DNA of 45,416 nucleotides, taken from an uncultured Ruminococcus sp. (lineage in GTDB: Bacteria; Bacillota; Clostridia; Monoglobales; Monoglobaceae). Position 1 is the first letter of the stretch, and every line of letters starts with the position of its first letter. The translations under genes and the position numbers were made by a program. Below are positions 1-45,416 of the stretch, one piece after another. The DNA is taken from positions 1 through 45,416 of the forward strand of contig CADBUP010000076.1 of assembly GCA_902797885.1 (NCBI GenBank). Reading direction: 5' to 3'. The notes under the pieces are model-generated. The model made no database searches, had not been told where the DNA came from, and saw only the letters and a program-made list of their open reading frames with translations.

Positions 1-150
1 CTCATGCTCTTCGATGAGTTTTATTCCTTCTTTGGCCGACCCTGCCATGGCAACTACTTCGCATTCGGGAATACTTTGTTCTATAATTTTTGCTACAGAC
101 AGACGTATAAGAGCCTCATCATCAATTATAACAGCCTTAAGCTTTGTCAT
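1..150 (-). CDS. Response regulator, N-terminal part (YesN-type expected), cut by window edge
   Basis: The minus strand from 150 down to the window edge encodes 50 residues beginning MTKLKAVIIDDEALIRLSV. The hydrophobic strand followed by the acidic IDDE cluster is the start of a CheY-like receiver domain; the phospho-accepting aspartate and output domain lie outside the window. Two in-frame ATGs exist (156 and 150). The one at 150 sits 9 nt after a GGAG and is preferred; the one at 156 is only 3 nt away. The gene follows a YesM-type histidine kinase on the same strand, so it is most likely the cognate regulator, which in this family usually carries an AraC-type output domain. That output is inferred from context, not seen. 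Confidence 0.85.
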   Translation of the reverse strand, partial: MTKLKAVIIDDEALIRLSVAKIIEQSIPECEVVAMAGSAKEGIKLIEEHE

Positions 151-254
151 TTTCATCTTCTCCTTAATATGAATTTGGTTTTAGTCGTTTGTAACGTTTG
201 AAAACCGGATTTCAGGCGGCTTTTACTTGTTAATATATTATGATTTCTCTTCGC

Positions 255-268
255 TTTTATGGTATAAT
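255..268 (+). promoter_or_regulatory. Extended -10 promoter-like element in the kinase-regulator gap
   Basis: The plus strand carries TGGTATAAT (260-268), an extended -10 element, in the context CTTTTATGGTATAAT. Nearly the same block occurs on the minus strand in front of the binding protein and kinase genes (3604-3612). No good -35 hexamer is visible 16-18 bp upstream. It points away from the response regulator and toward the 3' end of the kinase gene, so a transcript would start near 275 and be antisense to a kinase-regulator mRNA. The rest of the 157-444 gap holds only the small ORF below and a weak hairpin. Confidence 0.4.
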
Positions 269-313
269 TAAGTTACACAATCGATTATCAACACACAGAA
301 ACAGAGAAAAATC

Positions 314-388
314 ATGCCCGATAATAAATTTTGCAAATACCACCGTTCGACTTTTTTCGGCGGTTTATGCGATTGCTTTGTCGACTGA
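314..388 (+). CDS. Possible 24-residue cysteine-containing peptide (tentative)
   Basis: A short ORF lies about 45 bp after the extended -10 element: ATG at 314, TGA at 386-388. The product is 24 residues with three cysteines, ending GGLCDCFVD. I do not recognise it. There is no convincing Shine-Dalgarno sequence; only AGAG lies upstream. It could be a small peptide, part of a small RNA, or chance. The position inside a two-component operon and the upstream promoter-like signal are the reasons to list it. Confidence 0.25.
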   Translation: MPDNKFCKYHRSTFFGGLCDCFVD

Positions 389-444
389 TTTTATATTTTC
401 TTCTTAATAGTCAACCTCTTTCTCTTAGACAACTGTCTTATCCC

Positions 445-2208
445 TTAATTTTTATTGATTTTACAATCACCTAATGAATTTAGATTATCAAGACAAAACC
501 GAAGGGTAACAGACGTAAATTCGTCTTTTTTACTGCTTATTGAAATATGATACTCATCCCCATAATAAAGCTTCAGGCGTTTATTTACATTAATAAGCCC
601 GATACTTCCTTCGGATGATGAGTCGTCGCTCACAAATTTGCGGTTAAGCTCTGCGAGCTCATCGGGTTCAATACCTATGCCGTCATCCGAGATGCATACA
701 TATACGTCGTTATCACGGATATATGATGTTATACTTAGTGTGCATTTCCTATCTGATGGAATAATCCCATGCGTAAGCGAGTTTTCTATTATTGGCTGAA
801 TTAAAAGCGGGGGAAGCATAGCTGATGCCGCGGCTTCGCTGATATTTTTCACAACCGCGAATTTTCCGGGGAAGCGGGTGCGGTAAATATAAATGAAGCT
901 ATCGATATAGTGCATTTCCTCGCTAAGAGTAATAAGACGGTCGGTTCTGCCTATGCATTGGTCTAAAATATCAGCCAGCGAGGTAATCATGTTGCTTATG
1001 TCAGGTACGCCATGTATCAGCGACATGGAATTTATTGCTTCCAGTGTATTAAACATAAAATGAGGATTGATTTGCGATTGCAGCATTTTTATTTTAGACT
1101 CTTTGAGCATGATTTCACTCTTGTAGTTTTGGTTTATAAGCAGGTTCAGCCTTTTTGTAAGCCGCGAAAATTCATTATAGAGGTCGCTTATTTCGTCATT
1201 GGACTTATTGTTATACATGATATAGCTTGTCTGGTCCTCGTCCCAATCCTGCATTATGTGCGCAAGATTATTTATCGGTGATGTAATGCTCATATTTATA
1301 TACTTTGCAAAAAGTATAAGTAAAAGTAATGATATAATGCATAATACTATGACACAATATATTATAAGGTAAGAGCTTCGATACAAGCTGAACTTATCGG
1401 TTATATATAGTATTCTCCATGGGGGAGATGATGTATGCTGAAAAAATATAACATAACCGCCGCTTTGAGTCATTCCGTATGTCTGAGTGTTAATATTGTT
1501 AAGTGCATATTCGGAAAAGGTAGGGAGTGGATTTTTGTCTGTGCCGGCTATGTATTTGTTCTTATCAGATAGAATAAACGCATATCCGGCTGATGTTGTG
1601 TTGTGTGGTGTAACAATATCGTTAAGCGTATCACGAGATAACTCAAATATCACAAGTCCTTTTTCATCATTGGTATATACGCTGCGAATGGTGCGTGCAA
1701 AGAATATACCGGAGATATCCGAATTTACGCCGCTTATATACCAGCACGGCTTTCCGTTTTTTTCGGAGGCAAGTTTGGCAATATCGTTGTAACCTACAGT
1801 ACCGTAGTTAAAGATATTATTTTTTCGCAGCGAGGAACACCACTGTTTATCTCCTATGATGACATTTACCGCCTGTACATTGTTGTTTGATAAAAGCATA
1901 TGTCTTATATAGTCATTTATTTCGGTATACCTTTGCTGGGTTATGGGAACGTTTAAAGATATAATATCAAACATTGTACTGCTTGCCAAAAAATCCTGTG
2001 AAAGATTTAGAATATTGTTGGTATAAGCATCCAGCTCTTTTGTTATATAGTTAAAATTACTTTCTGCATTGGTAAGCGCCTGAGTGCGGATTATCTTCAA
2101 TGAAAGAAGCGCAGATATTGTTCCGATAAGCAAAATCGGGACAATAATTGCAAGCAGATACCATGCCAACAGTTTTTGTTTTATGGAAGATTTTTTGAAT
2201 GACGCCAT
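445..2208 (-). CDS. YesM-type sensor histidine kinase
   Basis: This 587-residue membrane kinase has an N-terminal membrane segment (about 14-38), an extracytoplasmic sensing region (about 40-278), a second membrane segment (about 280-303) and a HAMP-like linker. The His_kinase (PF06580) signature NPHFMFNTLE follows, with the phospho-accepting histidine at residue 383. An HATPase_c domain carries the N box IIENS (about 470), a DDGIGI G1 box (about 505) and GSIGLINVNKRL (about 535). This is the LytS/YesM architecture used by Firmicutes to sense extracellular sugars. Its GGGGGTGAG ribosome site lies inside the last codons of the binding protein gene, with only 2 nt between stop and start, so translation is probably coupled. 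The response regulator follows after a 294-bp gap. The ligand is unknown. Confidence 0.93.
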   Translation of the reverse strand: MASFKKSSIKQKLLAWYLLAIIVPILLIGTISALLSLKIIRTQALTNAESNFNYITKELDAYTNNILNLSQDFLASSTMFDIISLNVPITQQRYTEINDYIRHMLLSNNNVQAVNVIIGDKQWCSSLRKNNIFNYGTVGYNDIAKLASEKNGKPCWYISGVNSDISGIFFARTIRSVYTNDEKGLVIFELSRDTLNDIVTPHNTTSAGYAFILSDKNKYIAGTDKNPLPTFSEYALNNINTQTYGMTQSGGYVIFFQHTSSPPWRILYITDKFSLYRSSYLIIYCVIVLCIISLLLLILFAKYINMSITSPINNLAHIMQDWDEDQTSYIMYNNKSNDEISDLYNEFSRLTKRLNLLINQNYKSEIMLKESKIKMLQSQINPHFMFNTLEAINSMSLIHGVPDISNMITSLADILDQCIGRTDRLITLSEEMHYIDSFIYIYRTRFPGKFAVVKNISEAAASAMLPPLLIQPIIENSLTHGIIPSDRKCTLSITSYIRDNDVYVCISDDGIGIEPDELAELNRKFVSDDSSSEGSIGLINVNKRLKLYYGDEYHISISSKKDEFTSVTLRFCLDNLNSLGDCKINKN

Positions 2209-2210
2209 AA

Positions 2211-3572
2211 TTACTCACCCCCATTTTTTGTACAAAGTCGGGATAAATTTTCTGTATTACTGATTAAATCTTCCGCAGAAATACTGCCGTTTAATATATC
2301 GGACATTCCCTTGGCAATGGTATGTCCCCATACAAACCTATCTGTAATATTTGAGGGAACGGGGGCAAACTCCGTTGAATTGAAAATAAGTAGGTTGCAT
2401 TGAGTAATTAACGGGCCATACGTGGGTAACTCAGAGCTGGTGTTTAAAGCGGATAAAAACTTTACACGGTTTACAAATTTTGAGTTTACTTTTGCGCCGG
2501 TTAAGTATTTAATATAGTCCATAACAACATCGTGATTGCGATTATAAGCATCCGAACTCAAAAATACTGTCATATCTCCGACACCATATATAATCGGAGA
2601 AAAGTTTTTCTCTGATTTTGCGGAGACGGAGTAATAATCGTGGGGGGACGGGAACGGTAGAACAGTATAAGTATCCGCCACATCCGATAACTTAATACTG
2701 TTTTCTATATCTCCTGAAAAGGAACTGCTTTCAACGATGAAAGCGGCAGAGCCTTCCATGAACAGGTTTTGAGCGTCCGAGCGCGTCATTACAGAGCAAT
2801 TCGAAGGAAACGCACCTAAGTCGTAAAGCTCTTTTAAAGTTTTTAGTGCGGAAACGTAAGCAGGGGTAAAACGCTGTTCCGCCAAAGCCTGTTCAATTTC
2901 AAAATTTTTTTCAAATGCCACAGTCAGCGCCTGATACAAAAATAGGTTTTCATCCTTCAGTCCAAAAGAAAACGGAGTAATGCCGTTTCGACGCAGTACC
3001 GTAATGCAATTTTTTAAATCGTCGTATGTTTTCGGAATATTAAGTCCGTTTTCAGCCAAAAGTTTTTTGTTCGCATAAAGACCCACAAATTCTGTTTCCA
3101 TTGGAACGGCAAAGATTTTTTCGTTTGATACGCAGAATTGTAAAGCGCTTTTGTCGAATAAATCATACCATGATTCATCATTTTGAAATTCGGCGGTTAA
3201 GTCCGCCAAAAGTCCGTTATTAAACAAATTTTCCATTGTTCGGGTAGGATATGTAATAATAATATCGGCTTGGCATCCGTTTGAAAAATCTGTCAGAATG
3301 CGTGTGTTAAAATTTTCAGTTGAAAGTGAAGAGTATTTGATGGAAACATCAGGATGTTCGGTCATATACTCTTCGGATACTTCGTTTAAGAGTTTGTATT
3401 TAGCCGTGTAATCGTTTACAGAAGTAAAAACGGAAATATCTGTTTTTGGCTTTTCCGTAAGAATTGAAACCTTGCTTGAAGTCAAAGCGTCTCCTATGAT
3501 AAATATGAGCAAAACAACAAGTAAGGTGATAATCGATATATATATATTTTTAGTTATTTTTGATTTAAACAT
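2211..3572 (-). CDS. Membrane-anchored family 1 solute-binding protein, likely sensor accessory
   Basis: This is a 453-residue extracellular solute-binding protein (SBP_bac_1-like). It has an N-terminal hydrophobic segment (about residues 9-28) with no lipobox cysteine, so it is probably held by an uncleaved membrane anchor. The body has the type I binding-protein pattern: an ADIIITYP stretch, LADLTAEF, AVPMETEFVGLYANKKLL, and a C-terminal Lys/Asn-rich lobe. It is first in a minus-strand unit with the kinase, which starts 2 nt after its stop, and no permease lies on this strand. That argues for a role presenting sugar to the kinase rather than transport. This is inference from context; it could still serve the divergent permeases. 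An extended -10 promoter lies upstream at 3604-3612. Confidence 0.88.
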   Translation of the reverse strand: MFKSKITKNIYISIITLLVVLLIFIIGDALTSSKVSILTEKPKTDISVFTSVNDYTAKYKLLNEVSEEYMTEHPDVSIKYSSLSTENFNTRILTDFSNGCQADIIITYPTRTMENLFNNGLLADLTAEFQNDESWYDLFDKSALQFCVSNEKIFAVPMETEFVGLYANKKLLAENGLNIPKTYDDLKNCITVLRRNGITPFSFGLKDENLFLYQALTVAFEKNFEIEQALAEQRFTPAYVSALKTLKELYDLGAFPSNCSVMTRSDAQNLFMEGSAAFIVESSSFSGDIENSIKLSDVADTYTVLPFPSPHDYYSVSAKSEKNFSPIIYGVGDMTVFLSSDAYNRNHDVVMDYIKYLTGAKVNSKFVNRVKFLSALNTSSELPTYGPLITQCNLLIFNSTEFAPVPSNITDRFVWGHTIAKGMSDILNGSISAEDLISNTENLSRLCTKNGGE

Positions 3573-3603
3573 TTTCAGATTCTCCTATGATACATCAATT
3601 AAT

Positions 3604-3632
3604 ATTATACCATAAAAAGAGGGAAAAATAAA
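3604..3632 (-). promoter_or_regulatory. Promoter for binding protein-kinase unit
   Basis: On the minus strand, TATAAT (3609 to 3604) is preceded by TGG, forming an extended -10 box. The -35 region at 17 bp spacing is weak (TTTATT, 3632-3627). Just upstream at 3638-3651 lies AAATTTTGCTATAG, which resembles sequences near the ABC operon and AraC promoters and could be an activator site. The start codon is 32 bp downstream, after a TAGGAGAATC ribosome site. Confidence 0.55.
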
Positions 3633-3798
3633 GTTAAAAATTTTGCTATAGCGTTAAAAATATTAACATATATGTGACCGGTATGTGCCCGGCTAAAGTT
3701 TTTGCCTAAAATGAGGGCTTTAGAGTTTAACTAATATGGGAAACCCGTTTTTCGTTAAAAAGATGTTAAAATTTTAAAACAAATGTTAATTCGCTCTA

Positions 3799-3827
3799 TT
3801 TACTTGCGTTGTAAAAATTGCTATAGT
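3799..3827 (+). promoter_or_regulatory. Candidate promoter of the ABC/hydrolase cluster
   Basis: TTTACT (3799-3804) and TATAGT (3822-3827) are separated by 17 bp, a plausible sigma-A promoter 73 bp before the first permease. AAAAATTGCTATAG overlaps the -10 box and matches the motif seen near two other promoters here. The 3573-3900 divergent gap is otherwise AT-rich, with repeated GTTAAAA words (3633, 3653, 3754 and nearby) and an AAGGAGG ribosome site at 3881. Confidence 0.4.
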
Positions 3828-3900
3828 TATATCAGGTTCAAATACTTGGTATTTGTTATTGTGCATAACAAAATTAATTTAAGGAGGTTTTTACGAAATA

Positions 3901-4854
3901 ATGAAGACGAAGGAAGTAAAGACAACGAGTAAGAATCATCGAAAAAAAAATTCGCTGGGAGGTTATAACAATAAGGCGTATTTTATGATGGCTCTACCGG
4001 GTATGCTGCACGGACTTATATTCTGTTATCTGCCGCTTATCGGAATACTTATAGCGTTTAAGGATATAGACTATTCGCTTGGCATATTAAAAAGTCCGTG
4101 GTGCGGATTAAGGAACTTTAAGTTTCTGTTCAGTTCTCCGGATACGGGAATAATATTCAGAAACACACTATGCTACGGAGCGGTGGGGATAATACTCGGT
4201 GCGATATGTCCTGTGGCGCTTGCGGTAGCGTTTACAAAGCTTCGCAGTAAGTGTGTATCGAAAGCATATCAGACGATAGCGATGCTTCCGTATTTTATAA
4301 GCTGGATTATCGTAAGTTACATAGTGGCGTCATTCTTTGATTACAAATTCGGCGCATTAAATCATTTAATGAAAAATTTAGGTCGTGAGCCGATAGACTG
4401 GTACTCGGAAATAAAGGTATGGCCGTTTCTGCTTGTGTTTTTGAATTTGTGGAAAGGTCTGGGATACAATGCCGTTGTATATATAGCGTCTATTGCCGGA
4501 ATAGATGCAAGTCTTTATGAAGCGGCGGCGATAGACGGAGCAACATCACATCAGCAGACATGGTATATAACACTTCCGCAGCTCTCCAATATTATAGCGA
4601 TAATGCTGATAATGAGCATAGGCGGTCTCATTACTTCAAACTTTGATTTGTTTTATGCGGTGCCGAAGGAGTCGGGTGCGCTGTTCCCTGTAACAAACGT
4701 AATTAATACATTCGTGTACAGATCATTGAAAATAAACAATGATATCGGAATGTCATCGGCGGCAGGCTTGCTGCAGTCGGTTATAGGCTTTATTCTTGTT
4801 ACATCATCTAACTTTATAATGGGTAAGATAGACGAAGACAAGGCGATGTTCTGA
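3901..4854 (+). CDS. ABC sugar transporter permease, LplB type
   Basis: This 317-residue integral membrane protein has six predicted membrane segments after a basic cytoplasmic N-terminus and belongs to the binding-protein-dependent permease family (BPD_transp_1). The cytoplasmic EAA loop that contacts the ATPase is visible: EAAAIDGA from residue 207, followed by the conserved I-x-LPQL. Close relatives are the LplB/YtcP importers of complex oligosaccharides in Bacillus and Clostridia, which use a shared ATPase encoded elsewhere; none is present in this window. It starts at ATG 3901 after AAGGAGG (3881-3887). The partner permease begins 36 bp downstream. Confidence 0.94.
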   Translation: MKTKEVKTTSKNHRKKNSLGGYNNKAYFMMALPGMLHGLIFCYLPLIGILIAFKDIDYSLGILKSPWCGLRNFKFLFSSPDTGIIFRNTLCYGAVGIILGAICPVALAVAFTKLRSKCVSKAYQTIAMLPYFISWIIVSYIVASFFDYKFGALNHLMKNLGREPIDWYSEIKVWPFLLVFLNLWKGLGYNAVVYIASIAGIDASLYEAAAIDGATSHQQTWYITLPQLSNIIAIMLIMSIGGLITSNFDLFYAVPKESGALFPVTNVINTFVYRSLKINNDIGMSSAAGLLQSVIGFILVTSSNFIMGKIDEDKAMF

Positions 4855-4890
4855 TTTAAGAGTGTAAAACGGAGAAAGGAAATAAAAGCA

Positions 4891-5805
4891 ATGAATAAAA
4901 ATAAATACGCATTGAAGGTAAACACGTCTTCAGCTTTTGGAAATGTACTGTTAAATATATTGTTTATAATCATATGCACCACCTGCGTTTATCCGATACT
5001 CATGATTTTGGGAACGTCATTTTCGACAGAGGATTCAATTAACCTTTACGGTTATAGTGTGATACCGAAGGAATTCAGTATCGGAGCATACAAGTATGTT
5101 TTTGAGAATACAGGGACAATCCTGCATGCTTACGGCGTAACAATTGTTACAACGGCAATAGGCACAATCCTGCATGTTCTGATATGTGCGCTTTACGGAT
5201 ATGCAATATCAAGGAAGGAATTCACCTACAGAAAACAGGTTTCTTTTTTTCAGTTTTTCACGATGCTGTTTTCGGGCGGACTTGTTCCATTCTACCTTGT
5301 ATGCACAAGACTTTTGCACATAAACAATACATATTGGGCGTTGATACTTCCGCTGGCATGCAGTGCATGGAACATAATGATTATGAAAACATTCTTTGCT
5401 ACAACGATTCCGGATGCCATAATTGAATCGGCGAGAATAGACGGGGCAGGCGAGTCGAGAACATTTTTCCAGATTGTAATCCCGATAGCGAAGCCGGGAT
5501 TGGCAACAATAGGACTTTTCGCATTACTTAACTATTGGAATAACTATATGAATGCAATGCTGCTCACCTCATCGTTTAAATATCAAAACCTACAGCTGTA
5601 TCTTTATAATATGATACAGAATGCCGAATATATCAAGCAGAATATATCCGAAATAGGCAATGCCGAGAGCGCAATGGCAAACTTGCCGGCAGAGGGAGTG
5701 AGAATGGCAGTATGTATATTGTCAATCGCCCCGATAATTTGTGCATATCCGTACTTCCAGAGATATTTTATTCAAGGACTTACGATAGGCGCAGTAAAGG
5801 GATAA
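4891..5805 (+). CDS. ABC sugar transporter permease, YtcP type
   Basis: This 304-residue permease is the partner of the LplB-type protein upstream. It shows several membrane segments and the EAA loop in the variant form ESARIDGAGES (from residue 179), followed by the conserved IVIPIAKPGLAT. Together the two permeases would form the channel for oligosaccharides delivered by the lipoprotein encoded next. A GGAGAAAGGAAA ribosome site lies before ATG 4891. The substrate cannot be read from the sequence, although the neighbouring hydrolases suggest plant cell-wall oligosaccharides. Confidence 0.93.
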   Translation: MNKNKYALKVNTSSAFGNVLLNILFIIICTTCVYPILMILGTSFSTEDSINLYGYSVIPKEFSIGAYKYVFENTGTILHAYGVTIVTTAIGTILHVLICALYGYAISRKEFTYRKQVSFFQFFTMLFSGGLVPFYLVCTRLLHINNTYWALILPLACSAWNIMIMKTFFATTIPDAIIESARIDGAGESRTFFQIVIPIAKPGLATIGLFALLNYWNNYMNAMLLTSSFKYQNLQLYLYNMIQNAEYIKQNISEIGNAESAMANLPAEGVRMAVCILSIAPIICAYPYFQRYFIQGLTIGAVKG

Positions 5806-5893
5806 TAAAGATTTATTAAATGATTGCAAAACTTATATAAAAAATTAAAAAATTTAAAATTTAAAAAATATTCATAAAAAAAGGAGAATGATT

Positions 5894-7339
5894 ATGAAAA
5901 GAAGTAAAAGACTGACAGCGTTAATACTTGCGGCTGCAATGCTGATGATAATGGGGCTTGCGGGCTGCGGAAAAAAGACATCGGAAGAACCTTACACTAT
6001 AGATTGCTATTTTGTAACGGGACAGGTTCCCACAGAGGGAGCGAAGGCAGAGGTTGAAACGGAAGTAAACAAATATCTTGCGGAAAAGAACCTGAATGCA
6101 AAGCTTAACATGCATTATCTTGACTGGGGTTCATATGGCCAAAAGATAAACGTAATGATAGCGGGCGGAGAAAAGTTTGATTTTTGCTATGCACAGGGTG
6201 ATACATATCTTTCCAATGCGGCAAAGAAAGCATATATGCCGATAAATGATCTTATTGACAAGTATGCGCCTAAAACAAAGGAAATTTTGGGAGAGGAATT
6301 TCTGAAGGGCGCCCAGATAAATGGTGTAAACTACGGAATACCCTCAAACAAGGATAGGGGAAGTTATCCCGGAATGCTTTATCGTACCGATATCGCTGAG
6401 AAGTACGGTCTTACGGATAAGCTTAACAACGTAAAGACTTTCGATGATGTTATTCCGATACTTGAAGTTATAAAGGAAAAAGAGCCGGATATGGCGCCTC
6501 TTTATGAGAGCGGAGTTTATAGCGTAGCTTACCTTTTCCCTTTTGATACGTTTGCGTTTCCGGCAGGAATAAAGCTTAACGGCGACGGGACTAAAGTTGT
6601 AAACTATGTAGAAACGCCCGAATACCGCGAAGCGTCAATCCGTACATCACAGAATCTTAAAGACGGATATATTCATAAGGGTGAAAAGCTTGAAAATGAA
6701 AATCATTTCATGGAATTTGTTACACTTAAGCCGGGTAAGGATAAGGAAGTCTCAGCTTCAAGAAAGTATGAGTACACACAGATAGATACAATGGGAACGC
6801 CTTATATGCAAAGCGGCTCTGCTAAGGGTACGAATATGGCAGTATCGAGAACATGTAAAAATCCTGAAGTAGTTATGCAGTTCATGGAGTTATTTAACAC
6901 AGATAAGTATCTGCACAACCTTATTGTATACGGCATAGAGGGCAAGAATTATAAAAAAATCGATGAAAATACAATAGACCCGATAAAGAATTCGGGCTAT
7001 GGCAATGCGGGAATGCAGTGGGAATTCGGAAACACATTCATTGATTATTTAACGGTTAACGATGATCCGGACAAGGTAACGAAGATGGAGGAATTCAATA
7101 ATAATCTTACGGAATCGCCGGCATTTGGCTTCACCTTTGACTCGGAAAAGGTAAAGATTGAAGTTGGAGCGTGTCAAAACGTTCAGGCCGAGTTTGAGAA
7201 GATATTGTCAGAAGGCTGTGATAATCCCGAAAAAGTCCTTGACGATTATATAGCAAAGCTTAAGGCGGCCGGCTCGGATAAGATTGTCGCCGAGGCGCAG
7301 AGACAGTATGACGAATGGAGAGCGGCTAACGGTAAATAA
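5894..7339 (+). CDS. Lipoprotein sugar-binding protein with DUF3502 C-terminus
   Basis: This 481-residue extracellular binding protein has a lipoprotein signal: a basic start, a hydrophobic core, and the lipobox LAGC with Cys25. The first in-frame ATG (5888) is only 1 nt from the AAGGAG at 5881-5886, so ATG 5894 (7 nt spacing) is chosen. The mature part has the type I binding-protein fold, and the last 110-140 residues match the DUF3502 pattern (FGFTFDSEKVK, then the ending AQRQYDEWRAANGK) typical of LipO/YtcQ-like proteins that accompany LplB and YtcP. It would capture oligosaccharides outside the membrane and feed the two permeases upstream. The 88-bp AT-rich gap before it shows no clear terminator. 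Confidence 0.92.
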   Translation: MKRSKRLTALILAAAMLMIMGLAGCGKKTSEEPYTIDCYFVTGQVPTEGAKAEVETEVNKYLAEKNLNAKLNMHYLDWGSYGQKINVMIAGGEKFDFCYAQGDTYLSNAAKKAYMPINDLIDKYAPKTKEILGEEFLKGAQINGVNYGIPSNKDRGSYPGMLYRTDIAEKYGLTDKLNNVKTFDDVIPILEVIKEKEPDMAPLYESGVYSVAYLFPFDTFAFPAGIKLNGDGTKVVNYVETPEYREASIRTSQNLKDGYIHKGEKLENENHFMEFVTLKPGKDKEVSASRKYEYTQIDTMGTPYMQSGSAKGTNMAVSRTCKNPEVVMQFMELFNTDKYLHNLIVYGIEGKNYKKIDENTIDPIKNSGYGNAGMQWEFGNTFIDYLTVNDDPDKVTKMEEFNNNLTESPAFGFTFDSEKVKIEVGACQNVQAEFEKILSEGCDNPEKVLDDYIAKLKAAGSDKIVAEAQRQYDEWRAANGK

Positions 7340-7369
7340 AATAACAAGCCTTAATAATAAGTCTTTCCC

Positions 7370-7505
7370 ATAGGAGGATGCCTAAAGCATCAAAGTCGAT
7401 TTGAGTCCGTTTACGGTTTCCGCAGGCGGAAACGGAAGAGCTGCAAGCAAAGCAGTAAATAGGCTTCCCGCATAGCAATCAACGGATGCTGATGGCTCCT
7501 CCTAT
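7370..7505 (+). ncRNA. Structured RNA element (unknown class) in leader of giant SLH gene
   Basis: A closing stem of about 18 bp spans 136 nt. ATAGGAGGA (7370-7378) pairs with TCCTCCTAT (7497-7505), GCC (7380-7382) with GGC (7494-7496) after one bulged T, and AGCATC (7386-7391) with GATGCT (7485-7490) after a 3x3 internal loop. Inside are a perfect 8-bp hairpin GTTTCCGC/GCGGAAAC (7416-7433) and a small CTGC/GCAG hairpin (7441-7455). I see no match to common riboswitch cores (TPP, SAM, cobalamin, c-di-GMP, T-box). It could be a cis-regulatory RNA, an mRNA-stabilising structure or a MITE-like insertion. Confidence 0.45.
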
Positions 7506-7548
7506 TCTACTTTGTAATATTTTTCTCTCGATAACACTATAAAAAACA

Positions 7549-7596
7549 GCCGCAAGTCAGCACATTCGCTCCTGTTTGTGCTGAAGCATCAGCGGC
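7549..7596 (+). promoter_or_regulatory. Hairpin immediately before the ribosome site of the giant SLH gene
   Basis: TCAGCAC (7557-7563) pairs with GTGCTGA (7578-7584), and GCCGC (7549-7553) with GCGGC (7592-7596) outside it. The structure ends 5 nt before the GGAG at 7602 and could modulate translation initiation. Together with the 7370-7505 element it fills most of the 272-bp gap between the binding protein and SLH genes. Confidence 0.4.
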
Positions 7597-7611
7597 AGAA
7601 TGGAGATTTTC

Positions 7612-10600
7612 ATGAAAAGACTAAAACGAATTTTATCCGCCATAACGGCGGCGGCAGTATTGTCGGGAACTATGGCTATAGTACCGATGTCAGCCTTGGC
7701 GGCGGGCGTATCCACAAGGCTTCAAACATTGTTTGATGAAGATTATCAGGCAAAAACGCCGGAGATGATTACTCCCGATTCGGCAAATGAAAGCGGTTTT
7801 GACAAGAACGGAGCCAGCGCATGGGAATGGCAGATACAGCATTTTGAAAAAGGTACGCAATTCGGATTTCCGGAGAGTGCGGGGAATGTTTATCGCGCTC
7901 GATATAACAACCCTGACTACCCGGGCTCGATGCTTTCGGGAAAAGAATTTGTGTTTTACGGTACACAATTCAGAAATCATAATAACTGGAATCTTTTCAG
8001 CAGAAGCATAGATGAATACAAGGAAACGGCGTCTCTGACAATAACCGTAAAGGTTCCGAAAGAGAGTGAGAGCTATTACGATGATTTATATGTATACCTT
8101 AAGAGTTATCCTAATGCAACACATACATTTTCGGCTGTTAAGATTGATAAATATTACTTCCGTGATGAGATAGGGACAATAAAAACGATAAGCATACCGA
8201 TAAGTAAGTTTATAAGCAATGATGAGGATGTATATAAGATAAACGGCGGTTTTGATCCGGCGGCGCTTTCGGGTGCGGGACTTATGCTTGTAAAGCCTCA
8301 GAGCACAGAAATGGGATATTTATTCTATGATAACCTGTATATTTGTAATGTATTGGCGCCGACAGGGCTGACAGTAGCAGACGTATCGGAAAATTCCGTA
8401 TTGCTTTCATGGCAGGCGTCGGATAGTGATATCTCAGGCTATGCAATATACAGAGATGGTGAAAAGATAGGCTATACGGATGCCGATACGCTTGAATACC
8501 GGGATGAAAATCTTGAACAAATGACAAACTATAAATATACCGTTCGTGCTGTAGACAAATATGGTGCAGAATCAAACGATACAGATTCCGTTAGTTTCTT
8601 TAACTCACCGATAGGGCGTCCCGAGGGCTTTAATGCCATATCATCCTTTGATGATGAACTTCAGATAAAGCTTTCATGGAAAGCGCCGAATTTTGGCTCT
8701 GCAGACCGTTTCAATATCTATCGAAATGATAAGCTTTTGACATCTGTATCGGGAAGCACATATGAATATACCGATGCCGAAGGTCTTGTTGAGAACAATG
8801 ATTATACGTATTATGTAAAGGCCCAAACAGCCGACGGAACGGAATCAGAGGGGTCTAATGTCATTACTCTTACGGCTACACATATTAAAAAGCCGACAAA
8901 TTTTAAAGCGGAGATGTTTTCAAGTGAAAGACAGGTCAAATTGTCGTGGGATACTGTAGATAATGCAGAGGGATATATAGTAGAGTGTAATGGCGAGACT
9001 CTCGCAAAAGTAACCGGAAATATCGGAAGCTATATTCATGAGAATATAGCGTATTCGGAGCTTTACGTTTACGTAGTAAAATCATATAACAAAAATGGAG
9101 TTGAGTCGCTCCCTACGGATGAAATATATGTAACTGTGGATAATCCGGAAGTATCACAAAAAGGCATTACGATTTTTGACGATTCTGTGGGCGAGGGATT
9201 TAACCCTTCGGAAATCGAATCGAAAAGTGGTACTGTAAAGGGAAAGTACGCTACAGTTAAGGGCGATGCGCCGAAAGGGGAAAAATCCTTTGACGTTTCG
9301 TTTACCACGGGCACATCGCTTTTGCACGGAGTGTCATTCGAAGTAACGAGCGCCGGCGGAGCGATTGATTTATCATCGATGTATAAAGGCAGAGGAATAC
9401 TTTCGATGTATGTCAAAGCCGATAAGGACTCTGTTGCGAAGGACATTAAAATAGGCTTACAATACACAAGCGATGCAATACTCGGCAGTAAATATACGGT
9501 TATAACATCCGTACCGCTTGCCAACTATATGAAGACATACGGTTCGTGGACATATATTGAAATTCCCGTTTCGGATTTCCCGGCGAAGGGAAAGTATTAT
9601 CATGATGCGGCAGAGTTATATACAGACTTCAAATTCGATAAGGTAACGGGAGTGGATTTTATACTTGAAGACATAAGCACACAGCCGATAAACACGGTCA
9701 GATTTGATGAGGTTATGTTATCGGAATATAGTGCGGCGGAGATAACGGGTATAACAACGAATGACGGAACAGCTCTTGACGCAAGTGCCGAGAATACAAT
9801 TGCTGCGGCAACAAAAGAATTGAATTTTACCTTTGCATATAAGCTTAATCCGGAAACGGTAAAAGGAATAACTCTTGTTGAAAAAGGCACAGATGAAAAC
9901 GAAGACGCTGAAATACCGGTTATAGCGGAATATGACGGTGACAAGACCGTGAAGGTTAGGCTGGCATCGCCGCTCAAAAAAAATACAAGGTATGTACTTG
10001 ATTTTAAAGATGTGTATACCGCCAACGGCGCGAAGCTTAATTCACAGGTAAAGCTTGTAACGTCATCAGATGATGCTGTGACTGATGAATATGCCGAGGA
10101 TGTATTTAATGTAAAAACAGGTTCTGTACAGGCACAGAGCGGAAACAGTGCAAATGTGGATATGACGCTTACGGGCAATGCTGAAAAAGCATATGTAACA
10201 GGCGGTACAATATCGCTTGAATACCCTAAAACGCTGCTTTCCGTTTCAGAGAAGGATATAGTGCTTTCACAGCCGCTTGAAAAGGCAGGCGTAAAAGCAG
10301 ACGTATCTTCGGGCAAGATAACTTTTGATTTAAGCAAAACAAACAAGCCCGTATTAATAGGCTCGCTGTTTGCATCAATCAAATTCAAGGCATCGGGCTC
10401 CGGTTCGGGCAATATGGAAACCAAGGGTGAGGTCAAGGTCCTTTCGGGCAGCGGTGAAAAGACAGTATCTGTTAGGAGCGAAAAAGCGTCTGTTACAATA
10501 GAAGCATCAAGCAGAGGAAATGTATCTTCGGGGGGCGGCGGCTCATCAACTGTCGGCGGCAGGGAAGACGGCAAAGGCTTAAAACCTTCGACTCCGCCGG

Positions 10601-13600
10601 CTCAGGTAACCAATCCGTCAAACACAGATAAATACCTTGCCGATTCTTCGGAGGTAGGCTGGGCAAAAACAGCTATAAACTATCTGACAGAGCATGGTTA
10701 TATAAACGGATATGAGGATCATACATTCCGTCCGAATAACAATGTAACAAGAGAAGAGTTTACGTCAATGCTTATAAGAGCGTTGGGATTTGAGGAAAAA
10801 GACAGCGATAAAGAGTTTAGTGATGTCAGCAAGGATGCTTGGTATTATAAAACGGTTAAAATAGCGGCGGCATTGGGCATAGCTACAGGCTATGACGGTG
10901 TATTCGGAGTGAACGAAACAATAACGCGCCAGGATATGTGTACAATGCTGTATCGCGCGGCAAAGCTTGCCGATAAAGTAATCCCGGATAATTACGGCGG
11001 TGCGGCGTTTGCCGACGCCGACAAAATTGCTGAATACGCAAAGGAGAGCATAACGGCATTGCAGCGCGGAGGTATCGTAAACGGTGTTGAAGACAATTAT
11101 TTTGATCCAACGGGAATGGTAACAAGAGCTATGGCGGCAAAGGTTCTCTATGGTCTTTTAACGGTTCAGCCGAAAGCGGATGAGTCTAAGACAGCGAACG
11201 ACGCGGAAACTAACCGAAGCGCCGGAACAGTAAAGAGAAATGAATCCGCGGAAAGGATGAAAGCATTTGGTTTAATCACAGGTGCGGATGTATCGGCAGA
11301 GGCGGGCGAGAACGTAACCGGTTCGGAATTTGTAAAGTGGCTTATGAATATTACGGGTTTAAACAATGTTTACGGAGGTGATAAAGCTGTTGAGGTTGCA
11401 CGTGAACTCGGATATATTTCGGACGGTGATGAGTTTACCGCTGACGGCGCATTGAAATATAATACTGCTGTAAAATTGGTTATGGAGGCGCTCGGTTACA
11501 GAGTAATGGCACAGTATAAAGGCGGATACCCCGCCGGATATATTGCGGCGGCCAAATCTGCGAATGTGTTAAGAAATACAGCCCCGGAAAAGGACGGAAC
11601 AATTTCAAGAAGCAATGCAATAAAAATATTGGATAACGCTTTGGACGCCAATATTATGGAAAGCTCGGAAAACGGAAACGGCGCTGACAATGCGGAAATC
11701 AAGTTTGACACAAATGTCTTAAACAATTATCTTAAAGTAGATAAATACAGAGGTAAGATAGAATCGGCGGACCGCAGTAAAAAGAATGTAACATTTACGG
11801 CGGATAAAAAAACATATACGTTTGATGTTGCTGACAATATCAACATAAACAGCGTTATAGCCGATGACGCGGATATATATGTAAAGGATGATGTGATAGT
11901 ATATATTCAGTACAGAGGTACCATACAGGTAATGTATGACTTTATCGAGGAGGTAAACGGTAATTCCGATTCGGGTAAAGAATATACAACAAGCGGTATT
12001 AGGAATATATATCTCACCAATGCGGAAAAATCATACAATGCGGACAGAGGGTTAACCGCATACTATAAAGATAAGAATATGGAAGATGCTTCTGCGCCGC
12101 TTGCAACCAGTTTTGCACAGATAACCGTTAAGGATGGCAAGGTGATTGAAATACAGGCCTATCCTCTTCATGAGGGCGGTATTCTTTATCATGCGTCACT
12201 TGATATGATTAAGTACAAGAATGGCTCAAAGATGAGTAATACAATATCCGGACTTGCTGATATTGACGACTTGCTGATATATGTTGACGGAATTCCGGTT
12301 GACGGCGTAGAGATGCTTGCTCCGGACATGGTGTTTGACTATTACCTAAGTGATGATGAGGAAAAGTTTGTAATAGCTGCGTCCTCGAGAACAGCGTCGG
12401 CAACCATCAGCAGTTACGGAAAGTCCTCTGTAACAGCCGGCGGAAAAGAGTATGATACAAGTACAGAATACGGCTGTTATGCATATGACAATAAATCAAA
12501 GCGCTTTAAAAAGTGTAACGGAAGCTCCGGAATTAAAGACTATGCAGGGAAAAAGGCAAAGCTTTTTATAGATGACAGAAAGCAGCTCAGATATATTCTT
12601 GCTACAGAAACCGCAATGAACGATAATTCATTCTTGGGCGTAATCACAAATGCAACATATAATAATCTTTTTGGCGAGCTGTCTGATGTACAGATGGAAA
12701 TATACAACGTATCGGAGGGGACAGGAAAAAAGCAGTATGAGGTTGCGGATAGCATTAAGAATTCGCCCGTATCTATTGACTATGCGGTAAGCGTTGCAAA
12801 AAATATCGAAGGAAAAGGATTCTTTAAATTTACCCTTAATTCGGAAGGCAGGATTACAAAGATTGAAACACCGAAGTATTGGGGCAATGAGTTTACATAT
12901 TCAAAGGAAATAACTACAAAAACACCATATATAATCGGTCAGATAATGGTTAAATATGCAAATCTGTTTGCTGTGTGCAATGTTGACGGCGAATTTACCG
13001 TTACGCCTCTTGACTGGGAAACCGATCTCCGACAGACAAACTTCAGCGGCGGAGTAACGGTAATAAGTGACTATGACGCCGCGAACAACCCTATACCGGA
13101 GTATGTTATGTTTGCAAAGGGTTCAGAGAATCTCCAGTCGAACAACAGAACGGAGTGGATTACAGATATATCCTATCTTCCGGATGACAAGGCAGAATTG
13201 ACAATGTGGAATATGTGGGGTGAGAGAAAATTCATTTTGGATGCGGAAACCGCGGGGCAGTATAGTACACCGAGCCTTGTTGAGTACACAAGCAGGAAGC
13301 TTCAGGGCGAACAGGCAAAGATTTCAAAGGTTATCTGTTCAGGCAGCTCCGATACATGGAATACTGATACATGGACGGGTATGAATTATGGCTTCTTTTC
13401 GGCAGATAAGATACTTTATAGTGACGATGAAGTGGTTCAGTTCGAGGTTGACGGACAGCCCACAAATGTAATGCACCTTACAGAGTATTTCTATGTTGTA
13501 GAGTATAGCGATGGTAAGAAGCCGACTATTACACGCCAGACAGGACAAATGCCTTTGGGATATATAAGCGACGGTGACAAGATATGGTTCCGTACGGTTA

Positions 13601-13671
13601 AGTACGATGATTATGATATAAATGTTGAGCTGGTTATTTATGAAAAGAACGGGATTGCGCCAAAGGATTGA
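7612..13671 (+). CDS. Giant SLH-anchored surface protein with FnIII, Big_5-like and cohesin-like domains
   Basis: This protein has 2019 residues from ATG 7612; that start follows GGAG 7602-7605, while the upstream ATG 7600 has no ribosome site. A signal peptide ends near SALAA. An N-terminal jelly-roll-like region is followed by three fibronectin III domains (about 247-330, 337-423, 427-511), a second carbohydrate-binding-like region (about 543-706), a Big_5-like Ig domain (709-822), a cohesin-like domain (830-967), a Gly/Ser linker (GGGGSS), three SLH domains (about 1013-1185), a degenerate SLH-like module with GGYPAGY (near 1303), and about 650 beta-rich residues of unknown function. No catalytic motif was recognised. 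SLH domains bind pyruvylated secondary wall polymer, so it should sit on the cell wall. A surface scaffold or substrate-tethering role is inferred. The next hydrolase starts 13 nt after its stop. Confidence 0.9.
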   Translation: MKRLKRILSAITAAAVLSGTMAIVPMSALAAGVSTRLQTLFDEDYQAKTPEMITPDSANESGFDKNGASAWEWQIQHFEKGTQFGFPESAGNVYRARYNNPDYPGSMLSGKEFVFYGTQFRNHNNWNLFSRSIDEYKETASLTITVKVPKESESYYDDLYVYLKSYPNATHTFSAVKIDKYYFRDEIGTIKTISIPISKFISNDEDVYKINGGFDPAALSGAGLMLVKPQSTEMGYLFYDNLYICNVLAPTGLTVADVSENSVLLSWQASDSDISGYAIYRDGEKIGYTDADTLEYRDENLEQMTNYKYTVRAVDKYGAESNDTDSVSFFNSPIGRPEGFNAISSFDDELQIKLSWKAPNFGSADRFNIYRNDKLLTSVSGSTYEYTDAEGLVENNDYTYYVKAQTADGTESEGSNVITLTATHIKKPTNFKAEMFSSERQVKLSWDTVDNAEGYIVECNGETLAKVTGNIGSYIHENIAYSELYVYVVKSYNKNGVESLPTDEIYVTVDNPEVSQKGITIFDDSVGEGFNPSEIESKSGTVKGKYATVKGDAPKGEKSFDVSFTTGTSLLHGVSFEVTSAGGAIDLSSMYKGRGILSMYVKADKDSVAKDIKIGLQYTSDAILGSKYTVITSVPLANYMKTYGSWTYIEIPVSDFPAKGKYYHDAAELYTDFKFDKVTGVDFILEDISTQPINTVRFDEVMLSEYSAAEITGITTNDGTALDASAENTIAAATKELNFTFAYKLNPETVKGITLVEKGTDENEDAEIPVIAEYDGDKTVKVRLASPLKKNTRYVLDFKDVYTANGAKLNSQVKLVTSSDDAVTDEYAEDVFNVKTGSVQAQSGNSANVDMTLTGNAEKAYVTGGTISLEYPKTLLSVSEKDIVLSQPLEKAGVKADVSSGKITFDLSKTNKPVLIGSLFASIKFKASGSGSGNMETKGEVKVLSGSGEKTVSVRSEKASVTIEASSRGNVSSGGGGSSTVGGREDGKGLKPSTPPAQVTNPSNTDKYLADSSEVGWAKTAINYLTEHGYINGYEDHTFRPNNNVTREEFTSMLIRALGFEEKDSDKEFSDVSKDAWYYKTVKIAAALGIATGYDGVFGVNETITRQDMCTMLYRAAKLADKVIPDNYGGAAFADADKIAEYAKESITALQRGGIVNGVEDNYFDPTGMVTRAMAAKVLYGLLTVQPKADESKTANDAETNRSAGTVKRNESAERMKAFGLITGADVSAEAGENVTGSEFVKWLMNITGLNNVYGGDKAVEVARELGYISDGDEFTADGALKYNTAVKLVMEALGYRVMAQYKGGYPAGYIAAAKSANVLRNTAPEKDGTISRSNAIKILDNALDANIMESSENGNGADNAEIKFDTNVLNNYLKVDKYRGKIESADRSKKNVTFTADKKTYTFDVADNININSVIADDADIYVKDDVIVYIQYRGTIQVMYDFIEEVNGNSDSGKEYTTSGIRNIYLTNAEKSYNADRGLTAYYKDKNMEDASAPLATSFAQITVKDGKVIEIQAYPLHEGGILYHASLDMIKYKNGSKMSNTISGLADIDDLLIYVDGIPVDGVEMLAPDMVFDYYLSDDEEKFVIAASSRTASATISSYGKSSVTAGGKEYDTSTEYGCYAYDNKSKRFKKCNGSSGIKDYAGKKAKLFIDDRKQLRYILATETAMNDNSFLGVITNATYNNLFGELSDVQMEIYNVSEGTGKKQYEVADSIKNSPVSIDYAVSVAKNIEGKGFFKFTLNSEGRITKIETPKYWGNEFTYSKEITTKTPYIIGQIMVKYANLFAVCNVDGEFTVTPLDWETDLRQTNFSGGVTVISDYDAANNPIPEYVMFAKGSENLQSNNRTEWITDISYLPDDKAELTMWNMWGERKFILDAETAGQYSTPSLVEYTSRKLQGEQAKISKVICSGSSDTWNTDTWTGMNYGFFSADKILYSDDEVVQFEVDGQPTNVMHLTEYFYVVEYSDGKKPTITRQTGQMPLGYISDGDKIWFRTVKYDDYDINVELVIYEKNGIAPKD

Positions 13672-13684
13672 GAGGAGGAACAGC

Positions 13685-16600
13685 ATGAAAAAAAGAATAA
13701 CGACTTTTACGATTATATTAAGTATTATTGTGAGCCTAATCTCAATTCCGACATCGGTTCGGGCGAAATTAAAGGAAGTTCCCGAGAAAGAATATGCGGA
13801 TATGCCTCAGGCATTCAAACAGCTTGACCTTACCGCTGTCGCGAACAGAGGCTTTGCCGACGATGTGGCGGGCGACGGTAAGGGCGGCTGGACGGATCAG
13901 GGTTCGTCAAATGATTTAAGCCGCTTTGACTTAAGGGGTCTTTGTAATCTTAGGGGCGTTGATTTTAACATAATTGACCCCGATAAAAACGGCGGAAATT
14001 CGTGTGTTGTTCTAAGAGGTCAGAACGATATGAGCGTTCCGACCTCTGCGGAAATGATAGTTGACGATAAAATTGCGGGTGTGTATTTTCTGCACGCCTC
14101 GGCATACGTCCAAAAAGAGGTAGGCAAATACGTTTTCGTGTATGATGACGGAACAAAAGAAGAAGTGCCCATACGCGGCGACAAAGACGTATTTAACTGG
14201 TGGGGAAGCGCCCAGGGCGACTATACGGTAACGGCGTGGACGGGCTCAAACGCGATGACATCAGCGGTATCGCTGTATATGTTCTGCTGTGAAAACCCGA
14301 AGCCGTCGAAGAAGGTCAGTAAGATTATTGCCGAAACAACGGGAAAGGGTTCGTATCTGATGCTTGTTGCGGCAACGACAACGGACGTCGGACCGTATAT
14401 GCCCATACCTACGGATCAAAATCCCGATACAACGAACTGGTATGCGTATGAGCAGCCCGGATACGGTGCAACAATCGGAACAGCGCTTGATGCCTCATAT
14501 CTTCTTGATGCGCCGGCGGGAAAACACGGCTATATCAGTAAGAACGGAGAAAAAATGTATTTTGAGGACGGAGCCGAAGCGCGGTTCTGGGCGGTGAATG
14601 TGAGCGGTGACGGTATTTTCGATACATCAAGGACAGGGCTGGAAAACCTCGCGGCAAGAATTGCGGCATTGGGATACAACTGTGTGCGACTGCATCATTT
14701 AGACGCATATTTTAACGCTCCGACAAACATATTCGGCGGCCACGGATATGGTGGTAACAGAAAAGAAGTCAAGCTTGACTCTTGGCGAATGGATAAACTG
14801 TGTTATTTTATGAATGAGTTAAAAAAGCGCGGTATCTATTGGATGTTAGACCAGACTGTCAGCCGATATGAAATGGAAGAGGATAACTTTGACCCGAACT
14901 ATAAAAGTGATATGGGTGTGAAAAGGGTTGCTTATTTTGATGCTCAAGCTCAAGAAAATCGTATGAGATATTCCGAGATGCTTATGACGTGGAAGAATCA
15001 GTATACGGGAATGACGATAGGTGAGGACCCCTCGCTTGTTTTAATTGACCTTGAAAATGAAAACCAACCGTCTTGGATGTTTTCGTTTGCCGCACAATAT
15101 GATTATTACAAAAGAGAGCTGCGCACGCTTCTTGTTGATTGGCTCCGCAAGGAATACGGAACAGACGAGGCTGTTATTAAAGCTTGGAGTGACAATACGG
15201 GGAAAAAGGCGCTTCTGGACGGCGAGAGCATAGAAAAGGGTTATATGGAAATAGCCGATATCTCGGCCAAAAACTATACCGATGCGAGACGTGATGATTT
15301 GATTCGTTTTGCATTTGATCTGGTTATAGATTACGGCAACAGATATACCGAACGCCTGAGAAATATAGGCGTCAAAGCGCTTATTGTCCCGATGACGAAT
15401 TTTGGTTCGCACGCTCCGACAAATGCTTATGCTCATGCGGTTGCAGGTGATTTCACCGATATACATTCGTATTGGGGAGGTATGTCCGGATCCAGTTTTG
15501 GGACGGGATCATCCGGAGGCGATGTTTGCTCTACAATGGATAAGAATTTCAGATATTTCGGAGGTTTGGCAAACTCAAGAGTGTATGGTATGCCATACAT
15601 AATATCGGAATGGAACATCAGTACGACGGGCGCATTTGCATCGGAGGCTAATATGCTCATGGCGTCATACTCATTGATGCAGAATTGGAATCCGTTCTGT
15701 TTCGCCATGCACACGGATAAATTCCAAATAGATTTTAATTATCCCGAAGAGGTTAAAAAGGTTGAATCGGGACTGGTATATGAGGATAAGAACGTTATGG
15801 CAAATGACCTTGCGGTAGACTGTAACCCGGTGAAAATGGGAACCCTGCCGGCGGCATCGATGCTTTTCCATCGCCGCGATGTCAAAGAAGCCGACAGGGG
15901 ATATTATGACCGCTACGGTGATAACGATTATTATGATGCGGACGCATATTTATTCCCCACAGATGCAGGTTATGCCATGATTGGCAAAACGGGTGCAATG
16001 TATGACGTAAAGAAATATGACGAGAGCAAGCTGGATAACGACGTTCTCTATCTTTCAAAGAAAGCAAAGAAGGACAAAACACCGTTTGTAAGCGTGACGG
16101 GCGAAATGTCGACGGATATTAAAAATCGGATATTCAAGGTTAATACCGAGCGTTCTCAATCGGCAATAGGACATACTTCAGGAACGGTGCAGGAACTTGA
16201 CGATGTTAAGTTTGAAATGGATAATAACTTCTCGTCATGCACACTCACATCGCTGTCAAAGGATGAACCGATATATTCATGCGATAAGCTGCTTCTGACC
16301 GCTGCGGGTGATCATAGAAACAGCGGCGAGGTGCGTTCAAATGATACGGAAAGAATATTAAAAGCAGGACACGCGCCGATACTTGTCGAACAAATAACAG
16401 GTAAGGTAACGCTGAAATCAAAGGATGATTTCGAGGTATATACGCTCTCCTCGAGCGGAAAGCGTGTCGACAGAGCTATGACCCGTAAGGATCAGGACGG
16501 AAACACGGTTATTTATTTGCAGCTTGACGACCATTGTATGAACTATGAAATTGTTCGTACAAAGAAAAACGGTGAATCAAAGCCGAATGAAAAGATTGTA

Positions 16601-17170
16601 TTTCCCCAAAACAAGATTGAGCCGGTATTTATCGATGTGGGCTTTGACCACTGGGCGAACAAGGAAATAACCCGTCTTGCACTGCTTGAAAAAATTGACC
16701 TTAACTGGGGCGGTGAATTTAAGCCGGAGGAAAATCTGACAAAGGGTACTGCCTTGAAATGGATAGCGGTATCTTCGGATTTAACCAATAAAAAGTCAAC
16801 ATCAAATTTTGCCAATATTGGGGAAAACGATCCCGATAAAAAAATCATGGCTCTTGTAAAAACGTATGAATTGGCAAAGGGCGATGAGAACGATAATATA
16901 GACAAAGACGAGCCGATAACCCGTGCGGAACTCATGGCCGCAATGGAAAAGGCAATAAGGGCTACGGGACAGAACAAGTCCGGCATTACGGGAACGGAAA
17001 AGACATCATATTCCGATTGGAATGAAGTGCCGGAGGAAATGAAGAGTTCGGCAGAATTTATGCTTGCACAGAGATATGTGAAGGATTTATGGAAGGGCAG
17101 CATAGAGCCGGAAAAACCGGTAACACGCGCCGAGCTTGCTCACATTCTGTTCGGAATGTTATGGTATTAA
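13685..17170 (+). CDS. SLH-anchored secreted glycoside hydrolase, clan GH-A (GH5-like)
   Basis: This 1161-residue secreted enzyme starts at ATG 13685 after GAGGAGG, just behind the previous stop. It has a signal peptide (to about SVRAK), an N-terminal beta-sandwich domain with YFLHASAY and an NWW-AW pattern (about 35-245), then a TIM-barrel hydrolase beginning LDAPAGKHGY. The clan GH-A acid/base is visible as N458-E459 in LIDLENEN, and the nucleophile as E642 in IISEWN. A C-terminal beta domain (about 800-970) leads into three divergent SLH repeats (about 980-1161). The exact CAZy family and substrate are uncertain; retaining cleavage of a plant polysaccharide is expected for the clan. It is a paralogue of the hydrolase encoded at 19541-22468, which lacks SLH domains. 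Confidence 0.87.
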   Translation: MKKRITTFTIILSIIVSLISIPTSVRAKLKEVPEKEYADMPQAFKQLDLTAVANRGFADDVAGDGKGGWTDQGSSNDLSRFDLRGLCNLRGVDFNIIDPDKNGGNSCVVLRGQNDMSVPTSAEMIVDDKIAGVYFLHASAYVQKEVGKYVFVYDDGTKEEVPIRGDKDVFNWWGSAQGDYTVTAWTGSNAMTSAVSLYMFCCENPKPSKKVSKIIAETTGKGSYLMLVAATTTDVGPYMPIPTDQNPDTTNWYAYEQPGYGATIGTALDASYLLDAPAGKHGYISKNGEKMYFEDGAEARFWAVNVSGDGIFDTSRTGLENLAARIAALGYNCVRLHHLDAYFNAPTNIFGGHGYGGNRKEVKLDSWRMDKLCYFMNELKKRGIYWMLDQTVSRYEMEEDNFDPNYKSDMGVKRVAYFDAQAQENRMRYSEMLMTWKNQYTGMTIGEDPSLVLIDLENENQPSWMFSFAAQYDYYKRELRTLLVDWLRKEYGTDEAVIKAWSDNTGKKALLDGESIEKGYMEIADISAKNYTDARRDDLIRFAFDLVIDYGNRYTERLRNIGVKALIVPMTNFGSHAPTNAYAHAVAGDFTDIHSYWGGMSGSSFGTGSSGGDVCSTMDKNFRYFGGLANSRVYGMPYIISEWNISTTGAFASEANMLMASYSLMQNWNPFCFAMHTDKFQIDFNYPEEVKKVESGLVYEDKNVMANDLAVDCNPVKMGTLPAASMLFHRRDVKEADRGYYDRYGDNDYYDADAYLFPTDAGYAMIGKTGAMYDVKKYDESKLDNDVLYLSKKAKKDKTPFVSVTGEMSTDIKNRIFKVNTERSQSAIGHTSGTVQELDDVKFEMDNNFSSCTLTSLSKDEPIYSCDKLLLTAAGDHRNSGEVRSNDTERILKAGHAPILVEQITGKVTLKSKDDFEVYTLSSSGKRVDRAMTRKDQDGNTVIYLQLDDHCMNYEIVRTKKNGESKPNEKIVFPQNKIEPVFIDVGFDHWANKEITRLALLEKIDLNWGGEFKPEENLTKGTALKWIAVSSDLTNKKSTSNFANIGENDPDKKIMALVKTYELAKGDENDNIDKDEPITRAELMAAMEKAIRATGQNKSGITGTEKTSYSDWNEVPEEMKSSAEFMLAQRYVKDLWKGSIEPEKPVTRAELAHILFGMLWY

Positions 17171-17174
17171 AAAA

Positions 17175-17219
17175 GGGCGTCGCTGCAAGACGCCCGCCGG
17201 GCTTTCCGCAAACGGAAAG
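17175..17219 (+). terminator. Tandem hairpins after the SLH hydrolase gene
   Basis: Five bases after the stop, GGGCGTC (17175-17181) and GACGCCC (17189-17195) form a perfect 7-bp stem. CTTTCCG (17202-17208) and CGGAAAG (17213-17219) form another around a CAAA loop. No U-run follows, so this may be a transcript-end protecting or attenuating structure rather than a standard intrinsic terminator. The second hairpin resembles the one at 7416-7433. Confidence 0.45.
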
Positions 17220-17293
17220 GATAAAAGCGTTGTTAATATATTAGTTGTAAATATATTAAAAGATTAATAAAAATTTCTAAGGAGGCAACAAAA

Positions 17294-19465
17294 ATGCTAA
17301 GTAACAAATTTAGACGCGGCGGTGCAATCATTTCCGCTGCCGCAATTGTGTTAACATCTGCGGCTATGCCGGTATCGGCTAAGAGGGTCGTAACGAAAAC
17401 CAAACCGTATACAGCCACAGTTATTAATGAAAATTTTGACAGCTATGGAATTAACAGCTATGATAACCTTGCATACACCGAAAAGGCTCTTGAAGCTAAT
17501 TCCAACATCAGCTATAAGCATTATGTGGATTGGGATTCCAAGGCAAGAAAAATGGCAATCGAGGCTGACGATACAGAGGGCAAAAACGGCAATATTCTTG
17601 CTTTCGATAACAACTGCGGTATCAAACTTAATTTTGATAATCCGAACGGTTCAACACCGGTAAACGAGGGTGATGTTGTAACAATAAGCTTCAGATACAA
17701 GTTTGCTACCAATAATCAGAAAATAAAGATAAACCTGAATAATAATACTTCGGGAAGGTATATGAAGAAAAGCGGAAAAAGTAATGTAAACGGCAATGCG
17801 CAATGGGGTTCGCAGTCCTGGTCAGACACCAAAAATTCAAGACTTGCGGTTCTTGACCTTGATGCGGGCGATGATAAGGGCGGTAATCATGAATATCCAA
17901 ACATGGCTACATATCATGTGGCTGAATATGATAGGTGGACAGAAGAAACAATCACCAAAGATGAATGGCATACCATGACCATTACAATCAATACCAAAGA
18001 CAGCGCTCAGAACAATACACAGACTATAAAAGTTGCAAGTGACGACGGTTCATATTTCTATGGACTGTATGATGCAAATTATACCGGAGAAGGCGATAAT
18101 AAGTATGATCGTTTTACCGAAATAAGCTCATTCCAGTTAGATACATACGGATGCGGCAACAGAACAGAGGGAGGTACCGATTATTTCAGCATAGATGATG
18201 TTTCGGTAACCGTAAAAGGTACGCGGGAGGTTAAAGAGTATGAGTCGGAATTTGATACAACACTCATAGACGAGGATTTTTCAGACCTTACAGCATTAGG
18301 AAATACAAAAGTTACAGATCACGATAGCCATACAGATTTAACGGGTACAGGACTTAAATATGGTATATATGGCGCCGATGTTTCTATCGGAAACACTTAT
18401 AATGATACGGAAAAAGCGCTGAGTATTACTGCAGATAAGGATAAATGGAGCTGTTTTGCGCTGTATGCGGACTGTGCTGAACAACAGATTGCTCCGGGCG
18501 GAATTTTGAATATTTCATTTGATTATTATCAGACATCTTTAAACAAAATGTGCGTAATGCTTCAGGGTGTCGAAGAGAACGGCGTGGCATATAAGTCTAT
18601 AAAAGCAAGTAATTGGTATGATACGAATTATAATGCGGTTGCTAATTCCGGCGGCTGGCAGATCAATGATACTAATATTGTGACTGCTTCCAAAAAAGAT
18701 ACCAAGGCGAAAATTGCCGTGACGGGGCATGCGAAGGATAATCAATGGCATCCGGCGGAGATGCTTTCACCGGTAGCGGCCAATACAGGCGGCAATACGG
18801 CACAGCGTACTTTTGATGCGGGTAAATGGTATACTGTGGAAATAAGTATCGATACAAAGAATGAAAAATTTGACGGTAAGCAGACCATGTCGCTTAAATA
18901 TAAGGAAAGAGGAACGGATACATATAGCCAGGAATACCTTGGCTATCTTGATACAGATGCTACAACCATCGGAACAGTAGACGCTCTCACAAGCTTTAAA
19001 GGCTTTGACATCGGCATAGAGACATTTAAAGAAGATACAAGCATATATGTTGATAATGTAAAAGCAAGCTTCAGGAAGCCGGGCTATGAATTATGGGGCG
19101 AAGCGTCAGAGGGTCTCACAGATGATCACAAATTTACAGCGGGAAAGAATATGAGTATAAAGGCTATGGCAGACCCGGCTGTGTTTAAGGAAGTAGTAAT
19201 GAGTGACGACGGCACAGGGATAAAGGAAATAAAAGATAAGAATGCAGATATGATGCTTATTGTCGCCCTTTATGATGATAAGGATGTGTTGATTGGAACA
19301 GAGCTTGTCAAAAAGACGCTCAGCACAGCCGAACCATATATCCAAACGGAGGAATTTAGCACGAAAGGCGTCAAAACAATAAGGACATTCCTTTGGGATT
19401 CAGGAGATATAAAGCCGTATTTCTTGTCAGAAACGTTTAAAGCCGCAAGTGAAGCAGATGACTGA
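17294..19465 (+). CDS. Secreted ConA-like (lectin/LamG-like) repeat protein, ends at an in-frame TGA
   Basis: This 723-residue secreted protein starts at ATG 17294 after AAGGAGG. The signal peptide ends near PVSAK. Two related beta-rich domains follow, each opening with an ENFDSY- or DEDFSDL-type strand and resembling concanavalin A-like/LamG lectin folds (about 35-310 and 325-600). A C-terminal beta domain ends IRTFLWDSGDIKPYF, a pattern common at the ends of Clostridial surface proteins. No catalytic residues were recognised; glycan binding is inferred. The stop TGA (19463-19465) is in frame with the following hydrolase ORF, with no other stop between, so the two may be one interrupted gene of about 1724 codons. 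If separate, this is a complete substrate-binding protein. Confidence 0.78.
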   Translation: MLSNKFRRGGAIISAAAIVLTSAAMPVSAKRVVTKTKPYTATVINENFDSYGINSYDNLAYTEKALEANSNISYKHYVDWDSKARKMAIEADDTEGKNGNILAFDNNCGIKLNFDNPNGSTPVNEGDVVTISFRYKFATNNQKIKINLNNNTSGRYMKKSGKSNVNGNAQWGSQSWSDTKNSRLAVLDLDAGDDKGGNHEYPNMATYHVAEYDRWTEETITKDEWHTMTITINTKDSAQNNTQTIKVASDDGSYFYGLYDANYTGEGDNKYDRFTEISSFQLDTYGCGNRTEGGTDYFSIDDVSVTVKGTREVKEYESEFDTTLIDEDFSDLTALGNTKVTDHDSHTDLTGTGLKYGIYGADVSIGNTYNDTEKALSITADKDKWSCFALYADCAEQQIAPGGILNISFDYYQTSLNKMCVMLQGVEENGVAYKSIKASNWYDTNYNAVANSGGWQINDTNIVTASKKDTKAKIAVTGHAKDNQWHPAEMLSPVAANTGGNTAQRTFDAGKWYTVEISIDTKNEKFDGKQTMSLKYKERGTDTYSQEYLGYLDTDATTIGTVDALTSFKGFDIGIETFKEDTSIYVDNVKASFRKPGYELWGEASEGLTDDHKFTAGKNMSIKAMADPAVFKEVVMSDDGTGIKEIKDKNADMMLIVALYDDKDVLIGTELVKKTLSTAEPYIQTEEFSTKGVKTIRTFLWDSGDIKPYFLSETFKAASEADD

Positions 19466-19540
19466 AGGGCAGTCGAAAGCATCGGCTGCGCTTCAGCGGC
19501 CGGTGTTTTCGGAAGAACTTCCGATGATATTGTTACGGCA

Positions 19541-22468
19541 ATGACGGGTGAAACCGAAAACGGACAGGATTTTATATCGCAATATGTGCATCCTGCGGAG
19601 CGGACGGAGGGCAGCGTGAAGCATCTCTCCTTCAGTACCGCCGTAAGTGATGACGCCTATTTGGAAACGGATTTTCTTGCCGGAGATAATTCGGAAAGAG
19701 TCTTTAACAACCAAATGTTTTCGGTATCCGCAAACGGATATCCGAGATTTTTCGGCAACGGTATATATACAAAGCAGCTTATAAAAAATAAGTGGTATCT
19801 TGTCGATATTATCCTGAACACCGAGACCGAAAAGGCTCAGCTTTATATTGACGGCGAAAAGTTGACGAATGTGGACTTGCCTGATTTTCCGGTAAATGAT
19901 ATAAAGAGTGTGTTAATTGTTAAAAAGGGTTGGGAACCGGCGTATGTGACCGATATATCATTTGTCTCAGAGGACTGTGACCCTACTGTTTCGATAATGA
20001 GCAACAGTCCGTATTTAGCAAATACAATTTCGGATAAAAGCGGAACAATAGACGTTTATGATAAGGAAGACAGCGCGAGATTTGTTTCAAAGCTGAGAAT
20101 CTGCGGCGCGTCCGACGCAGTTCTCTTAAGCGAAAACGGAACCGAAACGAGTGATATGTCAGAAAATAAATATCTGAGAGTTACCACGGATGAGGGCAGG
20201 AAGCTGTATTACATAATGAAAAAGGGAAACGACAGCTACCTCTCATCTCTGGCGGATATAAATGTTTCCGACAGCGTAAACCGTGACACGGAAGGCTTTT
20301 ATGTGTATAAACAGCCGGAGCTTGAAAAGATTAAGGACAGCGCTCTTGATGTCAGCTTCATTCTTGACGCTCCTGCCGGAAAACGCGGCTTTATAAAGCG
20401 TGTGGGGGATAGATTTATACTAAGCGGTACGGAAGAAGAGATTAAGTTCTGGGGGACAAACCTTTCGGATAAGGATTTATTCCTCAGTCATACGGACGCG
20501 GAAAAAATTGCGGACAGGATTGCACAGATGGGCTTTAACATTGTCAGAATTCATAAGTTTGATACAGCTTATCTTGAAAATGTAATTCGTATAAATCCCG
20601 AGACGAACAAGCCGGAGCTTGACCCTGAGCAAATGGATAAATTTTGTTATTTGCTTGCCGAGCTTAAAGAAAGAGGCATATACTGGGATATAAACCTCTA
20701 TTTCGACCGACAAATTTATGACGGGGATGATGTCGACTATCACGATACAACAGCGATGTTCCCGGCAGGCTACTGGAACCAATCTCTTATCGATGTTCAG
20801 AACAGGTTTGCGGAGTGGGTTTTAGACTATACAAATCCGTATACAGGTTTAAGGATAGCTGATGATCCGGCGCTTGCGTTGGTGGATATGGTTAACGAGA
20901 GAACCATCTATGTCGATAAACTGGAAAATATGGGCAGGTATTATGATGAACTTAACGATAAGTTTACCGAATGGCTTAAGAACCGCTACCAAGACAGAGA
21001 AGCTCTGAAAAATGCATGGGAATATACTCCGAATTGGTGGCATGGCACGGGCTTGCAGGATGATGAGGACCCATGGACGGACGGTAAACCGGTAAAGGTG
21101 ATGGACGTTAATAAAGAAGGAACGGTGCTATGCCGAGGACGTGCAACACCCGAGCGCTGTGCGGATACAAACAAGTTCCTTTGCGAGGTGGAATCAAATT
21201 ACTATACACAGCGGAAGGAATATCTTAAAAATACTATAGGCGTCAAATGCCCGATAACGGGCGGTACGGTATTCTCGTCAAATCAGATTGAAACCAACTA
21301 TGCGCTTACCAAGACGGATTTTATAAGCAACCATGCATATTGGGGTAACTGTTCGGGCTATGTTACAGAATCGGGAAGAACCTTTAACGGACTTTCACAG
21401 CTTGAGGACAGTTCACTCGGAATTATCGGTTATACCTCGAAAATGAGAATTTACGGTATGCCTTATACCCTTGATGAGTGGAATCACGGTAATCCGAATG
21501 CCCGCACGGCGGAGGGACCGTTTCTTGCATCGGCGTACAGCAGACTGAATAATTTAAATTTCTTCTCGTTTAATTTTAATGCAAGAGAATATATCGAGGG
21601 AATAAGTCATAATGATGATTACACGTTTGTGAATCCGTACAATCTGTTTCAGTATCCGATTGGCGTGGTTAAAAATCCGGTTGCTGAAGCGGTATACCCG
21701 ACAGCGTCCGTAATGTTCCAAAGGGGCGACGTAGCGGAGTGCGAAACAGGGTATTATGAAAGTATTAAAGAAACGGATATCGGCAAAGCACCTGAGCTTA
21801 AAGAGTCATCATGGGTTACAATCAATATGCTGCCGAATTGGAGCAACGCATTGAGAGGCCTTATAGGAAAGACGGGGAATGTGTATGACATCGACGGCTT
21901 AAACAGCAGTTTGGTAAATGATGAGCGCATAAAAACTGTGGCGGATGAAGCCGCAAACGGTGATATGAAATTCACATCCTTAACGGGAGAGCTTACAACC
22001 GACCTGAAGAACAGGATATTCACGGCCGATACAGACGGAACACAAACCGCTTGCGGATTTATCGGTGGAAGTACAATCTCTCTTAAAAATATCAATGTTA
22101 ATGTGAACAACTCGTATGCCGCTGTTGCCATAACGTCAATAGACAGAGATGATGCGGACATAAGCTCAGCAAAACGCTTGCTTTTAACAATGGCGGGCGA
22201 AAATAAAAACTATGGTCAGGTAGTTGAAGAGGATGCCGAAAAAGGCAAGCGGTTTTCAACAATCAAGATTGGCGGCAGGGCGCCTATTTTAACAGAACAA
22301 ATCACAGGTGAAATCACATTAAAGCTTGATGGGAATTATGCGGTCTATCCTCTGACATCATCGGGGGAGAGAAAATCCCCGATAGAATTAACCAAGGAAA
22401 ATGACGGATTTAAGTTTAATGTAACTCGTGATATGGAAACAATGTATTTTGAAATTATTAAAAATTAA
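19541..22468 (+). CDS. Clan GH-A glycoside hydrolase lacking its own signal peptide (possible 3' half of an interrupted gene)
   Basis: This 975-residue ORF runs from ATG 19541, but the reading frame is open back to 19466, directly behind the TGA of the preceding gene and in the same frame. No ribosome site precedes ATG 19541, and there is no signal peptide. The protein begins within a ConA-like domain (WYLVDIILNTETEKAQLYIDGEKL), then a TIM barrel starting LDAPAGKRGF. The acid/base Glu is in VDMVNER (codon 20897-20899) and the nucleophile Glu in TLDEWN (codon 21476-21478), so the active site looks intact. A C-terminal beta domain shares APIL-EQITG-ITLK with the SLH hydrolase upstream; no SLH domains follow. 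It is either expressed by stop readthrough, an N-terminally truncated gene, or the remnant of a nonsense-mutated 1724-codon enzyme. Confidence 0.7.
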   Translation: MTGETENGQDFISQYVHPAERTEGSVKHLSFSTAVSDDAYLETDFLAGDNSERVFNNQMFSVSANGYPRFFGNGIYTKQLIKNKWYLVDIILNTETEKAQLYIDGEKLTNVDLPDFPVNDIKSVLIVKKGWEPAYVTDISFVSEDCDPTVSIMSNSPYLANTISDKSGTIDVYDKEDSARFVSKLRICGASDAVLLSENGTETSDMSENKYLRVTTDEGRKLYYIMKKGNDSYLSSLADINVSDSVNRDTEGFYVYKQPELEKIKDSALDVSFILDAPAGKRGFIKRVGDRFILSGTEEEIKFWGTNLSDKDLFLSHTDAEKIADRIAQMGFNIVRIHKFDTAYLENVIRINPETNKPELDPEQMDKFCYLLAELKERGIYWDINLYFDRQIYDGDDVDYHDTTAMFPAGYWNQSLIDVQNRFAEWVLDYTNPYTGLRIADDPALALVDMVNERTIYVDKLENMGRYYDELNDKFTEWLKNRYQDREALKNAWEYTPNWWHGTGLQDDEDPWTDGKPVKVMDVNKEGTVLCRGRATPERCADTNKFLCEVESNYYTQRKEYLKNTIGVKCPITGGTVFSSNQIETNYALTKTDFISNHAYWGNCSGYVTESGRTFNGLSQLEDSSLGIIGYTSKMRIYGMPYTLDEWNHGNPNARTAEGPFLASAYSRLNNLNFFSFNFNAREYIEGISHNDDYTFVNPYNLFQYPIGVVKNPVAEAVYPTASVMFQRGDVAECETGYYESIKETDIGKAPELKESSWVTINMLPNWSNALRGLIGKTGNVYDIDGLNSSLVNDERIKTVADEAANGDMKFTSLTGELTTDLKNRIFTADTDGTQTACGFIGGSTISLKNINVNVNNSYAAVAITSIDRDDADISSAKRLLLTMAGENKNYGQVVEEDAEKGKRFSTIKIGGRAPILTEQITGEITLKLDGNYAVYPLTSSGERKSPIELTKENDGFKFNVTRDMETMYFEIIKN

Positions 22469-22513
22469 GTCTCAACCGTAGGGGAAGTCAAAAGACTTCC
22501 CCTACGGTGAGAC
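22469..22513 (+). terminator. Long perfect hairpin directly after the GH-A ORF
   Basis: ACCGTAGGGGAAGTC and its exact complement GACTTCCCCTACGGT form a 15-bp stem around an AAAA loop, extended by GTCTC/GAGAC after one bulged A. It starts on the base after the stop codon (22466-22468). There is no clear U-run, so it may act as a bidirectional terminator, an mRNA 3'-end shield, or a small repeat element. The rest of the gap to 22617 is AT-rich without a clear promoter. Confidence 0.55.
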
Positions 22514-22617
22514 TGACGCTTGCCCGAATTAATCTTGTAATAGTACATATAAAAGTGATTTAGAATAAAGCTTATGAAATTAACGGCAAATGAAGGCAAA
22601 TGAAAAGGAGAAAAGGT

Positions 22618-25600
22618 ATGTATTATCCTAAGTGTAAAGACGAAGAATTGTCAAATGAGCTTTTTAAACAACCGACAAGTGAATATAGGGCTACTCCGTT
22701 TTGGGCGTGGAACTGTAAGCTCGAGCCAAAAGAATTATGCCGCCAGATAGAAGTATTTAAGGAAATGGGATTCGGCGGCTTTTATATGCATTCCCGCGAC
22801 GGACTCGATACGGCATATTTAGGTGATGAATTTATGGAGGCGGTAAAGCGGTGTGCCGATAAAGCCAAGGATGAAAAAATGCTTGCTTGTCTTTATGATG
22901 AGGATAGATATTCATCGGGATTTGCGGGAGGGCTGCTTACCAGAAACAGACGTTATAGTGAACGTCAATTATTATTTACCCGTGAAAAAAGGGAAGGTAA
23001 CAGAGATAGAGAGAATGCGGCTGAAACAGGGGACAGATACCTTGAAGCTGTTTATGATATTATATTTAACGAAAACAAAGAGCTTGAAAGCTTTAAAATT
23101 ATAGATGAGAATGATACCCCGTTGGGCGAAAAATGGTATGCGTATTCGCAGATAGTACCGCCCAGAGCGTGGTTTAACAATGAAACTTATGTTGATACTT
23201 TTTCAAAGGAAGCACTCGATAAATTTATAGAGATTACACACGAAAGATATAAAGATACTGTCGGCGATATGTTCGGGAGTGTCATTCCTACAATATTTAC
23301 TGATGAAATACTTTATTCTCCGATATTTCTGCAGACGAAATCGGGTAGCGGTGATGCTTGCTTGCCATGGAGCATAATAATGGCGGAGAAATTTAAAAAA
23401 GAGTTCGGTTCTGAAATCTACGATATCCTTCCGGAGGCTGTCTGGGAGCTTTCCGGCGGCAGAAAATCCGCTAACAGAATCTTGCTTCATGATTTTTGGC
23501 AAAGACTTTTCAATGCTGCGTTTTTGAAAAATGTCGGGGAATGGTGCAGAAATAACGGAATAATGCTTACAGGGCATATGATGCGTGAAGAAACTCTTGC
23601 AGGTCAGACCAACGGGAACGGTGAGGTTATGCCGGCATACCGTTATATGGATTTACCGGGTATGGATATGTTCGCGAACAGTTATCATTATACTTGCGCA
23701 AAACAGGTACAGTCAATTGTTCATCAGGACGGGAAGGAGGGAATGACTTCAGAACTTTACGGCGTTTCAAACTGGAATTATGATTTCAGAGGTCATAAAA
23801 ATCAGGGTGATTGGCAGGCGGCTTTGGGGGTAACAATAAGAGTTCCGCACCTTGCGCCTGTTTCCATGAAAGGCTCCGCAAAAAGAGATTATCCGCAGTT
23901 TTTTTCATATCAATCACCATGGTATGAGCGTTACAGTTATATGGAAAACCACTTTGCTCGGCTTAACACAGCTTTAACAAGGGGCAAGGCGGTTGTAAAG
24001 GTAGGGGTGATTCATCCGATAGAAAGCTGTCATATGAATTACGGCCCGAATGATAAAACGCTGGATCATATAAAGGGGCTTGACGCTGTATTTAAAAATG
24101 TGTGTGAATGGCTGATTGAAGGACAGATTGATTTTGATTATATAAGCGAGTCGCTGTTACCCGATATGGCAGGAAAAGTGTCAGGTTTTTTGGAAGTGGG
24201 ACAAATGAAATACAGCGCCGTTATTGTTGCCGGCTGTGAAACATTACGGCAAACGACTTTAGATATTTTAAAGGAGTTTCACACAAACGGCGGTAAGGTT
24301 GTATGTGCCGGAGCGGTTCCGCAATATTTAGACGGTATAAAATCAAGTGAGCCAAATGAATTCTTTAATGAAACGGTTCGCGTTCAGCTTGATAAGTACA
24401 GTCTTATAAACGTACTCGAAAACGAAAGGCTTATTAAAATCACAGAGTCGGATATGGCATTGAGTAATGACTGCGTTTATCAGATGCGTATTGATAATTC
24501 TTGTTTGTGGCTTTTTATCGCACCGATGAAAAGACTTAACTTAGAACATAAAAATGATGTTGTAGCAAAGCAGAGAACAATAAAGATAAAGGGAAAATAT
24601 ACACCCATTATATATGATACCCTGTCGGGCGAAACAAATATGGCGGATTTTGACGTGAAGGACGGTTATACATATGTATATTACACTTTCTACCAATCAA
24701 CAAGCCTGCTTTTAAGGCTTAATCCGTTTACAAGAGTATCCCACAGAGCCGTGCGGAAAAAGGAAGAATTAATCAAAAAAGAATTTATATTCGGAAAGGT
24801 CAGCTGTAAACGGACAGAGCCGAATGTTGTTCTTTTGGATGCCGGTGAATACAGAATTAACGGTGGAGAATATTGTGCTTATGAAAATATAAGAAAGATA
24901 TACGAAATTGTTTTAAAGGAGCTTGGCTACAGTTCTTCATGCGCCGAAGCTGAACCATGGACAAGAGGCGCTTGGAAGAAGCCGCATACGGTGGAATTGA
25001 GATTTGAGTTTTACAGTGAAATTGAATTAAGCGGCGCAAGGCTTGCCTGCGAAAACGGGGAAGAAAGCATTGCAGCGCTCAACGGTACAGTCATAAATAT
25101 GGTCGCAGATGGATATTTCACAGATAAATCCATAAAAACATATCCGTTACCAAACATTAAAGAGGGCAGAAATGTAATTAATGTAACAATTCCGTTCGGC
25201 GAATATTCGGACCTGGAGAATTATTTTATTCTTGGTGAATTTAACGTAAGACTTGAGGGAACGGAAAAAACCATTACAGCGCCGGCGTTTGAATGTGGAT
25301 TCGGTGATGTATCATCACTCGGAATGCCTTTCTATGGCGGGACGCTCAAATATGCTATGGATATAACGGCACCGGAGGATTGCGATGCATATTTAACATT
25401 AAGCTCGTTTGCCGCTCCGTGTGTGGCGGTAATATTAGATAATGAGGATGTGGGAACGATTGCGTTCTCACCATATAAGCTAGAGCTTGACAATCTCAAA
25501 AAAGGAAAGCACAGGCTTGAATTTATTGCATACGGAAATCGCCACAACTCATTCGGGGCATTACATATGGTAACGTTTGAGAAAGTATATATCAATTCAG

Positions 25601-25725
25601 GGAGCTGGAATTTTGAAACGGATGACAGATGTAATTATAAATATGAATATGAACTGCGAAGATTTGGAATTATAGCAAGCCCGAAGATAGAATATGTTAG
25701 AACTTCTCTCAATGGGGCAATCTAA
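22618..25725 (+). CDS. GH106-like (alpha-L-rhamnosidase-type) glycoside hydrolase, cytoplasmic
   Basis: This 1035-residue protein starts at ATG 22618, 7 nt after GGAG (22607-22610); the upstream ATG 22600 lacks such a site. There is no signal peptide, so it should act in the cytoplasm on imported oligosaccharides. The N-terminal barrel shows the GH106-type pattern: PFWAWN, GFGGFYMHSRDGL, CLYDEDRYSSGFAGG (about 25-105), a TIFTDEIL strand (about 225) and TGHMMREETLAGQTNG with MPAYRYMDLPGMD (about 320). A C-terminal beta-sandwich completes it. GH106 members remove L-rhamnose, for example from rhamnogalacturonan side structures; the family is broad, so the exact substrate is uncertain. It ends the first plus-strand cluster; its last bases overlap a minus-strand TnpV-like remnant. 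Confidence 0.78.
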   Translation: MYYPKCKDEELSNELFKQPTSEYRATPFWAWNCKLEPKELCRQIEVFKEMGFGGFYMHSRDGLDTAYLGDEFMEAVKRCADKAKDEKMLACLYDEDRYSSGFAGGLLTRNRRYSERQLLFTREKREGNRDRENAAETGDRYLEAVYDIIFNENKELESFKIIDENDTPLGEKWYAYSQIVPPRAWFNNETYVDTFSKEALDKFIEITHERYKDTVGDMFGSVIPTIFTDEILYSPIFLQTKSGSGDACLPWSIIMAEKFKKEFGSEIYDILPEAVWELSGGRKSANRILLHDFWQRLFNAAFLKNVGEWCRNNGIMLTGHMMREETLAGQTNGNGEVMPAYRYMDLPGMDMFANSYHYTCAKQVQSIVHQDGKEGMTSELYGVSNWNYDFRGHKNQGDWQAALGVTIRVPHLAPVSMKGSAKRDYPQFFSYQSPWYERYSYMENHFARLNTALTRGKAVVKVGVIHPIESCHMNYGPNDKTLDHIKGLDAVFKNVCEWLIEGQIDFDYISESLLPDMAGKVSGFLEVGQMKYSAVIVAGCETLRQTTLDILKEFHTNGGKVVCAGAVPQYLDGIKSSEPNEFFNETVRVQLDKYSLINVLENERLIKITESDMALSNDCVYQMRIDNSCLWLFIAPMKRLNLEHKNDVVAKQRTIKIKGKYTPIIYDTLSGETNMADFDVKDGYTYVYYTFYQSTSLLLRLNPFTRVSHRAVRKKEELIKKEFIFGKVSCKRTEPNVVLLDAGEYRINGGEYCAYENIRKIYEIVLKELGYSSSCAEAEPWTRGAWKKPHTVELRFEFYSEIELSGARLACENGEESIAALNGTVINMVADGYFTDKSIKTYPLPNIKEGRNVINVTIPFGEYSDLENYFILGEFNVRLEGTEKTITAPAFECGFGDVSSLGMPFYGGTLKYAMDITAPEDCDAYLTLSSFAAPCVAVILDNEDVGTIAFSPYKLELDNLKKGKHRLEFIAYGNRHNSFGALHMVTFEKVYINSGSWNFETDDRCNYKYEYELRRFGIIASPKIEYVRTSLNGAI

Positions 25726-25838
25726 TGAGGAGTTAAGCTTGGTATGAAGTAATAGCCGTTTCTTACATACTCAATTCCGTTTTCAATAAATCTTTCTTCC
25801 ATAGCGCAAACGCCCTCGTTTAAAATTGATATCTTCAT
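25722..25838 (-). pseudogene. TnpV-like transposon protein fragment
   Basis: The minus strand from ATG 25838 to TAG encodes 38 residues containing MEERFIENGIEYVRNGYYFI. The pattern ENGIEYVRNG-YYIP-L resembles the start of TnpV proteins carried by Clostridial transposons, which are longer than this. The ORF ends just inside the 3' end of the GH106-like gene, so it is probably a truncated remnant. Recognition is from memory of the motif only. The stretch 25839-25980 between it and the terminator shows no convincing gene. Confidence 0.4.
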
Positions 25839-25981
25839 TTTATCAGAAGGTATTTACATTGATGAATGTGCGAAAAAATATATAGAAAAAGAGATAAAAC
25901 AGATTAAAGCCGTATCTCTTTTAAGTACGACATTATTCTTTCTTGCTCTTCCAATTAAAATTAGGATAATCCAAATAAATC

Positions 25982-26025
25982 AAAAATCCGAACCCGATAC
26001 CAATCGGTACAAGGTTCGGATTTTT
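25982..26025 (-). terminator. Intrinsic terminator of tRNA-Leu
   Basis: A near-symmetric stem (AAAAATCCGAAC near 25982 with GTTCGGATTTTT near 26014, enclosing CCGAT/ATCGG) ends in a T-run on both strands. It lies 7 bp downstream of the minus-strand tRNA gene, so it most likely terminates that transcript; it could also stop plus-strand transcription. Confidence 0.75.
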
Positions 26026-26031
26026 ACTGTT

Positions 26032-26115
26032 TGGTGCGGATGACAGGAATCGAACCTGCACATCGGAGATACCAGATCCTAAGTCTGGCGCGTCTGCCAA
26101 TTCCGCCACATCCGC
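26032..26115 (-). tRNA. tRNA-Leu (anticodon UAG)
   Basis: The minus strand gives an 84-nt tRNA with encoded CCA. The acceptor stem is GCGGATG/CATCCGC with discriminator A, the D-arm contains GAATTGGCAGACGC, and the anticodon arm is CCAGA-CTTAGGA-TCTGG (anticodon UAG, reading CUA and related Leu codons). A long variable arm typical of Leu follows, and the T-arm holds GTTCGATTCC. A TTGACA/TAAAAT promoter lies upstream and an intrinsic terminator downstream, so the gene appears complete. Confidence 0.95.
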
Positions 26116-26123
26116 AGATTTAT

Positions 26124-26144
26124 AATAATGCAGAATGCATTATT
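26124..26144. repeat. Short perfect inverted repeat in tRNA leader
   Basis: AATAATGCA and TGCATTATT flank a GAA loop just upstream of the tRNA 5' end. The surrounding leader (26117-26245) also holds ACAGATG/CATCTGT and short CAGCACT/CAGAACT-type repeats. It may be a processing hairpin or the trace of a small repeat element. Confidence 0.4.
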
Positions 26145-26247
26145 ATTTGTTTGAGTTTGAAGTTTTACAGATGGCGGTTAAAAGGCTGATTAACTCGTTA
26201 ACATCTGTGTCCATCTGCATTCAGAACTCAGCACTCAGCACTTATAT

Positions 26248-26277
26248 ATTTTATCATAGTTAAGGCGGTTTTGTCAA
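26248..26277 (-). promoter_or_regulatory. Promoter of tRNA-Leu
   Basis: On the minus strand, consensus TTGACA (26277-26272) and TAAAAT (26253-26248) are separated by 18 bp. Transcription would start near 26241, giving a leader of about 125 nt before the mature tRNA. Confidence 0.6.
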
Positions 26278-26402
26278 TTACTTTTTTCAATAATCACAAA
26301 TTTAATAATCATAAATTTAAAAAAATAATTTTTCTAATCTGTTTTTAATTTACGTTGTATATATTAACTGTATAAATCAAATACAGAAGGGCGGTGCTTA
26401 GG

Positions 26403-26708
26403 ATGCTTCCGCAAAAAAGGCATAAATTATTTATATTTGTTTTTGTCGGGCGTATCTTGATAAATCTTTGCCGATGTACAAATCGGCAGGCTGTGGACAA
26501 AGCTGTTCCGGGGGCGCTTAATAACTTTGAAGTAATCGCGCTTGACGTGGGAAAGGCTGATTCATTGATACTAAAGACCGAAAATCACGCTGTTTTGATT
26601 GATTGCGGCGAGAGGGGCGATGGAGATGAAATTTTGGACGCCCTATCGGAATCCGGAATCGAATCGATTGATTGTTTAGTTATAACCCAAGTGGACTATT
26701 TATGGTGA
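26403..26708 (+). pseudogene. Truncated metallo-beta-lactamase-fold (ComEC-like) protein
   Basis: About 101 codons from ATG 26403 (behind GAAGGGCGG) encode a short N-terminal hydrophobic stretch, then the opening of a ComEC/MBL-type hydrolase: VIALDVGKADSLIL, AVLIDCGERGDGDEIL and SIDCLVIT. In intact relatives the metal-binding HxHxDH-like motif follows immediately; here the text changes to QVDYLW and stops inside a hairpin belonging to the adjoining recombinase unit. All catalytic metal ligands are missing, so it is a broken gene, probably cut by insertion of mobile DNA. A TTTACG/TATAAA promoter-like pair (26349-26376, 16-bp spacer) precedes it. No 3' remainder was found in the window. Confidence 0.65.
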
Positions 26709-26730
26709 TACACAAATATATCACCATAAA
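26699..26730. repeat. 12-bp perfect hairpin at recombinase 3' end
   Basis: TTTATGGTGATA (26699-26710) and TATCACCATAAA (26719-26730) flank an 8-nt loop, touching the recombinase stop codon and containing the stop of the MBL fragment. It could be a terminator-like structure or mark the end of the inserted element; no U-run follows. Confidence 0.45.
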
Positions 26731-28170
26731 TTAAAAATCTTTTGTTCGAGCAAGTCGTCCCGTCAATAACATATTTTCGGGCATATCCTCCACTTTGCCT
26801 ACAAAGCGGTAGTAAATTTCAATAGGCATTATCGTTTCGCTGTCTATACGCTGTCTTTCGTGAACAACGATTTTTTCAATAAGGTTATTCAGCAAAACGG
26901 CGTCCAGCTTTTTATCCGGTGCATACTGTTCAAGTAAATCCATAAAATCGTTTATGGATTTTTCGCAGGCAAAATGTTCATTTGCAGAATTTTCAAGCAG
27001 CTTTTGTTTCTCTTGAAGTGAGTTCAACTCGTTTGACATATTTGCATACATAGCGGAGTAAATGGATTCTGTAATTCGCCCAAAAGTCTTGTCCTCATAG
27101 ATTTTCTGTATAAGTAAATTAAGCTCGTCAATACGGTTTTCAATACGCTTTAATTTTTCTTTGCCTGACTGCAAATTTTCATTTGAGCCGTTATTGAAAT
27201 GCTTCATAAGCTGCACCGCATATTTTTCTTTATCCTCCTTGACAAAGTTAATATGACGGTTAATGTCATGTAGGATAACCTCTGCAAAAGTGTCAAGACT
27301 GACCGTGTGAGGTGAACAGTCGCGATGTCTTGCGTAGCTGCCGCAGCGGTAATAATGGGACTTGCGTCTGCCGCAAGCCTTTCCAAAGGCAAGATTTGCT
27401 CCGCATTCTCCACATTTTAACAATCCTCTGAATATGGAATCGGCATTGTTTTCGATAGGCTTTTTAACGGCTATGCGTTGCTGCACGGTGTAAAAGGTTT
27501 CCCTGTCAACTAACGGTTCGTGCATATTCTCTACCTTGATTTTTTCATTATCCGCAACCTTAATTCGTGTTTTATCCTTGAATGATTTTGCATTAGTATA
27601 GTTATTTACAACTGTACCGATATAAACTTCATTTGTTAAAATAAAGCGAACTGTCGGCTGCCCCCAATCATACGGATATTTAACATTGTTTTTATGAACA
27701 ACACCTTGCATATCTCTTGTGTATGCTCCCGGTATCGGAATTTTTTCTGCCTTAAATGTTCTTGCAATAGCGTTGCAGTTTATTCCCTCTAATGCCATTT
27801 GAAACATTCTCTTAACAGTCGGAGCGTTTTCGTCAGGTATCAGCTTGTGCTTGTTCTCGGGTGATTTTCTGTAACCGTACGGGGTTGTTGCACCTAAAAA
27901 TTCGCCGTTTTGTGCTTTTGCCTTGAATGATGATTTTACTTTACGGCTGATGTCGCGTGCATACCATTCGTTGATAATATTTTTGAATGGAGCAAATTCG
28001 TTATCACCGCTTGCGCTGTCAACATTATCGTTTACGGCGATAAAACGAACATCATATTTCGGAAACATAGTCTCGGTGTAATAACCCGTCTGCAAGTATT
28101 CGCGTCCAAGTCTTGACAGGTCTTTTACAATAACCGTGCCTACATTACCGTTTTCTATCTCGGTTATCAT
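26731..28170 (-). pseudogene. Large serine recombinase (TnpX-like), N-terminally truncated
   Basis: A 479-residue ORF matches the transposon-type large serine recombinases of Clostridia but begins about where residue 65-80 of an intact protein would be. It keeps the DLSRLGRE arginine motif of the resolvase domain, the Recombinase domain (about 90-200), a zinc ribbon (CGECG ... YYRCG ... DC, about 255-290) and a coiled-coil C-terminus. The catalytic serine segment is missing: upstream of ATG 28170 the frame reads REQLFERKGFRE and then hits TAA. The FERKGF stretch is the conserved part normally preceded by the YSGT segment. It therefore should not catalyse recombination alone. Adjacent degraded mobilisation sequence and the MBL fragment suggest a decayed integrative element. 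Confidence 0.8.
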
Positions 28171-28180
28171 TTCCCGGAAG

Positions 28181-28592
28181 CCTTTGCGTTCAAAAAGCTG
28201 TTCCCGTTATGGAAAGACACTCAAATGAAAGCAAAACAAGACTTGACAGCGCTCAAAAGGAATATTACGAGTTAAAGGAACAGGCACAGGATTTTGATGC
28301 GGAAGAATTACAGAATCTGCGTTATGACATCAGACCACAGGCTGAAAGTGAAACAATATCCGAGCTGCAAAAAAATTTACGGCGGCTCATTTATTCGGAA
28401 TTTTTATGATACCGCAAAATCCGAAACCGATAAAGCCATAGGCGAAGCGGACAGGTATTCCGTACGCAAACGGCTTGAAAATTATATAAACAAGAAAAGT
28501 GTGCAAAATCCGAAAATATCCGCCGTAAACAAGAAAAAGAAAACGAACGGTAAATGTAAAAGACAAGGCATAATTGAGCAAATAGACAGTTA
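28181..28592 (+). pseudogene. Degraded mobilisation/relaxase-like remnant
   Basis: On the plus strand, coding-like text is spread over several frames: KKLFPLWKDTQMKAKQDL (from about 28181), then KEYYELKEQAQDFDAEELQ and LRRLIYSEF in a second frame (28209-28409), then a basic Lys/Glu-rich tail. The charged helical pattern resembles the C-terminal region of MobA/MobL-type relaxases of Clostridial elements. Frame shifts and stops make it non-functional, and its start abuts the truncated recombinase. Recognition is tentative. From 28593 to 28900 I see no gene, only the hairpin at 28735-28779. Confidence 0.3.
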
Positions 28593-28734
28593 AAAACACC
28601 GTAAAATCAACACCTTTAAGGGCGGTTTTGAGCAAGGTAATACCCTAACCCCAAACCTTCCGAAAATGACTTCTATTTGCTCAAGCCTTGCCAAGTGCAT
28701 GCACGCCGAAGATCTTTATTTTTGTTAGAAAACA

Positions 28735-28779
28735 CAGCATGGTCATCCTTTGATGTGGAAGCAAAGGATGACCATGCTG
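28735..28779. repeat. 18-bp perfect inverted repeat
   Basis: CAGCATGGTCATCCTTTG (28735-28752) is followed after 9 nt by its exact complement (28762-28779). It lies between the mobile-element remnant and the AraC gene. It could be a bidirectional terminator without U-run, an element end, or a MITE fragment. Confidence 0.65.
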
Positions 28780-28900
28780 AATAAAACGAGCGTACCGTAC
28801 AGAACAAGAAAATATCTTCCAAACTTATAACGATTGCAATAGTGGTTTTATTTGCTGTATTGTGCGAAACAATCTGATGGTCTTCACTAATTCCGAAATC

Positions 28901-29746
28901 TTATTCATTATGAGTCTTTCTGTACTTACTGGGTGTCATGCCGGTACGTTTCTTAAACCAGGTTGCAAAATATCCGGAATCGCAAAAACCCATTGTCTTT
29001 GCAATATCATTAATTGGTATAGTTGAAGATGCGAGCATCTGTTGTATCGCTTTTAATCGATGCTGTGACATATACTTGTACGGTGATATTTTAAACTTTT
29101 CGGTAAAAAGATGAATAGCGTGATCTCTTGAACAGTACATTTTTTTTGAAAGATCATTGAGAGATACAGGATAAAACGGCGTATTATCAATGAGAATTTT
29201 AAGCTTGTCAGCGACAGAGCAATTTTTAATATCAAGGTTATCATCACATTCATACAGATACAGCTGTTGAATTATATCAAATATAAGTGTGCTGCACCTG
29301 CTTTGAATTTCATGTTTAGTAAGAGTTTCCGAATCATATATTTTAAAAATATCCATAAGCTGTTTTTCGATATTCAAGTTCTTATATAAAATGCGTTTTT
29401 TGAGATCATACGATTCAAAGAGAATATCGGCAAGAGGACCGTAAAATATTATCCATAATTTTTCCCACGGATTGCTCGAATCAGCATATAGTATCTGCCC
29501 GGAACCGGGATGAAGTACAAAGGTGTCTCCTTTACACGGATTGCATATGGTGTCATTTTCCCGAATATACCCGCTGCCTGAAATAACATATTCAATGGCA
29601 TAGTAATAGGTAGTTCCACGAGTTATATTATAACTCGGTAAACAAAAGTCGTGACCGCAAAACTCCAGCCATAAAGGACATGGTTTGTCCATATAAATCG
29701 CTTTAAGAAGCTGTGGAGTACCATCATCTAAAGTAAATTTATTCAT
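28901..29746 (-). CDS. AraC-family transcriptional regulator
   Basis: This 281-residue regulator starts at ATG 29746, 9 nt after a GAGG; an upstream in-frame TTG at 29761 is less likely. The N-terminal half is a cupin-like sensor domain (SGSGYIRENDT, GDTFVLHPGSG) of the type that binds small sugars, with a WIIFYGP strand after it. The last 100 residues (about 181-281) hold two helix-turn-helix motifs: VSLNDLSKKMYCSRDH and INDIAKTMGFCDSGYFATWFKK, with the signature ending TPSKYRK. It is divergent from the six-gene SLH/hydrolase cluster starting at 30093 and is its likely activator. The ligand is not evident. Its own promoter has consensus -35 and -10 boxes. Confidence 0.92.
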   Translation of the reverse strand: MNKFTLDDGTPQLLKAIYMDKPCPLWLEFCGHDFCLPSYNITRGTTYYYAIEYVISGSGYIRENDTICNPCKGDTFVLHPGSGQILYADSSNPWEKLWIIFYGPLADILFESYDLKKRILYKNLNIEKQLMDIFKIYDSETLTKHEIQSRCSTLIFDIIQQLYLYECDDNLDIKNCSVADKLKILIDNTPFYPVSLNDLSKKMYCSRDHAIHLFTEKFKISPYKYMSQHRLKAIQQMLASSTIPINDIAKTMGFCDSGYFATWFKKRTGMTPSKYRKTHNE

Positions 29747-29792
29747 AACAACAATCCTCAACTTTTTGACAATAATTTTAATTGACTTTGTT

Positions 29793-29821
29793 ATTATACA
29801 CTAGTATACTGATTTTGTCAA
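29793..29821 (-). promoter_or_regulatory. Consensus promoter of araC-type gene
   Basis: TTGACA (29821-29816) and TATAAT (29798-29793) are separated by exactly 17 bp on the minus strand, matching the sigma-A consensus. The spacer contains the palindrome AGTATACT, a possible operator for autoregulation. Confidence 0.8.
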
Positions 29822-29841
29822 GAATTATACATAAAAACGTA

Positions 29842-29864
29842 TAGCAATTTATATAAAATTGCTA
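29842..29864. promoter_or_regulatory. Inverted-repeat operator candidate in divergent AraC/SLH region
   Basis: TAGCAATTT (29842-29850) and AAATTGCTA (29856-29864) are perfect inverted arms around ATATA, about 20 bp upstream of the -35 box of the AraC promoter. The half-site AAATTGCTATA also appears near the ABC operon promoter (3814) and, as AAATTTTGCTATAG, near the kinase-unit promoter (3638). It is a candidate regulator-binding site. The rest of 29865-30014 is AT-rich with no clear feature. Confidence 0.45.
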
Positions 29865-30014
29865 AAATTTACATAGCTGAGTTAGAGATGAAGATAAAAA
29901 TACAGATGGTTATTAATGTTTTTTATCGATTGTAAATGTGTTTGCGTATGCCGTTTTAGTTTAATAACAACAATAAAACAAAATAGCGAAAACGATAAAA
30001 TAACAAATAATTAA

Positions 30015-30051
30015 AGGGGTACCCCTGTAATGCTATATAAATATAGCATTA
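30015..30051. promoter_or_regulatory. Two adjacent perfect palindromes before the SLH/hydrolase operon
   Basis: AGGGGTACCCCT (30015-30026) is a 12-bp perfect palindrome. One base later TAATGCTATAT (30028-30038) and ATATAGCATTA (30041-30051) form perfect 11-bp arms around AA. They lie 42-78 bp before the first start codon of the six-gene cluster, so they may be operators or 5'-UTR hairpins. Confidence 0.5.
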
Positions 30052-30092
30052 AACAATCCTCTTACTATAATAATCTGAAAGGAAAGAGATGT

Positions 30093-31766
30093 ATGATGAG
30101 AAAACAAAAAGGATTAAGGAGCAGCCTTGCAATAATATTCAGCGTGATTGCTCTCGTTGGACTGACGGCAAATGCAGAGACGCTCGAAGTTAAGAATAAA
30201 GGTTATGTTGATATAACCGGCAACGGCGCGGTTGAAAAGTCGGTTGTGACGCTGGAAATAACAGCAGATGAATTCAATCTTTCCGATGAGAATACTTGGA
30301 ATAATTCTTCTGATGACGGAAGCAAAACAGAGTTCATGGGAGCTGTGCAGGCCGATGAGAAAGGGGCATATGAATTCAATGTTTTTCTTAAAAAAAGCGG
30401 AAAATACATAGCCAGAATCGGAAATACAGGATTTGATAAGATAAAGGAAAATCAGATTTTATTTATAAATGAAGATAGCCTAAGTGAAAAATTCAATGAG
30501 CTTAAAACTGCCGCAGAGGCAAATAATTTGGAAAAAATAAAGGAAATTATTGAAAACAATCGTTTTGATATTGGAATTTTTTCATCAGTCGGCGCGGATG
30601 CCGATTTCGGAAAAGCAGCATCGTTTATGTGTGAATATTTAAAAAAGAAGCCGAACGATGTAAACGAGAATTCAATAGGCGTTATCGGTGAAAAGGCGTG
30701 CGTGCTGTCAATTTTAACGAGTGACGGATTTAAAGGCTTCGGTCAATATAAGGATGGATTTGGCATTGGGGATTTAGAGGTATCAAAGTTTTACAAAGAT
30801 GCCTTTGCTTCGGAGCTTACGGCAATGATGAAGAGCGACGATCCGCAAACGATAGAACAATACAACAATGCTGCTGAGAAAAATATTATTCTCTGCCTTA
30901 TAAAGCTTGGCGACAGCGCGGGGAATGTTAAGGATTGCCTTGAGTTGTATGCGGATAAGATCGGTGTTAACAAATCAAAAATAACAACAGATATGTGCAG
31001 GGCACTTATGAACGAAAATAATATAAACGACTATTCCGACATTAAGAAATTTGCCGAAAGTTTTGGCGCGGGCAACGGTTCGCAAAACGGCGGAGGCTCG
31101 GGAAGAGGCTCTTCGGGCGGAGGCTATAGCGGAAAGGGGTCTGATAACACGCCGAAATTAGGGGACAAAACATATTCGGATGAATATATGCCGAAGAACA
31201 ATGCGGAAAGCGCAGTAATATTTGATGATATTAAAGATTATGAATGGGCACAGGAAGCTATAACGGGCTTATTCGGAAAGGGCATATTGACCGGAAGAGA
31301 GCCGAAAAAGTTTATGCCGGGGGACAGCGTCTTGCGTGAAGAGTTTGTTAAAATTATTGTAAAATCGTTCGAACTTTCGGTTGTAGGGAGCAATCCCTCT
31401 TTCCAGGATGTTGAGGAAGGTGCTTGGTATAAGGGGTATGTCGACTGTGCATACAACAGCGGCATTGTAAACGGTTTGTCCGATACAGAATTTGGCACGG
31501 GAAAGCCTATATTGCGTGAGGATATAGCGGTTATGATTTCGAGAGCCGTTAATATATGCGATTATAAGTTTAAAAACAACGGAGACAGCATAGATTTTGC
31601 AGATTCGGACGAGATTTCGGATTATGCCAAAGAGGCTGTAGATAAACTTAGTGCGGCAGGGATAATAAGCGGTGATGAAAACAGGTGTTTTAATCCGAAA
31701 CAAAGCGCGACACGTGCCGAAACAGCAAAGCTTCTTTGGGCGGTAATTCAAACTTGTGAGAAATAG
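30093..31766 (+). CDS. SLH-anchored secreted protein, first gene of second cluster
   Basis: This protein has 557 residues from ATG 30093, 6 nt after GGAAAG (30081-30086); an upstream in-frame ATG at 30030 lies inside the palindrome region and is unlikely. A signal peptide ends near TANAE. The N-terminal 300 residues form a beta-sandwich followed by a helical segment without recognised enzyme motifs. A Gly/Ser-rich linker (about 328-348) leads to three SLH domains (about 376-556), with pieces such as WAQEAITGLFGKGILTG, AWYKGYVDCAYNSGIVNG and AETAKLLWAVI. It would be bound to the secondary cell-wall polymer. Its function is unknown; a structural or tethering role in the glycan cluster is inferred. 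The next gene begins 10 nt after its stop. Confidence 0.86.
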   Translation: MMRKQKGLRSSLAIIFSVIALVGLTANAETLEVKNKGYVDITGNGAVEKSVVTLEITADEFNLSDENTWNNSSDDGSKTEFMGAVQADEKGAYEFNVFLKKSGKYIARIGNTGFDKIKENQILFINEDSLSEKFNELKTAAEANNLEKIKEIIENNRFDIGIFSSVGADADFGKAASFMCEYLKKKPNDVNENSIGVIGEKACVLSILTSDGFKGFGQYKDGFGIGDLEVSKFYKDAFASELTAMMKSDDPQTIEQYNNAAEKNIILCLIKLGDSAGNVKDCLELYADKIGVNKSKITTDMCRALMNENNINDYSDIKKFAESFGAGNGSQNGGGSGRGSSGGGYSGKGSDNTPKLGDKTYSDEYMPKNNAESAVIFDDIKDYEWAQEAITGLFGKGILTGREPKKFMPGDSVLREEFVKIIVKSFELSVVGSNPSFQDVEEGAWYKGYVDCAYNSGIVNGLSDTEFGTGKPILREDIAVMISRAVNICDYKFKNNGDSIDFADSDEISDYAKEAVDKLSAAGIISGDENRCFNPKQSATRAETAKLLWAVIQTCEK

Positions 31767-31776
31767 GAGGTAAACT

Positions 31777-34539
31777 ATGAATAAAAATTTTTTAAGAAAA
31801 GCAGTATGTTTGTTAATTTCAATAACGGTAATTTTTGGTTCGGTTATTTCATCGGTGGTATCAGCAGAGTCTAATGATTCCGATTATGGCTATGATGGTT
31901 TTGAAAAAATAATAACTGTTCTTAGAAGCGCAGGTGTTTTGGATCAAGATGAAATCAGCAGTGCTGATTTAACTTCTGTTTTGACAAGGGCTGAGTTTGC
32001 CGACTATTTGGCTAAGCTTTTAAATGCGGGAAGCGAAGACAACAATGTGATTTTTACTGATGTACCGGCAGATAATTTGTATGCAAAGGGTATAAGCTAT
32101 CTTGTAAAAAGCGGAATAGTATCCGTGCCGGACGATTTGAAATTTAATCCCGATGTGCCTATCACATATAATGAGGCGCTGACTATGATTATACGCGCAA
32201 GCGGTTATGATGTTATGGCACAGGCACACGGGGGCTATCCCATGGGATATACCTATGTTGCTTCAAAACTCGGAATAAGGAATACTGTTTCAAATAGCGA
32301 GGCTCTTACGGTTGCAGACGGTTTAAAGGTTATTTTTGACGGCGCGGCGGTAGGAACTTATTCTCCGGATAAAATAAAAGCCGACGGAAGCTATACATTC
32401 AGCGTTTCGGACGATACTCTTTTGTCGGTTTATCATAAAATATACTTTCAAAGCGGAAGGCTTTATGCCTTTGGCGGTTCAACGATAAGCAAGGACTACA
32501 CAGCGGAGAAAAATGAAGCAAACATTGACGGGCTTATTTATAATACGAATGAAGAGATGAATTTTAAAAACTGTCTCGGTAACAACGTTGAATTTTTCTA
32601 CAGACTTGACAATAAAGACAAGGCCAATATGATATATCTCGAAAAGAAAGACGGTGACAAAGAGCTTATTATCGATTCAGAGGATATAGTGTCATTTAAT
32701 CCCGAAAGCTTTGCTTTTGAATATTCAAAGTCCGACGATTCGGGTAAGAATAGGTCGGTATCGGTTTCGAGATCTGTCAGAGTTGTGTATAACGGCCGTC
32801 CGAACGATTCAAGCGTTTCAGAACTTATAAACAACTTGACCAAAGGCTACAATCACGGAAGCGTCTGCCTTAAAGAAACGGGAGAAGCATCGGGGTATGA
32901 TTTAATGATTATATCCTGTTATACTACTATAGCCGTCACCGGATACAGCAACAACACCTTGTATGACGCCCTTGACGGAACCAAGAATATTTGTTTAGAC
33001 GATTATACCAATACGTCAGTAAGAACGGCGGAGGGGCTTGAAGCGAAAATCAATACTGTTTTTCCGTACATAGCAGAACTTGCATCGTCGGCGGATAAAG
33101 AGAAGCTTGATATAATTATATGCTCTGAAAAGGTTTCGGGCAAGCTGAATTCTGTCAACGCAACCAATTCAACGCTTACATTCGGAGATAAAGAATATAA
33201 GGTAAACGAAAAGTATTTTGCTCAAAACAGCAGCAGGCTGTATCCCGGGGCGGAATACACGATTTATCTGAATTCTAAGGGCGAGGCCGCTTACCTTACC
33301 GAGGGCGCAAATAACGAGTATAAAATCGGCTATCTTTTAAAGGCGGCGGCTGAAACACAGATGTTCGGCTCTGCAATTAAATTCAGGATTTATGACCAGG
33401 CATCGGGAAAATTCGATACATATACGGCGGCGAGCAAGGTAAATATCGATGAAATCAAATATGATGCCGATAAAGATTCGGCGAAAATATTAAGAGCCTT
33501 CCCCGATTTAACGGGAAAGATAACGGATAACGGAGGAAAGGTTCTTCCTCAGACCATTCGTTACAAGTCGAACGTAAACAACGAGATTTCAGCAATAGAC
33601 ACGGCGGCACTGTCGTCAAAGGAAGCCGAGGACAACACCTTAAGACGAATTAAGACGATAATGTGGTCTGACAAGGTAGAATATACGGGCTGGCAAAACA
33701 GATTCGATATGTCTTTGGTTTATAATTCATCGGGAACAAAGCTTATGTCCATACCGAGTCTTGACGAAGACGGAAATATGATAGTAAACGGTGAAAAGAT
33801 TTCGGATGTTGAAAAGTATTTTTCAAATACGATTTCTGATGTTACGGCGGACGTAACCAGAATAATGTATGGATATAACTATGACGGAACAACCCCGTAT
33901 GCGGACGTTCTCGTGTATGTCGGAAGCGCGGACACAAAGAGCAAAAATTCGATGATGTTTGTGGAATTCGGCGAAGGACTTGATAGTGAAGGAAACCCGT
34001 CAAAAACACTTATCGTAAACGAAAACGGAACGGAAAAGACCTTTGTGCTGAATCAAAATACAAAAATTCCCGAGGCGCTTACACAAGGCGATATAATTTC
34101 CGTAAACCAAGCGGCGGATTTGAGTGTGACCGAGATAACATTAATGTATGACAGAGAAACTCAAAAATATATGGACGGAAGCAGTCCGTATGGAAAATAC
34201 GGAGATATTATATATAACCTTCCGGGTTATTTTTCGGGATATGCATACCGTTCTGTGGGAAGACAGCTGAGCCGCGGATGGGTCTATAAAAAGATAGGTT
34301 CATTCGTTCAAATGACATATGCTTTGGGCGACGCTTCATTCGACGGTCTCGGTTATGAGTGTATGGATTTAAACGGAAGAGCGGTTGTTATATATGACAG
34401 CACCGCAAGAGAAAATAAAAGAATTTCAAACGGAAGCATAAACGATATTATTGATTACAAGTCAGCCGGAAGCAATTGTTCACATATAATTGTTTCATCG
34501 TATAACGGACAGCCGGGAGCGGTCTTTCTATATAAATAA
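31777..34539 (+). CDS. SLH-like surface protein with long beta-rich C-terminus
   Basis: This 920-residue protein has AGGAGG before ATG 31777 and a signal peptide ending near VVSAE. Residues about 40-200 form degenerate SLH-like repeats: a TRAEFADYLAKLL segment, KGISYLVKSGIV, and ASGYDVMAQAHGGYPMGY near residue 151. That last module closely matches the second SLH-like module of the 2019-residue protein at 7612 (GYRVMAQYKGGYPAGY). The remaining 700 residues are beta-rich, with small modules of the type SGKLNSVNATNSTLTFGDKEY followed by a G-E-Y-x-IYLN strand pair. No catalytic motif was found. It is probably a wall-associated structural or scaffold protein; the family is known only as SLH-containing hypothetical proteins. 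Confidence 0.83.
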   Translation: MNKNFLRKAVCLLISITVIFGSVISSVVSAESNDSDYGYDGFEKIITVLRSAGVLDQDEISSADLTSVLTRAEFADYLAKLLNAGSEDNNVIFTDVPADNLYAKGISYLVKSGIVSVPDDLKFNPDVPITYNEALTMIIRASGYDVMAQAHGGYPMGYTYVASKLGIRNTVSNSEALTVADGLKVIFDGAAVGTYSPDKIKADGSYTFSVSDDTLLSVYHKIYFQSGRLYAFGGSTISKDYTAEKNEANIDGLIYNTNEEMNFKNCLGNNVEFFYRLDNKDKANMIYLEKKDGDKELIIDSEDIVSFNPESFAFEYSKSDDSGKNRSVSVSRSVRVVYNGRPNDSSVSELINNLTKGYNHGSVCLKETGEASGYDLMIISCYTTIAVTGYSNNTLYDALDGTKNICLDDYTNTSVRTAEGLEAKINTVFPYIAELASSADKEKLDIIICSEKVSGKLNSVNATNSTLTFGDKEYKVNEKYFAQNSSRLYPGAEYTIYLNSKGEAAYLTEGANNEYKIGYLLKAAAETQMFGSAIKFRIYDQASGKFDTYTAASKVNIDEIKYDADKDSAKILRAFPDLTGKITDNGGKVLPQTIRYKSNVNNEISAIDTAALSSKEAEDNTLRRIKTIMWSDKVEYTGWQNRFDMSLVYNSSGTKLMSIPSLDEDGNMIVNGEKISDVEKYFSNTISDVTADVTRIMYGYNYDGTTPYADVLVYVGSADTKSKNSMMFVEFGEGLDSEGNPSKTLIVNENGTEKTFVLNQNTKIPEALTQGDIISVNQAADLSVTEITLMYDRETQKYMDGSSPYGKYGDIIYNLPGYFSGYAYRSVGRQLSRGWVYKKIGSFVQMTYALGDASFDGLGYECMDLNGRAVVIYDSTARENKRISNGSINDIIDYKSAGSNCSHIIVSSYNGQPGAVFLYK

Positions 34540-34552
34540 AGGGGGAAAAGGT

Positions 34553-37105
34553 GTGAAAAAACTTTTGTCGGCCATATTTTGTTGTTTGTATATAGCGATG
34601 ACTGTCTTTAACCCGATTGCTCTTGCGGACGGAGATTTAACAATATCGGTAAAGACCGACAGAACATCACCGGTGTTTTACGAAAATGAAACCGCCAAAT
34701 TTTATGTAAATTTGGCAAACGGCTCAACCGCGAAAAGCTGTTGTATAGAATACAAGATTATATTTAAAAACTATAATTATGATTCGTATAAGCCGAATGT
34801 TGATGAGGCTGAAAGAAAAACGGTTAAGGTTGAAAACAAGGATTTAAAGCCGAACGAATCGTTTGAAGATGTTTTGTATTATGAATTGGAAAACGAAAAA
34901 TACGGAATATACAGTTTGAACGTTACGGTAACGGACACGTCGGGCGGAAAATACGAAAAACAGTTTTCGTTCGCGAAATCAACGGTGAGCGAAAAGCTGA
35001 ACAAGACCTTCGGCGCGTCGCTTCATCTGACAAGATATGCGGATGCGGATACAACCTTTTCACTTATGAAAAATGCCGGTTTAGGTATAGCCAGAGATGA
35101 TTTTAATTGGGATAAATATGAGAAAAATGCCGGTGAATATAAGCTTGATGAAAGACAGGTAAGTACGCTTGAAAAGGCGAAAAGATACGGTATAGATATG
35201 CTTGCGATTATGACGGGGTACAATAAGCTTTATCATAATACAAAAACAAAATTTGCAGGTATTCCCGATGATTCCGTTTATGACGAAAACACGGGAAAAA
35301 CCTATGCCGACGCATATAAAAATTATGTTTCAAGCTTTATAAACGAACCGCTTGTAAAAAACACCGTCACCATGATTGAGGTTATAAACGAACCTTTGGG
35401 CGAGGTGAAAGAAACAGGGAAATCTCAGGACGTACTGAAAGAGGAATATTACAATGCGGGAAAGGCGTATTCCAACGCCGTCAAGGCGGCATATACCGCG
35501 GCAAAAGAAAATAATTCCCCGATAAAGGTCGGCGCGTTTTCGGCATTTCGTCTGGGATATCAGGCGGAGTATTTTATTGACGGCACGCTGAGCCAAATGG
35601 ATAAGCCGTATTATGACGCTTTTACGCTTCATGATTACAAAGAGCGCGGCACAGACGGCGACCCGGAACCGGGATACACATCCCCGCCCGGAAAGAATTG
35701 GTTTTCGTTTTTGGATAGTGCGACCGCCACAGTTGAGCATTTCGATAATCTGATGTCCGGAAAAACAAAAGGTCCGGCATCGGGTAAGACATATAACTTC
35801 CCGAATAGTGTGCGATGGTATACTGAACGCGGATTTTCAACGGATGATAAACCGAATGATGATAAGTATGAACCTAACTATTCAAAAAATCCGTATTATG
35901 ACCAGGCACTTAACCTTGTTCGCTCAAAAATTGTGACGGATGCTTATAACGGCGGCAATATGACTGACAAGACATGGATTTATGATTTTTCGGATGACCC
36001 CAAGAGCAGAAACCTTGGCGTTCGCGAGTCGTCGTTCGGTATAGTCGAGTCGCACGAAGATGAAAATCCGTATGCAGCCAAACCGGCATATGTTGCTGTT
36101 GCAAATTATAACAGCCTTGTCGCGGACGCGGCAAAGTGTGAGAAACTCTATGATGACGGAACTCCCGCGGACACCGTATACAGCGGCAAAGATGACAAAA
36201 GCGGTACAAGCGGCAGATATATATACAAATATACTTGCCTCGACCGCGGGGTGTACGCTCTGTATCACTCAATAGGCGATGATCCGTCAAATGTGCAGGA
36301 GCTTGAATATCAACGAATAGGCGAAGGAAAAGAAGTACATATATATGATTTTTGGGGAAATGAAATACAGGAGAGTGACATATATAAAGACGGAAAATAT
36401 CAGCTTACCAAACAGCCGTTTTATATTTGCGTCGGTAAGCCGATGAATCGGAATTTGCTGCCTAAAGGCGCAGGGAATTCAATCGATAAGGTTGTGGTTG
36501 ATGGATATATAGAATCCAAGCAAAGCGACAAAAGAATATCGTTAATAGTTGCACCGGAGAATATCGGTACAGATAAGTTGTCACCCGAGAATGCATTATA
36601 TATAGACCAAAAAACAACGGATAAAGACGGATATTTCTGTTTTGAATTCGGCGTGCATCCGCAATCCGAAGGGTACACGGCATATATTATCTCAGAGGAT
36701 AGTAGGATTCCGCTGAAATTCAATATTACAGCGGGAAAGACCGAAAAAATCAGTATATACCTGATGAATGATATTTTAAAGCTAAAGCCTGATGATTATA
36801 ACCTTGTTGATTTATCGAACCTGAGCGCACAGGTTGAATACTCAACTGCGGGAAATGAGATTTTGTATAAGCTGTATTGTGCTGTGTATAGAAACAATAT
36901 GCTTATCGAATTTCGTGAAATAGCAAATCAGCAGAATGAGCCAAAGCTCGATAAAATGTCTGAGGGCATAGAGAAATATTCGTTTGACATGAAGGATAAT
37001 AACACAGTACCGGAATTTAACAGAATTTCGCTGTATATGTCCGATTCAATCAATATTCTAAAACCGATTTGTACGGCTTATACAATAAACAAAAATAATG
37101 ATTAG
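34553..37105 (+). CDS. Secreted glycoside hydrolase, clan GH-A (GH39/GH5-like)
   Basis: This protein has 850 residues starting at GTG 34553, 7 nt after AAGGGGG; a longer reading from 34490 would overlap the previous gene and lose the signal peptide. The signal peptide ends near IALAD. An Ig-like beta domain (about 27-142) precedes a TIM barrel (about 150-527) opening with FGASLHLTR and ARDDFNWDKYEKNAGEY. The acid/base is N279-E280 in EVINEPLG, and the likely nucleophile E425 in WYTERGFST. C-terminal beta domains follow; there are no SLH domains, so it may be released. The family assignment within clan GH-A is uncertain, as is the substrate. It is flanked by 13 and 16 nt gaps in a tight operon. 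Confidence 0.8.
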   Translation: MKKLLSAIFCCLYIAMTVFNPIALADGDLTISVKTDRTSPVFYENETAKFYVNLANGSTAKSCCIEYKIIFKNYNYDSYKPNVDEAERKTVKVENKDLKPNESFEDVLYYELENEKYGIYSLNVTVTDTSGGKYEKQFSFAKSTVSEKLNKTFGASLHLTRYADADTTFSLMKNAGLGIARDDFNWDKYEKNAGEYKLDERQVSTLEKAKRYGIDMLAIMTGYNKLYHNTKTKFAGIPDDSVYDENTGKTYADAYKNYVSSFINEPLVKNTVTMIEVINEPLGEVKETGKSQDVLKEEYYNAGKAYSNAVKAAYTAAKENNSPIKVGAFSAFRLGYQAEYFIDGTLSQMDKPYYDAFTLHDYKERGTDGDPEPGYTSPPGKNWFSFLDSATATVEHFDNLMSGKTKGPASGKTYNFPNSVRWYTERGFSTDDKPNDDKYEPNYSKNPYYDQALNLVRSKIVTDAYNGGNMTDKTWIYDFSDDPKSRNLGVRESSFGIVESHEDENPYAAKPAYVAVANYNSLVADAAKCEKLYDDGTPADTVYSGKDDKSGTSGRYIYKYTCLDRGVYALYHSIGDDPSNVQELEYQRIGEGKEVHIYDFWGNEIQESDIYKDGKYQLTKQPFYICVGKPMNRNLLPKGAGNSIDKVVVDGYIESKQSDKRISLIVAPENIGTDKLSPENALYIDQKTTDKDGYFCFEFGVHPQSEGYTAYIISEDSRIPLKFNITAGKTEKISIYLMNDILKLKPDDYNLVDLSNLSAQVEYSTAGNEILYKLYCAVYRNNMLIEFREIANQQNEPKLDKMSEGIEKYSFDMKDNNTVPEFNRISLYMSDSINILKPICTAYTINKNND

Positions 37106-37121
37106 AAAGAGGTGGTTCAAA

Positions 37122-40100
37122 ATGAGAAAATGCAGATTAACAGCGATGTTTATAACTTTTTGTCTGCTTTTTACATTAATTAATGTTACGTCATATGCGG
37201 AAGAAAGCAACACCGAGAACCCGAACCTTGCCTATGCCGAGCTCAGCTCAAAGGGTTCAGAGACACGAAATATAAGCTTTATAAGTCAGACCCTCGGCGC
37301 GTCGGCATCGTATAACAGCGTTACGGCGGCAGGAAGAGAGGGCTGGCAGCTTAAAGGTTCGTCACCGTATCTTTATATTGATGTAGACGATAAGTTCGCT
37401 CATGAGGTAAATGATGGAACATCGTTTGAACTTGAAATCGATTATTACAACGCGCTTACCGGATTCTTTCTTGTCGAGTATGATGGATTGAATACCAAAC
37501 AAAAGAATGCTCATTATGAATTTTTAAACAGACAAGACGAATGGAAGACTGTTAAAATCAAGCTTGACGACGCATACTTTGGCGGAAGATGCGCCGGTGC
37601 GGATATCAGAATCCGCGCAACGGCGATAGGCGGCAGGCATTATGAGCTGAGGACATCGACCGCCCCTGTCACAATCGGTGCGGTAAGACTGATTAAGCAC
37701 GAAAAACAAAATCCGCTCAGGCTCTCGGTTAAGATTGACGAGACGGGAAACGCGTTTGAGTGGTACAAAAAAGAGAAAAAGATTGTAAATACCTTTACGA
37801 ATCTCAGAGATACCGATATCACCGCTGATGTTACGTGCTATGGCATTTCGCGCGATGAGATAAAGTGCTTTGAAACGGTGAACACCGTAACGGTTAAGGG
37901 CGGCGAAACGGTTGACCTTGCGATAAATGTTGACAGCGACAGGTGCGATGTCTATGACTATTATGTCAAAATCGAATCGGAAAAGGATAACGTGCATTCG
38001 CTTTTACAGCCGACAAAGTTCGCTATACTTAAGACCGATGAAAACGGATATAAAAATCAGGACATTTATATATGTACTCACCCTGACTGGGAGCACAGCG
38101 ATGAAGAAATCTCGACGATGGTCGATGTGATTTCAAAGAGCAATGCGGCGGGTGTGCGCTGGTCGGTGCTATCGAACTATCTGGAATCAAAATCCGGCGA
38201 GGATGTATTCGACAGCAACTATATGGGATATACGACAAAGGAACTGAGAAAACACAACCTTAAGTTTATGCCCATAATTCACGGACCGAATATGAGTGGA
38301 TTTTCTTATGAATCAACGCCGAATACACCCGAGAGCCTTGCAAAAACAAAGAGCGAGGTTGCCGTTTTGATGAAGCACGCCGGGGATATAATAGATTGGT
38401 ATGAAATCTACAACGAAACGAATCATACCTTCACCGAGGAAAAGGACAAAAAGCTCGGCGGCGTAATAAACTATGGCAAGATGGTGAATGCAATAGCGGA
38501 CGACAGAGATATGTATGACCCAACGGGCAAGATTATGGGCTTTGCCGTCTGCGATTTGGGAAGAGAAACCCAACAGCTTTTCTTTGACAGAACAATCGAG
38601 GGCGGCGCATATGATAGGCTTGACGCTTTTTCGGCACACCCGTATTCGACCTCGTTCACCGAAACGGGCGGTGCGGAAACCTTGGTGTTTAAATGGCGCG
38701 ATTATATTAAAGAAAAGACGGGCAAAGAGCTTCCTATCGTAAACGATGAGGTCGGATATACAACCGCAGATTCGGTAACAAACGGTGATCAAAGAACGCA
38801 CGGTAACCTTTCGACAAGATATGACATTTATTATAAGTCGATCGGAATGTCAAACGTACAAGCGATTTATAATTTTGAACAAAAAGGACCGATTGCTTAT
38901 CTGCGTGAAGATATGTTCGGATTGGTAAGTCCGTCGTATAAGCACCTGACACAGGAGGAAAAGACCTGTATTCCGATGGAGGGATATGTTGCCTTTACCG
39001 GACACAACTATATTTTCGCCGACACGGATATGGTTAAAAAGCTTTCTGACACAAATAACTGTTATATCAATCTGTTCAAGAGCAGGAAATTTAATCAGGA
39101 TATTCTGACCTTAAACACAACCGAGAGAAAGACGAGAAAGCTTGTCACCGTTGACCTCGGAACGGATTATGTTGAGGTATATGATGATTACGGTAATATG
39201 ACGCCGATGAGCGGAAATGACGGAAAGTTTACTTTCTGGGTTGATGAACGTCCGATGTATGTTAAGGGCGATTTCACAAAGGCAGAGCTTTTGAGTGACA
39301 ACAGCGCCTTTTTGGATATATCCGACAGCAATATAACGGGCGCAAAGGACGACATCGTGGCGGTAAATTACACAAATAATACCGATAAGGAATACGATGT
39401 CGAGGTGATAGAATCCGAGGCGGTAAAGCATTATTCCGGGGATAAAATAACCAAAGGCAAGTCAGAGGTTCAGCTTATGCCGACAGGCGAGGTCGGAACA
39501 AAAAGTATGGTGACGATAAACATAAAAGACGGTGATAAAATCGTCCAAAGCACACAGGTGTTCGTCACGATAGAAAAATCCGTTATTGCCGATGTTTCGC
39601 TTGAACTTATCGACCCGTCGAATGTTGATAACTGGATGATGAATTTAAAGCTTAATAACACATCAAAATTAAACGTTGCCAAAGGAACGATTGAATTCAC
39701 CACACCCGATGAACTTAAGTCGCTCGGTAAAATCGATATAGGAAACATCCCGAAGGGTCTTGAGTCCGAATATAAGATTAAGCTTCCTAAGCTTGTCAAA
39801 AAGGGAATATACGATTTTGCCTTTGACCTTAATCTGAACAACGGTGTCAAGTACAGCTATAGCACAAAGGCGGATATGACTGTCGCAAAGTACGCCGCGG
39901 TAAAGCCGAAAATAGACGGCGAAATAGAACCCGAGGCGTGGAAGTATAACACGTGGATGTACGCTGACAAGGCGGAACAGTTAAAAGAAAATACCGGCTG
40001 GACGGGACCCGATGACCTGAGCGGACGCGCGTCGCTTATGTGGGATGAGGATAATCTGTATTTCGCGGCGGTTGTCACGGACAATGTCTTTTATCAGCCG

Positions 40101-40523
40101 TATGCCGGCTGGAACACATGGAAGGCGGACAATATACAGATCGGCGTTTTCTATGGTGAGGAGAGTTATACCGTATCGGGACAGCGTTCGACAACCTTTA
40201 ACGAGCTGTCTATGGCGCACACGCCTCAGGGAGATGAGATTTACCGAACATTATCACAGGACAATTATTATAAGGCGGGCAAGTTCGAAAGCGCTGATAT
40301 TTGTATAACGAGAAAGGGCGATAAAACCATATATGAGGCAAGGATTCCGTGGGAAGGCTTTTTGCTTCCGGGTCAACAGCCGAAAGAGGGCGACAAGCTC
40401 GGCTTTTCGTATATGATAAACGAAAGCGACGGCGGAAACAGAAACGGCTGGATTGAGTATGCAAGCGGTATAGGTGCTACAAAAGACACATCGTTGTTTA
40501 CATGGCTTACACTTTTAAAATAA
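37122..40523 (+). CDS. Secreted glycoside hydrolase, clan GH-A, with C-terminal CBM9-like domain
   Basis: This protein has 1133 residues starting at ATG 37122 behind AGAGGTGG; the upstream ATG 37098 overlaps the previous gene. A signal peptide ends near SYAEE. An N-terminal beta-sandwich (about 25-300) precedes a TIM barrel (about 310-646), with acid/base N431-E432 in YEIYNETNHTF and nucleophile E543 in PIVNDEVGY. Beta-sandwich domains follow. The last 210 residues (about 923-1133) match the CBM9-like pattern: KPKIDGEIEPEAW, LMWDEDNLYFAAVVTDN, YEARIPWEGF and LGFSYMINESDGG. CBM9-like domains bind reducing-end glucan or xylan-type sugars in characterised enzymes, but specificity here is unknown. 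The next gene starts 20 nt downstream. Confidence 0.84.
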   Translation: MRKCRLTAMFITFCLLFTLINVTSYAEESNTENPNLAYAELSSKGSETRNISFISQTLGASASYNSVTAAGREGWQLKGSSPYLYIDVDDKFAHEVNDGTSFELEIDYYNALTGFFLVEYDGLNTKQKNAHYEFLNRQDEWKTVKIKLDDAYFGGRCAGADIRIRATAIGGRHYELRTSTAPVTIGAVRLIKHEKQNPLRLSVKIDETGNAFEWYKKEKKIVNTFTNLRDTDITADVTCYGISRDEIKCFETVNTVTVKGGETVDLAINVDSDRCDVYDYYVKIESEKDNVHSLLQPTKFAILKTDENGYKNQDIYICTHPDWEHSDEEISTMVDVISKSNAAGVRWSVLSNYLESKSGEDVFDSNYMGYTTKELRKHNLKFMPIIHGPNMSGFSYESTPNTPESLAKTKSEVAVLMKHAGDIIDWYEIYNETNHTFTEEKDKKLGGVINYGKMVNAIADDRDMYDPTGKIMGFAVCDLGRETQQLFFDRTIEGGAYDRLDAFSAHPYSTSFTETGGAETLVFKWRDYIKEKTGKELPIVNDEVGYTTADSVTNGDQRTHGNLSTRYDIYYKSIGMSNVQAIYNFEQKGPIAYLREDMFGLVSPSYKHLTQEEKTCIPMEGYVAFTGHNYIFADTDMVKKLSDTNNCYINLFKSRKFNQDILTLNTTERKTRKLVTVDLGTDYVEVYDDYGNMTPMSGNDGKFTFWVDERPMYVKGDFTKAELLSDNSAFLDISDSNITGAKDDIVAVNYTNNTDKEYDVEVIESEAVKHYSGDKITKGKSEVQLMPTGEVGTKSMVTINIKDGDKIVQSTQVFVTIEKSVIADVSLELIDPSNVDNWMMNLKLNNTSKLNVAKGTIEFTTPDELKSLGKIDIGNIPKGLESEYKIKLPKLVKKGIYDFAFDLNLNNGVKYSYSTKADMTVAKYAAVKPKIDGEIEPEAWKYNTWMYADKAEQLKENTGWTGPDDLSGRASLMWDEDNLYFAAVVTDNVFYQPYAGWNTWKADNIQIGVFYGEESYTVSGQRSTTFNELSMAHTPQGDEIYRTLSQDNYYKAGKFESADICITRKGDKTIYEARIPWEGFLLPGQQPKEGDKLGFSYMINESDGGNRNGWIEYASGIGATKDTSLFTWLTLLK

Positions 40524-40543
40524 GATACGAGGAGGCAGTGAAG

Positions 40544-42274
40544 ATGAGATTTAAATTAAAAAGATTTGTCAGTCTGACAATAGGTGCGGTAATGATGTTG
40601 GGAACTGTGCCCCCTGTGAGTGCGGAAAGTGCGGGAGCGGTCTATGTTTCGCATTTTGAGGATTTTTCCGGCTGGACGTCTGAGCAAGGGTCAAATAATG
40701 ATTTGCCCGAGGGATTTTGCGGATTTGACGGAGCGTATCATCCCGAAAGGGCGAAAGCAACGGGGACATATGTTGATGAAGAGGTCGGAACAAGAGCGTT
40801 TAAACTCGGCAGCGGCGCAATTATTGCCTATGGCTTTGATAAAGTTTATAAAAAGGGCGTACGCAGAATCAGCTTTGATGTTAAGCTGAGTGCTAACCTT
40901 GTGGCCGGTAAAAATTTTTGGCTGTACGGGATCGAGAGCAATGTAAATGACGATGTAACAGACTGGAAAAAAGGCAAAGATTTTGACAGCAGAATGTATG
41001 GATGCATTAAGGTTGGAAAGTTTGCTGCTCTTAACTCGAGCTGGGCGCAGATAGGAATCACAAAGGATGAGCCGTTCTATGATTTTAAATGGCATAAGAT
41101 AGAGCTTGTTTTTGATTATAACAACAATAAAATTACTTATTTTGTTGATGGAACATATGTTGCAGAGGACGGTAATTGGTCGGCTAATAAGGCGTTCTAT
41201 TTTACCAACGAGACAGGAAAAGACGTCTATATAGATAACTTCGCCGTATTTCACGGCGAGAATGAGGAATACGCCGCCGAAAATCATATGAAGGTTGACG
41301 GCTATGGCGGTGGTGTTATAGACCCGAGCGGCGGCAAGCTTCAGCTTGATTTTTCGAGGGCATTGACCGATGTGGAAGGAAACGCGCTGACCTCTGTGGA
41401 TAAAGGTGATTTTAAAATAAAGGATTCAAGCGGCAGAGATGTATCAGATCTAATAACAGAGGCGAGCCTTTCGGACGGCCGCAAGTCAACGGTTAAACTT
41501 ACGCTCGGTGCGCTTGCTTCCGGAGTGTATACGATTGAATATAAAAATGCGTCGAATTCCGTTACCTTCCGCATAGCGCGATATGTTGACGGCGTTGAGT
41601 GCCCCGACGTCGAAAAGGTTTCGTATATAAACCATGACGGAAAGGAACAGAACAAAAATGACGGAATTTCAACCGGCACAACGGCGATAGACATACAGTT
41701 TACAACCCCGGTTAAGGCGGATAATATTAATGAAAATATCAAGCTGACCGAAGAAACGGACGGCTCTGATGTTCCCTGTACGTATACAATTTCAAGTGAC
41801 GGAAAGACAGTTTCTTTAACGCCCGAGAGAAATCTTGAACCGGAGGCGGGATATACTCTGTCGGTTAGCGAAAACATTGCCGCGGCAGCGAGCGCAGACG
41901 CAAAAATGGGCGTTCCGTATTCCGAAACATTCACAACTCTCAATGACGCGATGTATGTCATAAGCGCAGAAGATATAGAAAAAGACGGTAATAATGCGTA
42001 TTTCAAGGTCAAGGTTATCAAGACCAACAACGAGCCGGAGCATAAGTACACCTATGCGGCCGCGGGGTATGAAAATATAGTTAATCCCGAAAACGGAAAG
42101 ACTTATATGAAAATGACCGTCTTAAACCGTTTCCCGGTTATTATCTCAGAAACCGACAAAGGCGTTATAAGCTTCGGAAATAATCAGCCTTTAGATATAA
42201 GCAACGCGGAAAAAATAAACGGATTCTTTTGGGAATATCCGAATAATCTGCCGATTGTTATAAAAGAAAAATAA
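40544..42274 (+). CDS. Secreted ConA-like/Big_5 protein (lectin-like), paralogue of next gene
   Basis: This protein has 576 residues from ATG 40544 after GAGGAGG. The signal peptide IGAVMMLGTVPPVSAE is almost identical to that of the following gene. Residues about 30-250 look like a concanavalin A-like domain (FEDFSGWTSEQG start, KWHKIELVFDYNNNKITYFVDG, VYIDNFAVF end). An Ig-like segment and a Big_5-type domain (about 346-466, TAIDIQFTTPVK, GYTLSVSENIA) follow, then a C-terminal beta domain. No SLH or catalytic motif was seen. Glycan binding at the cell surface or in the medium is inferred from the lectin-like fold and operon position. Confidence 0.8.
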   Translation: MRFKLKRFVSLTIGAVMMLGTVPPVSAESAGAVYVSHFEDFSGWTSEQGSNNDLPEGFCGFDGAYHPERAKATGTYVDEEVGTRAFKLGSGAIIAYGFDKVYKKGVRRISFDVKLSANLVAGKNFWLYGIESNVNDDVTDWKKGKDFDSRMYGCIKVGKFAALNSSWAQIGITKDEPFYDFKWHKIELVFDYNNNKITYFVDGTYVAEDGNWSANKAFYFTNETGKDVYIDNFAVFHGENEEYAAENHMKVDGYGGGVIDPSGGKLQLDFSRALTDVEGNALTSVDKGDFKIKDSSGRDVSDLITEASLSDGRKSTVKLTLGALASGVYTIEYKNASNSVTFRIARYVDGVECPDVEKVSYINHDGKEQNKNDGISTGTTAIDIQFTTPVKADNINENIKLTEETDGSDVPCTYTISSDGKTVSLTPERNLEPEAGYTLSVSENIAAAASADAKMGVPYSETFTTLNDAMYVISAEDIEKDGNNAYFKVKVIKTNNEPEHKYTYAAAGYENIVNPENGKTYMKMTVLNRFPVIISETDKGVISFGNNQPLDISNAEKINGFFWEYPNNLPIVIKEK

Positions 42275-42321
42275 ATTAAAAACAAATAAATTAAAAAATA
42301 AATTGAACGGAGGTAAGGAAA

Positions 42322-44493
42322 TTGAAAAAATTTAAAAGATTTGTCGGTCTGGCAATAGGCGCGGTAATGATGTTGGGAACTGTGCCCCCCGCAAGTGCGG
42401 AGAACAGCGTTGATACTGCGGCCGCGGGAAGCAAAACCGTAACGAATTATGATACCGAAAAGTATTATTATCTGAATGAGGATTTCAGCGCTTATGTCGG
42501 CGGCGTACCGGCACAGTGGCAGGCAACAAAATTGTCAAACTCAACCCTTGAAAGCGCAAAGGATAGTGATGTTGACTCTAAGGGAACAGTCCTTAAAATG
42601 CCACGCGGAGCGGTATCAAGTTATATGAACAAGTTTGAAACCTTCCAATCGGGAAAGTTAAATGTTGAGTTTGACATAAAGGCAAGCGGAAAGGGCTGGG
42701 GCGTAGGCTTTATCCGTGAAGCGGATTCCAAACCGGAGGATTATGAAAAACACCTTGCGATAGGTAATCTCGCGAGCGATAGCGGAGCAAGCGATGTTTA
42801 TACATCTGCAGAATGGAATAACGATAACACCGGTTTAAACTTATCCACAAAGAAAGAAAATGCAATTGATAATACCGGTTGGAACCATGTATCAATCACA
42901 GTTGATATGACAAGCGAAAAGTATAACTTTGAGATAACAAAAGCTGATAAAACAAAAGAAACATTTTCGGCGGTACATCCAAATTACCATTACTCAGATA
43001 ATGATGGCCATTGGAAAACGCGCTGGTATGATGTTATAAAAACCGGGACGGAAGAGGTTCAGGAGTCATATAAATGCGGATTGAACGGAATAAGATTATA
43101 TTCAGACGGTACAAACGATGTTGAGTTTGATAATATCAGGGTTTATACCGATAACTCAAATTATATATCAGAGGACTTTGATACCTATACCGGAAATTTT
43201 CATTTGCCTGCCGGATACTATAGAGTAAATGATATATTTAATGTTCCAACGACCACAGTTAACGTGACAAACGGTAAAGGTTATAACGAAACATCAAATC
43301 CGAACGATAAAGGTGTTAAGATAGCAGGAAAAGAGGACAGAATAAGAATACGTCTTCCTCGGCCTATTACCGATTTAAAAAATAATGAACTTGTTATGGA
43401 ATTTGATGTAAAACAAAACAATACAGAAGGTGCGCTTGGCATTGCCCTCTATCCCAAAGAAAAATTCTATGGAAAAGGTGGGAATGCGCCGTCCATTACT
43501 GACGGACAATATTCCGACACAGTTATAAGAGTAGAAAATAATGCGTTGATTTATCATGCAAAGCGATGGACAGGAACTAAAACCAATTTTAAGAAAGATG
43601 ATACACCTCTTATGCTTAACCCGAGTGCATGGAGTCATATTAAACTTGTGTTTAATAAAGAAGGAGTGACAGCATCTGTCGGAGAGGGTGAGAATATAAT
43701 TACATCTGCTCTTGTAAAGGATGATTACGCATACAACCAATTGTTGAATTATACCAATGTTTTCGGTATTGCATTCGGTATTGAAAACGGAAAATCCGGA
43801 GACACCGATATCGATAATCTCAAGATATATCCGCTTGACAGCGTGACTAAACCGTCTGTGATAAGCACAAAAACGGTGATGTCTGACGGCTTTGAGACCG
43901 ATTTGGCTGACGGTGTTACTGAAATCCCGAATCTGACTAAAGCGATTGAGATTAAGTTTAGTGAGCCGATAAACGAAACCGCCGATACATTGGCGAACAA
44001 AGTAACCCTGACCGATAAGGCGGGTGCGCCGTTAGCGACAACGCGTGAGCTTTCGGATGATAAGAAGACATATACGCTGAATTTAAACGCTGTTCCTTCC
44101 GCGGGTTCATATGCGACGCTTAAAATGAGTTCTGATATTAAAGGAAAAAGCTCTTTGGCACAGCTGACAAACCCGGTTTCAAAGGCGTTAAACTTTAAGG
44201 GCAAAATAGAAATAAACAGTATGACGCTGAACAATGATAAAACCAAAATAGTAATAAGCGGAAAAAATACGACCGGCGAAAAAGATAACACAACATACAA
44301 TTACATTGTCGGTACATATGAAACCATAGACGGCTCTGATGTTTTAAAGAACGTGACGGTTGAAAAACTTGAGATACCCAACGGTGAGTTTACTATTAAA
44401 AAAGAGATTCCGTCAATCAATACCGGACAGAAATATAAAGCGTTTATCTGGACGGCTGAAGTTAACAAGCCCGTTGTGGATGCCATTAAATAA
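42322..44493 (+). CDS. Secreted double ConA-like/Big_5 protein, TTG start
   Basis: This 723-residue protein starts at TTG 42322, 8 nt after a strong CGGAGG (42308-42313); no better ATG is available before the signal peptide, which ends near PPASAE. Two ConA-like domains (about 50-280 and 280-507; both open with an NEDFSAY- or SEDFDTY-type strand and end FDNIRVY or IDNLKIY) are followed by a Big_5-like domain (513-623, AIEIKFSEPINE) and a C-terminal beta domain. It shares its signal peptide and layout with the gene upstream, so the pair arose by duplication. No enzyme motif was found; it is probably a secreted glycan-binding protein. Confidence 0.82.
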   Translation: MKKFKRFVGLAIGAVMMLGTVPPASAENSVDTAAAGSKTVTNYDTEKYYYLNEDFSAYVGGVPAQWQATKLSNSTLESAKDSDVDSKGTVLKMPRGAVSSYMNKFETFQSGKLNVEFDIKASGKGWGVGFIREADSKPEDYEKHLAIGNLASDSGASDVYTSAEWNNDNTGLNLSTKKENAIDNTGWNHVSITVDMTSEKYNFEITKADKTKETFSAVHPNYHYSDNDGHWKTRWYDVIKTGTEEVQESYKCGLNGIRLYSDGTNDVEFDNIRVYTDNSNYISEDFDTYTGNFHLPAGYYRVNDIFNVPTTTVNVTNGKGYNETSNPNDKGVKIAGKEDRIRIRLPRPITDLKNNELVMEFDVKQNNTEGALGIALYPKEKFYGKGGNAPSITDGQYSDTVIRVENNALIYHAKRWTGTKTNFKKDDTPLMLNPSAWSHIKLVFNKEGVTASVGEGENIITSALVKDDYAYNQLLNYTNVFGIAFGIENGKSGDTDIDNLKIYPLDSVTKPSVISTKTVMSDGFETDLADGVTEIPNLTKAIEIKFSEPINETADTLANKVTLTDKAGAPLATTRELSDDKKTYTLNLNAVPSAGSYATLKMSSDIKGKSSLAQLTNPVSKALNFKGKIEINSMTLNNDKTKIVISGKNTTGEKDNTTYNYIVGTYETIDGSDVLKNVTVEKLEIPNGEFTIKKEIPSINTGQKYKAFIWTAEVNKPVVDAIK

Positions 44494-44521
44494 TGCAAAT
44501 AATAAATAATATATGACGGCG

Positions 44522-44595
44522 GCCGGGTTCGTGATAAAAAAGAGTGAAGTATTGCGAAATTTTAAAGGGCAAGATAGTTTACTGAAGAACCCGGC
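44522..44595 (+). repeat. Widely spaced 9-bp inverted repeat before the last binding-protein gene
   Basis: GCCGGGTTC (44522-44530) and GAACCCGGC (44587-44595) are exact complements 56 nt apart, followed by TTTT. The enclosed stretch is AT-rich. This could be the base stem of a structured leader or a terminator for the six-gene cluster. It fills much of the 185-bp gap. Confidence 0.4.
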
Positions 44596-44678
44596 TTTTG
44601 AGCCAAAGACGCGTAAATCATGAAAATATCATAGAGTATGGGCATAATGATTAAATTATAAAAACAGGAGTGAAAAAA

Positions 44679-45416
44679 ATGAAAAAATCAAGAAGTAAAT
44701 GGTTAAAGGCTGTGTCGCTGATTACGGCGGGCGTATTGATGGCAGGGGTTTGCACCTCATGCGGAAAGACTGCCGATAAGGACGAAAACGGGAAGACGGT
44801 TATCACGGTCGGCGGCTGGCCGAGCAAAGACGGAAAGGAAAAGGATAATATCGAGGCGAAAAAAGCAAGATTTGAAGAAGCGAATCCCGATGTTAAGATT
44901 ACCCCTGATAACTGGAAGTTTGACTTAAAATCGTTTTATGCGAAGGCGGCGGGTGGACAGCTTCCGATTGTGTATGACACAAACTTCACAGAGGTACCCC
45001 AGATTATAGCGGCGGGGTATTCGGCGGATATAACCGATGCATTAAAAAAGCACGGTATATATGATAAGATGAATAAAGACGTGCTTGAAACGGTTTCAAA
45101 GGACGGAAAGGTCTATGCTTACCCGTATGCGGCATACGCACTCGGCCTTGCATATAATGTTGATATGTTCGAAAAAGCGGGACTTATGGAAGCAGACGGA
45201 ACGCCGAAACAGCCGAAGGACTGGAACGAAGTAGTAGAATTCGCTCAGAAGATAAAAAAGGCAACGGGAAAGGCGGGCTTTGTATTCCCAACTGCAAATA
45301 ATAACGGCGGCTGGATATTCACGTGCCTCGCGTGGAGCTTTGGCGCGGACTTTATGAAAAAAGGCGATGACGGAAAGTGGAAGGCGTGCTTTGACAGCAT
45401 TGAGGCGGCTGAGGCC
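44679..45416 (+). CDS. Lipoprotein family 1 sugar-binding protein, cut by window edge
   Basis: This ORF stays open from ATG 44679 (behind AACAGGAG) to the window end, giving 246 residues. The signal peptide has a less typical lipobox, CTSC with Cys28. The mature N-lobe is that of a type I extracellular solute-binding protein: TVITVGGWPSKDGKEKDN, ARFEEANPDVKITPDNW, AYPYAAYALGLAYNVDMFEKAG and PKDWNEVVEFAQKI. It differs from the DUF3502-type protein at 5894, so it probably belongs to a second importer whose permeases lie to the right. The position after the SLH/hydrolase cluster suggests it takes up products of those enzymes. Confidence 0.9.
   Translation, partial: MKKSRSKWLKAVSLITAGVLMAGVCTSCGKTADKDENGKTVITVGGWPSKDGKEKDNIEAKKARFEEANPDVKITPDNWKFDLKSFYAKAAGGQLPIVYDTNFTEVPQIIAAGYSADITDALKKHGIYDKMNKDVLETVSKDGKVYAYPYAAYALGLAYNVDMFEKAGLMEADGTPKQPKDWNEVVEFAQKIKKATGKAGFVFPTANNNGGWIFTCLAWSFGADFMKKGDDGKWKACFDSIEAAEA

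Follow-up and report, generated by a model that had tools for sequence, protein, structure and literature searches.

In the window analysed here, a stretch of 45,416 nt corresponding to the whole of contig C76 in the genome of a gut-type Clostridia bacterium (204 contigs, 98% complete), two neighboring reading frames, ORF1 and ORF2, are probably the halves of one secreted modular GH-A gene, interrupted by a recent TGA within a variable linker. The ancestral gene would have spanned 1724 codons, encoding, in this order, a signal peptide, two ConA domains, an Ig domain, a third ConA domain, a second Ig domain and the GH-A domain; the TGA would have arisen after the first Ig domain and before the third ConA domain. 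Ribosomes stopping at the TGA would release a secreted, lectin-like protein of 723 aa, devoid of the catalytic domain, and the enzyme would be lost or reduced to the traces produced by leaky readthrough.

That the two frames belong to one gene is shown by their common register, by a continuous orthologue, by the conservation of the linker and by the absence of other damage in about 1000 downstream codons. The lack of any further decay downstream of the TGA also suggests that the nonsense change is young. A young nonsense allele is the most likely state of the locus, an error in the assembly consensus a less likely one. Annotation pipelines would report two proteins, one of them an apparently cytoplasmic glycosidase, instead of a single stop-interrupted secreted modular enzyme.

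Reading frame and domain organization

ORF1 (17294..19465, plus strand, 723 aa), the 5' portion of the gene, starts with a Shine-Dalgarno (SD) sequence, AAGGAGG, and a signal peptide; the ConA-like domains A (aa ~42-312) and B (~313-594) and the Ig-like domain C (~595-715) follow, and the frame then ends at the TGA (19463..19465, plus strand). ORF2 (19541..22468, plus strand, 975 aa, ending in TAA) contains the remainder of a ConA-like domain D, an Ig-like domain E and the GH-A domain. Translation yields a single frame from 17294 to 22468, in which the TGA is the sole internal stop in 1724-1725 codons, the frame of ORF2 being otherwise open over about 1000 codons. The 25 codons lying in between (19466..19540, plus strand) are free of stops and cover what remains of the linker and the N-terminal end of domain D. 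Translation is thus in agreement with the first-pass annotation, made from the sequence alone, which had placed the TGA and the ORF starting at ATG 19541 in one frame, and the beginning of the downstream part inside a ConA-like domain.

The coding signal of the ORF2 frame extends 5' of ATG 19541 (LLR 7.1 at 19490). The same annotation had described the downstream part as lacking both a signal peptide and a ribosome site: this holds at ATG 19541, where neither an SD sequence nor a signal peptide of its own is found, but not at the in-frame GTG 19616, which is preceded at 4 nt by GGAGGG, a good SD-like sequence lying inside the conserved ConA module. This possible internal start within domain D (19606..19618, plus strand; codons GAG GGC) is probably there by accident.

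The domain names ConA-like and Ig-like were taken from sequence patterns and relatives, no confident Pfam match being found, and AlphaFold, run on the N-terminus of ORF2 with single-sequence input, gave an uninformative model, with a pLDDT of 38. The active site was called intact at first reading, and both catalytic glutamates are indeed present, at codons 20897 (NE motif) and 21476 (DEW motif). At the sequence level, the Glu pair of clan GH-A (the NE motif plus a second E) is conserved, N211-E212 and E405-W406 being invariant in alignment A1. Full-length ORF2 falls under the Pfam gathering scores of both GH42 (20.9 vs 21) and GH5 (16.8 vs 23.5), the trimmed catalytic part just clearing the GH42 cut-off (21.8), and ORF2 matches GH5 mannanases at the profile level (E 3.5e-11).

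A shared frame (1/3) combined with 25 open codons (0.30) is expected by chance in about 10% of cases, so geometry alone is weak evidence. However, an 884-kb sample of the genome contains 22 adjacent coding pairs that share a frame, and only in ORF1/ORF2 is the first possible start as far as 25 codons past the stop; in the others that start comes 0-10 codons past it, usually with an SD sequence. This unique distance, together with the conservation of the linker peptide in an uninterrupted orthologue, takes the pair beyond chance.

Continuous relatives of the interrupted gene

A first profile scan of genome contigs found no close orthologue; a second led to the MAG SUG1612 (G423), which also carries a 72%-identical copy of the rhamnosidase gene of the window. 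On its contig C80, one uninterrupted ORF (L185:2231-6028), 1266 aa or longer, runs off the contig within the GH-A domain. Identity is 51% over 331 aa with ORF1 (58.6% in domain A, 41% in domain C) and 52.9% over 843 aa with the linker plus ORF2, starting from the first linker residue. Since ORF2 and ORF1 are equally similar to the orthologue, there is no sign of a faster decay of ORF2.

All 25 linker codons are matched by sense codons in the orthologue (ESIGCASAAGVFGRTSDD / ETAGCADSSGVYGRTSDD), the stretch 19466..19540 being kept there (GCASAAGVFGRTSDD / GCADSSGVYGRTSDD). The alignment over the TGA is ungapped (SEADD(stop)RAVESIGCASAAGVFGRTSDD vs TKINPTKATETAGCADSSGVYGRTSDD), and spans the end of the Ig domain, the TGA and the next ConA domain, into GRTSDD. 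The TGA itself falls in a variable inter-domain stretch, at a column occupied by a sense codon in the orthologue, and conserved coding sequence is met soon 3' of it. A more distant relative in SUG1612, L066:4046-8200, is likewise a continuous ORF, of 1385 aa and similar module order, and one BLAST alignment to it crosses the TGA position. A continuous orthologue and a conserved linker therefore support the first-pass proposal that a single TGA has broken a secreted enzyme of 1724 codons, and orthologues arranged as two separate complete genes were not seen, L185 and L066 both being continuous.

Only one close orthologue, about 50% identical, was found. None was detected in the genus, in the order or in samples of 391 genomes of the class, which returned distant GH-A relatives only; a profile of the D-E region, run across the class, and a search of the family of SUG1612 gave no further continuous relative.

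The first reading had also considered a deletion fusing two genes; such an event would have removed the promoter, ribosome site and signal peptide of the second. ORF2 does lack a signal peptide, and UBA6363 (L064) carries, downstream of a C-domain ORF, a distinct GH-A gene equipped with an SD sequence and a signal peptide; the L064 genes, however, are without the A/B and D/E modules, and are thus not orthologues, while L185 shares both junction and linker, which align in register over the TGA without a gap. As far as the alignment goes, this comparison shows that ORF1 and ORF2 are one gene, speaks against a deletion-fusion in the lineage, and makes the fusion the least probable of the explanations considered.

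Two features of the relatives fit the nonsense reading less well. Domain B is missing from the orthologue, whose order is A-C-D-E-GH-A, and most proteins related to the Ig-like C domain end soon after it, as ORF1 does. Directly 5' of the continuous orthologue, SUG1612 carries a standalone protein of 671 aa (L185:61-2073) with signal peptide and domains A, B and C, which aligns with ORF1 along most of its length at about 29% identity and ends after C.

The hairpin behind the TGA and the decoding of UGA

A 15-bp hairpin (19475..19510, plus strand, -25.2 kcal/mol), the second strongest in 45 kb, begins 12 nt past the start of the TGA. An alternative hairpin (19462-19496, plus strand, -22.8) overlaps it, and includes the TGA within its 5' arm. 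When the linker was recoded synonymously 40,000 times, a 36-nt hairpin as stable appeared just once; over 89 nt, a fold of equal stability is present in 15 of 39,136 coding windows. Hairpins this strong (-25 kcal/mol) number 4 in 691 kb of coding sequence and 13 near stops; in this genome those of -25 kcal/mol or stronger cluster 8-15 nt past stops. Such a structure right after the TGA is unexpected for a random nonsense mutation. No comparable hairpin is present in the L185 orthologue (-10.6 vs -25.2 kcal/mol), the sequence lacks the clear T-run of a textbook terminator, and it encodes conserved peptide. The strongest hairpin in 45 kb, a perfect one of 15 bp and also without T-run, is located at 22474-22509, 8 nt from the first base of the ORF2 TAA.

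The hairpin at 19475-19510 could be due to chance, be the cause of a sequencing or replication error, mark a 3' end or aid readthrough; of these readings, chance or an error-prone context is ranked first. The linker is not a repeat or a mobile palindrome, having no second copy in the genome and no Rfam family. A template-switch origin of the arm containing the TGA is no more than speculative: 19462-19476 is complementary to 19482-19496 at 13 of 15 positions only, and the second hairpin would be left unaccounted for. A natural terminator of ORF1 followed by a 5'-truncated neighbour, ORF2, looked attractive, since most C-domain relatives end there, but is contradicted by the continuous L185 orthologue.

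It is unlikely, on balance, that the TGA is a consensus error or the allele of a minority strain and that the gene is uninterrupted in the cell. For such an error speak the draft state of the genome, apparently a MAG in 204 contigs, the frame of ORF2, which stays open over 1000 codons, and the 15-bp inverted repeat next to the TGA, since Illumina errors have been reported at repeats of this kind. On the other hand, a consensus seldom contains substitution errors, and the search of 884 kb gave no second gene broken by a single stop.

In this genome TGA serves as an ordinary stop, ending 88 of the 383 coding ORFs of the 884-kb sample. Of 42 tRNA matches, nearly all of them typed, none showed a UCA anticodon, and no tRNA-Sec exceeded the family cut-off. 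The tRNA-Trp (CCA) looks normal, with an anticodon stem of 5 bp as read from its sequence, unlike the UGA-reading form, whose stem is of 4 bp (PMC13092985). With no dedicated tRNA found among these matches, recoding of UGA as selenocysteine or tryptophan was rejected. The stem-loop directly 3' of the UGA does recall selenocysteine and suppressor-tRNA decoding, but no matching tRNA was found, and there is no reason for a selenocysteine in the linker. Taken together, these data make a special decoding system for UGA unlikely, as far as can be read from the genome, and general recoding had been judged unlikely at first reading as well. Ordinary leakage at the UGA may take place.

A functional readthrough, leaky or programmed and aided by the hairpin, would provide the secreted lectin along with a little full-length enzyme. 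The position of the hairpin and the rarity of its stability, the preservation of both linker peptide and active site, and the report that in-frame stops under purifying selection are widespread in bacteria (PMC7918605) speak for it, but stop and hairpin are both absent from the one close orthologue, and the tRNAs described above offer no support. We know of no case of hairpin-aided readthrough in a secreted glycosidase. The two product lengths by readthrough envisaged in the first-pass annotation are thus improbable, no suppressor or unusual tRNA-Trp having been found and the hairpin not being conserved.

A fission of the gene, by which the TGA and the hairpin would constitute the true 3' end of ORF1, and ORF2 would be translated from GTG 19616 as a cytoplasmic enzyme, is a very doubtful reading. 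The hairpin does lie, at +12, within the cluster of strong structures that follow stops, the standalone SUG1612 paralogue does end after C, and GGAGGG precedes the GTG; but the hairpin has no clear U-run and codes for conserved peptide, a start at GTG 19616 would clip domain D and leave no signal peptide, and no promoter is established for ORF2. Still less credence is given to a switch formed by the TGA and the hairpin, in which termination would yield the secreted lectin, maybe along with the end of transcription, and occasional readthrough the full-length enzyme; the lectin of this switch would resemble the standalone A-B-C paralogue of SUG1612.

The locus and its likeness to known systems

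Upstream of ORF1 lies a GH-A paralogue of ORF2 with an SLH module (13622-17170, 33% identity), and downstream an alpha-L-rhamnosidase-like protein (22600-25725). The listed start of the former overlaps the preceding gene, its true start being likely the later methionine of MKKRITTF, about 13685. That preceding gene, at 7600-13671, encodes 2023 aa, with SLH repeats in the middle of the protein (aa ~1015-1187) and a putative junction around aa 1187-1215. Its SUG1612 counterpart (L055) consists of two ORFs, the first ending in SLH repeats, the second provided with its own ribosome site and signal peptide: judged from this comparison, 7600-13671 seems to have arisen by the joining of two neighbouring genes, the reverse of the split of ORF1 and ORF2.

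If the stop is real, a cell-surface polysaccharide-degrading locus has lost, or split off, one of its enzymes. Should readthrough be shown, the hairpin would make this gene a simple one in which to test stop-codon regulation among gut Clostridia.

The nearest solved relatives of ORF2 are GH5 mannanases (e.g. 8gf3), beta-galactosidases matching more weakly. The NE and DEW motifs and the GH5 mannanase profile match liken it to modular secreted GH-A CAZymes. It differs in carrying ConA and Ig modules ahead of the catalytic domain, and in full-length scores that stay below the Pfam cut-offs of both GH5 and GH42.

Bacterial genes that are intact but for in-frame stops form a recognised, debated class (Belinky et al. 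2021, PMC7918605). The gene described here differs from these nonsense-interrupted genes in that a single copy is seen and a strong hairpin follows the stop, but resembles them, and apparent pseudogenes, in featuring one in-frame stop where its relatives are uninterrupted.
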